In this document: positions 1-64,000 of the stretch, piece after piece | Position numbering within the stretch: the first letter of the stretch is position 1 | Layout: each line of letters starts with the position of its first letter | Assembly: GCA_013420905.1 (NCBI GenBank) | Contig: JAAXNY010000007.1 | Location: forward strand, 1-64,000 | DNA length: 64,000 bases | Direction of reading: 5' to 3' | From: Collybia mongolica | Taxonomy: Eukaryota > Basidiomycota > Agaricomycetes > Agaricales > Clitocybaceae | Notes under the pieces: generated by a model | Told to the model about the DNA's origin: nothing | The model's input: only the letters and a program-made list of their open reading frames with translations | The model's database searches: none | Program-made: the position numbers and the translations under genes

Positions 1-58
1 CCCCCCTCCGGCGGCCTCTGTCATCATCGACGGAGACGTAACGAGTTCGGCTTCACAG

Positions 59-1088
59 ATGGCTCGTCATATCGTCCTGCAAGGGGCTAACACGATTGAC
101 GAGCTCATTTCCCTGATCCCGTCTGACTATCGTCAGGTCCTCCGCGAGCCCCTTATGGGCGTCCGCACTACAACTGAAAAGTTGATTGCGGCGCGGACCA
201 CTCTAGCCAAGTGGCAGCAGCATGAAGCTGCTGGGACATATCCCACGATCTTACGATCAAAAGCCCCCGAGGTCCAAATGAGCAAGGACTTCGGCGCGGA
301 CGCCCAAGCTGCGGCCCATAAAGCCGCCCTTGACGCCGCCCATAAGAAATACCTCGCGGAGAATCTTACCAACATGATCCGCGCCAAGACAGATGAGGTC
401 ACTTTCCTAAGTGAGGCTATTAAACCGAGGAACCTGTTTAAGGAACTTCAGCCGATAGTGGAAGCCCACTACTCGCAGCGCCTGAAAGCATCGGAGGTAC
501 CGATGTTTGTCACCAACGCGGCCGGGGAACCGGAGTTGCAGGGGTTTAAGATGAGCGACGCGCAGTTCGAACTTGGCAAACAAGTCAGGGACGACTGCGT
601 CGTGTATGCCTACCGTGTGGTCACCATCACGGAAATGCAGGAGGACGCACGGGCCCTCCGCTTTAAGAAAAAGGTAACGCTCAAGCAAGCGGCTGACGTT
701 GAGATGACCGATCTCTCCGGCAATGACAAATCGACGGTCCAGTCGATGGTCGACAAAGCAGTAGCCGCACAAATGAAAAAGCTCAACGCTGCGAAGGCCT
801 CCGGTAAAGGCGCCAAAGGAAAGGTAAGTGCTAACGCATTTGCTTCTTCCTCACGGCTAACTTTAGATTCCCCTTTAGGATCAGGGGAAGAAGTCCAAGT
901 CTTCGCCCAATCGCAACAACACCGCCGCCGGTTCATCGAAGCTGAAACGCTCGAGGGCCGCCGAACCATACGTACCCAAGCCGGCCAAGAAGGCCAGGGT
1001 ATCGGCAGTTCGGGGCGGGAAACCTCTCCGCGGAGGCAACCGCGGTCGAGGCGGCAAGCCGGGCAATGGTCGAGGACGGGGCCGGTAG
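59..1088 (+). CDS. Spliced ORF1 of the Penelope-like element: basic RGG-tailed protein
   Basis: Removing the intron 824-878 shifts the frame and gives a 324-residue product (exons 59-823 and 879-1085, stop TAG at 1086-1088). The second exon then encodes a lysine/arginine-rich stretch with KKSKSS, PKPAKKARV and a Gly-Arg-rich tail (GNRGRGGKPGNGRGRGR). This looks like a nuclear, nucleic-acid-binding tail. The same DNA in the unspliced frame encodes unremarkable sequence, which argues that the spliced frame is the selected one here. The likely role is an RNA-binding ORF1 protein for the retroelement. That role is inferred from composition; no named domain is recognised. Confidence 0.6.
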
Positions 1089-3376
1089 ACGCGCGTCTAT
1101 CCCCCAATGTCGTATTTCGGTACGATCATCCTTCTACCTACCCGGATTCCATACTAACGTTATCTTACCCGGATGCTATTAATTACATATTATTACGTAC
1201 GCCTGTAAACATTATTACGGCTTCCCAGTATAAATCCTATGTTCACCGCTCCCCTGAAGTAAGCTTGCCAATCGAAATCGAACATGACCTTAGTGTGGGA
1301 ATGAACTTTATGTTCCCCACACCGCGCAACACTCAATTATTGAAAGATGCGTGGAGCGACTTCGATCGAAGAATTCGCTGGCGTCTTAAGTTTACGTTCG
1401 AAAACGACGACGCCCCCTATGATCCCGACTTTGAGGTACCTCACATATCAACGGCAGAACCCCCAAAGTTACCCAGCTATCTCGAATTAGGACTCACCCG
1501 TGGCCGCGGCTTCGTATATGAAACGATCCGCAATATGCCCCGTGAAGAAGCAAAGGGCCGCCTTTACTCGTTAGAGCCCAATGTATCCCGCATTCGAAAG
1601 TTCTTGTTTGATAACAAATACGTGGTTACGAACACAGATAAGAACCTGGGAATAGCTGTATCTAAACGAGACTGGATTATAGAAAAATGTTTAGATCTAT
1701 TGGCCGATGAAAGTAATTATTTACCTTTACACGAGCTAGTAGCAAATAGTTATTTAAAAACTCAATGTACCCAAATGGAGGAAATAGCAAAGCTCTGCGA
1801 AGCGCATATCTCCAACCCGCAAGTCTGCATTTTTATGCGACATCAAATAACCCCGAAAGGGGAAAAGCACAACGTTCCCATCTTTTACGGAATTCCTAAA
1901 ATACACAAGGAACCTGTCAAGATGAGGCCCATCATTCCATGTCATAGTGCGATCCAAAACCCCGCGGCGAAGTACGTGAGTAAAATCCTTAAACCGATTG
2001 TGAAATCGGCACCAACCGTCATACACGGAACAAAAGACTTGGTGCTAAAATTAAGGCAGGTAAAATTCCAACGTGGACGACGATTCTATATCGTTACCGG
2101 CGACGTAGTCGCTTTCTACCCAAATATACCCATAGAGAGATGTTTCGAGGTCATACTCAATCTCTACGAGAGGCACTATTTTGGCGAAAGTTTCGACACG
2201 TGTAAAGACCGGCTTACCAAACAAGAGTTACATGAATACGACATCTTTGTTCGGTGTCTCACGACTGGAAATAGTAACCTGATTACGCAGTTTCAAGATA
2301 AATTCTATAAACAAACGCGCGGCCTAGCTATGGGCGTCGCGTCTTCGCCGGATTTAGCCAATTTATTTGGCTGGTTCTTCGAAGAATCTTGTGGAATCTT
2401 GACTAACACGCTCGTACCTTTTTACGGGCGTTACATCGATGATTGCGCGGCGATTGTATATGCTTCTTCAGAAGCAGAAGCACTCAATCACCTCGCTTGT
2501 GTTCAATTCGATGGCTGTGTTATTGAATGGAACGTGTCGGAATCGCATCAGCCCTTCCTGGACTTAACCCTGTATCGCGATCAATATTCGGAGTTACAGT
2601 GGATGCCCTATCGCAAAGCACGTTCGCATCAAGAAAGAATCCCATGGATTTCTTCCCACCCCCTAGATGTGAAACGGGGGACATTCGTGGGAGAAATGTC
2701 ACGGCTGGCCACACTCTGTAGTCTTTATACACACTACCAGGACGCTATATCGGGCTTGGCTGCCCTTTATATCAAACGTGGTTACCCAGCTGACTTGGTC
2801 TATTCCTGGATTAAGCATAATGTACGAGAACGGTGGGAAAAACGCCATTCTGAGTCACGGCAACGCTCTAGTGACATTCTTGTGCTTAAGTCCGAATACA
2901 ACCTAGCGTGGGATTACTTCAACGCTAAGAAACTCGGAGATACAGTTCTCGGAACCTGGCGGGGTTGGATTAACGCCGCCACACATAACCGATATGGTAT
3001 TGTGTTCCCGAAATTCAGTTCGGATCTTCACGGTCTGAAGTCCTCGGTTGAGGAGTTTAACTCTTTGATCGAGACGGCGGATGGGCTCGCGCCTATCCCT
3101 GACATTACGAAAGTAGGTTTCGATAAACGTCGATTCATCGTGTCTAAGAAACGGACACGTAATCTATTTGACCTTACTAGTCTTTGGAAAAAGATTGTAT
3201 TATCCAAGATGGAAGAACAAGCTCTGGAACAGAATATGTCCCTAGAATCTAACGATGACGAACCAGCTAATGACTCTAGTGATGACACTAGCTCGACCGG
3301 TTCTCTAGAAAGACAAAATCTGTCGTTCCTATACAATATCCGCGGCGAACCCACTCGAGTGGAGGACGTCGTGTGA
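59..3376 (+). CDS. Penelope-like reverse transcriptase, ORF1-RT continuous reading frame
   Basis: This 1105-codon frame has no stop upstream as far as base 2, so the true start may lie outside the window. Residues about 1-255 form a charged, helical N-terminal part. The RT core runs from about 500 to 900. It has the Penelope-type entry motif TDKNLGI (D527), YGIPKIHK (610-617) followed by RPII, motif A TGDVVAFYPNIP (D682), motif B GLAMGVASSPDLANLF (from 755), and motif C YIDD (792-795) followed by FLDLTLY. The last ~200 residues are acidic and show no GIY-YIG nuclease. The YGIPKIHK and thumb spacing point to the Penelope group rather than LINE or LTR RTs. Residues 256-343 are translated only if the intron at 824-878 is retained. 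No internal stop or frameshift is seen, so the copy may be recent and active. Confidence 0.88.
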   Translation: MARHIVLQGANTIDELISLIPSDYRQVLREPLMGVRTTTEKLIAARTTLAKWQQHEAAGTYPTILRSKAPEVQMSKDFGADAQAAAHKAALDAAHKKYLAENLTNMIRAKTDEVTFLSEAIKPRNLFKELQPIVEAHYSQRLKASEVPMFVTNAAGEPELQGFKMSDAQFELGKQVRDDCVVYAYRVVTITEMQEDARALRFKKKVTLKQAADVEMTDLSGNDKSTVQSMVDKAVAAQMKKLNAAKASGKGAKGKVSANAFASSSRLTLDSPLGSGEEVQVFAQSQQHRRRFIEAETLEGRRTIRTQAGQEGQGIGSSGRETSPRRQPRSRRQAGQWSRTGPVDARLSPNVVFRYDHPSTYPDSILTLSYPDAINYILLRTPVNIITASQYKSYVHRSPEVSLPIEIEHDLSVGMNFMFPTPRNTQLLKDAWSDFDRRIRWRLKFTFENDDAPYDPDFEVPHISTAEPPKLPSYLELGLTRGRGFVYETIRNMPREEAKGRLYSLEPNVSRIRKFLFDNKYVVTNTDKNLGIAVSKRDWIIEKCLDLLADESNYLPLHELVANSYLKTQCTQMEEIAKLCEAHISNPQVCIFMRHQITPKGEKHNVPIFYGIPKIHKEPVKMRPIIPCHSAIQNPAAKYVSKILKPIVKSAPTVIHGTKDLVLKLRQVKFQRGRRFYIVTGDVVAFYPNIPIERCFEVILNLYERHYFGESFDTCKDRLTKQELHEYDIFVRCLTTGNSNLITQFQDKFYKQTRGLAMGVASSPDLANLFGWFFEESCGILTNTLVPFYGRYIDDCAAIVYASSEAEALNHLACVQFDGCVIEWNVSESHQPFLDLTLYRDQYSELQWMPYRKARSHQERIPWISSHPLDVKRGTFVGEMSRLATLCSLYTHYQDAISGLAALYIKRGYPADLVYSWIKHNVRERWEKRHSESRQRSSDILVLKSEYNLAWDYFNAKKLGDTVLGTWRGWINAATHNRYGIVFPKFSSDLHGLKSSVEEFNSLIETADGLAPIPDITKVGFDKRRFIVSKKRTRNLFDLTSLWKKIVLSKMEEQALEQNMSLESNDDEPANDSSDDTSSTGSLERQNLSFLYNIRGEPTRVEDVV
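824..878 (+). other. Facultative 55-nt intron at the ORF1/RT boundary
   Basis: The donor is GTAAGT at 824, a CTAAC branch-point match lies at 857-861, and the acceptor is TTTAG at 874-878. Its length of 55 is not a multiple of three. Splicing ends ORF1 at 1086 and retention fuses ORF1 to the reverse transcriptase. A nearer acceptor at 866 would give an immediate stop. Confidence 0.6.
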
Positions 3377-3786
3377 ACTTAACCTGTTGCCCCGGTCCAA
3401 GTTGATCGGGCGCTTTGGGGCGTAGCAGCGTGTGAGCTTCTTGCCATCCTTGGTCGGAGTTAACCTATCAGATCTCTATCGGTCCCACGACCGCTGGTCT
3501 TATGACAGCGTGAGTCTAAGTAGTCCAATGTGGCGAAAAGCAGCCGAATTTGATCGGCGGAGATATACCGGTAGATCCCCTTCCCTGTGCGGGGAACTCC
3601 TTAGACCCGGAACGGCTCGCTTACGTGCGTGCGTTTGTTTACCTTCGGGGACGCTCTTGTTGCGGCCCGTGGGTATTGTTTCCATCTATTCTTAGCGGTA
3701 AAAATTAAACCGTTGTTGATACTTTGTAAGTACCACGATTTATGTCCTAGCGACAGACGGTATTAACCGAGGCTCTTAGAGACATA

Positions 3787-3934
3787 CTAACCCTAACTCT
3801 AACCCTAACCGTGAGTACTTGTTTGCTTAATGCATCCGATCTACGTCAATCTGACATTGAACGAATTAGCTAACCCGAACCCTAACCTAACCGTTAACCT
3901 AACCTAACCCTAACCGGTTAACCCAACCTAACCC
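3787..3934 (+). repeat. Degenerate telomeric CCCTAA repeats
   Basis: Two clusters (3787-3810 and about 3868-3934) of CCCTAA and variants such as CTCTAA and CCTAA are separated by ~57 bp of other sequence. They directly follow the 3' end of the Penelope-like element. The variant units suggest an old internal tract or an imprecise telomerase template. Confidence 0.85.
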
Positions 3935-4459
3935 GCCTGAGCCGGACCGGACTTTGATCCGACCACCGGCCCGACATGGACGGTTAAAGGCCACGTGCCC
4001 GGTCCGAAATGACCGCGACGTGTGAAAGGTTGCTAATCATTACAGCTGACCGGAGTAATCCGTTCGGTTTCGTTCTCACAGGTTGTCAAGGTCGTTAATA
4101 GACGGTCGCCGATCGGTGCCCAACACACTGCCTTCGGGCAGAGTTAGTAAGCCCGCTTCGGCGATGTCGTGTTCTATTCCGATCTGCCAGACGTTATGGA
4201 AGCGACTGCGCATCTGTCATGCGCGCAAATGGCCATTGGCCGCCTCTGACAGGTAGATGACTAAGTATCCCGACTTTAGCCTAACTTCGGAACAAAGCTA
4301 AAGTCCGCAGCAACCCGTATACACCCTAAAACCGATCTGAAGAGTCTTAAAAGACGAAAGGATCCGACCGGTGGTCTCCTCCATCGATCCTTATCGGTAA
4401 CTTTCCGTCCCTCAACTATATCCTCCAACAAAAACGCTTCGCGTTTTTGTTGTCGTCCA
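3935..4459 (+). repeat. Telomere-bounded structured unit A (525 bp), carries a hammerhead ribozyme
   Basis: The unit begins GCCTGAGCCGGACCGG directly after CCCTAACCC and ends with a hairpin (AAAAACGC TTCG GCGTTTTT-like) and GTCGTCCA directly before CCCTAACCC. Units B (4469-4995) and C (8843-9366) share both ends, so it is a defined element rather than a random truncation. It has no long reading frame. It shows two small stems capped by TTCG loops near 4130-4165, a 9-bp stem (GACTTTAGC with GCTAAAGTC) near 4270-4305, the hammerhead at 4331-4398 and the 3' terminal hairpin. It is probably a non-autonomous RNA mobilised onto chromosome ends by the neighbouring Penelope-type RT, or a solo terminal repeat of such an element. 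That origin is an inference. Confidence 0.75.
4331..4398 (+). ncRNA. Hammerhead ribozyme, design 2, in unit A
   Basis: All core parts are in order. Stem I is ACCGAT (4331-4336) with ATCGGT (4393-4398). The core is CTGAAGA (4337-4343). Stem II is GTCT/AGAC with a TAAA loop (4344-4355). GAAA is at 4356-4359. Stem III is GGATC (4360-4364) with GATCC (4386-4390), closed on a small internal hairpin. A UU cleavage dinucleotide lies at 4391-4392, so the predicted cut is after 4392. The outer ends lie in stem I, making it type I. Hammerheads are known from terminal repeats of Penelope-like elements, which fits the neighbourhood. Confidence 0.85.
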
Positions 4460-4468
4460 CCCTAACCC
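4460..4468 (+). repeat. Telomeric stub CCCTAACCC between units A and B
   Basis: Nine bases of telomere-like sequence separate the conserved 3' end of unit A from the conserved 5' end of unit B. This suggests the two units were joined at a telomere. Confidence 0.8.
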
Positions 4469-4995
4469 GCCTGAGCCGGACCGGACTTTGATCCGACCAC
4501 CGGCCCGACATGGACGGTTAAAGGCCACGTGCCCGGTCCGAAATGACCGTGACGTGTGAAAGGTTGCTAATCATTACAGCTGACCGGAGTAATCCGTTTG
4601 GCTTTGTTCCCACAGATTGTCAAGGTCGTTAATAGACGGTCGCCGATTGGTGCCCAACACACTGCCTTCGGGCAGAGTTAGTAAGCCCGCTTCGGCGATG
4701 TCGTGTTCTATTCCGATCTGCCAGACGCTATGGAAGCGACTGCGCATCTGTCAAGCGCGCAAATGGCCATTGGCCGCCTCTGACAGGTAGATGACTAAGT
4801 ATCCCGACTTTCGCCTAACTTCGGAATAAAGTGAAAGTCCGCAGCAACACGTATACCGAAAAAACCCGATCTGAAGAGTCTTAAAAGACGAAAGGATCCG
4901 ACCGGTGGAATCCAACCATCGATCCTTATCGGGACCCCTTTTGCCTACTCAACTAGTCCTCCAACCCAAACGCTTCGCGTTTGTGTTGTCGTCCA
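4469..4995 (+). repeat. Telomere-bounded structured unit B (527 bp)
   Basis: This is a second copy of unit A with the same ends and scattered substitutions. In the 9-bp stem near 4807-4840 an A-U pair of unit A is replaced by C-G, and stem I of the hammerhead has C-G where unit A has A-U. Changes that preserve pairing point to selection on RNA structure. The terminal hairpin is slightly altered (CAAACGC TTCG CGTTTG). Confidence 0.75.
4865..4933 (+). ncRNA. Hammerhead ribozyme, design 2, in unit B
   Basis: Stem I is CCCGAT (4865-4870) with ATCGGG (4928-4933). The core is CTGAAGA, stem II GTCT/AGAC, then GAAA, stem III GGATC/GATCC and cleavage dinucleotide UU at 4926-4927. Compared with unit A, the outer stem I pair has changed from A-U to C-G on both sides, a compensatory change. 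The stem III internal loop sequence differs freely. Confidence 0.85.
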
Positions 4996-5170
4996 CCCTA
5001 ACCGCTAACCTTTAACCTTAAAGGCTAAGTAGCCGGGCCGATGGGGCCCGGCGCCTAAGTATAGCGCGGCTAAAAGAAGATAAGATCCAGGCACGAGATC
5101 CATCTTCTTTATTGATCCGCGTCGGTGAATAGCTAACCGAAATTGATCCGCGTATCGGATAAATACTAAG
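4996..5170 (+). repeat. Telomere stub plus GC-rich structured leader upstream of the 305-bp unit
   Basis: CCCTAACCGCTAACC telomere-like sequence (4996-5012) is followed by ~155 bp with strong hairpin potential (for example CCGGGCC with GGGCCCGG near 5032-5050). This leader is absent from the second copy of the 305-bp unit, which starts at 8529. The second copy may therefore be 5'-truncated, or this leader may belong to another element. Confidence 0.5.
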
Positions 5171-5475
5171 GTAGGGCGGGCCAACATGGACCGCGTTCCA
5201 TGCGCGTCGAGCGCGCATGCCAGCGCACACCCCCTCACATGGCGCAACATGTGTCTGAGGGGTTTACGCTGTGGTCGCTCGGAAAAACCGCGCGCGCGCC
5301 GTAACGGTGCGGCGGCGCGAGCGGAGAAACTGATTAAACATTAACAAACAGGCCTGATGAGTACTTATACGAAACAGGTCGGGTGGGGGATTCCCCCAAC
5401 CCTGTTGCTTGTTTGTAACGCAACTCATCGTACCAAAGTCACTCGCAACCTCGCTTCGCTCGGTTGCTCGTTCCT
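5171..5475 (+). repeat. 305-bp ribozyme-bearing unit, copy 1
   Basis: This segment recurs base-for-base, as far as I can read it, at 8529-8833, with a constant offset of 3358. It is GC-rich and densely self-complementary, including a perfect 8-bp stem CATGCGCG/CGCGCATG near 5197-5220 and a CCCCTCA/TGAGGGG hairpin near 5232-5262. The hammerhead follows at 5344-5416, then a GCAACC/GGTTGC hairpin near 5443-5466. It has no coding potential. It ends at GTTCCT and is followed by CCTAAC. Confidence 0.8.
5344..5416 (+). ncRNA. Hammerhead ribozyme, design 1, copy 1
   Basis: A perfect 10-bp stem I joins ACAAACAGGC (5344-5353) and GCTTGTTTGT (5407-5416). The core CTGATGA is at 5354-5360. Stem II is GTA/TAC with loop CTTA (5361-5370). 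GAAA is at 5371-5374. Stem III CAGG (5375-5378) pairs with CCTG (5401-5404) around a GGGTGGGGG/CCCCCAACCC extension. The cleavage dinucleotide is UU at 5405-5406. The sequences of all three stems differ from design 2, so the two designs are separate ribozymes rather than drifted copies. Confidence 0.88.
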
Positions 5476-5560
5476 ACCTAACTTCCGTCCCTCAACTATA
5501 TCCTCCAACAAAAACGCTTCGCGTTTTTGTTGTCGTCCAACCTAACCCTAACCTAACCCA
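5476..5560 (+). repeat. Truncated unit tail flanked by telomere repeats
   Basis: ACCTAAC (5476-5482) joins the 305-bp unit to the last ~57 bp of a unit-A-type sequence (5483-5539), including the AAAAACGCTTCGCG terminal hairpin. A clear CCTAACCCTAACCTAACCC tract (5540-5560) follows. The 5' truncation with an intact 3' end is what incomplete reverse transcription would leave. The telomere tract abuts a broken gene at 5561. Confidence 0.75.
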
Positions 5561-6588
5561 GTCCATCATGTACTTCAAGGCCTTGGAATGCTGGATAAGG
5601 TCCTTCTCCCATAATTGGAAAGGCTGGCTGAACATCTAGCTCATCACAGGCAGCTTGTATCAAATCCCTGTCAATAGTAATGCTGGCACTAGGGTGGGAG
5701 TCCTTGAAATGCCTTTTGACCTGGCTAGAAAGTACAGCTACTTTGCAGGCCATGCAAACCAATGCACACAGAACTGTATTGACCTTGAGGCCAATAGAAT
5801 CCAGGTAGGCATTTCCCTTGAAATATATATTAAAACTTGATATAATCTTCAGGACTAAACATACCCTGAGCTCCTGTTCATCATCAGTATCATTTTCATT
5901 TGCCATGGAATTTGAAACCTCCTTTTCAACTACCTCAGCTACCTCCATGGGTTGGTCTGAAGGTTGAGCTGTAAAGGGTACAGCCTGTTCCTCTGGTATT
6001 ACAACTTCAGGTTCTACCTCAGGCTGGATATTTAGAACTGGTATCTAATTGATATCATCTAAGTTTTAAATTTCTCAGACTTTTAAAACTTGTTTACTTC
6101 TGTTTCCATGTCTTCAATTCCACCATTATGGCTTGATACTGGTTCTGCTATAGGTGGGTTCTGGAGTGGTCATCTCAGTATTATTTACTAATCATTTTAA
6201 TAATTGTAGCTGGCCCACCTCAACAGGTGTAACCACTGTTGGATCAGCCTGGACTGCATTGGGTTCTTGTAACTGAGAATATAAACACTGGTTAAGTTTT
6301 AAAAATCCCAGACAATTAAAACTTTCTTACTTCAACCCAGTATGCATTTTCACTTGCTATTACCTTTTTAATATGTTGTTTGAGGCTTTTAGATCCACTA
6401 TATATTTTTTTGCAGAGAGAAGAACTGCATTGGCATAAAAATTTACCCTCTTCATTCTTGGTTACCTTGACATTACCAGTAGGAAAAGTAAGAATGGTTG
6501 TTGAGATACATTTAGCTGTATGGGTATCCCTTGATCCTCTATCTGTAAAAGTAGCAAGTCCACAAGATGAGCAAGCAAAGTAAACCAT
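5561..6588 (-). pseudogene. Zinc-finger/OrsD-like gene fragment cut at a telomere tract
   Basis: On the minus strand an N-terminal exon (6588-6331) encodes C2H2-like fingers, CSSCGLATFTDRGSRDTHTAKC and FLCQC...CKKIYSGSKSLKQHIKK. It has a GTAAGA donor and an in-phase second exon from 6272. A later segment (about 5948-5561) carries an OrsD-type motif, LVCMACKVAVLSSQVKRHFKDSH, spaced like the finger of the OrsD domain common in fungal repeats linked to RecQ-like genes. The frame then runs straight into telomere repeats at 5560, so the C-terminal part is missing. Base composition is AT-rich, unlike the GC-rich units on either side. It could be a transposon gene. The family call is moderate; the truncation is plain. 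Confidence 0.6.
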
Positions 6589-6884
6589 ATTTAAAACTTG
6601 TGTTAGAAGTTAAGAGTGTGGGAACAATTTATGTGGGGGTTAAGAGAAGGGTGGGAATATTCAAGCTAACACTCTGGTATATATAGGTAGTCTGAGTTTG
6701 AATATGTTAATCAGATCTTAGATTTGATGGTAGATTTCAATCTTAGATTAGACTTTCATCTTTTGTTTGGAATCTGATCTTAGATAAGATCTTCAACTTG
6801 GTTGAATCAAGTTTCAATTATATGAGATTTTTAAAACTTTTTTTCATTTATGACTTGTAGATTTTTTTGTAATTTTTTCGGTCT

Positions 6885-7262
6885 GCAGCACTGCAGCACT
6901 GGACCCTGACTGCAGCACTGGACCCTTAATGCAGCACTGCAGCACTCTGCAGCACTCCTACCTGTAATCTATGCAGCACTAGACCCTTACTGCAGCACTG
7001 CAGCACTCTGCAGCATTTCTACTCTTAGAGGTGCAGCACTGGACCCTGAGTGCTGCAGCATCAGGCTTTGGCTGCAGCACTGCAGCACTGGACCCTTTGT
7101 GCAGCACTCTGCAGCACTGCAGCACTGGACCCTTAGTGCAGCACTCTGCAGCACTGGGGAGTGGACCCTTAATGCTGCAGAGGACCCTTAATGCAGCACT
7201 GCAGCACTCTGGGTGGACCCTTAATGCTGCAGAGGACCCTTGATGCAGCACTGCAGCACTGG
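6885..7262 (+). repeat. GCAGCACT / GGACCCTTA tandem repeat block
   Basis: About 380 bp consist of the modules (T)GCAGCACT and GGACCCTTA(A)TGCAGCACTGCAGCAC in varied order. The open frames seen on both strands are by-products of the repeat and lack independent support. The block is embedded in AT-rich DNA. Confidence 0.85.
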
Positions 7263-7333
7263 AAACTCACGTGAGTTTCTTTGGATCAGATTATTAGGAA
7301 ACTCACGTGAGTTTCTTTGGATCAGATTATTAG
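7262..7333. repeat. Tandem duplication of a 36-bp sequence containing an 18-bp perfect palindrome
   Basis: Two adjacent identical 36-bp copies (7262-7297 and 7298-7333) each begin with the perfect palindrome GAAACTCACGTGAGTTTC and end TTATTAG. The CACGTG centre is an E-box. Similar AGATTATTAG sequence recurs at 8519-8528, just before the second 305-bp unit, so this may mark an element edge. Confidence 0.8.
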
Positions 7334-7960
7334 GTGAGTAAGTCCTCACTTGATCTCCTCACTGATCATTTTGCTCATTGTATGCCGAGTTCTGGGCCGT
7401 TCACAAAACCACCTATGGTTCCTGAATGCGCTGAATTCCCTCCCTCTGGACGTCCCATGCACACAATGAACGATTGACTTTGTCATATACCGAGTTAGTG
7501 CCTCCTCATCACCCCACCCCATAAACTCAAACTTTTTATTGCAAGACAACCGCCGATCTGTATGGCATAACGCTTGGTGCTCCTGGATGCGTTGTTAATA
7601 CTCTATTGAACGACCGTGTGCTTGTCACGGTTTGTGCCTTTGTTCTATATGGTGAGTGCCTGCTCTTCATCCTGGCCCTATAAATTCATTTTTTTATTGC
7701 ACGACAACCGTTGAACCGTATGCCCCAAGAGAGGGTGTTCCTGAGAGCGTTCATGGATCTCTTTTGATTGACCACACCTCTTTCCCTATGCGCTTCACCA
7801 TTGCATATGGTGAGTACCTGCTCTTACCTGCCACTAACTGTAACCAACTCATTTAATTAACTGCAGGATAACCGCTCAACAACACATCCCGAGCCTGGGT
7901 GTTTCTGAAAGCATACACTCTAACCTTTCAACTGACCCTTCTCTTTTCAGGGTGTGCATC
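7334..7960 (+). repeat. Degenerate ~160-bp tandem repeat with an exon/intron-like rhythm
   Basis: Diverged units begin near 7546, 7705 and 7867 with GA(C/T)AACCG and are preceded by T-rich tracts ending TTGCA(A/C/G). Each unit ends with a TATGGTGAGT-type junction (7651, 7808; GTTAGT near 7495). The pattern resembles repeated ~107-bp exons separated by ~52-bp introns (GTGAGT to TTGCAG). No protein family is recognised in any frame. It may be a decayed repetitive gene. Confidence 0.45.
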
Positions 7961-8129
7961 TTGCTTGTATATGGTCAGTGTAGGGGGTCAGTGTAGGTTG
8001 AGATGTATTTTTAGCAATGTATTTTTTTTAGGGGCACTACTTGATATCATACTCTGTTCTCACTTTAAATTAAGATCACTTTGAGGTTGTGTTTGAGTGT
8101 GAGAGTGATGGTGGATGGGTGATGTGTCT

Positions 8130-8510
8130 GATCTGTAAGTGAGGTGCACAACTTTTGGATGGAGTCGTATGACTGCCAATGACAATACTGGGCGTACATT
8201 CTGTTGTCAGTATGAGGCATGAGAGCAATGTAAGTTTGAATTATGGTAGAAATACACTTCAGAGGACTACAAAGTCAGGTTTGGTGGGAGTCGTACGACT
8301 GCCAATGACTGTGGATGACTGTGGATGGCTGGCCAACGACTGCCAACAACTGCAACTGGAACATACATGAGAGCAATGTAAGTTTGAATCATGGTAGAAA
8401 CACACTTCAGAGGACTATCAAAGAGTCGTACGACTGCCAACGACTGTGGATGACTGTGGATGGCTAGCCAACGACTGCCAACGACTGCGACTGGAACATA
8501 CCCATGTTCT
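8130..8510 (+). repeat. ~150-bp tandem repeat with GTCGTACGAC and CCAACGACTGCC modules
   Basis: Two full copies begin ATGAGAGCAATGTAAGTTTGAA at about 8218 and 8367, each followed by CACTTCAGAGGACTA and AGTCGTACGACTGCCAA. A partial copy precedes them. Short internal repeats of GACTGTGGAT and AACGACTGCC add a second level of repetition. No gene is seen. Confidence 0.75.
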
Positions 8511-8528
8511 TCACAAGTAGATTATTAG

Positions 8529-8833
8529 GTAGGGCGGGCCAACATGGACCGCGTTCCATGCGCGTCGAGCGCGCATGCCAGCGCACACCCCCTCACATGG
8601 CGCAACATGTGTCTGAGGGGTTTACGCTGTGGTCGCTCGGAAAAACCGCGCGCGCGCCGTAACGGTGCGGCGGCGCGAGCGGAGAAACTGATTAAACATT
8701 AACAAACAGGCCTGATGAGTACTTATACGAAACAGGTCGGGTGGGGGATTCCCCCAACCCTGTTGCTTGTTTGTAACGCAACTCATCGTACCAAAGTCAC
8801 TCGCAACCTCGCTTCGCTCGGTTGCTCGTTCCT
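8529..8833 (+). repeat. 305-bp ribozyme-bearing unit, copy 2
   Basis: Identical by eye to 5171-5475 over its whole length, although the flanks differ completely. On the left it joins AT-rich repeat DNA with no telomere stub. On the right it joins CCCTAACCC (8834-8842) and unit C. Complete identity beside clearly diverged A/B/C units suggests a recent duplication or strong conversion. Confidence 0.8.
8702..8774 (+). ncRNA. Hammerhead ribozyme, design 1, copy 2
   Basis: Same parts as at 5344-5416, shifted by 3358: stem I 8702-8711 with 8765-8774, core CTGATGA 8712-8718, stem II GTACTTATAC, GAAA, stem III and cleavage UU at 8763-8764. Confidence 0.88.
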
Positions 8834-8842
8834 CCCTAACCC

Positions 8843-9366
8843 GCCTGAGCCGGACCGGACTTTGATCCGACCACCGGCCCGACATGGACGGTTAAAGGCC
8901 ACGTGCCCGGCCCGAAATGACCGTGACGTGTGAAAGGTTACTAATCATTATAGCTGACCGGAGTAATCCGCTCGGCTTTGTTCCCACAGGTTGTCAAGGT
9001 CGTTAATAGACGGTCGCTGATTGGTGCCCAACACACTGCCTTCGGGCAGAGTTAGTAAGCCCGCTTCGGCGATGTCGTGTTCTATTCCGATCTGCCAGAC
9101 GCTATGGAAGCGACTGCGCATCTGTCATGCGCGCAAAAGGCCATTGGCCGCCTCTGACAGGTAGATGACTAAGTATCCCGACTTTAGCCTAACTTCGGAA
9201 CAAAGCTAAAGTCCGCAGCAACCCGTATACACCCTAAAACCGATCTGAAGAGTCTTAAAAGACGAAAGGATCCGACCGGTGGTCTCCTCCATCGATCCTT
9301 ATCGGTAACTTTCCTCTCTCAACTATATCCTCCAACAAAAACGCTTCGCGTTTTTGTTGTCGTCCA
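8843..9366 (+). repeat. Telomere-bounded structured unit C (524 bp)
   Basis: Third copy of unit A, with the same GCCTGAGCC start and GTCGTCCA end, flanked by CCCTAACCC on the left and CCCTAACCCC on the right. It is closer to unit A than to unit B. It contains the conserved TTCG-capped stems, the GACTTTAGC/GCTAAAGTC stem and a hammerhead at 9239-9306. Confidence 0.75.
9239..9306 (+). ncRNA. Hammerhead ribozyme, design 2, in unit C
   Basis: Stem I is ACCGAT (9239-9244) with ATCGGT (9301-9306). The core is CTGAAGA, stem II GTCT/AGAC with TAAA, then GAAA, stem III GGATC/GATCC and predicted cleavage after 9300. Core identical to the unit A ribozyme. Confidence 0.85.
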
Positions 9367-10005
9367 CCCTAACCCCTAGAAAGCCCCGTGTCATGTTTTC
9401 GCAACAGTAAATATGAAGCTTCTTTAATACTGATCCGACGACTAGTCGTGGATACAGGGCAAAGATATTGAGTTCAAGGAGTGAAGGAAGGAGTGGGCCG
9501 GGCTTGGGTTTGCATGACCAAAGCATGCGCAGGATTACAGGATCGGAGAAGTCCCAGTTGGAATCCATGAGTGGCACAAAACCCAAGCTCTTGATGCGAT
9601 AGGAGTAGTAGTATACCCTTTCGAAGTCTTCTGGTAGAAGATCCCGAATGATTTGCTAGTACGGGTAGTCACATGAGCGATCCATATTTTTTACTAAACA
9701 ATAAATCATGTTAGGCTTACAAGGTCGCCCCCCCAGGAATATACCATTCCTCCGCGATAGCTGTGTGTGTTCCTCTTGCGCACCGCCCAAGCATCTTGTG
9801 GTAGGCACCGAACAAGCGGTCCTAGGGATGCATGATAATACCACAAAATATCGAGCGCTGGGTCAGAGAATGCCTTGCATGTCCTCGATAACGCAACAAG
9901 GGATTTGGATCTTCTGGAATTTGAGTAATATATGAATTTGTCGTCGTCGCGGGTGTTCTCAAAAATCAGCGAGAGGATTTCTTGAACCTCTAGACAGCGA
10001 TGCAT
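9367..10005 (-). pseudogene. F-box-like protein gene, C-terminus lost at a telomere junction
   Basis: Exon 1 (10005-9721) begins MHRCLEVQEILSLIF and contains SLVALSRTCKAFSDPALDILW, a signature of a very common agaricomycete F-box-like family. The intron 9720-9656 has a GTAAGC donor and CTAG acceptor and is in phase. Exon 2 (from 9655) continues RDLLPEDFERVYYYSYR and ends about 90 residues later, where the gene sequence gives way to GGGTTAGGGTGG (minus strand of 9367-9377). Family members usually run to 400-600 residues, so only the N-terminal ~190 remain. The break with telomere repeats directly attached looks like a healed chromosome end. Confidence 0.72.
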
Positions 10006-11656
10006 ATGGTGCGTTGTTAAGGGATGTGGGCCGCACGAACCGTGGAAGGATAAAGGAGAAACAAGAAGGATGTTGAAACAGAGAGGGACACTTATCGGGA
10101 TATTGAATCAATTACGTAATCGCACAGGTGACACCAAAGCTGGAGAAATTGACGAATTTCGGTCATCGCCTTAGAGAACCGAGTTCGCATTCACTTTTTT
10201 TCTTTTTTCCTCTCTTTCTTCCTTCCCTTCAAGATCGCTTCTAAGGTATCTAGAGCCTTCATGCTAACCAATTCTCATCGCTGAACGGTTTTCATGCAGA
10301 TATCATCGTCCCTTACATGCCACCTATATACGAAGATGTTGAACCTAGGCGCCGATCCGGGTCGTGATTGTTTATCGTTGGAAGGCCCGAGCCCTGGAGA
10401 ATCGAGATGTGGTATACATCGGCATCTTGAATGGAGCCCTGTGTCGGCGTTGGCGATGAGCTTGGTCGAACCGCTGCGATGCGCCCGGCATCTTGAAAAC
10501 CGGTGGTCGAGGGGTAGCGGATTGAATTTGTCAGGCGTGGAATTGTTTACCATTCGAAGACCGTGTTCGGAGGAGATATCGCGCCTGGGTATGTTGGTGT
10601 GAGATGTCGCTTGGCAACAAATATCAATTTACTTATCAATTTCGGTGCACCATGAAAAGTCGCCCACCAACGCCAGCCTCAGACGCACCGACCCGAATGA
10701 GTCACGAAAGGATACATGCATTATGGATGACTTACAGGACCCACGAGATTGTTTTCGTGTGTAAAGACGCTCGACAATCCGTCGCTTGTAGTTTTCTGCC
10801 GGTTGAGCTATGCTTGGTGAATGTAACACCCAATTAAGTGTTGAGTCCGGGAGTGCAGGGTTGGCGGGGACGTGGGAGACAACGTTAATTGAAAAGCGAT
10901 GCCTTCCACTCAGTTTCCGAAATTGAATGAGGCGGTAGCTCAAGTGGATGGAGTGTGTGCATCCAAGACCACATAGTGATCGACGTTTGGTTCAACGCCT
11001 GGAAATCGCTTAACACCGCCACGAGCGCATGACGTGTCACGTGTATCGAGCGCCACGTGAGAATCTTGCACTGGATTTTTCAAATCTGCATATCTGTCGC
11101 CCAATATCTCACCTCGCGACAAAAAGGTTAAGGCTCGACAGGTTGCTGAGTGTGGCGATACATATGGAGCGTGTTGTGGGCGAGGAGCAATAGGTAAGTG
11201 GCTGTTGTGGTGGCGTTCCACATTATCGGGTCAGTCTGCGCCTAACCCACGGCCCAAGGTTTCCATCTAGAGCCGGCATCACCAACCATGATCTGAGCGT
11301 CCATCGAAATCAGATTCACGTCTGAGCATCCTGATTTCGGGTGATTTCTTATTGTCTTTTGTGGCTCCACGCCGGGGCTGGAGGTGATTAAGCATCAAGC
11401 TGGGACCGGGGCAGGGGTAGCGAGCAGAAGCGACGGCGAGAGACCCTGAACCAGCCGTCGAGGCCGTTGTTCCCTGACTTGTGGGAAATTTACCTGTCTT
11501 GCCTAGTTGGATCATAAAGGGAGAAGACCAGATGCACGCGTCGTCTAGCGCTCTAGCCCCGTCATCATCTATGTACGTGCTCTCCTAGCTGTTTAACTTT
11601 TTCCATCTCACCTTTTCTCCCTTCGTCTCTAGAATTCCCCATTGCCTTGACTTGAC
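10006..11656. other. Intergenic, no convincing gene
   Basis: This holds the upstream regions of the truncated F-box gene and, on the other side, of the HMG-box gene. A long pyrimidine tract lies at 10193-10231. Overlapping ~100-codon frames occur on both strands at 10275-10602 with no recognisable domain. A tRNA-like A-box match near 10930 does not fold properly. Confidence 0.5.
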
Positions 11657-14600
11657 ATGCCGCCCATCGATGAGCGTGGCCACGACCACGACCAGGGCGA
11701 CGATGAGGACGACGATGACGGTGAGTCCCTTGATTGATTGTCCTCGAGGCATCGAAGCTGATCCTGCTACACCCCACGTTGCCAGGAATGCCCCCGCTCG
11801 TCGATAATGCGACCTCCAACCCACCCATAACCTACACGTTCTACTCAGAGATGACCCCGGCATCTTTCTCCACCTCATCCTCCCCTGCTGTCGGCACGTT
11901 TCAACACCAGCCAGAGCCCCAGCTTCCACACACGCCGCAAACGCCGCAGCCACCCCCTGAGCAGCCCGTCGCCTCTTCCTCCTCAATTTCAGTCGTCGCC
12001 CCATCTCGCGGTTCGCACGGCAAGAAACGTGACGCGTCGTACATCCCCCGTCCACCAAACGCGTTCATTCTGTACCGTTCGTCTTTCATCAAAAGTCAGC
12101 AAGTAACCGACAAAGTAGAGGGTAATCATAGTAATCTGTCCAAAATCATTGGTGCGCTTTGTTTTGTTTACGCTCTTCGTTACAACTTCTGTTTGGATTG
12201 AGCTGACTATCTCTTCCTAGGTAAATACTGGAAAACTTTACCTCAAGCCGAGCGCGACGAATGGGAAGCTAAGGCTGTGCTTGCACAGGCCGAGCATCGT
12301 GCACGTTATCCAGACTGGCGCTTCCGCCCCGGTGCGAATGCCCTCGCGAAGCTCAAGGCTGGGGCAAATGCAGATGCGAGGACCAAGGGTGGGGGTACCA
12401 CAAGGAGCCGAGCAAGCGCGAGAGAGAAAGGAAAGGCAAAGGAAGCAGGGAAGGTCAAGAAAGGGAAGGAGAAGGCAAAGGATGACGTGGGAGCCGCGAG
12501 CACAGATGTAGACTCGGGGAAGGGCAACGGCAGTGGCCCTTCGAAGCGGCGGCGCGTAAACGTGCAAGCAAAAGACCCACCACGGTCTAGGAGCAAGAAC
12601 GGGTTGGCACTGGACGTCGAGGACGAAAAAGATCGAGGTGGGGGCGGAGACGGCGACGACGACGCGTACGAACCCCCTACAGAAGAGCCGAAGCGGAAAC
12701 GCGGCCGGGGGGCGAGCGTTGCGGGAAGTTCAGCAGCGGCAGGGATGGATACACGCAAGACAGCGATGGACACGCGGTGTGCGAAGATTGCCGACCTGCT
12801 CGGGGAGGGGAAGACAGGAGTCGCACTGGAGGTTGCCGTCAAAGAGTGGGAGGGAGGCCGGAAGCGCGCACAAAAACAAAAGCACGCTGAGGAGTCAGTT
12901 TCTGTCCAGGGCGTGGATGGCAAAAATACGAAGGATAATGGTCAGGAGAAGACGGAGACCAGCTTGACCGTGAGGGTAGAGGCGGAGACGGAAGCTTCTT
13001 CCACAGCCTCTACGAGTCAAACATCGAGCGCCGGAAATCTTGCCAGGAACCCCCCGCATCTCCTCATTCCACCCCAGCACACCTATCCCGAACCCTCACC
13101 AACTCTGTCCTCGGTTCACATGCTTTCCCCCACGCGTTCGCCTGCCTCTTCATACACTCAGCCCGCCTCTCCGTATACCCAGACGACAGCGTCTCCCTAC
13201 ACACAGACTCCGGCATCTGCATCTCCATACACCCAGACGCCGCCTTCGCCCTACCTTACCTCTCCACCATCGTATTCGCAACACTCTCGGTCAAAAAGCC
13301 TATATGGGCGTTTCCCGGCCCACGAGGCACCACATCCGAGCGCTAGTGGAGGTCCGCCGGTCATACAATCTTCACATTCCCAGCCGCACCCGCCAACCTA
13401 TACACGAGCCACCCGCTCCAGTCCAGGAGAAACACGTTCTTACACGCATGGCGTCCAGAACGACGCCGATCCCCAACCTCAGGGCCTACCCCGCCCCTTG
13501 GACCTCGCGACATACACCGCAGACGCCCTTGCACGTGGCACGCCTCTCACACAGCTGTTCAAACGCTCACTCTCGGCCCCTGCATCTGAGAACAGATTGG
13601 CATACACGGTCGCACAGGACGCCAGTGCTGCAGGAGCACACGCTGGAGGTGACGCAGGAGGTTCGGGGCGAGGACGGACAGGAGACGGGCCTGTGGAGCC
13701 GTCCCGCGGAACGTTGAACCCGACATTCTCGTTCGGCAACAGTGGCGGATACCCGTCTCCTCCACCGCCCCAGTCACATGCGGACGCACGGCACTCCGCG
13801 CGCGCGCAACACATTCACTCCGGTTCACATCAGAACGTCTATTCGACCTCTCCTTTACCATCATTCCCGCAAAGCCATGAATCCCACCAATCACACCCCA
13901 GGCCAGAAGATGTACAGTATCAACAAGATGCCCAGCAACAGCCTCAGCAGGGGAGTTCGAACCCGGAGGCGAACCCGCCGCACAATCCACCTGCGCTGAC
14001 ATGGATGGACGAAGAACATCGTCGGAGGCTCGAGGCTGCTAGGGAGCACGGATACTGGTGGGATGGCAACGAAGACGATGATGATGGAACCGATGCCGAT
14101 GCGGAAGGGGACATCGATGAAGCAGTCGGTGACGAAGGGCTGGGTTACGAAGACACGTCGAACGAGGAGTTCGACGTTGCGTATTCTCAGGTACGTTTCA
14201 CGTTTGTACTTTCACATACGCGTTTACTAACACCTTTCCTTCCTTTTACCAGCACTACTCCGGCTCGGGAAGCTACACCCGTGGTGATGGACGCTCAGGA
14301 TGGACTGGTGTTGCCGGACGGCACGGCCTAATCGCCGCGTTAGAAGATCCATACTTACGGCGAAGGAGTCGTAGCAGGTCGACCACCCCACCTTCGAAGT
14401 CACACCCATTACCTCCCTCCGCGCCCATGCCCGCTGGGGAACTACCGCTCTCGGATGCTCTCATGGCTACTGAGCAATATCTACAACAGCATCACCCGCT
14501 TCTCCCCCCTCACACCCCGCACCAAATCGAGGATTCTCAGAACCTCCCCACTAATAACTACTTCACACCTTATCACCATTCCTCAACATCGACAGTTACC

Positions 14601-14969
14601 CCGGTCCCCAAATCCTCTTTCTCAACGCTCACAGGCTGGGACGGATCTGGGTCACTAGCCAGCAAATGGGCGTCGGGCTCCGGTTGGGAATCGGGTGTAT
14701 GGGGGACGAGCCTGAGCATAAGCAACATAGGGGTAGAGAATGGCGATAACGACACGGCACGTGGTAGAGAGCTCACTGGGGATGGACGAAAAGTGATGTT
14801 CTCCGTCGCAGAAGAAGATGAAGCGGGTTACGGATATGGGTACAGGATGGGCGAGATGGGCATGGGCGCGGAGATAAGGGGCGTTAATCGCGGAACGGGG
14901 GTGTTGTATGACGATGAAGACGATAGCGGGAGTGACATGGCTGTAGGCTCACCGCCAGGTGGGCAATAA
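11657..14969 (+). CDS. HMG-box transcription factor
   Basis: Four exons join in phase: 11657-11720, 11786-12151, 12221-14190 and 14253-14969, giving 1038 residues. The start at 11657 is chosen because it gives an acidic leader that splices cleanly into exon 2. Residues about 107-178 form an HMG box of the fungal MATA/sequence-specific type (YIPRPPNAFILYRSSF ... KYWKTLPQAERDEW ... YPDWRF), interrupted by the second intron as in many fungal HMG genes. A basic region follows (KRRRV near 220-250). Then comes a long low-complexity part rich in Ser, Pro, Gln and His, with repeated SPYTQT motifs and an acidic stretch before the last exon. It is expected to bind DNA in the nucleus and regulate mating, development or stress genes. 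Which of these cannot be told from sequence. Confidence 0.88.
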
Positions 14970-16656
14970 CCCTCGAGTGTCATCTCTATTACAGGTTCAA
15001 CCCCTTCCCGCTCGCCCATCATAGCTTCAATAAGTTATGCGTGACAGATCCCCCGGACTTTCTTTTGGCGAATCGCAGCGTTCTCCCGCTGGCTAGGTTC
15101 AACCCTCTCCCCGTTGGTGCCTTCAAAAATTTCCCTTCCGTTGATGTAAACATCTCGTCTCACTCCGTTATCCTGACAAACGGGTACTCGATATCAAAGT
15201 TTCTTTTCGATTTCCGTCATAATTCTTTTCTTATGGCATTTTTACGACCAATCATCTTCATTAGACTTCATTCTCTCCCTTGTCATCACGTTCGACCCAT
15301 ACCTTGTATCATACTTTCATTGGTTTTTATGACTATGCACTACATCCAATATCTCGTCTTCATTTGCATTTGTACCCATTATTTGCATTCCTCTTCCTCC
15401 TGTAACAACGGCCCTTACAAATTTCTTGTACTACCTTTTAGTTTTACCGTAGCTTTTATATATTTACAGAAGTCCTATATTTTTCGAATTCAATGACATT
15501 GCTATTGACTTCGCCATCTTCATGTTCACGCTTCATTGTCGCCGTTAACCTCGAGACAGATCTGATAACCACCGATTCTCCAGAGATTCAACTATCCCCA
15601 ACAAGATTCCGCAACGTCACCGAGGTATCACGAAGCACGAGGACACCAGACAATTATGGCGACGAGATAGGGAGATCCCGAGAGCAGGGTCTGGCAGTGT
15701 GAACGTGGGTTCCCACAAGTGTCCTTTTGACATGAGAAATAGATCTGTGGTGACGTTAAGCCGCAGCTGAAAGGTAGTCAATCGGGGTACAAAGACATAA
15801 ATACCTCATAGCTATAGCGACACCGTCAGAAACACGTCACGAAGAAAAGAACCCGCGGAGATTGTACCTCACATATATTGTTCACCCTATTTACTGTACC
15901 TCGGAGCGGGATGGTAACAGATGGCGCAATATTCGGTGATGGTGCGACGCCAAAGGCACGACCAGTCCTCCACGCTCATTTTCCCTGCACGCCTTTGACC
16001 TGTCCAATCCGCGATTCCAGAAAATAAGGTCAAGTGGCGTCGGGGAAACATGGAGCATAACTCTATGGAGGCAAAGCGGTCCTTAACCGGTCCTAACATT
16101 CGAAATCAGATAAAATTCGGAGGCATTGACCTATATGGTGAACGAGTCATAACATGAGCGTGATTCCCAGTAGCCATACGAATAGACATTCCCATACCCG
16201 ATCCAAGAATAACTTTCAGGTTGTGTGGGCGACGACCCCTGAGTGGCATGAGACAAGAAAGAGATATATACTAAATGCCAATGAATACACAGTGGTGCGA
16301 AAATGGAGCGAATGTATCATAATGTGTACATATGTGAGGTATACTACTCACGGGTAGTCGTAATGGGCGCGATTGTGTACTATTTCGTAGAGCTTGAGTT
16401 AAGTGTGAAGTAGGGAAAGGGGAGGAAGTGTGATCCATTCCACGAACAACAGCAGCGAAGACGATGTCAAGAATAAACACGAATGGAAAGCAATGCGGAC
16501 GGGTGGCGTTGAATGGGAGCCACAATTTACTGCCGTGAGGAGCAGACAAAGGTACGAAAGTGATGGTACATAATTAGGCGAGTGTCGGGATCGGGACGTA
16601 GTCCATTGATTAGGCGTGGCGTTCAAAGCGGCCGAGCAAGTACTGGAAAGAAAGTT
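14970..16656. other. Intergenic between the convergent HMG-box and histidine kinase genes
   Basis: This contains the 3' flanks of both genes. A T-rich stretch at 15100-15490 gives a 151-codon open frame with no domain and is read as 3' UTR. Nothing else is seen. Confidence 0.6.
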
Positions 16657-19600
16657 CTAGAGGATTGCTTGGGTGATTGCTTGAGCCCGACGTAACAAAG
16701 GGTGTTTTGCTGCTCCTCTTTCGCCAGCGAGCTTGTTGATGGCATTCAACAAATCCCCGCGCCGAAGAGGTTCTAAGCGACAAAGGACCGTTGTGAGTAA
16801 AGGAATGTATCTATCGATGGTTAGCGTACTTGTTATATGGTCGTCCTGCAAGGAGAGTCAGAATGGTCGAATGACGTCGAATTGAGGAAGCTTACCATTC
16901 CTGCCTGCAAGCATCGCTCGCGATCACCAATCACTAGTTCAGTGTGTCGGAAATGTGAAAATCAAGAATGAGTAAATGACGCACTAGCATGGGCGGTGAG
17001 GGCAATGATAGGAGTTGGTGGGAGGCCTCGATGCATTTCGTACGAACGGATAAGTTCTGTAGCTTCCATCCCACCCATGAAGGGCATTGACACATCCATC
17101 TAAGACAAAGAAAGCTTCTTGTCAACGGTATGCGGTCCAACAGAAAGGAACTTACAAGAATAATGTCAAAGGGTTTGTGCTGGGCCACCCGGCCCTTGAA
17201 GGCATCGACGGCCAAGCTTCCATTCTCTGCGATTTCGACAGTGTGGCCGTATTTCTCGAGTATTTTGACGGCTAGCTTTTGATTCACCAAGTTGTCCTCT
17301 GCGAGGAGGATGTCGAAGATGACGTCATTGGGTGCCGACACTGGGCTAACAGTGTTCGACTCCAGTGCAGAGATGAGGGCGGACGAGAGATCTTGAGCGG
17401 TGACGGGTGTCGTAACTTGAGAGCTGATGCTATTGTCGAGACACCACTTCACTGTAACGATAAGACATTATTAATGATCATAGGTTGAGTAATGATTGAA
17501 CTCACGATTGAGGCGGGGCATCGCCGGACCAAGAAGAACAATGGGAATGTAACGAAGATGTTCGTACTCGCGAATGCACTCCGTCTTTCAAGTCATGAAT
17601 CAGCACCAGTCGCGAAACCACACAGCTAGAAAGACCTACAACGCTGAGCGAGTCCACGACGATCGTGTCGATGTGTGGGCATTTCTCCTTGTCCGCCACC
17701 TCACTAACGGCATGGACGACGTACGGGCGGAGACCCAGCTCCTTGATGCGGTTCACAACACCAGTTGTATCGCGGATAGTGTCGACGAAAAGTATTGTTC
17801 GTTTGGCGAATGGCGACATCTTCGCCAAAGTGACCTCGATCGAGCTCTGTGAGATCTGCGAGGTTATTGTGAAGAAGAACTTCGACCCCTTCGAGACCTC
17901 ACTCTCCACCCACATGTTCCCTTGCATCAGGGAAACGAGTCGCTTGGAGATTGATAGACCCAATCCCGTACCGCCGTACTCCTACGGAAAACGTCAGACC
18001 GTGAGAGGTAAAGAGGTGGAGGTTGACGTACCCTGGTGGTTGACCCATCCGCCTGACAGAACGTGTCGAATATCAAATTGAGTTTGTCTTTCGCAATACC
18101 GATACCCGTATCCATGACACAAAACTCCAAAGTTACACTCTGGTCGTCAAGGGCGAGGAGCCGCGTGCTCAAAGCAACATGGCCCTTGCGGGACACTTTC
18201 GACGGGGTGAACTTGATGGCATTCCCGACGAGGTTGGTGATGACTTGACGGAGACGAAGGGAGTCACCAATCAATTGATCTGGAATGTCGGGCTCGACAT
18301 CGTAGGTAAGGTCGAGGTTGTTCTGCGAGGCGCGAACAACAAGAGTCTTCAAGATGCCAAAGACCGTCTGACGGAGGGAGTACGAGACGGCCTCCATCGT
18401 CATGCGACCAGCCTCGACTGCGAGGGACAATGAGATTGGAGACGGGGTACGAAAATCTAGGACCTACTTTTCGAAATGTCCAAGATGTCGTCAATGATCA
18501 ACAGCAGCGAACGAGCCAAGCTGTGAACCAGAAGCAAGCTCTCCCTCTGCGATCGGTTCAAATCGCTGTCGAGGGTGAGCTCCGTCATGCCGATGATTCC
18601 ATTCATGGGTGTCCTGCACGAACAGTCAGCATCCCCTATGCTCGAGGAATACGACTACGACGTACCGAATCTCGTGCGACATGTTTGCCAAGAACTCACT
18701 CTTACTCCTGTTCGCCAACTCAGCTGCCTCCCTCGCTGCTGTGTTCTTCTGGATGCTGTCACGCAAATTGAAGACCATCTGGTTGATCTGTGTCTTCAAC
18801 GAGTCCATCTCTCCACTAGCCTCGACCGTGATGAATCGGGTAAAGTCTCCATCCATCGCAGCCGCCGAGATTTGGGCGAAACCACGGACCTGCGTGGTCA
18901 AGTTTCCAGCCATGGTATTGACGGAGAGGCTGTGTGATGCACGATGATAATGAGCATTACATTTATACCATTATAGTGATAAACGTACGTGATTTCCTGC
19001 CAGATTCCTTGTACGTTCCCGACTTCGGCCTGCACTCCCAGCTTTCCTTCGGTTCCTACTTCACGAGCGACTTTCTTGACCTCAGCGGCGAAAATTGCCA
19101 ATTGGTCAATCATGTCATTGATGGTGTTCACGAGGTTCAACATCTCTCCAGAGACGGATACGCCAGTAATCTTTTGCGTCAAGTCACCGCGAGCCACAGC
19201 CGTCTATAATGAAAAATTGATCAAACCATATCAGCAAGGAAGCGAAAATGCATACCGTAGCCACAGCGATCGTTCGTACTTGCAATGTCAACTGATTCAT
19301 GACCTCAATATCAGCAAAAAGGTTACCAGCTTAAACACGGAAACGCTCACGTTGTTCGCCATAACGTTGACATTGTCCGTCAAATCCTTCCATGTCCCAC
19401 CAACGTTCGTTACCCGCGCCTGACCACCCAAGCGACCTTCCGTTCCGACTTCTCGAGCAACACGCGTCACCTCATCAGCGAAGACGCTTAGACTCTCCGT
19501 CATCTTGTTGACTGTCTCCTTCAACTCCAAGATCTCGCCGCGCACATCAACCTCGATCTTCTTTGTCAAGTCGCCACCAGCGACAGCCTTCGTCACCTCC

Positions 19601-21737
19601 GCGATGGATCGTACTTGGTTCGTCAAATTCATGGCCATAAGGTTGACGTTATCCGTCAATACCTAATATCCCGAGGCCGACATCAGCACAATTACCGGCA
19701 ATCCCGAAAGCCGTACTATACAGACCTTCCACATCCCTTGCACTTCAGGTACGAACGCCTGACCACCCAAGATACCCTCCGTGCCGACCTCCAAACTCAC
19801 TCGCGTCACCTCATTCGCGAGCGTGCTCAACTGTGCCACCATTGAGTTGACGGTCATCTTCAAATCGAGCATCTCGCCCTGCACGTCAACATTGACCAGC
19901 TTCCCGAGGTCGCCCAACGCGACGGCCTTCGTGACTTCCGAGATGGAGCGCACCTGATCAGTCAAGTTCGAAGCCATTTTCTGTAAATGATCATAACACC
20001 GCATTCAGCCGAGCCGAGCAGCACAAGACCAAATGACGTACATTGACATTCCTGGTAAGATCCGCCCATGTCCCCTGCACACCTTCAACCTTTGCCTGAC
20101 CACCCAAAATGCCCTGCGTCCCGACCTCCAATGCGACTCGCGTCACCTCAGACGCGAACGCCGACAATTGGTCTACCATAGAATTGACCGTCCCTGCCAG
20201 GAACAATAAGCTCCATGACGTTATTACCCCAGGTAAATGGTAAAATAACGTACCTTTCAAAGTCGACATCTCCCCCTCTACTTGAATCTCAATCTTTTGA
20301 GTCAAATCTCCACGCGCAACGGCCGTCGTAACCACGGCGATAGAGCGTACTTGGTCCGTTAACGAGGAACACATTCTATTGACCTACAAGTTATCATGAA
20401 CAGACGAACAGCGCAGGTGCAGAGAGGGACTGACGTTCCGAACCAATTCAAACCAGACCCCCTCGACATCGGGTACGTGTGCTTGGCCTCCCAACTTCCC
20501 TTGACTTCCCACTTCTAACGTAACACGCGTAACTTCCGCCGCCAGGGCACGAAGTCTGCGAATAAAGGTGAAATGAATGTTCAGAGGCCAAAATGACGAC
20601 ACTTACCGGACCACCATTCCGTTGACAGTATTCTTCAAGTCTAAAATTTCTCCTCGCGCGTCTACTTCGATCTGTTTGCTGAGATCACCGAGGGCGACAG
20701 CTTTGGTGACTTTGGCGATGGATCGTACCTATGTGATAGTTGAAAAGGATAAACGTGCAGACAAAAACGATAACTCACTTGATTTGTCAAATTCGCGGCC
20801 AATTTGTTGACGACGCCCGTCAACTCCCTCCATGTTCCTTCGACATCAAGTACTAGTGCTTGACCGCCGAGTTTTCTGAAGCACAATGAGAAGGAGAAGA
20901 AGCAATGTATGCGAGAAACGTACCCCTCCGTGCCGACTTCCTGTGAAACACGAGTAACTTCCTTTGCGAATTGTCCGAGCTTATCTACCATAGTGTTGAT
21001 AACGTCCTTGAGCTGTACCATGACGACACCCTGCACGACGACCGTGATCTTCTGGCTCAAGTCACCTCGTGCGACTGCGTTACAAACTCGAGCGACGTCC
21101 TGAACCTGGTCCTTAAGCAGTTGTAGTTCCTCGACCTGATCTTTGAAGAAAAGAAGGCCCTTGATTTGGTCTTGTAGCAGTGGGATTTCAGTGACTTTTT
21201 CACGAAGGTAGATGAGCTCTTCAGTCTCAGATTCGAACGTTGGGGGTACAGGAATTGGGTCTTCGGCGCCAGGGGTCGAGCGTCCACAGTTCGGGCATGG
21301 TGCGGGTGAGTCAGCGGGTAAGATAAGTGCTGTGTTGCTCTCGAGATTCGCCATGATAGGCTTGCGTTTAGGAGCGTCAGTCATTATCTGCAGCCAAAGG
21401 ATGTTATCTTCGAGTTCCTATGCGCAAAACACAAGGAACATACCCCGTATGCGCCGGGACCTCCATTCCCGTATCCTCCTCCTCGTTTGCGCTCCAAGTC
21501 GATCGGAGCAGCGATTTGTACTTTCAGTCTCTTAACCTCACTTTCCGCGGCTCTCATTCTCCCCAACATAGCCTCAAAGCCTCCCAAGATCGCCTCAGTT
21601 TGTTGATCGCTTGGTCCATGGTAAATTGGGATAGCCTTTCCTGCAGCAGCGGACGTATCGTCCCTGTATACAGCCAAAAGGGAAATAAGATGAGAACGTA
21701 GTGGGTCAGAGAGTGGATCCAATGTTAGATTCGCCAT
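16657..21737 (-). CDS. nik1: Group III hybrid histidine kinase with poly-HAMP repeats
   Basis: Twenty exons join in phase to 1354 residues: 21737-21444, 21387-20924, 20875-20779, 20728-20607, 20555-20435, 20383-20254, 20193-20042, 19980-19726, 19662-19351, 19303-19256, 19203-18989, 18929-18666, 18613-18468, 18417-18032, 17981-17640, 17584-17506, 17451-17156, 17099-16985, 16933-16896 and 16845-16657. Six ~92-residue HAMP repeats (VRSIA.VT.AVA.GDL ... EVGTEG.LGGQA) and a seventh partial one span about 190-790. The phospho-accepting His is near 822 (MSHEIRTPMNG). ATPase boxes are [15 protein letters not shown] (~976) and GTGLGLS. The receiver has [13 protein letters not shown] and Asp 1243 ([10 protein letters not shown]). 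There is no transmembrane segment. This is the Nik1/Os-1 type that signals high osmolarity to the Hog1 pathway and is the target-associated kinase for phenylpyrrole fungicides. The receiver lysine position (1298) is Ser, which is unusual. Confidence 0.93.
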
Positions 21738-22384
21738 TCTCGTCGCGATTGACGACGATGAGGGTTCGGAGAGAACAGCACTTGTGAGGCAATTTGGAAC
21801 GCCGCCTCGCAACACGTGTTATGATTACCATATCGGCTCGGCAACCGGAGCCAGCTTCCGCTCTTATTCTAGGCCTGCTCCATCTATTAACGCCATCCGG
21901 CCCTTCCCTCAACGTAAACTCCATAACAACACTGCCCGTCAGCAACCCTCAGCCCACTGAATGAGGCTCCTGAGCTCTATTGAACATTCTGCGATCGAAT
22001 AATACCCAAAAATTTCACGAAATTAGTTGAAAACGATCGGTGAAAATTTACACCCCTTCTCGATTGCCTGAACATCGGACCCGACAATGCTGAGATACTT
22101 GAAGCCCAGACCTACACCCGAAAATCACGTCAGACCTCTAATCTCTTTGGGAATCCAATGCCAAGACACCGTCACCGACAACGGATTCCATTCTATGTCA
22201 GGGCATTCCCCGTTAATATCCTCCTAATTGCTGTCTGCACGTTTATACATAGAATCGCTAAACGGATCATAGAGTCTAGAGCGGCTCGCTCGAACAGCCC
22301 CCGGGATTCTTGCGGTAATGTCTTTCCAAATCTTGTCGACGTCCACGCCGATTTTGCTCTATTCATAGATATTTTACTCACCCT
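21738..22384. other. Upstream region of the histidine kinase gene
   Basis: An alternative in-frame start for the kinase lies at 21815. No other gene is seen to 22384. Confidence 0.5.
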
Positions 22385-22830
22385 CTACTGGGAGCATCAG
22401 CAATGCATGATGAGTACTCATTCAAGATTGTTTCAGCCTCATTGTTTTAGTCTCGGATCATGAAACCGGCCCGTGAACGTTGCAGCTCACTATCTCGTCA
22501 GTGCCGTGTTGATTAACCACATGACACCGCCTCCCAGATACGCCGTATTATCTGTCAACACTTCCCGTTTCCATACAGTGAGTACGATTTTCCCCCTCAC
22601 TAACGCGAGACCATCGATGAAATTCACAGTTTTGGGTAGACATGGGGTCATGCATGGCGCCTACCTGAGCTAATGATAGGCGAACAATTGTCTCACCAAC
22701 TGACGGAGTACAAGTAGTCATCAAAGGTGTTTTCCTTTATCCTTCCTTCGCCGAAGATATGGTGCGTACGCTTGTGGACTTTTACTAACACGGGAGCACT
22801 GACGAAAATAAGCGGGTTTGGATAGGTGTA
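22385..22830 (-). repeat. Conserved non-coding flank, inverted copy of 31610-32068
   Basis: Starting at CTACTGGGAGCATCAGCAATG, the sequence matches the reverse complement of 32068 down to about 31850, and again of 31700-31610 (from about 22743: CTAACACGGGAGCACTGACG-like). It lies downstream of DJ-1 gene 1 just as its partner lies downstream of DJ-1 gene 3. The match is strong but not perfect. No open frame is conserved between the copies. Confidence 0.7.
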
Positions 22831-23266
22831 GCGATTCTCCGCGCTCAATGAACGAACGATATCAAGACTGACAGGGTACAACAGCCGGTGATACGTCCCG
22901 GGTTCAATAAACGATCACCTGTATACGGGTATCCACAACGTTAGGTCTCGGCACAACAGTGCGATCGTTATGCGTATGTGAGCATTCATAAAGTTAAACC
23001 TTAACTCTACGTTTACCCTGAACCGATATCGCATCCTCCAACAAATCGGGCGCTCATCAGGTCCATCTAACGACCTAGAGACCCGCATCGCTGAGTCACA
23101 CTTCAACACAGTCACTCACATATATTTCCATTGGTCTCGCTGTATTGACGAACTTCGCGTTGTCTGTTGAGCCACTCTCCACAATCTCCAACAATTCAAC
23201 ATCGCCTCCAAACTCGTGAGCTCATTTATCCGAATAAATGACCTTCTAATAACGGACATAGTCTAC

Positions 23267-23926
23267 TCAATCCTTATAATACCTTGACGCCTTTTCTCCG
23301 ACCCCAAACTGCAAAAGCCTCAAAGCATACTCCACAACCTCCTTCCCAAACCTCCCCCTCACGAACTCCACAACCATATCTACACCACACCCCGCCCCAC
23401 CCGCCGTCCAAAACTTCCCATCCACCACCCACCTCTCATCCTTCCAGTCTACCTCGGGGTGCGTACCTTTCACCCACGGCAATACCTCCCTATTCGTCGT
23501 TGCCTTCTTCCCTTTAAGTATCCCGACATCCACGAGCCACATCCCTCCCGTGCAGACACTCATAATGACTTCCGTTTTCTCGGTTGCCTCTTTCAAGAAT
23601 ACATCTGCTGCAGCAGGGCGGTGGCTCGGGAGTGGTCCACCGACGAGGAGGATGTCAAGGTCTCGAGGGCAGTTTTCGTATGTCACCGTGGGTAAGAACC
23701 GCAATGTAGGTGACAAGATTGCCGGCTCAGTGAGAGACGACGCGACATAGTGGAAAGTCATCGATGGCGCCTGAGCGAAGAGATGTTTCTCCACGGGAAT
23801 TGACGTATTCGTCAAATCCAAACACTCCTTGGAAATGGACCCAAGAATGTCCATGCCAATGATATCGGATAACTGGATGGACTCGAGCATGATGCCGATT
23901 TGCAGAGGTTTCAATGTGGTTGTCAT
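23267..23926 (-). CDS. DJ-1/PfpI family protein, paralogue 1
   Basis: A single exon of 219 residues spans the whole ~200-residue class I glutamine-amidotransferase-like fold. The nucleophile elbow SVCTGGMWL places the reactive Cys at 125. An acidic residue early on (E15 in IMLESIQLSD) sits where DJ-1/PfpI proteins keep the partner Glu. DILLVGGPLPSHRP and the C-terminal WTAGGAGCGVDMV motifs match fungal ThiJ/PfpI proteins. The likely activity is glyoxalase/hydratase-like chemistry on a small molecule or stress protection; the substrate is unknown. It is the most diverged of three local copies. There is no signal peptide, so it is probably cytosolic. Confidence 0.88.
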   Translation of the reverse strand: MTTTLKPLQIGIMLESIQLSDIIGMDILGSISKECLDLTNTSIPVEKHLFAQAPSMTFHYVASSLTEPAILSPTLRFLPTVTYENCPRDLDILLVGGPLPSHRPAAADVFLKEATEKTEVIMSVCTGGMWLVDVGILKGKKATTNREVLPWVKGTHPEVDWKDERWVVDGKFWTAGGAGCGVDMVVEFVRGRFGKEVVEYALRLLQFGVGEKASRYYKD

Positions 23927-25628
23927 AGTCGATAGTGTTCAGGTACGTGCGATTAAACTGAACTTTTAGAATGAAAAAAACGACATTTATAACTGGGGCA
24001 AATGCCCAGGGTTGGTTATTCGACTACCACTTCGACGTCGCACGAGTGAGGGCTATGTACTACACTCGGGCTGCGGACTACACTCGGGCTGCGGATTGCA
24101 CTCATGCTGCGGATTACACTCGAGCTATACTTCCCACTACCACTGGCGATGAACTTCTCACGAAAAGGCCATACCTCATACGAAAGCATTACACATGCCG
24201 CTCGAACTATCTGCGTGTCAAAGCTAAGAATGCAAGTACCTCATCGACCGGATAGGCTATTTCTTCGCAGCGCGATCCAGCCATACACTACATACTCAAA
24301 GAAGCTCTTATCACCCTCTCCCTACAGGCGGAACTCTGGGATGCGCTGATACCTCCGCATTAATGTGATTGGCCCGTCGAATTCGCTTTTATCTTTCATG
24401 TCAAAGCACCGGACCCACTCGTTTCCTTCGCACAGTTCGAAACGGCAGCATTAATTACGTGGCAAAGCGGCATCATTGTTGAGCAACAAATAAAGTTGTA
24501 TGCTTCCGGAGAAGTTCGTTAAGATGGATTAAGAATGCGATGGGCTGATTCATTCCCCCCTCGATGCTACACACACTGAAGATATCTGACACATTTGACT
24601 ATGACCCATGACCCCTTGACCTAAACTGATGTCCTGATCCCTTGCGCAGTCACCTAGAACTTTCGTGGCTTCTGGTTCCTCCTACAAGTCAGGGCCCGAA
24701 AATCACAGGATAGAGCGAGACGCGCATTCGAAGACGCGTCGTCAGACATGACTGACTGAACTCCGCCAAGTTTCTTGCGCATGGCTCTGGGAGCGACTTG
24801 AATTAAATATGTAAGAGAACAAAATCGGAAGAAAGAAAGTAAAACCCGGTTTGAATCACAAGTATTCGCACCAACGACCGCCTTATTTTACTCGAGCCTG
24901 TTGACTTTCTCTATTCGCCTTCCTCTAACACGGTCTGCAAACGAGGTGATTGACATATACATACGGCGTTACAAACATGAGAGGCATCTTTATTTGCGAT
25001 ATTCCGTTCTAATCGTGGAGAAATAACGAGCCCCTTTATTCGTAGGGAAACATACGTATAGGAACAGCGACTTCGGTTCCAGGCATGGGACGGTTTATCT
25101 ATTGGTTCATTCACCGGCTTCCTTGTTTTCTCGACGGTGCTTTGTAAACACCCAAATCGCTTCAGCTTACCGATCACTTACCACTCGTGATATCAAGCTA
25201 TTGTTATTCCGGCGGTAGAATCCATGTCGTCCCCGTATATCAACACGGATGCCAAGTCACGAGATAAACTCAGTCAGCTACAGCTCCCAGCTGATCGCGA
25301 TTATCGTGCCTCGCGACAATACATCACTAGGCGGCATCCGGGGCTTCCGCGGTAAGGCTAACTCGTACGCCTTCCACACCCCTTCCTTAATTTTAGATGG
25401 TTCCCCTCCTGCTATGTTGGTCTTACCCCACAGACCTACACCTTTCTCCGGATTCAGGACAGGATCGCACAAATTCGCTTCACAATCAGTACATCCATCG
25501 GTCTTCACCAGTTTCAAGGAGAACTTCGCGCTGGGTCGAAATACGCCCTACGGTTTTTTCCCGCACTCTATGAATCGACTTGTTCATAGGAACTACAACC
25601 GTTCATACTCTGTTTAACGAACAGACCT
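23927..25628. other. Intergenic with a short 18-bp tandem repeat
   Basis: Four imperfect copies of an 18-bp unit (TACACTCGGGCTGCGGAC-like) lie at about 24056-24127. A 79-codon minus-strand frame at 25278-25517 has a cysteine-rich start but no recognisable domain. Otherwise nothing is seen. Confidence 0.5.
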
Positions 25629-26291
25629 TTAATCTTTATAGAACCTCGATGGTCTTTCCACAACACCGAACTGAAGGCCAGTCAGTGCAAACTCGACAAT
25701 CTCCTTATTAAACCGTCCAGTCCTCAGGTACTCCACGACCATATCAATACCACACCCCGCCCCGCCCGCAGTCCAAAACTTCCCATCTATCACCCACCTC
25801 TCATCCTTCCACTCAACCGCGGGGTGCAGCTGCTTCGCCAATGGTAGCACCTGTCTATTCGTCGTCGCTTTTCTTCCATTGAGCGCCCCCGAATGAGCCA
25901 GCCACAGTCCGCCCGTGCAGACGCTCATTACGACTTCACTCTTCTCAACCGCCTCCTTCATAAAAACATCCGCTGCGGTGGGGCGATGATTCGGGAGCGG
26001 TCCACCGATGAGGAGAATGTCGAGGTCGCGTGGACATGTCTCATACGTAACCGTGGGCATGAATCGCAGCGAGGGTGTCATGAACACCGGCTCTGAAAGC
26101 GACGTCGCGATATAATGGAATGTCATCGGATATGCTTGGGCGAAGAGGTGTTGTGGGATGGGAATAGAGGTGTTCATCAGGTCGAGATTTTCCTTAGAGA
26201 GTGAGCCAAGGATGTCCATTCCAACGATGTCGGAGAGCTGTACGGATTCGAGCATGACACCGATTTGTAGAGGCTTTAGTGAAGTCGACAT
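25629..26291 (-). CDS. DJ-1/PfpI family protein, paralogue 2
   Basis: Single exon, 220 residues, reactive Cys 125 in SVCTGGLWL. It differs from paralogue 3 (30789-31451) at about 14 positions, mostly conservative, and is less similar to paralogue 1. The upstream ~450 bp is also shared, inverted, with paralogue 3, so both probably keep the same promoter. The C-terminal GVVERPSRFYKD differs from the GVGEKASRFYKD shared in type with the other two. Role as for the family: small-molecule or stress chemistry, unproven. Confidence 0.87.
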   Translation of the reverse strand: MSTSLKPLQIGVMLESVQLSDIVGMDILGSLSKENLDLMNTSIPIPQHLFAQAYPMTFHYIATSLSEPVFMTPSLRFMPTVTYETCPRDLDILLIGGPLPNHRPTAADVFMKEAVEKSEVVMSVCTGGLWLAHSGALNGRKATTNRQVLPLAKQLHPAVEWKDERWVIDGKFWTAGGAGCGIDMVVEYLRTGRFNKEIVEFALTGLQFGVVERPSRFYKD

Positions 26292-26740
26292 TTTCGAAGC
26301 TGATAGTAGTTCAAACGTGTTGGGAGAACTGGATATTCACGACAGACAAGGACGAGATTTATGTTTTGATTCGCGGACGTGGGATAAGTCTCCTCATCAG
26401 CATGATGCCGTAAATCAAATTTCGGGCTGCATTCTCCGCTACCGCAGGGCACGGATTCTGCGACAAATGCTATATCAAGAACAAGGACAGAGAACACAAG
26501 ATTTATGTATATGGTAAGAATGACGGAATTTTGGACATACAAAGCACAATCAATTCACGGACATTCTCAAAGCATCACTTCCCGGAGATACTGAACCAAC
26601 AAAGTGCAGAAGCATCATATCTTCAACTCCATCGTGATCTTTCAACAGTAAGGAAATACTCTAGTTCTCAGACACCACATCACTTCACGACTAGGGTCCG
26701 AAGCCAACCGAGTAGGGTGAAGCGCATTGTTGATGGTATG
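26292..26740. repeat. Promoter-side arm of the inverted duplication (left)
   Basis: Reverse-complement match to about 30340-30788, beginning at the start codons of DJ-1 paralogues 2 and 3 and fading about 450 bp out. A 110-codon frame at 26531-26863 lies across it but is not kept in the partner, so it is not called a gene. Confidence 0.7.
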
Positions 26741-27301
26741 GCAGACATGTTTGACCAATACCAAGTCGAGGTACTCTTCATGACCCTCTGCGGTTCAGCG
26801 GCGCCTCCCGATTCAGTGAGCCGATTTATTCAAGCGCACAATATTCTACCAGAAATTCCGTAATCTATTAATCCCTAGGAGGCAAGATTCATACTTCAAG
26901 TCAAATAAGTAAACAGGGTAAATCATGCAAGAGTTTAATTACCATGATGTTCACAGATCTCGTTCGGACTATCCTTTCCGCTACTGCTGTGGGTGAATCT
27001 CTTCAAAATTGAGGACAGAAAATACAAAGTTGCCGGTATATGACAAAAGTGACGCACATTATGAAGTGAACTTATAACGTTCTCCAACGAGCTGACATCT
27101 TTTTATTCGCAGTTACACTAACCCAAACGTTGAATAATTCATCCACACTTGAAAAAAATGCATTACAATTCCAAAGGTACATGGTCAGGATTTGAGGCCA
27201 GGAATATCACACCCCGAATTCCATCGTGGCCTTTGACATGCCAAAATACACCCGAGCATTGTTCAGACTCTACTGAACTGTATTCTGGTGCCCAGGAACG
27301 C

Positions 27302-28289
27302 CTAGAACTCTTCCTTCTTAGCACCTACACGTCTTTCGGCGTTGGAGACAGATGCTTTATCGGTCTGCGGAGATGGTACCGCGGCTGGAAGGGAAGAAAG
27401 GCGTAAGTCGCTTCGTAACGTGTCGTGATGGAACAGAAGAGACCGCCAGCGTAGAATACATATGTCTCGCGTGGCATTCCATATCACAGAAATCTGGCTT
27501 ACCTCCAAACAAACTTCCCCCCTTAAAAGGCCTCTTCAAACCTCCGGTGGCCGGCTTTCCCAAGAGGTGGATCGAAACGGGTTTTGCATCGTAGAGATTT
27601 TTGATACCCATAAGCGCTTGAACGAATAGCGGCTGAGTGTAACCAAGATACAAGTGCATGAATGACATCATAGCAATAGCCATGTATGCCGCTCGCAACT
27701 ACGATCAGCCAGCTAAGTACGCGGCTGGTGGAGCACAAAGGGAATTATTAAACGGACCAGTTTGGATGTTTCGGAAAGGTCATAATCCCTGACTACGGTG
27801 GTTACCAGGTGGCCCGGTTCTTCTGACTGGGCAATGGTAGATTTTCGCGTCATTAACGGAAGAAAAGGCTGCGTTGGTTGACTCACAAAAGCACTTGGCG
27901 GTTCCACTTTATTCACGTAAACTGGTCAGTACTCCTAGGACCGTCTCCCCGTTTGATAAAACGCGCACCGTATTTAAGGAGAGTTAGATCGTTCTTTCGC
28001 TTAATCTGATAATGTAAGCTGTTAGCGCTGCAACAAGGGACCATGTGGGCATTCGCACCGTCCTTGCAGTGGTGTAGTAAATTCCTAGGATGATGACTTG
28101 TGCTGTAACATAGGCCACACGAACGTAGTATAACACCTTAGGGTCATCGAAGGGTATCTTTCTGGCCACTTTATCAAAGATCCACAGAGGTCAACTGAGG
28201 TGTTCTGGGGTTCGCCTTGGGAGCGCAAGGGGAAGAATACCTTGCATGACGCCGAGCGAAATGACCAGATTTTGAATGGCGGAGTTCAT
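27302..28289 (-). CDS. SND3: SND3/PHO88 ER membrane targeting protein
   Basis: Seven exons join in phase: 28289-28241, 28168-28059, 28005-27969, 27906-27887 (only 20 nt), 27826-27758, 27698-27503 and 27384-27302. They give 187 residues, close to yeast Pho88 (188). The start MNSAIQNLVISLGVMQ is followed by ARKIPFDDPKVLYYVRVAYV and hydrophobic VIILGIYYT, then IKRKNDLTLLKYVEPPSA, HLVTTVVRDYDL, the second membrane segment MAIAMMSFMHLYLGYTQPLF and KPATGGLKRPF. Pho88/Snd3 sits in the ER membrane and helps SRP-independent insertion of membrane proteins; it was first found through phosphate transport. The motif order and length make the call firm. The gene lies alone between the inverted DJ-1 copies. 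Confidence 0.92.
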
Positions 28290-28729
28290 GGTGATGAAAG
28301 AAGTTGAAAAGAATTTCGTAGGATAAGTGAGCCTTCCTTCGGCGGTAGTTAAACCCCGCAGGGGAGGAAGCGGTATTGAAAGGAATCAGGGAAGTTGGGG
28401 TCGAAATTGAGCGCTTTGGCGCCAAACATTGGAGACATGTCAAAGTCATGAGTTGATGAAGCTGCACTGCCACATTTCAACGCCTCGGAGTTAGCATCAA
28501 AGGTCAATAGATAAGATGAGATCCTAGGAAAGACGAAGTTCTACTCCTGAGGACATAAGCAACCATCGACGAAGTTCTTCAATTGTTTTGCATTTGACGG
28601 TAAACTAAACATGTCAGATACTAGAAGCGATCAAGCAAAACTGCATTCCAATTAATCTATAACCTCTCCCTTTCGTCTGACCATTCAGTTTTCCTATTAA
28701 TAACGCACGCTTGATAAACCTTCTGCCCA

Positions 28730-29500
28730 GGCTACGTTGATATACCGTTCGAGTCCACATATCGGGCCATGAACGTAGTCCCTGAAGGTTCCAGGTTGGT
28801 GTATCAGCTTTATGCCGGAATCCCTCTACACTGATCTTTGATCATGTATCCTGCGTAGTATGCCGAGCAGACTCCAACGTCCGATATCCAGGAGTCTGAG
28901 TTTTTCACATACCCAGACAAGTATGTCGTAACAGTCTAAAGAAATCTACACATTGTCACTTCCACCTCGAGCATTCCCCCCGCTCTTTGGCCGAACCCCT
29001 CCATACGAACGATCACGTACATTAAGTTTTGAGAATATTGCATTGGCGAGCTAGTATCAAACTCTCCGTTTCAGAGGGACTCTCAGAGGCCGTTACGGTT
29101 AAGCAATAAGTAGAATTCATGAGGAAGATCATCACAAAACCCACACAAAATCCTCCTACGCATCTAACAGGGCTACAAAGTCGTCAGCCTTGACACTGGC
29201 GCCATAGAGGAAGATAAAGCTTTTCTGTCTTTACACTTCCAGGCTTTTTCCGGTGGCTTCGCGTTGAAATAGCTGTGGAATTAACCAATTTTTCTGTTTC
29301 AACCGACTTCGGTAAACCTTGAATCGTACCCTCTTGATTTAAACGAGAACAGTTTTGTTAGAGGCCCAACGAACCGGATGCTGTATAAATCATAGGGTAG
29401 TTGTCCTTGAACATTGGTTTTGGAGATACGTTGGCGTGGGAGTGGTAAGGGGTCCGGGTTCGGAGCGAAGTTTTGTGGTCTTTCTTGTTTCATTGGAGAA
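28730..29500 (-). pseudogene. Decayed BTB/POZ gene copy
   Basis: Scattered stretches match the BTB gene at 32749-33746 in the same order and orientation. For example GTCCACATATCGGGCCATGAA (28755) matches 32875, and CGACTTCGGT...GAGGCCCAACGAACCGGATG (29303-29385) matches 33582-33650. The central BTB part is missing or scrambled and no long frame survives. It is an old duplicate now dead. Confidence 0.55.
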
Positions 29501-30339
29501 GGTTATTGGGTGGCGATTGATAGTATCTCAGGGAGCATCCCAAGCTCAGAGGTAACAGCTCTATATTGTCCAACTTCATCTCAGGCAGTCAACTAATGGA
29601 CGTTGAACAGGTAAAGTACTGGGTTATACTCCAGAGTTAATCGTTGTTGTAAGATTTACAGTAGTCTAGGATGAGTCTCACCAGGAATGTTTGGATTTGA
29701 CAACGTGCAAATGTTATAGGGAATTTTTGCGGTGGCGGCGGAACAGGTGGTACTGCCATAGGTGTTGCCTTCACGGCGAAGACACAGACTGCATGATCCT
29801 ACCTTGCCTGCTGTCGGTGCACTCCTTTCTGGATTTTCGTTTTTGGAAGGGACGTCATCAGGGTGCTGAGGAGCATTCTCCGTTACGTTGGCGTGGTACG
29901 GTCACCGGTGACTTTGGGGTAGGTCATTGCGGATCGGCCAAACCCTAAGTGCTCTTTCTTTGCGTGTTTCGTGTCTTCACGTGCATTTGAGCGCCCCAAT
30001 TAGCAATCCGACAAGAGCCGTAGTCGGAAACCCCGGGGGATCAGAGGGAGCGTGGTCAAACTTGTCAGTCTGTCTTTTTAGCAGGCTTTAGCTGGACCAA
30101 CTGCGGAATCAGGCACAGGACCTAGGAACTCTGAAGGCACGTGATTTTATGGCCGCTCACACCGAAGGTGTGCAGGCGATCACATTTTCATTTCCTAGGG
30201 GCCATCTCGAGTCTAATGTTCAAGTTGGCAAGTCACAAACTAATCAATACGATTTCATGGTACAATACTTTTGGAGTTAAGACTTTTTTTTTTGCGCCCT
30301 GATGGCCGAACCGACTGACCCACCGGGTATCCCGGATCA
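29501..30339. other. Intergenic, with a short segment shared with 32069-32105
   Basis: GTGACTTTGGGGTAGGTC(A/T)TTGC followed by GATCGGCCA occurs at about 29908-29940 and again at 32069-32100. This marks another piece of the local duplication history. No gene is recognised. Confidence 0.5.
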
Positions 30340-30788
30340 TTATTTCATTGCCCCCTCGCGATGCACCTCACTCTATCCGGTTGGCTTCGGACCCTAGTCG
30401 TAGAGTGATGGGGGGTCTGAGAACTGGAGCATTGACCCACTATTGAAAGATCATGACAGAGTTGAAGATATAACACTTGCCCACTTTGCTAGTTCGGTAT
30501 CTCCGGAAAGTGATGCTTTCAGAATGTCTGTGCATTGATTGCGCTTTATTTGTACAAACATCTTTCATATACAAAAACCTTGTATTCTCTGTCCTTGTTC
30601 TTGATACAGCATTTGTCGCGGAATCCGTTCCCTGCGGTAGCGGAGAACACAGCCCGAGATTTGATTTATGGCGATCATGCTGATTAAAAGACTTACCCCA
30701 CGTCCGCAAATCAGAATATAAGTCCTGCCCATGTCTGTCATAAATATCCAGTTCTCCCAACACGCTTGAACTACTATCAGCTTCGAAA
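30340..30788. repeat. Promoter-side arm of the inverted duplication (right)
   Basis: Inverted partner of 26292-26740. The two arms and their DJ-1 genes form a ~1.1 kb inverted repeat around a ~3.6 kb centre. Confidence 0.7.
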
Positions 30789-31451
30789 ATGTCGACTTCA
30801 CTAAAGCCTCTACAAATCGGTGTCATGCTCGAATCCGTACAGCTCTCCGACATTATTGGAATGGACATTCTCGGCTCAATCTCCAAGGAAAATCTCGACC
30901 TGACGAACACTTCTATTCCCGTCCCACAACACCTCTTCGCCCAAGCGCATCCCATGACATTCCATTATATCGCAACTTCGCTTTCAGAGCCGGTGTTCAT
31001 GACTCCCTCGTTGCAATTTATACCTACGGTGACGTACGAGACATGTCCACGCGACCTCGACATCCTCCTCATTGGTGGGCCGCTCCCGAACCATCGCCCC
31101 GCCGCAGCGGATGTTTTTATGAAGGAAGCGGTTGAGAAGAGTGAAGTCGTAATGAGCGTCTGCACGGGCGGGCTGTGGCTGGCTCATTCGGGGGCGCTCA
31201 ATGGAAGAAAAGCGACGACGAATAGACAGGTGCTACCATTGGCGAAGCAGCTGCACCCCGCGGTTGAGTGGAAGGATGAGAGGTGGGTGATAGACGGGAA
31301 GCTTTGGACTGCGGGTGGGGCAGGGTGTGGTATTGATATGATCGTGGAGTACCTGAGGAGTGGAAGGTTTAATAAGGAGATTGTGGAGTTTGCACTGACG
31401 GGCCTTCAGTTCGGTGTTGGGGAAAAGGCATCGAGGTTCTATAAAGATTAA
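30789..31451 (+). CDS. DJ-1/PfpI family protein, paralogue 3
   Basis: Single exon, 220 residues, with Cys 125 in SVCTGGLWL, E15 in VMLESVQLSD and the WTAGGAGCGIDM motif. It faces paralogues 1 and 2 in the opposite direction. Its upstream flank matches paralogue 2 and its downstream flank matches paralogue 1, so it carries the full ancestral unit of which the other two keep halves. The frame is intact. Same uncertain small-molecule role as the others. Confidence 0.88.
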   Translation: MSTSLKPLQIGVMLESVQLSDIIGMDILGSISKENLDLTNTSIPVPQHLFAQAHPMTFHYIATSLSEPVFMTPSLQFIPTVTYETCPRDLDILLIGGPLPNHRPAAADVFMKEAVEKSEVVMSVCTGGLWLAHSGALNGRKATTNRQVLPLAKQLHPAVEWKDERWVIDGKLWTAGGAGCGIDMIVEYLRSGRFNKEIVEFALTGLQFGVGEKASRFYKD

Positions 31452-31609
31452 ACAGATTATGAATGATTATTGTTCCTTTGAACGGTTCGATTCATATAGT
31501 GTGGGAGACCGTAGTGTGTATTACGACCTAGTGCGAAATCCTTAAAATAATAAGCTCGCTTGATGTACTGATTGTGTTATTATGCGATCCTTGGAGATTG
31601 TTCGTTGGG

Positions 31610-32068
31610 CACGGACAGTCGTTATGCCCACCCATCAGCGCTCTCGTGTTAGTGAAAGCCCACAAACGTGCTCGTCGTGTCTTCAGCAACGGAAGCAGAA
31701 AGGAAAAAACCTTTGGTGCCACAGCGCGTCTGGAACACATGAGTGACTGCCGTTCTCTGTCAGTTGCTGAGTCAGTTTTTCGCCTATCAATAGCTCAGAT
31801 AGACGCCATGGATGACGCCATGTCTACCCAACCCTGTGAGTTTCGTCAATGATCTTGCGTTAGTAAGAAGGGAAAAGCGTAATCATTTTACGGAGGCAGA
31901 AAGTGTTATTGACAAGCAATACGGCGTATCTGGCGTCATGCGGTTAATCAACACTCGGGGCATTGAGCTACAACGTTCACAGGCCGGTTTCATGGTCTGA
32001 GACTAAACATTGAGACCGAAACAAGACTTGAATGAGTACTCATCATGCATTGCTGATGTTCCCAGTAG
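31610..32068 (+). repeat. Conserved non-coding flank downstream of DJ-1 paralogue 3
   Basis: Inverted match to 22385-22830. The match stops sharply at CCCAGTAG (32068). From 32069 the sequence instead resembles 29908 onward. Confidence 0.7.
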
Positions 32069-32105
32069 TGACTTTGGGGTAGGTCTTTGCAGATCGGCCA
32101 TGTTA

Positions 32106-32748
32106 CTTGAAAGATCGAAGCTTGGAATGGACTGTATAAGGGGTGATGTCAGTATAACTGCAAAATGCGAATGATACAAACATTGGAATTATCTTTTCGC
32201 CCAACTTTCGTCGCACGTCCTGGTGTCACGCCATCTTCTAGTTCCGTTGGATTAATATCCGTGATACTTGTTACGGCTGAAAACCCATATCAGAGGTCAC
32301 GGACATATGAACTGACAAAGTGTGGGGCTTTCTGCGGCGACCTTTCGTCACAAATTTCAAGTCATGCTGAGAGCCAGTTGAGGACAAAACGAACAGGTGA
32401 TGGTTGTGCATCATCATAATGATCGAAGAAAATTGTGGCAGTGCTGGACTATTGACAAACCATTCGCATACCAAATACTCTCTTTCGACTTCAAGCTTCC
32501 GTGTGGCGTGGAGCACTCAAGTTGCCATATCGTCAAACGATGCGCTTCGGGTGTTAAGTTTGTACTGAAGATTCCATTCCGAGGCCCCACTACTTATGAG
32601 AATATAAGACAAAGGTCTATTATCATTCAAACATCGGGCTCACCCATCGACACGGCTCGATTGAAAAAATCCCCTCTGAACGGATGAAGAACAGATGAAG
32701 CATGAAGTAGAGAGGATGACTCGAATCGCACAGCCAGGGATGCCCAAC
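32106..32748. other. Intergenic, nothing recognised
   Basis: Short open frames overlap on both strands with no domain. It lies downstream of the BTB gene on the minus strand. Confidence 0.5.
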
Positions 32749-33746
32749 CTAAATCAACTGGGGGTCTATATCCCGCCATAATTTCTCTCTCTCAGATCCC
32801 CACTTTTCCTGCAAGCTGGTGACGCACAACGTACAAAAGCCTTTTTCCTTCCAGGGCGCATCGATCAGAGCTTGGAGTCCACATATCGGGTCGTGAAGAT
32901 ACCCCTGGAAGATCCCAGATCGATGGACCAACTTCATGTGCGCGGCGTCGTTTTGCTGCGGTTTATTAGACGCACAACTGACCATTCGGGAGGTACATAA
33001 CCTGTGGCCCGGATTTGACGATCCAGTGATAGTAACCCAACGAATGGTAAGTTTCTCGCGTGCTTCGAGAAGCATTTTGTATTCACGTGACGAGATCTGC
33101 GCATCACAGTCTCCTTTGATATCTTCGAACCCGTCCATTCGAGCCAATTTAGGTGAGAATGGATGGGATATTGTATTGGCGTGCCAATTCAATACTTTCT
33201 ATTGCAAAGGGAATTCGTGTGATTGTCACGCTTTGGAGCGAAGTTGGCCACATATCTTGAAGGTATTGAGGTGACCATGTCGAGAGACTGTTGAATGACA
33301 GTGTTATCGATGCACGCAGAATAGATGCTACAGTTCCAAAGGACGGTTTGTCATAAAAATATGGCCTAGGGAGGTATTTCAGTGATGGGAGATGTATCAG
33401 TTGATAACTCGTACACGAAATCGTCCAGGGCATCCAATAGGGCCTCAAAATCTGCAAGTTCAATGCCCAGGTTGTCAAACAGTATGATCCGTTCCTCGTT
33501 GGAGTTTTGTAGAATTGTATTGACACCTTGGTTGTTGAAATGGTCGCGAAACAGCTCGCTTTGTTTCGATAATCGACTTCGGTGGAGTTGGAAGCGTACA
33601 TCCTTGATCTGAATAAGAGCGTTTCTGTCAGGAGCCCAATGAACAGGGTGTTTGGTATATTCTTGCATGGTAGTTGTCTTCAAACGTTTAGGTGGGGGGC
33701 GCGAAGCGGTGGAATCTGGTGAAGGGGAATCCAACTGTCTCTTCAA
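32749..33746 (-). pseudogene. BTB/POZ domain gene with a frameshift
   Basis: Exon 1 (33746-33409) encodes a basic leader with PPPKRLKTTT, then the BTB start HPVHWAPDRNALIQIKDVRF and LFDNLGIELADFEALLDALD. A 43-nt intron (33408-33366, acceptor CCTAG) rejoins in phase to VASILRASITLSF and YLQDMW. At about 33150 the frame hits a stop (after NIPSILT). The family's next motif (LARMDGF) and the long C-terminal part (YLHDPICGLQALIDAPWKEKGFC ... EREKLW) continue in another frame to 32749 with no stop. A small deletion or a sequencing error would explain this. The agaricomycete BTB family is large, with probable protein-protein or Cullin-3 adaptor roles. The paralogous remnant is at 28730-29500. Confidence 0.7.
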
Positions 33747-34879
33747 TCTTGGTTGAAGAGTGTTGGATTGGGGATGAGCGGTTGTAACCTCCTCATTTCC
33801 AACGCCGGCCTGATTTCCAAGGGGGCGCGAGTCTTCGGTAGGGAGAGAAGGCTGGCTGAGTAATGCCCGAGTGGAAGGTCGCCCTCGAATATACTAAGTG
33901 TCATTTTTGGTGTTTAAATGTGTCAGTGTTATGAGAGGTCCTCAAATTCGAAGCACGTACCAATGAGGGGACTACAAAGTTTCTCGATTTCAATTTTGGA
34001 TCTACTCCAGTCACTTTTGCAGTTTTCCCTAGCGGTCCCTTACGACTTTGGATAGGCTATACAGGGGCGGGGGATCAGGCGATCACACTAGCATTAATAG
34101 TGATAACTACAGACCAAAGGAAACTCATCAATTCTTTGGGTGTCGTCAGAAAGTAGCTCCTAAACATCAGAATAAAATAAAATACCTTGTGCTCTCGATG
34201 AAGCCTCCCTCCTTGGCAGAGTAGCTGGCAGTGGGGATGCTAGAATCACGAATCTCTAGAAACGGCAGTGAGATAGGAAGAAGACAAACATACAATTAGC
34301 CATTCGTCTCATTGGTCGAGGTTCATCACATTGACTGTCATCACTTAAGACCTCTCTCCGATCCATCGCAAAGACTGCCCGACGGAAGTCAGTTTTCGGA
34401 GGATACAAAAAAAAGTCGATTTAACCAACCAAAATCTCGCTCGCCGGCTACCTGCACGTGCTCTAATGTAACAGTCAAAATAGTCAGAAAGAAAGAAAAG
34501 ATTTTAACATTGAACGTTGAATGTTGATGGTTCACTTTGCACGTTGTGGGTGTCTGTTTGGGATCCCAATTGGAACCAAATACCCTACAACTCAACATCT
34601 GGCTTGAGAATGTCCAATCCCGTTACAATCCCCAATCTCCACCGAGTGAAATGCACCAATTTCTTCCTAACCACTCAGACTTCAAACAGTAACAAGTCAA
34701 AACAACGCATGTACATACACAGAATGAAGAGCTCCGTTAGCTGAGAACACAGAACTTGCACAGAAACCAGATGGAACATCAAACCAAATAATCGTTTGAT
34801 TGCTTGCCCCAAATCAAAGGCTTTCAATGGACAGCCAGCAATTGTGGAGAAAACCTAAATTCGCCGCCAACTGAATTTT
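33747..34879. other. Intergenic, nothing recognised
   Basis: Upstream of the BTB gene. Purine-rich and AT-rich stretches, no frame longer than ~75 codons, no structural RNA recognised. Confidence 0.5.
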
Positions 34880-35160
34880 CCTGAAGATTGATTCCATAGG
34901 TTGGATATCAAGCTGGCTATCTTCCTTGCCAAGCAATCGCATGTCATCCGAGGCATCAACCGATGTCGCAGTGTTGGCTTCTTACAGTAAGCTACCGAAA
35001 GTGTTGTTCCCGGAAACCGTCCTACTCTGCACGCTATGATAATGCAGCCTCTCTTTGGCACTCGGGAAGAGTGATTACGCAAATGTACTCCTCTTGGAGG
35101 GAAAAAGTTGCGTTTGGGATTCCTGATTATGAAGGTACACTTAGAAAAAGCCCTTAGAGG
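34880..35160 (+). pseudogene. F-box-like gene fragment
   Basis: On the plus strand a broken frame resembles residues about 80-155 of the F-box gene at 37090-38631. It reads INRCRSVG for IDQCPAVL, a stop, then ITQMYSSWREKVAFGIPDYEGTLRKSP against ITQICSSWRNVAFETPDLWDMHLKKSP. The middle is scrambled by stops and shifts. It is a relic of the same local family. Confidence 0.6.
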
Positions 35161-36243
35161 AAACCCATCACCACGTGTGTGCCAAGGCCCAGGTTGTTTT
35201 TGCAATGTGCTTTACGGCTCTAATTAAGCACCATTAACGTTTCTCTTAGAAAGAGTGATCATCCTATGTACATGCAGATTCAATTTTTTGCGCTGTCCGC
35301 AAGCGTACCCTGACCAATAAAATTCCCTTTAGTTCGACATCCCCACCACATTATCTCTGCGATATTACGACCCCAGGACTCATCCTGATGAGTACATGAA
35401 CACGCCATTCTTTCAGATACTGAGAGTAACAAGGCCACACGAGTAACTATCATACACCACGAAAAGAGAACCGTACAGTGGCTGCTGAAAGCACCTTGGG
35501 CACAATTAACATCATCATCGACGTCTACAGGATGTTCTTACTCCATACATCTTTGGAATACTGTAAATTGGATGGTGTCTATGTTGAACCGTGCGGACAA
35601 CTTCCTGACGATGCTTCAAGGATTCATCTACAACATCTCATATAACTTCGAATCGAGTCACTTCGCTACAAATTCATCGGCGGGGATGATAATCATTAAG
35701 ATAGAAGGTTGCGCAGATTGGGTAAAAAAGAACCTATGGATGTGTTCAAGTCACTCTAGCTGTCGCAGAAATGGTGGAGACCCTGCATTGATGCGAAATA
35801 TTAAACGAGGACTTCGATCTCGACGCTCCTTTCTAGGACAGAATGGAAGCCCTTTCGCTTGTGATTCATTTCCCGGCGAGCTACCAAAAAGCTGATCTTG
35901 CATTCCTAGCAGGAATCGGTCAGGGTACCGCTTCTGAGCATCAATATTCTGGATTTCGCTGCGGAGGATAGTGACGCAGGGACGCCGTTTCGTATTACTT
36001 GTTCCGACCAGAGTGATGGACACCGACTCGATTAGTTACTTGTCCGATCCGGCAATGCAGATGGCCTCTATTCAGAAAACAGATAAAAGACTTGCGCTTC
36101 CTGGGCGTAAGTGCACGTTAACGCGTTTCGGACCGAGTACTAGACATGGGAGAAGGGTCCAAATATATTGATTTTTTAACGTAAAAGCAGTCGAGTGATC
36201 CATAGTCTGCATCACACTCTCTCCTATGTTTTTGGGTAGGGAA
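35161..36243. other. Intergenic, nothing recognised
   Basis: Frames of 60-107 codons occur on both strands (for example 35572-35895) without any recognisable domain. Confidence 0.45.
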
Positions 36244-36693
36244 TCAAGAGAGATGTATCGAGTCAACGGCGATCACTTCTAAATCATAAAGTGACGGCGA
36301 GATTACCCAGTTTCCCGGATAGATTTCCCGCGGAACGCGGTCTAACATCAGGTCAGGTCCACATGGGGCACGCTGAGTGAACTGTAAAGTGGTCAAGGAA
36401 TGAACAGAATGGCCTATGAGAATCGGAAAGAGCAAAGGATCTGACATAGCAGTCAGCAGCGGCAGACAAACCAAGGTGTTGATAATTAAGTGCGTGCATG
36501 TAACAGTGAGGTACGCACCTAACGTGAGTTGTGCCGTAAGATTATGCGAAATCCAGTGGATGAGAGCGCGTTGTTGAACATAGATGATAGTTGTGAGAGA
36601 AGGAGACACAATATATAGTTGAAATGATAGGCGATAGAACCAGGTGGAGCGGAAGGTCGGCAATGTATCTCGCAAAAAAATAAGCCAAGTCAA
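36244..36693 (-). pseudogene. Possible remnant of a multi-pass membrane protein
   Basis: A 149-codon frame has two or three hydrophobic stretches (YLTVTCTHLIINTLVCLPLL and neighbours) followed by LSDP-like and PILIGHSVHSLTTLQF sequence. This loosely recalls the wax-synthase-like membrane acyltransferases of mushrooms. No catalytic motif is visible, and the frame lacks both ends. The identification is weak. Confidence 0.25.
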
Positions 36694-37089
36694 TCCGAGA
36701 AAGGCGAAAATAACAAATAGGGAACGAACGACGGGTTCGCCTTGCTATACCCTAGGTCAGACCTATTTGCTGCGGTAGGGAATGGTATGGGTAATGAACG
36801 CGGGGAACTACACCGAATGCAGGAGTTATGGGGTGTCCCTTAACGACTATATAATATGTGGAAGGTTGAGGCAGCGATGGGCAGGTTTAAAGGGCGTGAA
36901 GGTGGAGCGGCGGTGCGATAAAAATATCTACTACCTGATAGGGCGAAGAAGAGGGCGCACAAACAAATCACGCAAATGCAAACATTGAAATAATTACTCT
37001 GATCTTGCTGAGTTTGATATGAAACGCGGTTGAGCCGAGGCCCAACTTCATAACCGCTTCAAAAAATTCCCAAAGCCTTATTCAACGCA

Positions 37090-38631
37090 ATGTATGTAAG
37101 CTCACTCCAAGCTCAATGCGCCGTACTCAAGAGCGCATTAACTAAATCCTCAACACAGAACTCTAATGGAACTTCAAGACGAGAGCAATTACCCAGTGTC
37201 CTGACCCGTATCGAATCTTCGCCATGGGCAGGCAACAACTCAGAGAAAGACTACATTCGCTCCCAGCTGAACATCGCCGAAGCCACTCTCCATGGAATAG
37301 ATGCTACTATAGCGACCTCCGATATCGATCGATCTGGGGTCGTCCGTTGCATCGACCAGTGTCCCGCAGTACTATCTCCCTCAGGCAAGCTACCGGCTGA
37401 ATTAATTCAGGAGGTCATACTACACTACATACAGGGAGAGCCTTTGACACTCGGAAAAAATGATCCGCGCATCCAAATAACGCAGATATGCTCGTCCTGG
37501 AGGAACGTCGCGTTTGAAACTCCTGATCTATGGGATATGCACTTGAAGAAATCCCCCGGGGAACATAATGTGAACCTCATCGCCGAGTGGCTGCGTCAGT
37601 GTACCAACACCAAGATCCATTTCACGATGTCGCACGAAAGCCTGACTGATTTGTCATATGGACAGCTCTTATTGAAAGAAGTAATAATCCCTAACGCGCG
37701 CAGACTCGAAACTTTATCCTGCCCTCCAGTACACCCCGGCCAGTGGCGTTCCCTCCCATTCGACGTCCTCACTACTTTATCTCTGTCTTTTTTCCCCTTT
37801 CCAACCCGTGTTGGCGGGCACTTGAACGCACCACTCCTTCGAACCCTCGAAATAATGGGGATTGCCCCGACATATTTTGTCGCACAGCTTTTACCGTGCC
37901 TTCCAAAAATAAATTGGGAGCAGTTAACGTCCATCAGTCTTGAAGGTTCAATATACTTCCCCGACGTTTACGAAGTGCTATTGCTCTGCACCTCGTTGGA
38001 GAAGTGCAATCTGGATGCTATTCATTTTCACTCGAGAAGGAGAGTTCCCATAGACGCGTCGAGGATCAGCCTACCCTACCTCAAAGAACTGCGAATGTGC
38101 TTTGCTTCTGATCGGATCGTCGCAGATTTACCTTTATTCGACGTACCCAATCTCGTGATTTTGGGAATAACTGTTCCAGCTGAACCAGGATTATTCGAGG
38201 ATCTCATCAAATTCCTCATAGAAAAGGCGGAAACCCTGCGCTCCTTCGAACTAGTCCCTGCATTTTGTAGTTACGTATCTTACATCCCCGCGATAATGCG
38301 CGCGCTCCCGTTTGCGACATGTTTCCTTGCGGGGCACGAGTATATTCCTCTCGAAACACTGAAGGAAATTGGCATGAGGGAGTTGCTTCCGGAGCTCGAG
38401 GTACTAGAGTTTGGAGCGATGTACGAGGACACAGTCGATGACATCTTGGATGCCTTGTTTCCACAACAGTCGGACAGAACGTTGTCTCTGAACAAGATAT
38501 GTACCTCCGTTTATGAACCAGATTGCCTATGTTCGGAGGCGCGAATAGAAGATTTGCGTTTACGGGGAGTAACTGTATGCCAAAATCATCTAAAACCCAC
38601 AAATACACGGAGAGAAGAGCTGATGGAATGA
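37090..38631 (+). CDS. F-box-like protein with LRR-like C-terminus
   Basis: One exon of 513 residues. A short helical N-terminus (to ~90) includes SPWAGNNSEKDYIRSQLNIAEA, typical of the mushroom F-box family that carries a coiled coil before the box. The F-box-like region is at about 100-160 (PSGKLPAELIQEVILHYI ... ITQICSSWRNVAFETPDLW). The rest is leucine-rich repeat-like, with strands such as LKELRMCFASD and LEVLEFGAMYED. Such proteins probably select substrates for SCF ubiquitin ligases; the substrate is unknown. The frame is intact. Related broken copies lie at 34880-35160 (+) and 48592-49852 (-). The start at 37090 is the first ATG; an upstream exon cannot be excluded. Confidence 0.8.
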   Translation: MYVSSLQAQCAVLKSALTKSSTQNSNGTSRREQLPSVLTRIESSPWAGNNSEKDYIRSQLNIAEATLHGIDATIATSDIDRSGVVRCIDQCPAVLSPSGKLPAELIQEVILHYIQGEPLTLGKNDPRIQITQICSSWRNVAFETPDLWDMHLKKSPGEHNVNLIAEWLRQCTNTKIHFTMSHESLTDLSYGQLLLKEVIIPNARRLETLSCPPVHPGQWRSLPFDVLTTLSLSFFPFPTRVGGHLNAPLLRTLEIMGIAPTYFVAQLLPCLPKINWEQLTSISLEGSIYFPDVYEVLLLCTSLEKCNLDAIHFHSRRRVPIDASRISLPYLKELRMCFASDRIVADLPLFDVPNLVILGITVPAEPGLFEDLIKFLIEKAETLRSFELVPAFCSYVSYIPAIMRALPFATCFLAGHEYIPLETLKEIGMRELLPELEVLEFGAMYEDTVDDILDALFPQQSDRTLSLNKICTSVYEPDCLCSEARIEDLRLRGVTVCQNHLKPTNTRREELME

Positions 38632-39039
38632 CAGAGTGGTTTATAGCTGGAACAAATGTTGTATTTCGCCATTTTTTATTTAGACGACAGAAATTCAGCG
38701 GCCAATCGCCCATCTCTGCTCACAGCGCTGTTGTCGACGGGAGTATATTGAAGCTTTGGTAGAGTTTTCGGACGGTCGTGCCGCAATCAAACGGCTCATT
38801 GAAATTTACTTGATTTACCCAGTATAGTGCAATTAGACCTTTCCAACTGGTATCGTACCTGGCTGTGAAGATTGTGCCATGAACTTGATCGAAGACATTG
38901 TGTCAATACGTCGAGAATTTCGCAATCATGTAATCAGATGGAGGGTATGGGTATCTATGCTGCGGACCGTCGAGATAGCTACCGCTACTCTCGTACAACG
39001 GAAATAGCTGCTAGCGGTCAATATTGTCGTTCATTTTTT
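38632..39039. other. Intergenic, nothing recognised
   Basis: 3' flank of the F-box gene. No open frame of note is independent of the neighbouring gene. Confidence 0.5.
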
Positions 39040-39520
39040 GCTTGTTGTTGAAACGAGAAATTTGCGTTACCTGCGACTAATCCCCTGTTCTCGGACAGTC
39101 CAGATTCTCGCAAATCTGCCGCGCATTCTTGGGCTTCATTTGAGGAATTGGGCTATTCGAGAGAGCCATAACACATTCCACAGAGATGCGCCAGGAAAAA
39201 CGCCGCGCCATTCCTTCGCAAAGACCGCGACCATGTCTGTGCCAGAGCAGCGAAAGGTGTGCGCGTGATGAGCTATCTTAAATCGATAGTGGTGAGCCAC
39301 TCCGTAGAAGACAGGCGAGGCGCATACGAAGAGGGGAGTGATGAGCAATACATGGCAGAAGGGTAGGGAGGAATGGTTGCACGTTGGTGTATGGGGTGAT
39401 GATGATAGTGAAAAAAGAGATGATGAGCGGGACCACAATGAGAGACGTGATGTGGTTGTACGTTTTGAATACGGATGTGGACCGTGGGGGAGAAGAGGTT
39501 AGGCGCCGAGAAACGCATAA
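39040..39520 (-). pseudogene. Broken partial copy of the adjacent membrane protein gene
   Basis: Segments match the last exon of the gene at 39737-41172 in order. Plus-strand GAGATGATGAGCGGGACCAC (39418) corresponds to 40451, TGGGGTGATGATGATAGTGA corresponds to the stretch at 40418, and the stretch around 39186-39262 corresponds to 40210-40262. Stops and shifts break every frame. It lies directly downstream of the intact gene, as a partial tandem duplicate. Confidence 0.6.
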
Positions 39521-39736
39521 TTCAACCGAAACGTGCCTAACAGACGTGTACAAGCGACTCTAATGGATTGCGTCACATCCCTAATAATTTGCAACCACAA
39601 AAACCACATCCAAAGATAAAGTCGAAGGGTAACAAGGCTAAACATATATAAGCATACGCAACAATTACATACCGAACGATTGATAGACCCAGAAGCCCTA
39701 CTAACATCCGCTTTTCGCCACACTACATCTAACTCT

Positions 39737-41172
39737 CTACTCCTTCTTCGTACCCACTTCGCCCACCTTCGCAGCCCACGGCTCTGTCACCAACGACGCA
39801 AGCCCCGGGAGCCCAACAAGCGACACAAACACGCCCCGTCCCATCCTCCTCCCCTGTCTCCCATCCCTTTCCTTTCCCACAACCGCCGTATCCGACTCCA
39901 CAACCGCCGCGCCTCCCCGCCCACCCCCACTCAGCACCCACGCGCCCAACGACACGCTCGTCCATACCACGTCCCACCCAATCGAGCTCTGCGCAGGGTG
40001 CGCATGCAGCGTGCCCCATACCTCGGCGAGCGCGGCAGAGACAAAGTGCGTGAGAGCGGAGGTGAGGTCCGACACGGGCGTCGCGAGGAAGGCGGAGATA
40101 GGCCGGACGAGGGCCTTGAGCGCGTGGATGGCGGTGTGTAGGGGAGATGGGGAGGATTGTTCCGGGAGAAGGGTGGAGAGAGGGGCAATGAGGGAGGCGG
40201 GGGATGGAGGGATGCGCCCGGCGATGGCGAAGGCCGCGATGATGTCTGTGCGGAGGCGAAGGAGGGCGGCGGTTAGGGATAGGAGTGTGACCAGTTTGCT
40301 TATGCGGACGGCGGTGCTCTGCGCAGTCAAGGACAGGGGGTTGGTTGCGAGGAGGGGCACGACAAGGAGGGCATGCATGGTGAGGAGGTTGGGGAGGAAA
40401 GTCCGCATGTCGGTGTGTGGCGAGATGACGATGGTGAGGATGGAAAGGAGGAGTGGGACCGCGACGAGAAGTGTGACGCGATTCTGGGCTTTGGATGCGC
40501 GAGGCATAGGCGTAGAGTGCAACAGCGCGAGGTAGAACAGGTTAGACGCGACGGAGATCGCCACGAGTTGTCCTAGGAGCATGTACGCCCACAAATGCTT
40601 AACACCTTTCGAGCGACCTGGGCGGGAGATTAGTGTCCGATTCTCGCATCAGGGAAAAAGACGCACCTTCGAGGACTAAGAAGAGTGTCCAGACGACTGT
40701 GTAAACGCACAGCTGCTCACTCCACCACCAATTTACCGGCCCAAAGCAAACGGCCGCCCAGGCTTGCTCAAACAGCGACGTGTTCAGCAGCCACGATGTG
40801 AGGCGCTCGAGGGGCGCAGTCGAGACCGTGGTAGGGTTCAGGGATTCGTAATTGGCGAAACTCCACTATGTCCACGAATAGGTTAACACACAAATGTTGG
40901 ACTGGCGTGCATAAACGTACAGCCATGAATTTAAACATATCTGCATAGAAGGCACACATCAGCGAACATCAGGCACCGAAACATAACGAGGACGTACAGA
41001 ACCACGTATGGGCCAACGACCCCAGCGTCAGGAACCTAAACAACCAAGTCTTTCCTCCATTTGACCTGCTACCCGCTGCGGGGATGCTCCGCAAGATGAT
41101 CGTAAAGAGCGCGAGAATAATAAGAAAGTACGACGTGAACACCCCAAGTGCAAGTGCATGTGGTGTTTCCAT
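39737..41172 (-). CDS. Multi-pass membrane protein of unknown function (fungal-specific)
   Basis: Four exons join in phase: 41172-40998, 40940-40921 (20 nt), 40865-40667 and 40617-39737. They give 424 residues. The first hydrophobic segment is GVFTSYFLIILALFTIILR. A Trp-rich loop has FEQAWAAVCFGPVNWWWSEQ, followed by TVVWTLFLVLEG, then WAYMLLGQLVAISVASNLFYLALLH and further segments VTLLVAVPLLLSILTIVI and HALLVVPLLA. Six or more membrane spans are likely. I recognise it only as a type seen in basidiomycete genomes and know no activity for it. The long last exon is GC-rich with strong codon bias compared with its neighbours. The start ATG at 41172 precedes the first membrane segment directly. 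Confidence 0.78.
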
Positions 41173-42143
41173 GGCGGTGTCGCGCGATGTTTTGACGGCC
41201 GGGGAAAAGTTTCGTGGGGTTTATAAGTAAGGTGCAGTGCAGGGTGCCTATGATCCCTAGAGAGGCTTGATAAATGGGTGTTTCTCAGCATGTTGATGTG
41301 CTGACTGGCTTTGCGCGTGCTAAAAAAAAAAGTCACGAGGTTCAATAAACTTCTCACGATCAGAGTTCCGATTTGTACCAGAGAAATGAAGCTCCGCTGG
41401 ACGGCTTCTTCCGATTTTTGACCCGCGACCTGTCGACAGGTCAAAAAGTTAAATCTCCGGAAATAATAACCCGTCCTTATTGACGTAACTTCTGGTCGTT
41501 AAAAAGGAACTGGCTTTTTTCCCTTGCCGGTTTTCAGCTCGGTTGCTTGAACTTGTTTACGCCTGCACAGGTCAAAACAGTAAATGCGTAAAATACTGAT
41601 GCTAGATCTCTATGTCTACTGATAAGTATGTGCAATTCCAGAAATACTTACCTTTTTAAATGATTTCATTTCTACACGAAACTCCTACCCCTCAATCTCA
41701 CGTTAAAACCGAGGTTGTAAGGTAGTCTTTGATACTTTCCTGTGATATCGAACCGCCATTACTTACGCCGTCAAACGTGTGCGCGCTGACTTGTGACAGG
41801 TGCGGGGCAGTCGTAGCGCCGAACTTTGAATGATAGCGCCGTGAAGACATACTGAGTTCCGCACGATACACGTCCGGGATCCTTCTCTTCAGCTTCTAAT
41901 CTTTGACTGTCGGAAAAGCAAAGTTTTAATTAGTTATCTTCCGTCAAAACTCGTGCAGAACGCACCGAAATTCTCAACCCGGGTGCCTAGTTGGTTTGCC
42001 TTACTCCAGAAGTTATGAAGCAGCGCGTCACTAACGACAATACCGATCATGACAGGTGTATCACCTTCATCTCACCTGCCATGCGCTCCCCCTGGTTATA
42101 AACCATTCTGAAATGACATCCCTCACAGTTACTTGCCTCAAAC
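41173..42143. other. Divergent promoter region
   Basis: Shared upstream region of the membrane protein gene (minus) and the F-box-like gene (plus). A poly-A run lies at 41323-41331. No gene is seen. Confidence 0.6.
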
Positions 42144-43331
42144 ATGCTCCTCACAAATGATATAATCCACGAAATCGTCGACTACCTCTGTGGCGACTGC
42201 GTTACCTTGCTCGCTTGCTCGACTGTATCCCATTCTTTCTATCTCTCCAGCCGCAGGCACATATTCTCGTCCGCATACCTTGATCACGAGTCAGGTGTTC
42301 ACGAATTATGTTCTCTTCTTGCAAAAAATCCGGCACTCGCGCCTCTCTTCCGCACATTACACATCACTTTGGCCCACCCACGCACCCTCTCTTATATTCC
42401 TCGAGTGTTACCTCTGTTGACCCACGTCAACCATCTGATACTCGGCACGCGCGGGGAGCCGGTGATCCTGAATCGTGGCGACATCATCACAGCTATTCCT
42501 CCACTTCTTCACCTCCCGCGCCTTGAGCGGCTTGAACTCCGTTGGATATCTAACTTCCCTGCGACATATTTATGCATCCCCCTCAAGGTCAAAACATTAG
42601 AAATGGAACTCATCGACATTACCGTTCCAGCTCGAGGAAATTGCCTTAGAATCTTAGCTGCATCTCGTCCAATGTCGTTGAAATCCATTCGTGTTGATAT
42701 GATGGAGAATTTGAAACAATGGCCTTTACTCAATGCCCCAAAGCTCCGCCAACTTTCGATCCAAAGGCCTGGTCGGGGAACACAACAAATCATCAATGCT
42801 AATACACGATCACTCCAAGATGTGATTTGGAATAATTATGACCCTCGTGATCGTGGTTAGTTTCTCGTCCATACACATAAGCCACAGATGCTGACATGTC
42901 ATTTTCTAGACGTTAACCTTGATGTCATTCACAGATTGCGCCGCCTGTCATTCGTGCTCTTGAGACCTTTCGCAACTCGTACACCGGATGTGTGGGGTAT
43001 TATTGAGGACCTTTGGGCGTCTATCAGCAACATACTGCACGCTGAGCGCATATCCAAAAGCCTAGAAGAGCTTAACATCGCCATCAAGTCCTACCAAGAA
43101 GGCATGTCCTCCGTTCACAATGACATGCTCGTTGGCGTTGGTACGCTGTGGTCTGCCCTCGTCGACAAGTCACATTTCCCAAGACTTCGACGCGTCACAA
43201 TATACCTGGAAGCGAAAGGCTGCAGTCCTACTATAACCGAACATAATATTCACGCCGTTGTTGCGGAGAAGCTATCTCTTCTCCGAGGAGCAGGCCTCCT
43301 CCACACAAAACTATACAATCAATTCCATTAG
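42144..43331 (+). CDS. F-box/LRR-like protein, family 2
   Basis: Two exons (42144-42855 and 42910-43331) join in phase with donor GTTAGT and acceptor TTCTAG, giving 377 residues. The N-terminal F-box-like segment LLTNDIIHEIVDYLCGDCVT ... CSTVSHSFYLSSRRHIFSSA is followed by leucine-rich sequence (LPRLERLELRWISNFP). The second exon has VIHRLRRLSFVLL and ends GLLHTKLYNQFH. This family recurs in the window at 45747-46993 and, disrupted, at 58687-63181, with the same intron position. The likely function is substrate recognition for ubiquitin ligases; the target is unknown. Confidence 0.8.
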
Positions 43332-43517
43332 CACGTTTTAATCTAAGATTCTGTGCGTTGCTTTTTGTGCTGGGATATTCCCCAGGCTGATCATTGTATG
43401 TCGCAGTTCTTAGGATGTTCGACAGTAAATCAACATTGTTGTTTATTCAAAACTCCTCAGCGTTACATTAGCCTCCATTCCGACCCCAATGAACGCCTAT
43501 TTAAATATCCTCACCGT

Positions 43518-44470
43518 TCAAGATACACCTCCAAACCGAACCGTAGACGCATAATTCGAAACATACCCATGTAGTACTTCTGCGACTTCCCCCCACGCCC
43601 ATCGACAATTCTCATCACAGGGGAACCCCCACGTCTTGTCCGGCATGACCATCGTCATCGCGTGACGGACACACTGTGGTACTGCGAGTTCTGCGACAGT
43701 CTGTTGAAAATATGGGCAGATCACCCCTGCGGTTTTCCAGTGACCGTGAAGGTCGAGCTGCTGCCGAATATCATCGATAGTGACGAGGCCCATCCAGTTC
43801 GAATAATAAAGAAGCTGTAAAACGATGTAAAACGTTTCGTCAAGTGTGCTCATAGGACGACTTACTTACCCAACGAGCAATGAGGCTTGAAGATAGCCTT
43901 TCAAGAATCGTATCTAGCGGCTGATCGACGGTCAACAGCGCAGCCTCCTCCGCCAAGTCGTCGTACCCGTGCGCAAACGCGTAATTCAACACCTCAATAG
44001 GGTAGAATTTAACCTATACCCACATGAGCATGCCACAAATAGAAGAGCCACATCACACGAGGACTTACGCCATACGAGCCCGACACATATCCATCGCGAC
44101 AAACACCTTATACTTCTCCGCCGCATCCGCAAGCCGCGCGAGTTTATCAAACTCCATTTCCCCGATAGCGCTCTTGCGCATCCGTGGGTACACAAACCCG
44201 AATAGCACCTCAAGCGTATCCACCGTCTCTGGAAGCTCAAGGTCCACGTAATCGTCCGGGGAAGGACCCAGGATCAGATCAGCCGGGAATGCGCCCGTCG
44301 TGACGCTCAAGTTCACACTGTGCAGCCGAAAGGCAATACCATCCGCAGACCTGAAAACCACATCGGCATCGGGGGCATTGACTGCACCACCAGGTCTATG
44401 TCAGCGTCGTGGAAAGAACATTAACCTATAGTTGTCAACTCACATAAGTAGTGGAACGGGCCCCTTAGGG
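43518..44470 (-). CDS. BTB/POZ domain protein, 5' end unclear
   Basis: Exons on the minus strand are about 44470-44439 (RGPFHYL), 44386-44069, 44013-43870 and 43814-43518. The BTB core is clear: NAPDADVVFRSADGIAFRLH, VDLELPETVDTLEVLFGFVYP and LARLADAAEKYKVFVAMDMCRARM. The C-terminal part VLNYAFAHGYDDLAEEAALLT and LLYYSNWMGLV is usual for the mushroom family. Exons 3 and 4 join in phase. The junction from exon 2 (GC then GTAAGT at 44068) to exon 3 is off by one base, so a GC donor, an error or a frameshift is involved. No start codon is evident upstream, where short duplications lie (44480-44640). It may be a recent pseudogene. Confidence 0.6.
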
Positions 44471-45746
44471 CTAGTTTCTATTGGAACAGGATAATCTCAG
44501 TCAGCGTAGAACGGGACTGTTGTATATTATAGACTACCTATTGGAACAGGATAATCTATGGGTATGTGGTCAGTCAGTGTTTCGGGGGATCTGGTAAGTA
44601 ATGTACACACCTCAGTCAGCGTAGAACGGGACTGAGGTGGTACGACGAATATCTACAGGTATATAAGTCGGGCTAATGTCGGGCAAAATAGGTATGGTTA
44701 CTACGCTATATAGCATATTTAGTGAAATAGAAACGAAAGAGGTAAGCTAAGCGTTTGTCGTCCGTTTGGCGGGTACGCGTGATGCGACGCGGCAGGGCAC
44801 GACGGGATGCAGCGGTCCGCCTATTTCCAACAATTTCCACTTTTCATCAGAGTCAACTTTCATCACAGACCAGTAGAGAGGATGTGCGTTTCGATGCTGT
44901 TCCTAAAAGTGTGGTAATGGTCACGATGCGGAGATATCAGCCTCGTGGCTTCTCAATCCTGTGTACATCGCGTGACGAGGCGCAGACGCCGGTATGCCAT
45001 GTATGAGCGCCCTATCCGTGAGATCACGCTGGATATTTTTAGAATTTGAACGAGTGACCCCTTGCCAGTAAAGGTTTGAACCCCTACGTTGGAAAAGTGT
45101 TATAATGTACCAGGGTGAAGTCAGGGCAATAGGTTCGAAAGAGAGGGGTGTTAGTACCAGAATCTTGGCGAACTGGCCTTTCTTGAGAAGAAGAAAGAGG
45201 GATTGTACATGTATTTGGTCTTCTCAAAGGTAATGTCGTAGATGATAACGCCGCTCGCAGATCTAAAAGGGTACTGGTATGCAAGATTGTTTGTACTCGT
45301 GAGGATTCTTTCTCCAATTTCTTTCTGAGAGGGCATGTAACAAAAATATCGAGTCTTCGCTATGTAGTTTAAGGTGAAGTTTATTCCAGTTTGTGGGGTT
45401 TGTCGACTACCTGAACGGCAGCTACGTTAGCTAAACCACTGTTCCCATGTTCGATGGTGATGTGTAGCACTCTAACGGGCGCCTCTATCAATGTACGAGT
45501 TCGTGATGTGGTAACCGCGACGTCAGGAAGCTACGCGTTTACTACATATGTATCATCTGGCACGATATCGGGGGAGAGGGCCTTGTAAAAAGATAGGATA
45601 AAGGGCGCGCGGTAACCCAGAGTGCGGGATTCGAAAGCCTCATCGCTGGTAACAGCTCGAGTCGACGGAGAAGCATTTTCGAATTCGAAAAGCCTAGAAG
45701 TTAGTAAGACTGAGATCAGACACACGAGGGACAAAGAAGTTACGAG
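44471..45746. other. Intergenic with short duplications
   Basis: ATTGGAACAGGATAATCT occurs at about 44479 and 44540, and TCAGTCAGCGTAGAACGGGA at about 44500 and 44611. These are small direct repeats next to the broken-looking 5' end of the BTB gene. No other gene is recognised. Confidence 0.6.
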
Positions 45747-46993
45747 CTAGAGAAAATCGCGCCATTCAAACTGCTCGCATACCGTGGTATGGAGTAGGCC
45801 GGTTTCTGCAAGCAGCGGGACCTTCTGTGAGATGATTGAATGGAATTCGTCTGCCTTCTGCACAGGTGAGTCGCATCTCTCATGGACAAGGTGGATAGCG
45901 ATCTTCACAAGCCTGGGGAACTGCCGTTTATCTGCGAGGTCTGTCCAAATATTACCAAGCCCCACGAACCCGAGAGTATGGACGACAGTTGGTTTATTGA
46001 TAACAACTAAATCATCCCTACCTTGTTTGATGGCGAGGGACAGCTCCTCTAAAGACTGGGCGATCGTTCCGCAGAGGATCTTGCTGATAGAATCCCACGT
46101 GGAACACGAACAAGAATCTTCTTCATCACCACTGGATAGAACAAAACACAGGCGGCGAAGATTCCGGAGGACCCCAAGGTCCACCCCTAAATAACCTTTA
46201 AAAAACAGAACAGAGTACAGTGTCAATGCGGATTAGGAAAGGCAGGTGAATTGAACGAACTTCGGCCATGTACGTAGTTGACCCAAACAATGGTTTTGAT
46301 TGAATCTGCACCGGCCTGAAAGATCGGCTGGATAGCGCTCTCTGGTGCTGAAATGACGACTTGAAGGAGGTTTGGAGCATCAAGGATCAGAGGAGCGTTC
46401 AGCGCGAGGTTCCAGCTCCAGACACGATGCAAATATATTGATAGCAGCTGCGGTAACGGACACAATGTTGCTTCAGTATCCTCGCTTATGGCGATGGGGG
46501 TGTTCTTTGCAGTTAACGATTTGAGGCCTTGAGCAATATGTAGATGAGATGCAGGGAATCCGCGAATTGATAGGATCTCAAGGGTGTCAAGTAGTGGGAG
46601 TTGAAGGACACTCGACAAGAGGATTAACACTCCTGGAGATGGAATGTGCACAGAATGGATGCAGGCGTCCATTCCGAGCACCAGACGGCGGGTCTGCGAG
46701 AGCGCTGGTAGGATGGAGACGACCTCACGGAGAGTATCCTCGTCAAGTGATGGTATTTCCAGGGAGCGAATGTACCCTGATAGCCCAGTATTCCGTTCGA
46801 AGGCTCGATTCAGTGAAACGACAACGTCTGGCTGATCGAGAGTGGTGGTGGCGAAGAGATATTTGCGCGTAGGTTCGTAGAACGCGCTTGATGTGAGTGA
46901 ACAGACTTTCAAGGCTGCCGTGTCTGTGTGTATGTAGCTGACGATCTCGTTGATCACATCCTGGGGTGCTGAGAGTGAAAAAGCTTGAGCCAT
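45747..46993 (-). CDS. F-box/LRR-like protein, family 2
   Basis: Two exons (46993-46261 and 46195-45747; GTTCGT donor, TTAAAG acceptor) join in phase to 393 residues. The F-box-like start is SAPQDVINEIVSYIHTDTAA ... CSLTSSAFYEPTRKYLFATTTL. The middle (LPLLDTLEILSIRGFPASHL) and the second exon (VLRNLRRLCFVLS ... GLLHTTVCEQFEW) match the gene at 42144-43331 along its length. An alternative acceptor 9 nt downstream also keeps the frame. The frame is intact. It is probably an SCF adaptor. Confidence 0.78.
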
Positions 46994-48591
46994 GGGTTAG
47001 GGAAAGGATGGTGGAGAAATCACTCCGTGGTATTTACGTAAGTACTTGATCAATTCTTGCACGTGTGTAGCACACGTGCTCAGTTGAAAATTTGCTGGAC
47101 CACCAGCATGTACTACTGATTTTCTCTTTCCCCATGCATATCTTGTCCAGAATTCGATTAATTTTGACTCAACTTTAACCTCAAGTCTTGGAAAAAATCT
47201 TACCGCCTGTCTCAAGACGCAGCCAAAAACTACCGAACACTCCTCCTTTAAAGGGCTTAGCTTTGTTTCGTCGTATTCGCCAATCGGAAATCCCGCTCTC
47301 AAGACCCAATAATGTGGATTTCGTCGCGCCAATGTTCAGTGGAATCCCGAGTCACAATTTCGCCACCCATGGATGGCCTCCTACTTGGAGTACTAACAAA
47401 GCAGTTATCGAAGGCCTGTTCGTTAGCCGGCCAGTATGGTTGCTCCTCACACGATCGAGAAACCACCAAAGGGTATCGGCGTTTCCCCAAGTTGTACCAA
47501 TAGGGTCTCTGCTCCACCTCGACTGAGTATGCTAATTTACGGTTGGTACCGCATGTCGAGGCAGTGGCTCTTTTGATGTTGCGGTGTCCGAGTTTCCGGC
47601 CTTCGTGACGAAGGGAGAAATAGTCTGACCACCAAGCCATGCTGCCATGGCCCGGATCAATCACGGCTCATGCACCTTCTTTTCATTCTTAATACTCCCA
47701 TTCCCACCTACTTCAACATCCTAATGACCCTCATGACCTCCAATTCTGGGCAGTGATGTGAACACACACGCCGCGTCCTTCATGATCCTTGCGTTCCACT
47801 ACCCCGTCTCCATACCTGCCTTTCTCAACGACTACTAGGAGGGGCGTGAAATCCTCGTACCCGATGCACTTCAACCTGAAATACCGGCGTGAGCGATTGT
47901 CCAGGGCGTCTTGTGGAACCCGAAAATCTGTGCCATCAGCAGGCTTTTAATGTATCGTCCCAGTTTTTGCACGCTATCGCTCAATGTTCCGTGCCGAGAT
48001 ATTCTAAGCGTCAAGTTTGCGCCCCGCCTGTGCTTGAATTGTCATTATTGGGATCAACCTTCCTACCGTTGTAAGTTTTCGTTGGTGAACGACTACATTC
48101 ACTGATGAGACTAATTACTTTAACCAGGGGCTCAAGCGAAGTTAAAGGGAAGCATACGCTATGTCGATGCCTTCGCATATCAAAGGCACTTGAACAGGTA
48201 TCACACAAATATACACCCGTGTCCGAGAGTACGCTACCCCAGTATCAGCAGTCCGGCCACCAAACCTCAATCGACACCTGAAAAACCAATCCATACCTCA
48301 CGAACAATCATGGTTATAGGTCAGGAAAATATCTCCATTTAACACTCGTACCAACCCAGGACCCAATCAACGATAATCATCCCCGATCCATGAAGCGACG
48401 AGATAATTGACGCATGATTATGCCCTGCGAACGTAACTCTTCTATCCGCCTCTTCGAACACATATCTTTCGAGTCAGTGAATTGGATACTTATCCGGGTG
48501 ACGGAGGACATCCGGCGTGATTCCTGTGGGAAAAACACGTCCGGGATTTCATCCCCTTTGTCACGTTTGTTCGCGATGAATTGCGGAACTT
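46994..48591. other. Intergenic, nothing recognised
   Basis: A 111-codon minus frame (46997-47332) and overlapping plus frames have no domain. They are not kept as genes. Confidence 0.5.
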
Positions 48592-49852
48592 CTAGCTCTG
48601 GGAGTAGTTCGCCCGTGCCAATCTTCGCAAGTATCGTACATTCAATAGGGTGGCCCGTTGCGGCAAATGCTTTATAACTGGGAGGGCACTCATAGCGGAG
48701 TCACCTTCGACGTGAGTATGAAACTTGTTCCCCTTTATTTCGCAATAGCGCAGGGTTTCCGCCCTTTCTGCGAAGAAAGCCGCGAGTTTCTCGGCCTCCC
48801 CCCATTCTCCAGGTGTGGGACTGATTGCCAAAGAAACAAGGCTGGGCGCGTTGCACAGTATAGTCCCTGGAGGAACTGCCTTATAAAAAAGTCGTATTCG
48901 CAGTTCTTTGAGGTGGGGTAGATGAAGCATTGGAACGTCAACGGGATTAAGCTGACAACTTGAACCTTCGCTGCCGTCTATTTTGCAACGTTCCAATGCC
49001 GCGCGGAGCGATAACACTTCATGAATGTCATGGAAACAGGGTGTGTCTATTAGCGTGATGGACGTTAATTGTGCCCAAGTATATTGGGAAGGCACATTAA
49101 GAGGGCTTTGTTTACTCTTTCGTCACTATTATGACTCGCCCCTATAACTATGAGGTTTCGAAGGGATGGTGCGTACAAAGATCAGTCAGGATCGGCTAGA
49201 GTGAGGGAAAAGTACAGGGATAACATAGTGAGGACGTCAAATGGAAAGAAATTCCATCTGGTGGACATGACTCGCGGGAACAATAGAGTCTTAAATCTGT
49301 GGGCATGTGGAGGGATCAATTTCTCCAAAAGAAGGTTTGCAAGTGATGGTTGAATTTGACAGGTTCGCAACGCAACTGGCAACATCGTGAAACCGATCTG
49401 GCTGCTAGTTCACCAGAGAAACCACTCAGCTATGAGCTTCAGGGCAGACCTTCGCAGCTTTCGTTCCAGGTGTAGATACCATAACTCACGGACACCCCAA
49501 ATGTAATGTTCCCCCAGGAAGAATAGATATGTGTTATCTGGACTCGTACATCGCTTGTTCCGATCGGACTGAGGATATTACACCCGCCTTGTACGTAGTG
49601 TAGGATAACCCCCTGGATTAGTTCCCTTGGTATCTTACTGGAGGGAGCTACTATACTAGGAGGTTTGTTGATACACCTCATGACGCGCGATCGTTTTGGA
49701 AGGGGATTGACCAGATTGATTAACCTGTAAGGCTCAGTTCCCGCGATTTGCCGTTGAGCGTAAAAGTAATCCTTCTCTGTATTGTTGGCTAGCCATGGAG
49801 AAGGCTCGATCTCAACAGGATAATCAGATCGTTGTTCAAGTCGGTAATCCAT
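48592..49852 (-). pseudogene. F-box-like gene with frameshifts
   Basis: Homologous along most of its length to the intact gene at 37090-38631. The N-terminal part (from 49852) has PSPWLANNTEKDYFYAQRQ, MRCINKPPSIVAPSSKIP and ITHIYSSW. Near 49495 the frame is lost, and the matching LWYLHLERKLRR ... LKLIAEWF continues one frame over to a stop. The C-terminal half (49095-48592) keeps TWAQLTSITLIDTPCFHDIHEV and LHLPHLKELRIRLF. At least two breaks separate the parts. It is dead or mis-sequenced; most likely dead, given its many decayed relatives here. Confidence 0.7.
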
Positions 49853-50844
49853 CTAGCCACGTTGGAGGTTTAGTGTTTGCTTAAGCTGGGATCCTGCGTA
49901 CGTACCGTATGTAGTCTAGGCTTTCAATGACTGAAGCTTCAGAGAAAAGACGATATGCAGTTATTTAAAGATCAAAGTCGATTGAGCTGCTTTTAAACGT
50001 TGGGAGCTGATCAGTTTTAATGGGAGTTTTTTTTTAACCGCGCACGGCTATACCTTCACGTGTTCATACCAGTTGTGGATGTCGCTCACCTCTGATCAAA
50101 GACCCAGTTCACTCAAGTTCAAAACTAATGACAAGCACCGGACTAAACGGCCTACAAGTTACCGCCCGAACTACAAGCAAGCACACCAATCCCTGCAAGC
50201 ATCAAAATTTCTCAAAGCAAGGATTCTGTCGCAGGTCAAAGGCGGTACTACCGAGAGATGGCCCTACAATAAGAGACGTTTAAATGGTTCTAATGAGTAC
50301 AGATTAGCTCTGCAACCAACAATAGATGCCATTCCGAAGTTTAGCTAAATGATGAGGCGATAGTATTGTCATAGATAAACAACATGTGGTAAGAATACAG
50401 CAATGTAATTTGAGCAAGTGACTGACGCACAGGAGCAGCGCGACACAGTTCGCAGATATGTGAATTAACACCAAAGGATCAGATGAGGTATGGGAGCCGT
50501 AACGTGAATCTGCAACTTGTCATGCTGGTTCTCAGTAGCACTCGTAAAGCATAGTTCATTCTGGGGCCATTAGCGAGACAATATAGCGTAATTAGGGTGT
50601 CAGGGGAGCTCGTCCGTAAGACCTTGCCATTGCGCGCGTGCCTCACAGCTTCAAGGCGCACAATAAAATCACCTGCTCCGAGATGGCCCTTAAAGTTTGA
50701 GGAGCTTGAAACTTATTCGAAGCAAGGGATATATTTTTTAAAACAAGAAAAGTGATATGTTTTTTTCATTCGAATGTACTCGAGATACAATTCGAGGTTT
50801 ATATGTATATGTAGATAGAAGGTAGATAAAATAGTAATGAGTTA
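49853..50844. other. Intergenic, nothing recognised
   Basis: No frame above 91 codons and no domain. AT-rich toward 50700-50870. Confidence 0.5.
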
Positions 50845-52270
50845 TTAAAGATAATGACGAGGATAGATTAGCATTTTCTTCTGTCCGGCATAACCCAGCG
50901 CTAAGTTATACCAGGCCGAAGAAAATGTCAAACCATCGTCGAAAGGAATTATGAGGAGATTAAAGCGAGATAATGTAAGGGTATAAGGCATGGTGTATAG
51001 TAGCTGAGTCGAGGGAGGAGCGGGTGGAGGGAAGTATGGGAGGGCGGGAGATAATGAAAGTTCGTTGGGCCTGACCGAAATTCCGCGATGGCACCAGCGG
51101 GAAACGAACATTGTGCGTGGGGAAGAACGGGAGTGGGAAAGAGGGGGATGCGACTTGAGTTGAATGACTTTGCTAAAGACGTCTAACTTTTGCCAATGAT
51201 GGAGGATCGGGTGGAAGATGTATAAGAGAGCAGTGACTTGGATTCGGCAGTGTGGCTAGGTCCTGTGAATATCGTACACGATAACAGGGGAGGTGAAGGT
51301 AGTGGCGTCGCCAACGAGGTAACGAACAGCTCTCGAGTTGGCGACGTGAGGGAAGAAGCGGCTCGAGTTCGGTGTATCGCTAGAACCCCCGAATGCAGGC
51401 CGTAGGGATGGGATGGGACGGGAATTGGATGAACAACGAGGGGAAAATGGTTCGCAGAGAAGATCAGTGAAGACCTCCTGAGCTCGCAAAACATAGGTGG
51501 AGTGGCCAGCGTTCGCCTACGACCGCCAAACACTGTCCACAGAAAGTAGGAAGGGTGGGTATATTGGCGACGCCAAGGGGAATGGTAACCAACCCTTGAG
51601 TTGGCGACGCATGATAAAAGTGGCTTGGATCAGGCAGTGTGGCTAGAGCTGCTGAACGCTTGAAACGTCAAGCCATCGTTAAACGAGATGCACAAGGAGA
51701 TTAAAGAGAAGATAAAGTAGAGGGTATATGCGGGGGGTATACGGTGGTCGAACCCAGACAATGGCGAATAGAGGAATGACAAGGGGAGCGAGATGGATGG
51801 GAGCTCGTTGGGCCTATCTGGGTGTCTACGGTGGCGCTGCGGGAAAGACGAGCGATGGGTGGGGATGAACGTTGGTGGAAGAAGTGGCTCGAGTTGGACG
51901 GAGTGGCTAGGTCCGCCCGACGCTTGCCACGGGAGGTGGGTGGGGCATGAGGGAGAGAAGGTTCGCATTTGAACGGTTTGGCTAGGACCGTCGGATGCTG
52001 AGCACGAGAAATCGATAAGAGAAGTTCACCCGTGCCAAAGTAGATCAACAAAGAACTCCTTGATGGGTGGGTGCATAACGAGACTTGTCGGAGTAGGTTT
52101 GGGGGGAATCGGGATGTGTGTGACAATGAGAACGAATTGATGGAGGGTAATGAGAGGCGCTGCAGGTTTGACGGCAGGCGCTCCAAGGGCCCAAGTATGC
52201 TCGAATGCGTCCAGACAAGCAGAGATTGCTTTGAAACAGCGATCAGTTGAATAGTCGTGTAACGTTGAAA
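50845..52270 (-). repeat. Diverged tandem duplications of an unrecognised sequence
   Basis: Modules recur at intervals: (C)AAACCATCGTCGAAAGG at 50929 against CAAGCCATCGTTAAACG at 51670; (T)TCGTTGGGCCT at 51061 and 51806; GTTGGCGACG at 51338 and 51600; and GGCAGTGTGGCTAG at 51247 and 51637. On the minus strand a motif of the form EfFvDLl recurs near 51470, 52040 and 52650. An intact gene is not evident. It reads as two or three decayed copies of one gene. Confidence 0.5.
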
Positions 52271-52324
52271 GGCGGGAGCATACAGTGACCGTTGAAACGT
52301 TAACGCGCCGTACAGCACCGGATT

Positions 52325-53152
52325 GCTCTTCAGTGTCCTGCGGGCTTGAGCTGAGACACCGCACACTCTGTGTTCTGGAAAATCGCCTAGTCAGAACAAA
52401 AAAAATGAAACCCAAAGTGAACCGTCATACCATGCAATTGAGAAAAAAATGCTCTTCAGTGTATCGCGGGCTTGAGCTGAGACACCGCACACTCTGTGTT
52501 CTGAAAAATCGCCCAGTCAGAACCGTGAGACCATAAGAGTTATAACGACCAGCTTACCTTGGGGTATGTAACGAAACTGCTCTTCAGTGTACCGCGGGCT
52601 TGAGCTGAGTCACCGCACACTCTGTGTTCTAGTAGGTCCGCCACCTAGGAAGATCAATAAAGGACTCCTGGTCGGCGGGCGAGGAAGGATGCGGCTTGAA
52701 TTCGACGGCTTGGCTAGGACCGTCGAACGTTGGCCGTCGGGAGAGAGAAGGGGTGTGGCCTTCCAGGATTGATGGGATGGGGGAGGGAGGTAAGGGACCG
52801 TACATGGGGCAGAAGTGTTCCAGGTAATCCGCCGTGCTTCATTGCGTCAGAAGATGCGGCGATTGACTGGCGGTATAATAACCGATTAGAGCATGCTGAT
52901 TTTGGAAGAGGCAAGGACTTGCGTTGAACCATCAGACTACCGACCATCTATATGTACCAACCCCTCATAGATCAAAGTGCTCTTCAGTGTCACGCGGGCT
53001 TGAGCTGAGTCACCGCACACTCTGTGTTCTGATAAATTCCCCGAGTAAGCACAGCGAGCTAATACAAAATGGCCAAGAATTGTCTTACCGTGGATATGGA
53101 TAGGAAAAGCTCTTCAGTGTACCGCGGGCTTGAGCTGAGACACCGCACACTA
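52325..53152 (-). repeat. Five copies of a ~52-bp exon-like module
   Basis: The module (plus strand GCTCTTCAGTGT.CCGCGGGC ... CACCGCACACTCTGTGTTCT) lies at about 52325, 52451, 52579, 52979 and 53109. On the minus strand each copy is preceded by an acceptor-like TTTTCAG or TCTAG and followed, ~20 bp beyond the conserved part, by a donor-like GTATGA, GTAAGC, GTACAT or GTAAGA. That would make a series of ~61-71 nt exons with variable 3' ends and unrelated introns. A GTGT/ACAC plus GCGG/CCGC stem is also conserved, so a structured RNA is possible. No domain is recognised. Confidence 0.5.
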
Positions 53153-55638
53153 TATCTGGAAATGCCAGAAAGTCAGTAAAAATCGCTTTCACAAACAGCG
53201 AGAAATCAACCTTACCATAGGCATAGGCTTCACAACAGTACATCAGTTACATCCAGGAGGAGAGCAGCACAAGGGCCGCCCTCCTCTAGAATGGACCAGG
53301 ATCTCAAACGTCTAGTGTGATTCGATAAGAAAAAAGGAATGTAGGGCGTAAACTGACGAAACTCAGCGCATTTACCTCTCTTTTTATAGCTTTCCAGAGG
53401 CATTTTCGATCGTTTATGTTTGGGAGGGTTTTGACCACAAACATCGCCACACGCGACCGCGTCTCTTTTAATGTGACGGCGTGTGACATGTGTGACGGGT
53501 CGCGTCACTTCCCGACACTCATGCAACCCCATCAAGAATTGATGCGTATTGGGCAGGGCTGCGGTTTTGCCGGGGGCCAACGCGGTAGTGCTCGTGGATC
53601 GCTTCGGGGGCATTTAGGGAGGTGGGGGTAACTACTGGTGGGCATGCTGTGTTAGGCGGGCGGGGAGTTGGATGGGAGAACCATGGTCCATCCTCGCCTG
53701 CCTCGTCTGTGAGTGGCAAAGCATCGTGCAGCTCTCCTGATTGAATACAGCGTTTGCCGCGCGGGATAACTCTCCTCACGTACTTCGTCCCGTGGGGCAT
53801 GGCTCGTGGACTATAATAATATACCGCTGCTCGCCTGCAAGATCGGAACGACGCTGGGCGGGTTCGGGGAAACCTTGAAGGCAGCTGTTATAAGAAGTTT
53901 ATGATCAGACAAACGGGCCACATAAGTGACGAGGACCCCGTCGGGTTCGGCGACTTGGATCTCGGTGTTCGAACGATCATGTCGTATAGGGTATAGTATA
54001 CCGGGATTTCTTGTACCATGATTATATGCGTATAATAGACAAGGATATTGGGAACGGGATGTGTGTTACCTCTTACTTCAAAGCAAGCCCTCGGATAACC
54101 GTCCAATTATATGAGGAGTTTCAGGAGCAGGGTTCTCTTCGCCACATTGAGCAGGAACAGGGAGTAGGTTTCGTCGGATGTAAATTTAAAACCCGCGGTG
54201 TTGTGCTGAAACTCAACGGCCAGTTCTGAATAAAAAAAGAGATAGATGAATGAGTGTGAATACCATGAAAACAAAGGTGAACCGCCGTCCGAAAGCGGCG
54301 TGGACACCACCCCGGCTACCAAATGGGAAAAAAAATGCGCGAAAGGGAAGGATGCCGCTATTCTCACTCTATCAAAAACGTGAATACCTGATGCGTCGTG
54401 AGACGAACATTCAGAATAAAAATACGCAAATTGATATTCCGGCCATAGGTAGGTTCGATTTTTATAATCTCACTTGTGGTGCTGAGGATACAAACTCGAA
54501 AATCATCCGCTGCAGACTGGAGAGTCGCATCCCTTATCGGTTGAATGGATCATAAGCTGCTCAACCTGTGGATAATTCCTAACTCTCTTCGAGATAGGTC
54601 CTCATATCGCCCAGTCAGGCCATCTTTTCTATTTTGTTTTTGTTCGATGACGAGAAAAAACTCCCCTAAACGGTGAGCGAATACATTATTACATAGTATC
54701 CTGCTGATAGCGTTCCTTATGGTATGCGCACAAGGGTCATTTTCCATCACTCCCCGTAGAATGAAACACAGTAGGATGAAAAATACCGCCATTGCGGGCT
54801 GACGGGAGACGGCTTTGAGAAGGCGAAACTGAGTGGACTTTCACCATGTGCGTAGCTACCCCAGTACGGAGGCGGGGTCAGCGTTTCTTTGGCAGCGTTA
54901 TTATTGTCAAAAGAAATGGAGTCCTTGGTCTACCTGGTACTTCTTTGCAGTTTCGCATCATGTTCTAGGACGATCGAGGATGTGCATTTACTTTCCTCAA
55001 CGACAAGCACCACCAGAATATATCTATGTAGAACGGTGTTTGTAGGTGGGACGGACATATCCATACATGACCACCCCCGTAGGCGCACGAATCATTGACA
55101 TTACGCTAGCCGGTCTCCGAGCATTCTCGGAGGCTCGGACACCGGAGAAACGATAGTCGGGGCGGATGTATGGAAATATCGTGATCGTGATCAGGAGGAA
55201 TCAGGTGCCAGAAAGGCGCCATATTGTGATGTATATTTCATCTTTGGGGACGGACTTGAGCTTGGCCATGGGGGAAGATAAGCCAACAACGCTTTTTTTT
55301 TTACACGGGTCCGGGTTCTTCTTGTGTCTGAGTGGGGGTATTGTCGTGTGTGTGTCTGCACGCGAACCTGTGGGTGGTGATTATACCAAAATACGGAACG
55401 AAACCATTGTAGGCGGAGCATCCTGTAAAACATACACGACTTCCGCCCAATTTGATGAAGCGATGCAGCTGGGCGGTGTGGCGGGGATGGGGTTCGCAAT
55501 AATCACGTGCGAGATTCAGTGACATGTGTTTTCCCAATACTCCGGGTAAGATCACCGGATTCCCGGGGAGTTCAAAAGCAGGATTTGGTCCTGACCACCA
55601 CAATCTCTCTCCACCACATCCCATCCATCCTCCACACA
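53153..55638. other. Intergenic, weak open frames only
   Basis: Frames of 100-130 codons (53230-53613 minus, 54250-54555 plus, 55166-55522 plus) show no domain and no supporting splice pattern. ATGAAAACAAAGGTGAACCG at 54264 resembles ATGAAACCCAAAGTGAACCG at 52406, another piece of the local duplications. The thiolase promoter lies at the right edge. Confidence 0.5.
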
Positions 55639-57088
55639 ATGTCTCTCTCCCCCGCAAAAGCGCTGATTCTCCAGAAAGACGACCAAGACATCGTCATCGT
55701 CTCTGCCGTCCGCACCGCCATCACAAAGGTCCGTGCGCTCTTACAATTGGGTGAGAAAAGGGTCTGACACTTTTATCTTACAGGCCAAGAAGGGCGGATT
55801 CAAGGATACCCACCCCGAGCTTCTCCTCTCCCACGTCCTCCGCGCAGCCTACACCCTCCCCAACCTCGACCCCGCCCTCATCGAGGACATCTCCGTCGGC
55901 AACGTCCTCCCCGCAGGCGGCGGCGCCGGGGCCGCCCGCATGGCCGCCCTCCACGCCGGCATCCCCTACACCACCTCCCTCAACACCGTCAACCGCCAGT
56001 GCTCGTCTGGCCTCACCGGCGTCGTGCAGATCGCCAACCAGATCCGCGCGGGCCAGATCGACATTGGCGTCGGCGCGGGCGTGGAGAGCATGACGATGGG
56101 TTACGGCGCGGGCGGCATCCCCGCGAGCTACTCGGAGGAGGTCCTCTCCGACCCGCTCGCAGAGGAGTGCCTCCTCCCCATGGGCTTCACGTCGGAGAAC
56201 GTCGCGAGCGATTATGGCATTAGTCGTGCGGTGCAGGACGAGTTTGCGGCCCGCAGCTTCCAGAAGGCGGCACAGGCGCAGAAGGAGGGTAAATTTGACC
56301 GTGAGGTGCTCAAGCTGAAGGCGAAGGTGGTCGTCAAGGGCAAGGATGGGGAGGAGCAGACGCGCGAGGTGCCCGTGGATCGGGATGATGGGGTCCGGGA
56401 GGGCGTGACGAAGGAGAGCCTGGCGAAGCTGAAACCGGCGTTCAAGAAGGATGGCTCGACGCATGCGGGGAATGCCAGCCAGGTATCGGACGGCGCTGCG
56501 GCGGTCGTCCTCGCCCGGAGGTCCGTGGCGAAGAAGCTTGGGCTTCCCATCATCGGCAAGTTTGTCTCTGCAGCCACCGTCGGTGAGTAACCCCCTCCCC
56601 ACCTCTGAGCCCAACTAACTAACCCCCTCTCCCTTCCCTCTGCTAGGCGTGCCCCCACGGATCATGGGTGTCGGCCCTGCGTATGCGATCCCGCGCGTGC
56701 TGCAGAATGTGGGGCTCACGACGTCCGATATTGACTTTTGGGAGATCAACGAGGCGTTCGCGAGCCAGGCTGTGTACAGCATCGACAAGCTTGGCCTCGG
56801 GCGGGGCACCCAGGGCGCTTGGAAGGATAAGGAGAACGTGAATGCGTGGGGCGGCGCGATTGCGCTTGGGCATCCGCTTGGGTGCAGTGAGTGGTCCTTG
56901 TTTTTTTTCTTGAGTCCCGGTTCGGGCGCTGATGTGGGACGTGCTTTTTTTTTTTTTTTGAAGCGGGGGCGAGGCAGGTCGTGACGGGCTTGAATATTGC
57001 CAAGACGGAGGGCGGCCAGGTGTTTGTGACGAGTATGTGCATTGGGAGTGGCATGGGCATGGCTGCTGTGTTTGTTAGTGAGCAGTGA
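55639..57088 (+). CDS. POT1: 3-ketoacyl-CoA thiolase (acetyl-CoA C-acyltransferase)
   Basis: Four exons (55639-55728, 55784-56582, 56647-56886, 56964-57088) join in phase to 417 residues, a full thiolase. The acyl-accepting Cys 103 lies in NRQCSSGL. His is in NEAFASQA context and at 372 (GHPLGC), and the second active-site Cys 402 is in MCIGSGMGMAA. VGAGVESMTMGYG and SDGAAAVVLARR match the POT1/ACAA1 type, which cleaves 3-ketoacyl-CoA to acetyl-CoA in fatty acid beta-oxidation. I see no PTS2 of the usual R/K-L-x5-H/Q-L form at the N-terminus and no C-terminal SKL (it ends SEQ), so peroxisomal import is not evident. Exons show heavy C/G-ending codon use, a sign of high expression. The last intron holds an 18-T run. 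Confidence 0.93.
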
Positions 57089-58686
57089 GGTGAGAGTGTA
57101 AAAAGTTGGACTTGCTGTGATGAGATGCGTTATTTTTATTTTTTTTCTGCAGCTCTAGTCCTTTTCTTGTTGTTTTTGTGTATGATCGTCGAAGGCAATT
57201 TGATTTTTTTTGATTTTTTCTTGGTTTCTCGAAGCGAGTCCGAGCGGATCACGTTCCAGATACATATGCCCGAAAGTTCGTGGCAGAGGGTCGTCGGTTG
57301 TTGGGTTGGTTTTTTATTTCAAAAAACCAACAAAATATGCCGTGACTAAATTTGTACATATCGTTAGAGTGACACTCAGTGCCCTACCCCGGGTGCGAGG
57401 TGCATGAACACACACTCGGCGGAGCGCTGAGATCCTTCGTGGTTGCGGGGTGTGCGATTTGATTTAAATGGTTCCTGCAAAATGTAAGATAGGGGCGTAA
57501 TGTGTGCTTCAGTTGCCTAGTCTCCGATTAGAATAGGCCGTATTGAGAGTCTGTGGGTTTGCTGGTATTTACAATTTTACGGTCCGCCTTTTTTTGGCTT
57601 TTGACAGCGGGGATTTTTTTGGTGGTGTTTGGGGGAGGAGCCGGGGTCGGGACGCGGCGGCGTACCTGAAATGTCTTTGGTGGTCGCGTTGCTGTTATCT
57701 AACACCCATGGGATTCTTGCCATGACCCGGGATTTTTTCCGACCTCGATAGTGGACGATGCGGTTGGAGGGGTTTGTAAACTGCGTTTGTGGATGATGTG
57801 ACTACTATGAAAGAGTGTTTCCTGACTCGGGTCGGGTCACGTACATTTCTATGAGCCCATTTGCGGGTGTCTGTTTGCTATTGGCACTTGTTTGTTCTTG
57901 ATCATGCGGGTGTGGTCGTCTCAATTTAGGGGGTGACCCTCTTGCGGAATTTTCGGACTATGCATGTGCGCTCTAGAAATTCCGACATGTCTGCCGGTTT
58001 GTTGGTTTAGTACTAGAAACAGAAGCGTACGCCGGTTTTATTTCCATCCTCTCTGAACGGGGAATCGGTGGGGACATTTACGATCCTACAGCTTCCACTC
58101 CTCGAGACATTGGAGACCCTCTCACTCTGCAGATTTGCATTAGGGTTGGATGATGGCTTGCCAATGGGGTTGTTAGGATGTTAGGGAGCTATACCACCTA
58201 ATAAAGATTCATGGTGTTTAAGTTCAGCGCGCTATGGTATTTATACTTGATACCTGGGCTCTTGGTGTGTTGAAGTGGGTGTGTTGTTCCTCACTCACTT
58301 GGGATATCAGAAGACCCTGGAAAATTCATTTGAGAATATACAGGACTACTTTATGGTGGCTGTAACATGAAATTAGAAAGGAAAATATACCAACAGGGAT
58401 GAGATCCAAAGGAAAAGCAATGATAAGCAATCACATGATAAAGGTATCATCGGAATGCGTTTGATATTCCAACGCCTGGTTCACGGAAATATGTATGGAC
58501 TGCAAAATATTCAACCAGTCTCTAAATTTATCCAGGAAAGGGGCACAACTTTTGCAGGTCTGGTTAATAATAAGGAAAGTAGGTGCGTGTGGAAAGAGCT
58601 TGCCTCATAGTCATAGAAACCACTCTAATAATTAGATCCCGTCCACCAGGTCACATCCTCCTCACAATATGCGTCAAGTGTAGGAT
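57089..58686. other. Intergenic, T-rich 3' flank
   Basis: The thiolase 3' region has long T runs (57130-57230). No gene is recognised up to the F-box-like pseudogene. Confidence 0.55.
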
Positions 58687-60299
58687 TTAATGAAGAATGG
58701 ACAGCTTGTATTTCGAAACAAGTTCTTTCCAGTTAAAGTTTTTGCAAACGCTAACATGAAGACGCCCCGTTTCCGCAAGCAGTGGAAGCCTTCGCGTGAT
58801 ATCCAACCTTACACTGGCATTGTTCATGGACCAACTCAACTCCGGAACATTAAAGTATATTGCGCAGCTCTTCAGTCGGGGGTAGCGCGTTGTGTCTCCG
58901 AGTTCGGCCAAAGTTTCTGTTGGTCCTAAAAGCGATACTATGTAGATAGGTGTGAGAGCTTGGTTGGCCTTGATAATGAGGTTGAGCTCTTCTAGCTGGC
59001 GAGCGATTAACCCGGTATGCAACATATTCTTCATTGGGAGCCAGGGAGGGGTCGCAGCGAGTTCGTGATATGGTGTGTATGGGTCTGTAGCCGTAACAAG
59101 TGTTAAGCGGCGTAGATTACTAAGCACCCCCAAGTTGATCTTTGGGTAAGCTGTGGGAAAACATCAGGACTTTCGAGAGGAGGGAGGAGAAAGGCGTGAA
59201 CGACGAACCGTGATGTCTGGAATAATCACACCATACCACGTCCTCAATTGTCTCTGCGCCGGTTCCGATAAAAGGCAGCACGCTACTTGGGCCGTATCCA
59301 AAAACGAGCTGGCGAAGGTTTGGGACACGAAGAAAAGGCCTTGCAGGAGGAGGGAAGATACAATAAACACGTAAAGTTGTAAGATGGGGCAACAGAGGGG
59401 GCGCGATTTCAGGAAAATTGCTGGCGTCAACCTGGAATTTATCCAGAGTTAACCACTTGAGTCGCTGGGGAACTTGCAAGAGGAAAGCAGGGAACCTTTC
59501 AATTGAAAATATCTCCAGCCTTTCGAGGCGTGGCAATTTTAGTAAAGCTGTTATTCCGGGAACAAACCCGGAAAAGTCGGGGATCTGTCTATTATAAAAT
59601 ACAGTTAGTGTGTGAATTTGATTGTGACTAATCCTGACTAAGCGCTGACTAAGTCTGACAAAGCAACAAAAGTTGTCTTTTAAGTAGAGTGCTGACTAAG
59701 GCTGACAAAGCAAGAAAAGGTGTTTGAGTCACATGCTATGTCACCTCAGCTCACCTACTGAAACCAGTTCAAGTCACCTGCTCAAGCCAGCTCAAGTTAC
59801 CTGCCTCAAAACACAACATGACCACCACATCACATGACCTCCAAAGCGGACTAAGTCAACAAATAACAAATAATACCTATTAACCTTAAGCTGCCTCATA
59901 AATTTCAGATGCTCAAACTGGAAAACAAAGTATTTAAATGGTGCTATCACCTATAAAATTACAAATTAAAGTAGAACATAGAAGGCATGCAGATAAAAAT
60001 AGAAATGAGTTTACCTGAGCAATTTTGTTGTTAATCCATAAATTAATATAACATATTCTAACACCACAAAGCCTGTTTTATAATCTGATACATTATATTT
60101 TGAAAAAATTACTCTCTGTCTAACCCTATTTTTAGAACAATAGGAATCCAGTGCAAATGATCAAGGGAAATAGTAATATATGGTTGAGAGAAATTTTATA
60201 GGTAGAAGAAATATTGATTCCAAGGATTTTGAATGGAGCTGATCCCTATCAAATTAGAGCAATAACAATTAACTTTTCACATGACAATTTACAAATGTG

Positions 60300-61050
60300 A
60301 TAGGAATTGACTACATATGTTGGACAGCATTGTTGCCTTTAATGCAGTCAACTGGCTATTCCAAAATGTTTGAGGAGATGATAGAGCCTTTGGTGGGCTA
60401 ATTATAGTATTTGATGGTGCAGACTGTGGGTACCTGTCTTATGTACTCCCCACTGTGGGGATGAACTTCAAATAGTCAAACTAAAGAAAAATATGTGCTT
60501 ATATAGTGTTACTGATGGTGAAATCAAATTTGAAATGGCAAATTGAGGTTGGCCATGGGAAGCTTACAGATGACAATGGAATTATCACCTTACCTGGCTG
60601 CTTTCACTGTGCTGAGAATACTGTAGGGTCTCTAATTGACACAAGATATCCTGACATTGGAAACCCTGTTCTAAAACCTGATACATTTTATTCTGAGAGC
60701 TATTCTTTCTGCCAGAGATAACAATGTTGACTCTCTTGATAAAAAAGTACTGGATATAATTCCTGGGAATGTCAAGGTGTACTATAGTGCAGATTCTAAG
60801 GAATTGATGGAGCTGAAGCCATGCATCAGGTTGAATATCTGAACTCTACCAATGTATCAGGCCTACCCATATCTAAGCTAACTTTAAAAGTAATCTCAAG
60901 TGCCCTGTAATGATATTGCATGACTTGAACCCAGTTGATGATATTTGCAATTGGTCAAGGGGAATAATAACATAGATGCGCAACCATATTGTAGAAGTAC
61001 AGTTGATTGGGAGGTAAATTAATGGGTATAAAAAATTGATCCTAAGAATC
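60300..61050 (+). pseudogene. Degraded Helitron Pif1-family helicase (C-terminal half)
   Basis: In shifting plus-strand frames, conserved pieces of the Helitron-type helicase appear in order: FGGLIIVFDGAD (family FGG...FGGD), WQIEVGHGKLTDDNGIITLPG (after 60530), LIDTRYPDI, SARDNNVDSLDKKVLDIIPG-like with KVYYSADSKELME, HQVEYLNSTNVSGLPISKLTLK, and weak traces of the C-terminal CPVM...LNPVDG segment. Stops and frameshifts make it non-functional. The Rep domain expected upstream is not recognisable. Confidence 0.72.
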
Positions 61051-61440
61051 TGAATGAAAGCATCTAACAGCCTGATACCTTTCAAAATAATATGGTTACA
61101 ACTACTTTTACAGCTGGGATTTTGTATGATGATTAATAAATCTATATTTACATATGGGCCATTTTATGTTGCAATATCATGTGCAACATCCTTACATAGA
61201 ATGAAAGTTATTATATGAAATACTACAGACATTGATAGGTATACCAAAAAGTAGTACATGAAGAAGTGCTTTTAGATCAGGAAAATTATACAGATTATGA
61301 TTTGAACAGGGGAAAAAGCCTATACCTGAAATATTGAGGTTGAGCACAGAATAAGATGTTGGGATTAAAAATGGGGGTCTGGGGGCAGAGTGCCCAGCAA
61401 GCTGAAGGTTATATGGTGGAGCCATGGGTGAGTGCAGCAG

Positions 61441-61471
61441 TGCTGTGGCGTAGCCACGGGCCATAAGCTTG
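61441..61471 (+). mobile_element. Second, internal Helitron 3' terminus
   Basis: A hairpin CTGTGGC-GTA-GCCACGG (61443-61459) is followed by 12 nt ending in CTTG (61468-61471) and then T. This is the same architecture and spacing as the outer end at 62833-62861, with nearly the same AGCTTG ending. It may be the original terminus that was bypassed, or the end of a nested copy. Confidence 0.65.
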
Positions 61472-63181
61472 TCTATAACATATGGGAGAGTCAATGTGGG
61501 AATTGTTCAAGGATGAGTCAGCATTGGTCAGCATGACTAATATTTGTCAGCTATTTGTAATCACTCTCAAATCCTTCTCTTATACTCTGCTGCACATGAC
61601 TGTACTGATCATGTGACCCATTCAAAACATCGGTCAATCCCACCCATATAAAATTTCTTTCTATGATCTGCTCAACCAGGGATAAGCTGTAATGAGAACA
61701 ACTACAAGAAAACAGTTTGCATTGCTTCACACCCCTGCTGTTGGAGTGGGTTGTAGTAGTAATTAGTATTAAACTCAAGATTTCTGCTCCTTTAGTAGTG
61801 GGTTCTGTCTCTTTACTTTTATAGCTCCTGGAGGGGCATATGAGGTGCTCTTGCAGGTTTTCTACCTGACCCCCTACATGCATGGATATCTGTCCAGCCT
61901 GCAGGAACCTGTGGGAAACAGGCCTTGGGGCCCCAAAATAATGAAAAGATTCTATTGTGATCATAATTTGGTTAATCCTTGGCCATTCTGTAATTTGTAG
62001 GGTTATGGATCTATGGGTCAGGGGAACAATATCTGTTGGAATACCTGTGCCATGGGCTAATTACTGTAAAAAATGATACAGGCACAGAAAAATGGTAGTT
62101 GATAGTTGTAAATGCAACCCTATGTCATGCTGTGCTAACCCAAGGTTGGCCAGAATGAGATCTTGCAGAGGTACCCAAAGGCATATTTAAGAAGTCAGGT
62201 AAAGGCTGTCTACTTACCTAGCAGAGGGGAATACTCTGCAGATCCTCTGCTAGGGGTCTCAATTCTATATACTTATTCTAGATATAGCTATGAAGTCCCA
62301 TTGTTGCCATGTGGCTCAGGGTTACAAGGTATATATATTATATACAAGCAAGTCATTGTGCTCTGATGGTTATGCAATAAGTAAGGCATATGAGTGGCAA
62401 TACTGGGCATCACAATAGAAGGGTGTACACGTGCCAATGGCAAGAGGTGCTGATAGCAGAGGTGTGCTGACAGCAGGGTATCTGATGAACAATGAGTGAA
62501 TGTTGATATTGAGAGTTGTGATAGTATATTGGGCATTCCCCCTACAATTTTATGGAAAAGGTACATATAATTCCACAGGTGTTGGGGATCTGACCCACAC
62601 TCTAACCCAGGTGAGTCTAATTTCAAGCACTCATGGCAAGTAATTGCCAAGATCACAGGTAGTTAACAGATATAAATGTCACATACAATATGAGCACCTC
62701 AATGTCTACCCATAGATTAGTAGTTGCTCATATACTTTCCTTCAAGCAAGGGCCTATCATGCCAAAATAAAGTCATACATATTATTTGGATTAGCAATTG
62801 TGCCAATTAGTGGGATAAAGCATTGTGTGGCACCGTGCCAAAGGCACGGGTCTTTAGCTTGTCATAGTATAAGGCCCATTTACACCAAGCATTAGGTGTT
62901 GAACATTTGTCAGCATTGGTAGAATAGCCATAAGTTTGCGGAGGGTCGATTTGAACGGATAAGGGATATTCAGAAATCTTGTGGTGGCATGTGATGGTAT
63001 GATTCAGGGAAGAGACAACCTTCAGTTGTCCAAGAGTGACACTTGCAAAAAAATATTCGCAAGTGTGTTGATAGAAAGCCTTGGATACGAAGGAACAGGA
63101 TTTCAAGGTGAACATATTGTCATGGATGTATTTGATGATTTCATAAATGATATCGGGAGGGACTGGAGCTGATAGGACCAT

Positions 63182-64000
63182 GGGTGAAGCTGGGAGGTGT
63201 ATTAAAAACGCCTTTGACAATCCTAGTGGGTCTTGGCCATGACTTTCACTGTACCTGGGATGGTGGAAGGTGCACTGGGTTTAGGGTGATGCTGATGGTT
63301 AACGCCAGGGGCTCACACCGGAGGATTCCATGAAATCAACTGGTACAGTCAGGTCGTGTGAATATACCTCACACGTGCTGAAAAGATAATCAAATTCGCA
63401 GTCCGAAGCCGGATTAGATTCTTAGATCATTCTTCAGCTATTTCTACATCTCCCCAATCCTTATGCCTCTTGTATCCTTGATGGTCTTGAGGTAAGCACC
63501 ATCACGATGCGCATGGGCTGATATCCTGATGCGGGAAATCCCAATGGAATCGCAGAATCAGGACCACTATTTGTGGAAGATCCTGCTATAGTAAATGGGG
63601 AGAGAAATCAAACTATTGTCGGGATTTCCATGAGATGGGCGCATTGATGAACAGGCAAACTTTTGTTTATAAGATTAGCAATAGAAATGGATGGATTTTC
63701 TTCCCATGGCAGGGCCCAGTTTAGGCCGAGAATATTACAATCTTGCTTGAACTTTCATTGGCTGGGAAAGGCCAAGGAAAGTTATTTGCCGTAATGCAAA
63801 GGAAACGTTAGGATTTGTGGCACAAAGTTTTCTGCCACACAATACCACATCAACATTTGATATTTGCCTTGACTGGCCCCAGCTTGAACACACGAAGAAA
63901 AGGAATAGATGGCATCCACCTATCCTCCCCATGAAAACAATGAATTTCAACTAGCTTAGCTCAGCGGGGGCCGTTCAAGGAAAGTTAAACATGGCCTCCA
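63182..64000. other. Upstream flank of the split F-box-like gene
   Basis: No convincing gene to the window edge; a 71-codon minus-strand frame at 63735-63950 has no recognised domain. Confidence 0.5.

Follow-up and report, generated by a model that had tools for sequence, protein, structure and literature searches.

Hammerhead Motifs in the Pseudo-LTRs of Two Putative Telomere-Attached Penelope-Like Retrotransposon Families of Collybia mongolica

Organization of the Locus

The stretch analysed, called here the window, comprises 64 kb of the Collybia mongolica genome (GCA_013420905.1, contig JAAXNY010000007.1, positions 1-64,000, forward strand), while loci elsewhere in the genome are labelled by contig (C1, C3, C4, C8, C11, C13, C16, C17, C21, C22 and C26). 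It carries a reverse transcriptase (RT) ORF followed by an array of pseudo-LTRs (pLTRs) belonging to two RT families, F1 and F2 (Table 1). As the element begins before the window, the contig start removes the 5' part of this F1 ORF together with any 5' pLTR. Unit A had been described in the initial annotation, together with units B and C, as a short non-autonomous unit; it proves to be the pLTR at the 3' end of the immediately preceding RT element, whose terminus at 4458 ends in GTCGTCC, and the other two units are F1 pLTRs standing solo. Units A and B are separated by 29 substitutions and 8 gap columns over 530. The telomeric boundaries proposed for the units are supported, and the internal telomere-like block belongs to the element, as other F1 copies with an RT also carry it ahead of their 3' pLTR.

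Table 1. Coordinates of the F1 and F2 features in the window
Feature	Position	Strand	Remarks
F1 RT ORF	59..3376	+	1105 aa from first ATG; frame open from base 2; motifs GLAMGVASSPDLANLF and YGRYIDDC, YIDD at residue 792
F1 element, 3' untranslated part	3377..3784	+	stretch also in C3 copy
Internal telomere-like block CTAACCCTAACTCTAACCC ... CTAACCGGTTAACCCAACCTAACC	3785..3933	+	directly upstream of F1 pLTR body
Unit A, body of the F1 element's 3' pLTR	3934..4330	+	
F1 hammerhead, subtype A	4331..4398	+	predicted cut after 4392
Unit A, 3' tail with strong hairpin CAACAAAAACGC-TTC-GCGTTTTTGTTG	4399..4458	+	folding z -7.96
Telomeric junction ACCCTAACC	4459..4467	+	between units A and B
Unit B, solo F1 pLTR	4468..4994	+	another subtype
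F1 hammerhead, subtype B	4865..4933	+	predicted cut after 4927
Solo F2 pLTR	5023..5474	+	
F2 hammerhead	5344..5416	+	CTGATGA, 10-pair stem I; predicted cut after 5406
Tail-only F1 fragment	5479..5538	+	first base is the sixth after the cut-site position
5'-truncated F2 pLTR	8527..8832	+	
F2 hammerhead	8702..8774	+	predicted cut after 8764; identical to 5344-5416
Unit C, solo F1 pLTR	8842..9365	+	
F1 hammerhead, subtype A	9239..9306	+	predicted cut after 9300
Telomeric junction ACCCTAACCCC	9366..9376	+	inner edge of array

Hammerhead Motifs

Scanning both strands of the window with a hammerhead descriptor (CTGANGA core, stems of at least 4/3/4, TH) returned five motifs and no more, and 300 dinucleotide-shuffled windows gave 0 matches. 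Type I hammerhead features (CUGANGA / GAAA / UH core, three stems, stem I open) are present at all five places. The three F1 motifs, already called from the sequence, have the features claimed for them, namely CTGAAGA, a GAAA core, U16.1-U17, stem II GTCT/AGAC with a TAAA loop, stem III GGATC/GATCC and a stem I of 6 pairs, and their cuts were predicted at the right base; the two F2 motifs, of the CUGAUGA type, had been missed. Across the loci scanned, descriptor-intact hammerheads occupy 44 F1 and 35 F2 places.

For units A, B and C, the minimum-energy RNA fold is the hammerhead three-way junction in 3/3, with stem pairs at a probability of at least 0.9 in 12/16 (unit A, lowest 0.63) and 13/16 (unit B, lowest 0.54), the hammerheads of units A and C being the same in sequence. 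Folding energies of the three F1 motifs are unremarkable against shuffles (z -0.87, -1.61 and -0.87), and the F2 minimum-energy fold is not a hammerhead (-29.8 vs -26.9 kcal/mol for the hammerhead). The covariance-model check that had been suggested found no Rfam family at gathering score in the whole window and no hammerhead family at E<=10 in 3300-9500; scored as cut-outs of 81 and 85 bases against the Rfam hammerheads, unit A and the F2 motif reached at best 13.9 bits (Hammerhead_3, gathering 48.5) and 12.9 bits (RAGATH-1-hammerhead, gathering 56.3), respectively.

At the outer end of stem I, units A and C have an A-U pair and unit B a C-G pair, and this switch with pairing kept had been read as covariation. 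Among the 47 F1 rows counted genome-wide (a degraded C8 copy omitted), 31 carry A-T and 16 carry C-G, so that the switch stands as a single two-sided change between subfamilies and not as many events. The predicted cut sits 65-68 bases before the element end in 5/5 window motifs, although the F1 and F2 pLTRs of the window have no significant similarity (best E 0.34). Judged by these sequence features, the three ribozyme-like sequences look like genuine self-cleaving RNA motifs, and the hammerhead is likely to be active in the cell.

Reverse Transcriptases and Element Anatomy

The window RT has 27 genomic matches, 12 in F1 (94-100% identical) and 15 in F2 (43-55%), the F1 and F2 RTs being 45-46% identical to each other. 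YIDD and its flanking motifs occur in 3/3 proteins checked (two F1, one F2). Profile and structure searches added little: NCBIfam RT matches are weak, with Drt3a as the best (7.2e-05, residues 632-807 of the window RT), Pfam returned 0 families at E<=10 for these 3/3 proteins, the PDB gave no RT match, and the single-sequence structure prediction was too poor to use (pLDDT 36). Regarding the endonuclease, G[ILV]Y occurs in 0/3 proteins and one Y[IV]G of F2 has no GIY partner, while Pfam reported no GIY-YIG domain in the three proteins, a silence of little weight since it missed the RT too. Both families probably lack an endonuclease.

The elements are ordered pLTR - J - RT ORF - 3'UTR - telomere-like block - pLTR - telomeric repeats, where the junction J, between the first pLTR and the RT ORF, reads [A/T]CCCTAACC, and each pLTR consists of a body, the hammerhead and 65-68 bases including the tail hairpin. 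In F1, a hammerhead pLTR lies about 550 bases downstream of the RT, with a second one upstream in full copies; from RT stop to pLTR body there are 557 bases in the window and 550 in the C3 copy, and the same stretch, along with its telomere-like repeats, is present in further copies that bear an RT. At C3:1-5249 and at C1:21465-26529, the unit measures about 5 kb and holds a single ORF of 400 aa or longer. As far as sequence can tell, the hammerheads are thus housed in the pLTRs of two RT families and not in stand-alone units.

We tabulated 100 pLTR 3' ends, from searches that give lower bounds. The 3' end faces inward in 94/100 copies, the 6 outward-facing ones all being on one 50.7-kb contig (C22), and 99/100 copies lie at most 109 kb from a contig end. 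Among the 97 3' flanks read, 78 start with [A/T]CCCTAA, 4 with AACCTAA and 15 otherwise; several of these 15 are one or two changes away. Telomeric arrays of about 90-130 bases adjoin F1 or F2 sequence at the left ends of C3, C11 and C13 and the right ends of C4, C16, C17 and C21; at C26 right, a similar array is evident by reading the sequence, where the strict pattern gave 0. The 5' ends are often truncated and capped with telomeric repeats. None of the copies examined begins exactly at the predicted cut; in two, the first base is the sixth downstream of the cut, where a TAAC telomere-like microhomology lies, and in three the start falls inside the ribozyme. In 4/10 continuous elements, J and the 3' end open with different bases (e.g., T vs A in the C11 F2 element), as expected if the chromosome end supplies those bases as primer.

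The Penelope-like assignment draws on a reading of the RT motifs from general knowledge and on element anatomy. Taken together, we hold it highly probable that these are hammerhead-bearing telomeric Penelope-like elements, their anatomy being that of the telomere-attached, endonuclease-deficient ones known from fungi, and hammerheads in Penelope-like elements being likewise known.

Relation to Known Systems

Coprina is the fungal group of such elements. It is named as a superfamily (PMC6515669), and the available parts of the literature describe telomere-attached, endonuclease-deficient Penelope-like elements from fungi (PMC3846280, PMC12477314), and hammerheads both from Penelope-like elements and, beside C-rich telomeric repeats, from rotifer Terminons (PMC6431247), so that the proposal that arrangements of this kind had little or no prior description is mostly unsupported. 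With the fungal elements (PMC3846280), F1 and F2 share an RT ORF (no GIY motif was found in the three F1 and F2 proteins checked), chromosome-end attachment, telomeric repeats on truncated 5' ends and a fungal host. With Terminons, they share a 3' hammerhead immediately upstream of C-rich telomeric repeats; however, Terminons reach up to 40 kb with accessory ORFs (PMC6431247), and a unit of about 5 kb with one long ORF does not agree with these giant composite elements.

A type I hammerhead in the pLTR region is also found in hammerhead-bearing Penelope-like elements such as PAc of Anolis, although the motifs in the portions of these accounts at hand are mostly minimal and devoid of helix III (PMC11167929, PMC7761336), whereas stem III has here 5-6 pairs and a distal hairpin. 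With such a stem, the motif can fold as a monomer. Cervera and De la Pena reportedly included fungal elements in a 2014 abstract and are said to have called fungal and protist hammerheads stable monomers. Finally, plant and animal retrozymes are hammerhead-bearing repeats whose monomer RNA is set by two cuts and, in one available account, was circularised in vitro by a tRNA ligase (PMC7229834). Retrozymes are non-autonomous, whereas in F1 and F2 an RT ORF lies between the pLTRs, and pLTRs that neighbour each other with no ORF are mostly non-identical; the pLTR-ORF-pLTR copies with fixed spacing do not agree with retrozymes.

Identity of Paired pLTRs and Proposed Copying

The new detail concerns the two pLTRs of one element, which differ by 0 substitutions and 0 gaps in 10/10 continuous elements (overlaps of 56-527 bases), whereas pLTRs of different elements are 0-32 substitutions apart and directly adjacent pLTRs without ORF differ in 13/14 pairs (Fisher p 5.6e-06, the 10 elements being not fully independent, as those of the same subtype are closely related). 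Neither this pairing nor the telomere-like block upstream is mentioned in the available portions of the accounts of endonuclease-deficient telomeric elements. Identity within elements and difference between them indicate that both pLTRs were very probably made from one RNA template, perhaps a hammerhead-made circular RNA, perhaps a linear RNA copied with an LTR-like strand transfer at the internal telomere-like repeats.

Overall, the best explanation, and a very likely one, is that the hammerheads belong to the pLTRs of two telomere-attached Penelope-like retrotransposon families that probably lack an endonuclease. For their copying, we infer the following course. The C-rich J sequence of the RNA would pair with the G-rich chromosome end, whose 3'-OH would prime reverse transcription outward; a stop in or just past the first pLTR would leave solo units as in the window, while synthesis continuing through the ORF would copy the same template pLTR a second time. 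For this, the hammerhead-cut RNA monomer may be ligated to a circle and copied over slightly more than one lap; of the routes that give the ribozyme a part, none would yield two identical pLTRs more simply. We regard a circular RNA as the shared template of both pLTRs as a serious possibility with chances a little below even, and the complete scheme, in which telomere-capping Penelope-like elements replicate via hammerhead-generated circular RNA with the chromosome end priming at a built-in telomere-complementary site, as slightly more tentative still. A long-running circle could also give a further ORF beyond the second pLTR; continuation into another ORF was seen in 0/10 continuous elements, which speaks against the circle.

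A 2020 review describes as a mystery both the activity and the role that the minimal hammerheads of Penelope-like elements and of Terminons have in vivo (PMC7761336). With about 100 pLTR copies in two families, the junctions and paired pLTRs record the course of copying, and pLTR identity within vs difference between elements offers a clean genomic test, repeatable in other fungi, narrowing the role of the ribozyme to the specific question of whether a circle with its joint at the cut site exists. Under the circular scheme, Penelope-like hammerheads would gain a defined job and pseudo-LTRs would be renewed every cycle without LTR-type strand transfers. Even an ordinary answer would leave a well-resolved case of retroelements added at chromosome ends beside CCCTAA telomeric repeats.

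Alternative Explanations

The strongest alternative, although rather unlikely, dispenses with the circle. A linear RNA whose 5' end lies in the telomere-like block belonging to the 5' pLTR would be primed at the internal site J, and copying as far as that 5' end would give a strong-stop product that, if left alone, is a solo pLTR; otherwise, the nascent G-rich cDNA end would re-pair with the other telomere-like block, the one ahead of the 3' pLTR, and synthesis would proceed through the UTR, the ORF and J into a second copy of that 5' pLTR. The hammerhead would then trim RNA ends or split co-transcripts. Such a transfer accounts for identical pLTRs and for no continuous element having been seen to go beyond the second one, and the lizard element PAc is described as initiating internally near its pLTR-ORF junction in vitro (PMC11167929). 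Moreover, 29/48 F1 body rows begin at body base 1; 13 of these 29 have an RT part directly upstream, and the remaining 16 (13 solo, 3 first pLTRs) have their 5' end at the telomere-like block or its edge. However, the other 19/48 rows begin inside the body, so that the block is not the sole stop; hardly any trace of variable re-annealing is seen in the block ahead of 3' pLTRs, whose sequence and length are mostly constant; and the hammerhead is left without a clear job.

It is unlikely that the hammerhead folds are inactive relics, with importance confined to the tail hairpin and the CCCTAACC end. This view draws on the low Rfam scores, even for cut-outs, on ribozyme-dead PAc RNA having inserted equally well in vitro (PMC11167929), and on hammerhead columns not being specially conserved in F1: constrained columns are no less variable than the pLTR body (4/42 vs 44/397, Fisher p 1.0, counting columns changed in at least 2 copies). 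Against it, a complete core is kept at the same place in two families with unrelated pLTRs, and F1 changes are at position 7, in loops or in distal stem III, with one paired change and one G-C to G-U. The core-base change GAAA to AAAA is limited to three diverged copies (C1:39809, C22:42128 and C8:1303840) and a broken stem I to one more (C4:29327).

A still less probable reading is that gene conversion or unequal recombination of subtelomeric repeats made the two pLTRs alike once the element had inserted, the hammerhead being uninvolved in copying. Subtelomeres often recombine, and some pLTRs are identical across contigs (F1 pLTRs of C3 and C21, 0 differences of 525); yet it is the closer, adjacent tandem pLTRs that differ (13/14 pairs) and those about 4 kb apart within one element that are identical (10/10). 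Lastly, independent retrozyme-like non-autonomous elements that spread in the form of small circular RNAs and simply neighbour the RT element would suit the excess of the 100 tabulated pLTR 3' ends over the 27 RT matches, and tandem solos would yield ribozyme-cut monomers of about 535 bases, but this is very improbable given the fixed pLTR-ORF-pLTR spacing of full copies and the differences in 13/14 adjacent ORF-less pairs, which point to serial insertions and not to dimers of one circle.

Hammerhead motifs and element anatomy

The three hammerhead sequences described by the initial annotation are present in the window as described, and a descriptor of the motif (CTGANGA, GAAA, UH and three stems) run on both strands finds five places in all, against none on 300 dinucleotide shuffles of the window, both strands each. 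In the two additional hammerheads the core, CTGATGA, is closer to the canonical form and stem I has ten pairs. The distance between the predicted cut and the end of the element is 65-68 bases for each of the five motifs. Regarding folding, the minimum-energy fold of the motifs of family F1 is a three-way junction, and for the motif of family F2 an alternative fold is favoured over the hammerhead by 2.9 kcal/mol. The Rfam hammerhead models, a check proposed by the same annotation, scored far below threshold and none reached it, a genuine miss by its own criterion. In our view this does not overturn the predicted hammerhead fold, because the motif is favoured by its core, by the shuffle controls and by its occurrence in two unrelated families of pseudo-LTRs (pLTRs). 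A covariance model spanning both families was dropped, MAFFT having mis-registered the F2 3' strand against F1 in both attempts.

Features of the window
Feature	Coordinates	Remark
RT ORF	59-3376	long ORF; frame open from base 2
Hammerhead, unit A	4331-4398	F1; predicted cut after 4392
Hammerhead, unit B	4865-4933	F1; predicted cut after 4927
F2 pLTR	5023-5474	
Additional hammerhead	5344-5416	
AT-rich stretch	5560-8526	
Minisatellite	6890-7260	TGCAGCACTGGACCC
Palindromic 36-mer	7261-7334	two copies
F2 pLTR	8527-8832	
Additional hammerhead	8702-8774	
Hammerhead, unit C	9239-9306	F1; predicted cut after 9300
Copy related to large inverted repeat	23357-23932	
Large inverted repeat, first arm	25628-26406	
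Large inverted repeat, second arm	30674-31452	

The window opens within an ORF bearing reverse-transcriptase (RT) motifs, which has 27 genomic matches (46.0 Mb, 26 contigs) falling into two families, F1 (n = 12, 94-100% identical) and F2 (n = 15, 43-55%). With the RT protein, the PDB sequence search gave no match and then two chance matches, the Pfam search gave none, and a single-sequence AlphaFold2 model was unusable. The order of parts can be read at C3:1-5249, where telomere, telomere-like block, pLTR body, hammerhead, tail hairpin, ACCCTAACCC and ORF are followed by 3'UTR, telomere-like block, second pLTR and ACCCTAACCC. As the RT element of the window ends with unit A in the way this element ends, unit A is its 3' pLTR; units B and C are solo pLTRs. 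The pLTRs of F1 and F2 have no significant similarity to each other (best E 0.34).

Identity of paired pLTRs

In all 10 continuous elements (pLTR, RT ORF, pLTR; six F1 and four F2), the 5' and 3' pLTRs show no difference over 56 to 527 bases, while those of different elements are 0 to 32 substitutions apart. By comparison, directly adjacent pLTRs, defined by gaps of less than 40 bases (three pairs at least 759 bases apart being excluded), differ in 13 of 14 pairs (Fisher p 5.6e-06), the identical one being an F2 pair at C1:26078 and 26549 compared over 125 bases. The initial list held 12 element pairs, 11 of them identical. Two F2 pairs (C1b, 0 of 406; C15, 2+2 of 82) were removed because their first pLTR, probably a separate insertion, meets a truncated internal part via extra telomeric repeats. 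With three further non-continuous pairs (0 of 70, 29+6 of 529 and 2+0 of 98), two of five such pairs are identical.

Together, the 10 identical pairs and the 13 differing adjacent ones indicate that a single pLTR most likely served as the source of both pLTRs in an element; had the two been inherited separately through linear copying, they would be expected to have diverged in the way the subtypes have. Directly adjacent pLTRs should likewise have been levelled by local gene conversion, yet nearly all of these differ. At the internal junction between pLTR and ORF, the first bases are unlike those of the 3' end in 4 of the 10 continuous elements, as expected if the chromosome end supplied them as primer.

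The pLTR data fit two models of copying from one pLTR. A hammerhead-made circular RNA copied for slightly more than one lap is a template that we favour tentatively, at a little under even confidence: a pair of ribozymes would excise exactly one pLTR and one ORF, and 5' pLTRs are full-length in some elements. LTR-like strand transfer at the internal telomere-like repeats appears rather unlikely; in its favour, the telomere-like block or its edge is the starting point of 16 F1 copies devoid of an RT part directly upstream, and none of the 10 continuous elements is seen to run beyond its second pLTR; against it, 19 F1 copies begin inside the pLTR body.

Position at chromosome ends

Among the 100 tabulated pLTR 3' ends, a lower bound from the searches, 94 face away from the closest contig end. 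The other six all lie on one 50.7-kb contig, which may have either polarity, and one degraded copy, C8:1303840, sits 1.3 Mb into its contig. Most 3' flanks (78 of 97) start with [A/T]CCCTAA, four with AACCTAA and 15 otherwise, including ACCCTAGCC, TCCCCAACCC, ACCCAAACAC and TCCCTCCCC. A telomeric array adjoins F1 or F2 sequence at eight contig ends, which were examined for their matches and thus give no unbiased rate, several of them at a 5' truncation (C17, F1 internal base 557; C4, F2 internal base 2931; C16, F2 internal base 4114; C21, F2 pLTR base 80). Seven left ends taken without regard to matches (C2, C6, C10, C12, C14, C19 and C20) carry an array once, at C14, and none of them is among the listed element matches. 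At window position 1 the contig begins within the F1 ORF and has no terminal array, hence the assembly lacks the true chromosome end here; the right ends of C9 and C11 likewise stop within an element.

This placement follows the pattern given in PMC3846280 for endonuclease-deficient Penelope-like elements, which that source and PMC12477314 place at fungal chromosome ends. Hammerheads are likewise described in Penelope-like elements (PMC7761336) and beside telomeric repeats in Terminons (PMC6431247). A full-text literature search of incomplete coverage turned up neither a description of hammerheads at fungal telomeres nor a pLTR-identity test. The 2014 abstract of Cervera and De la Pena reportedly mentions fungi. 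Given this mention and the incomplete coverage, we claim no new kind: the F1 and F2 hammerhead elements add to a known group.

Predicted ribozyme activity

In favour of activity, the complete hammerhead descriptor is kept at 44 F1 and 35 F2 places, and damage among the 48 F1 rows comprises two GAAA to AAAA changes, one broken stem I, and AAAA with further changes in the C8 copy. Against it, F1 ribozyme conservation above the surroundings was not found, constrained columns varying as much as the pLTR body, and truncated copies starting at the predicted cut, sought as a sign of cellular cleavage, gave none. One candidate for such a start, C1:107741, in fact begins inside the ribozyme. In the lizard element PAc, according to PMC11167929, ribozyme cleavage needed protein and the ribozyme was dispensable for insertion in vitro, which by analogy would warn against presuming a role for the predicted ribozyme here.

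The diverged F1 copies C1:39809, C22:42128 and C8:1303840 have the core GAAA changed to AAAA in a CG context, which is consistent with methylation-type decay.

Neighbouring repeats

The AT-rich stretch between the two F2 pLTRs of the window holds the minisatellite and the palindromic 36-mer, and its end, ...CACAAGTAGATTATTA, likewise adjoins pLTRs at C24, C25, C11, C23 and C3:105387; this recurrence suggests that another subtelomeric repeat family is joined to the elements end to end. Another sequence found repeatedly on the 5' side, with CCAATAAAAAATAGCCCCATAACC as its terminus, adjoins several truncated or complete pLTRs (C11:7695, C16:1564521-1564909, C5:21289, C3:48233 and others) and resembles the 3' terminus of one more repeat of the telomere-attached kind. 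Farther into the window, the arms of the large inverted repeat, separated by 4.3 kb, show 93% complementarity along 779 bases, and a related copy is also present.
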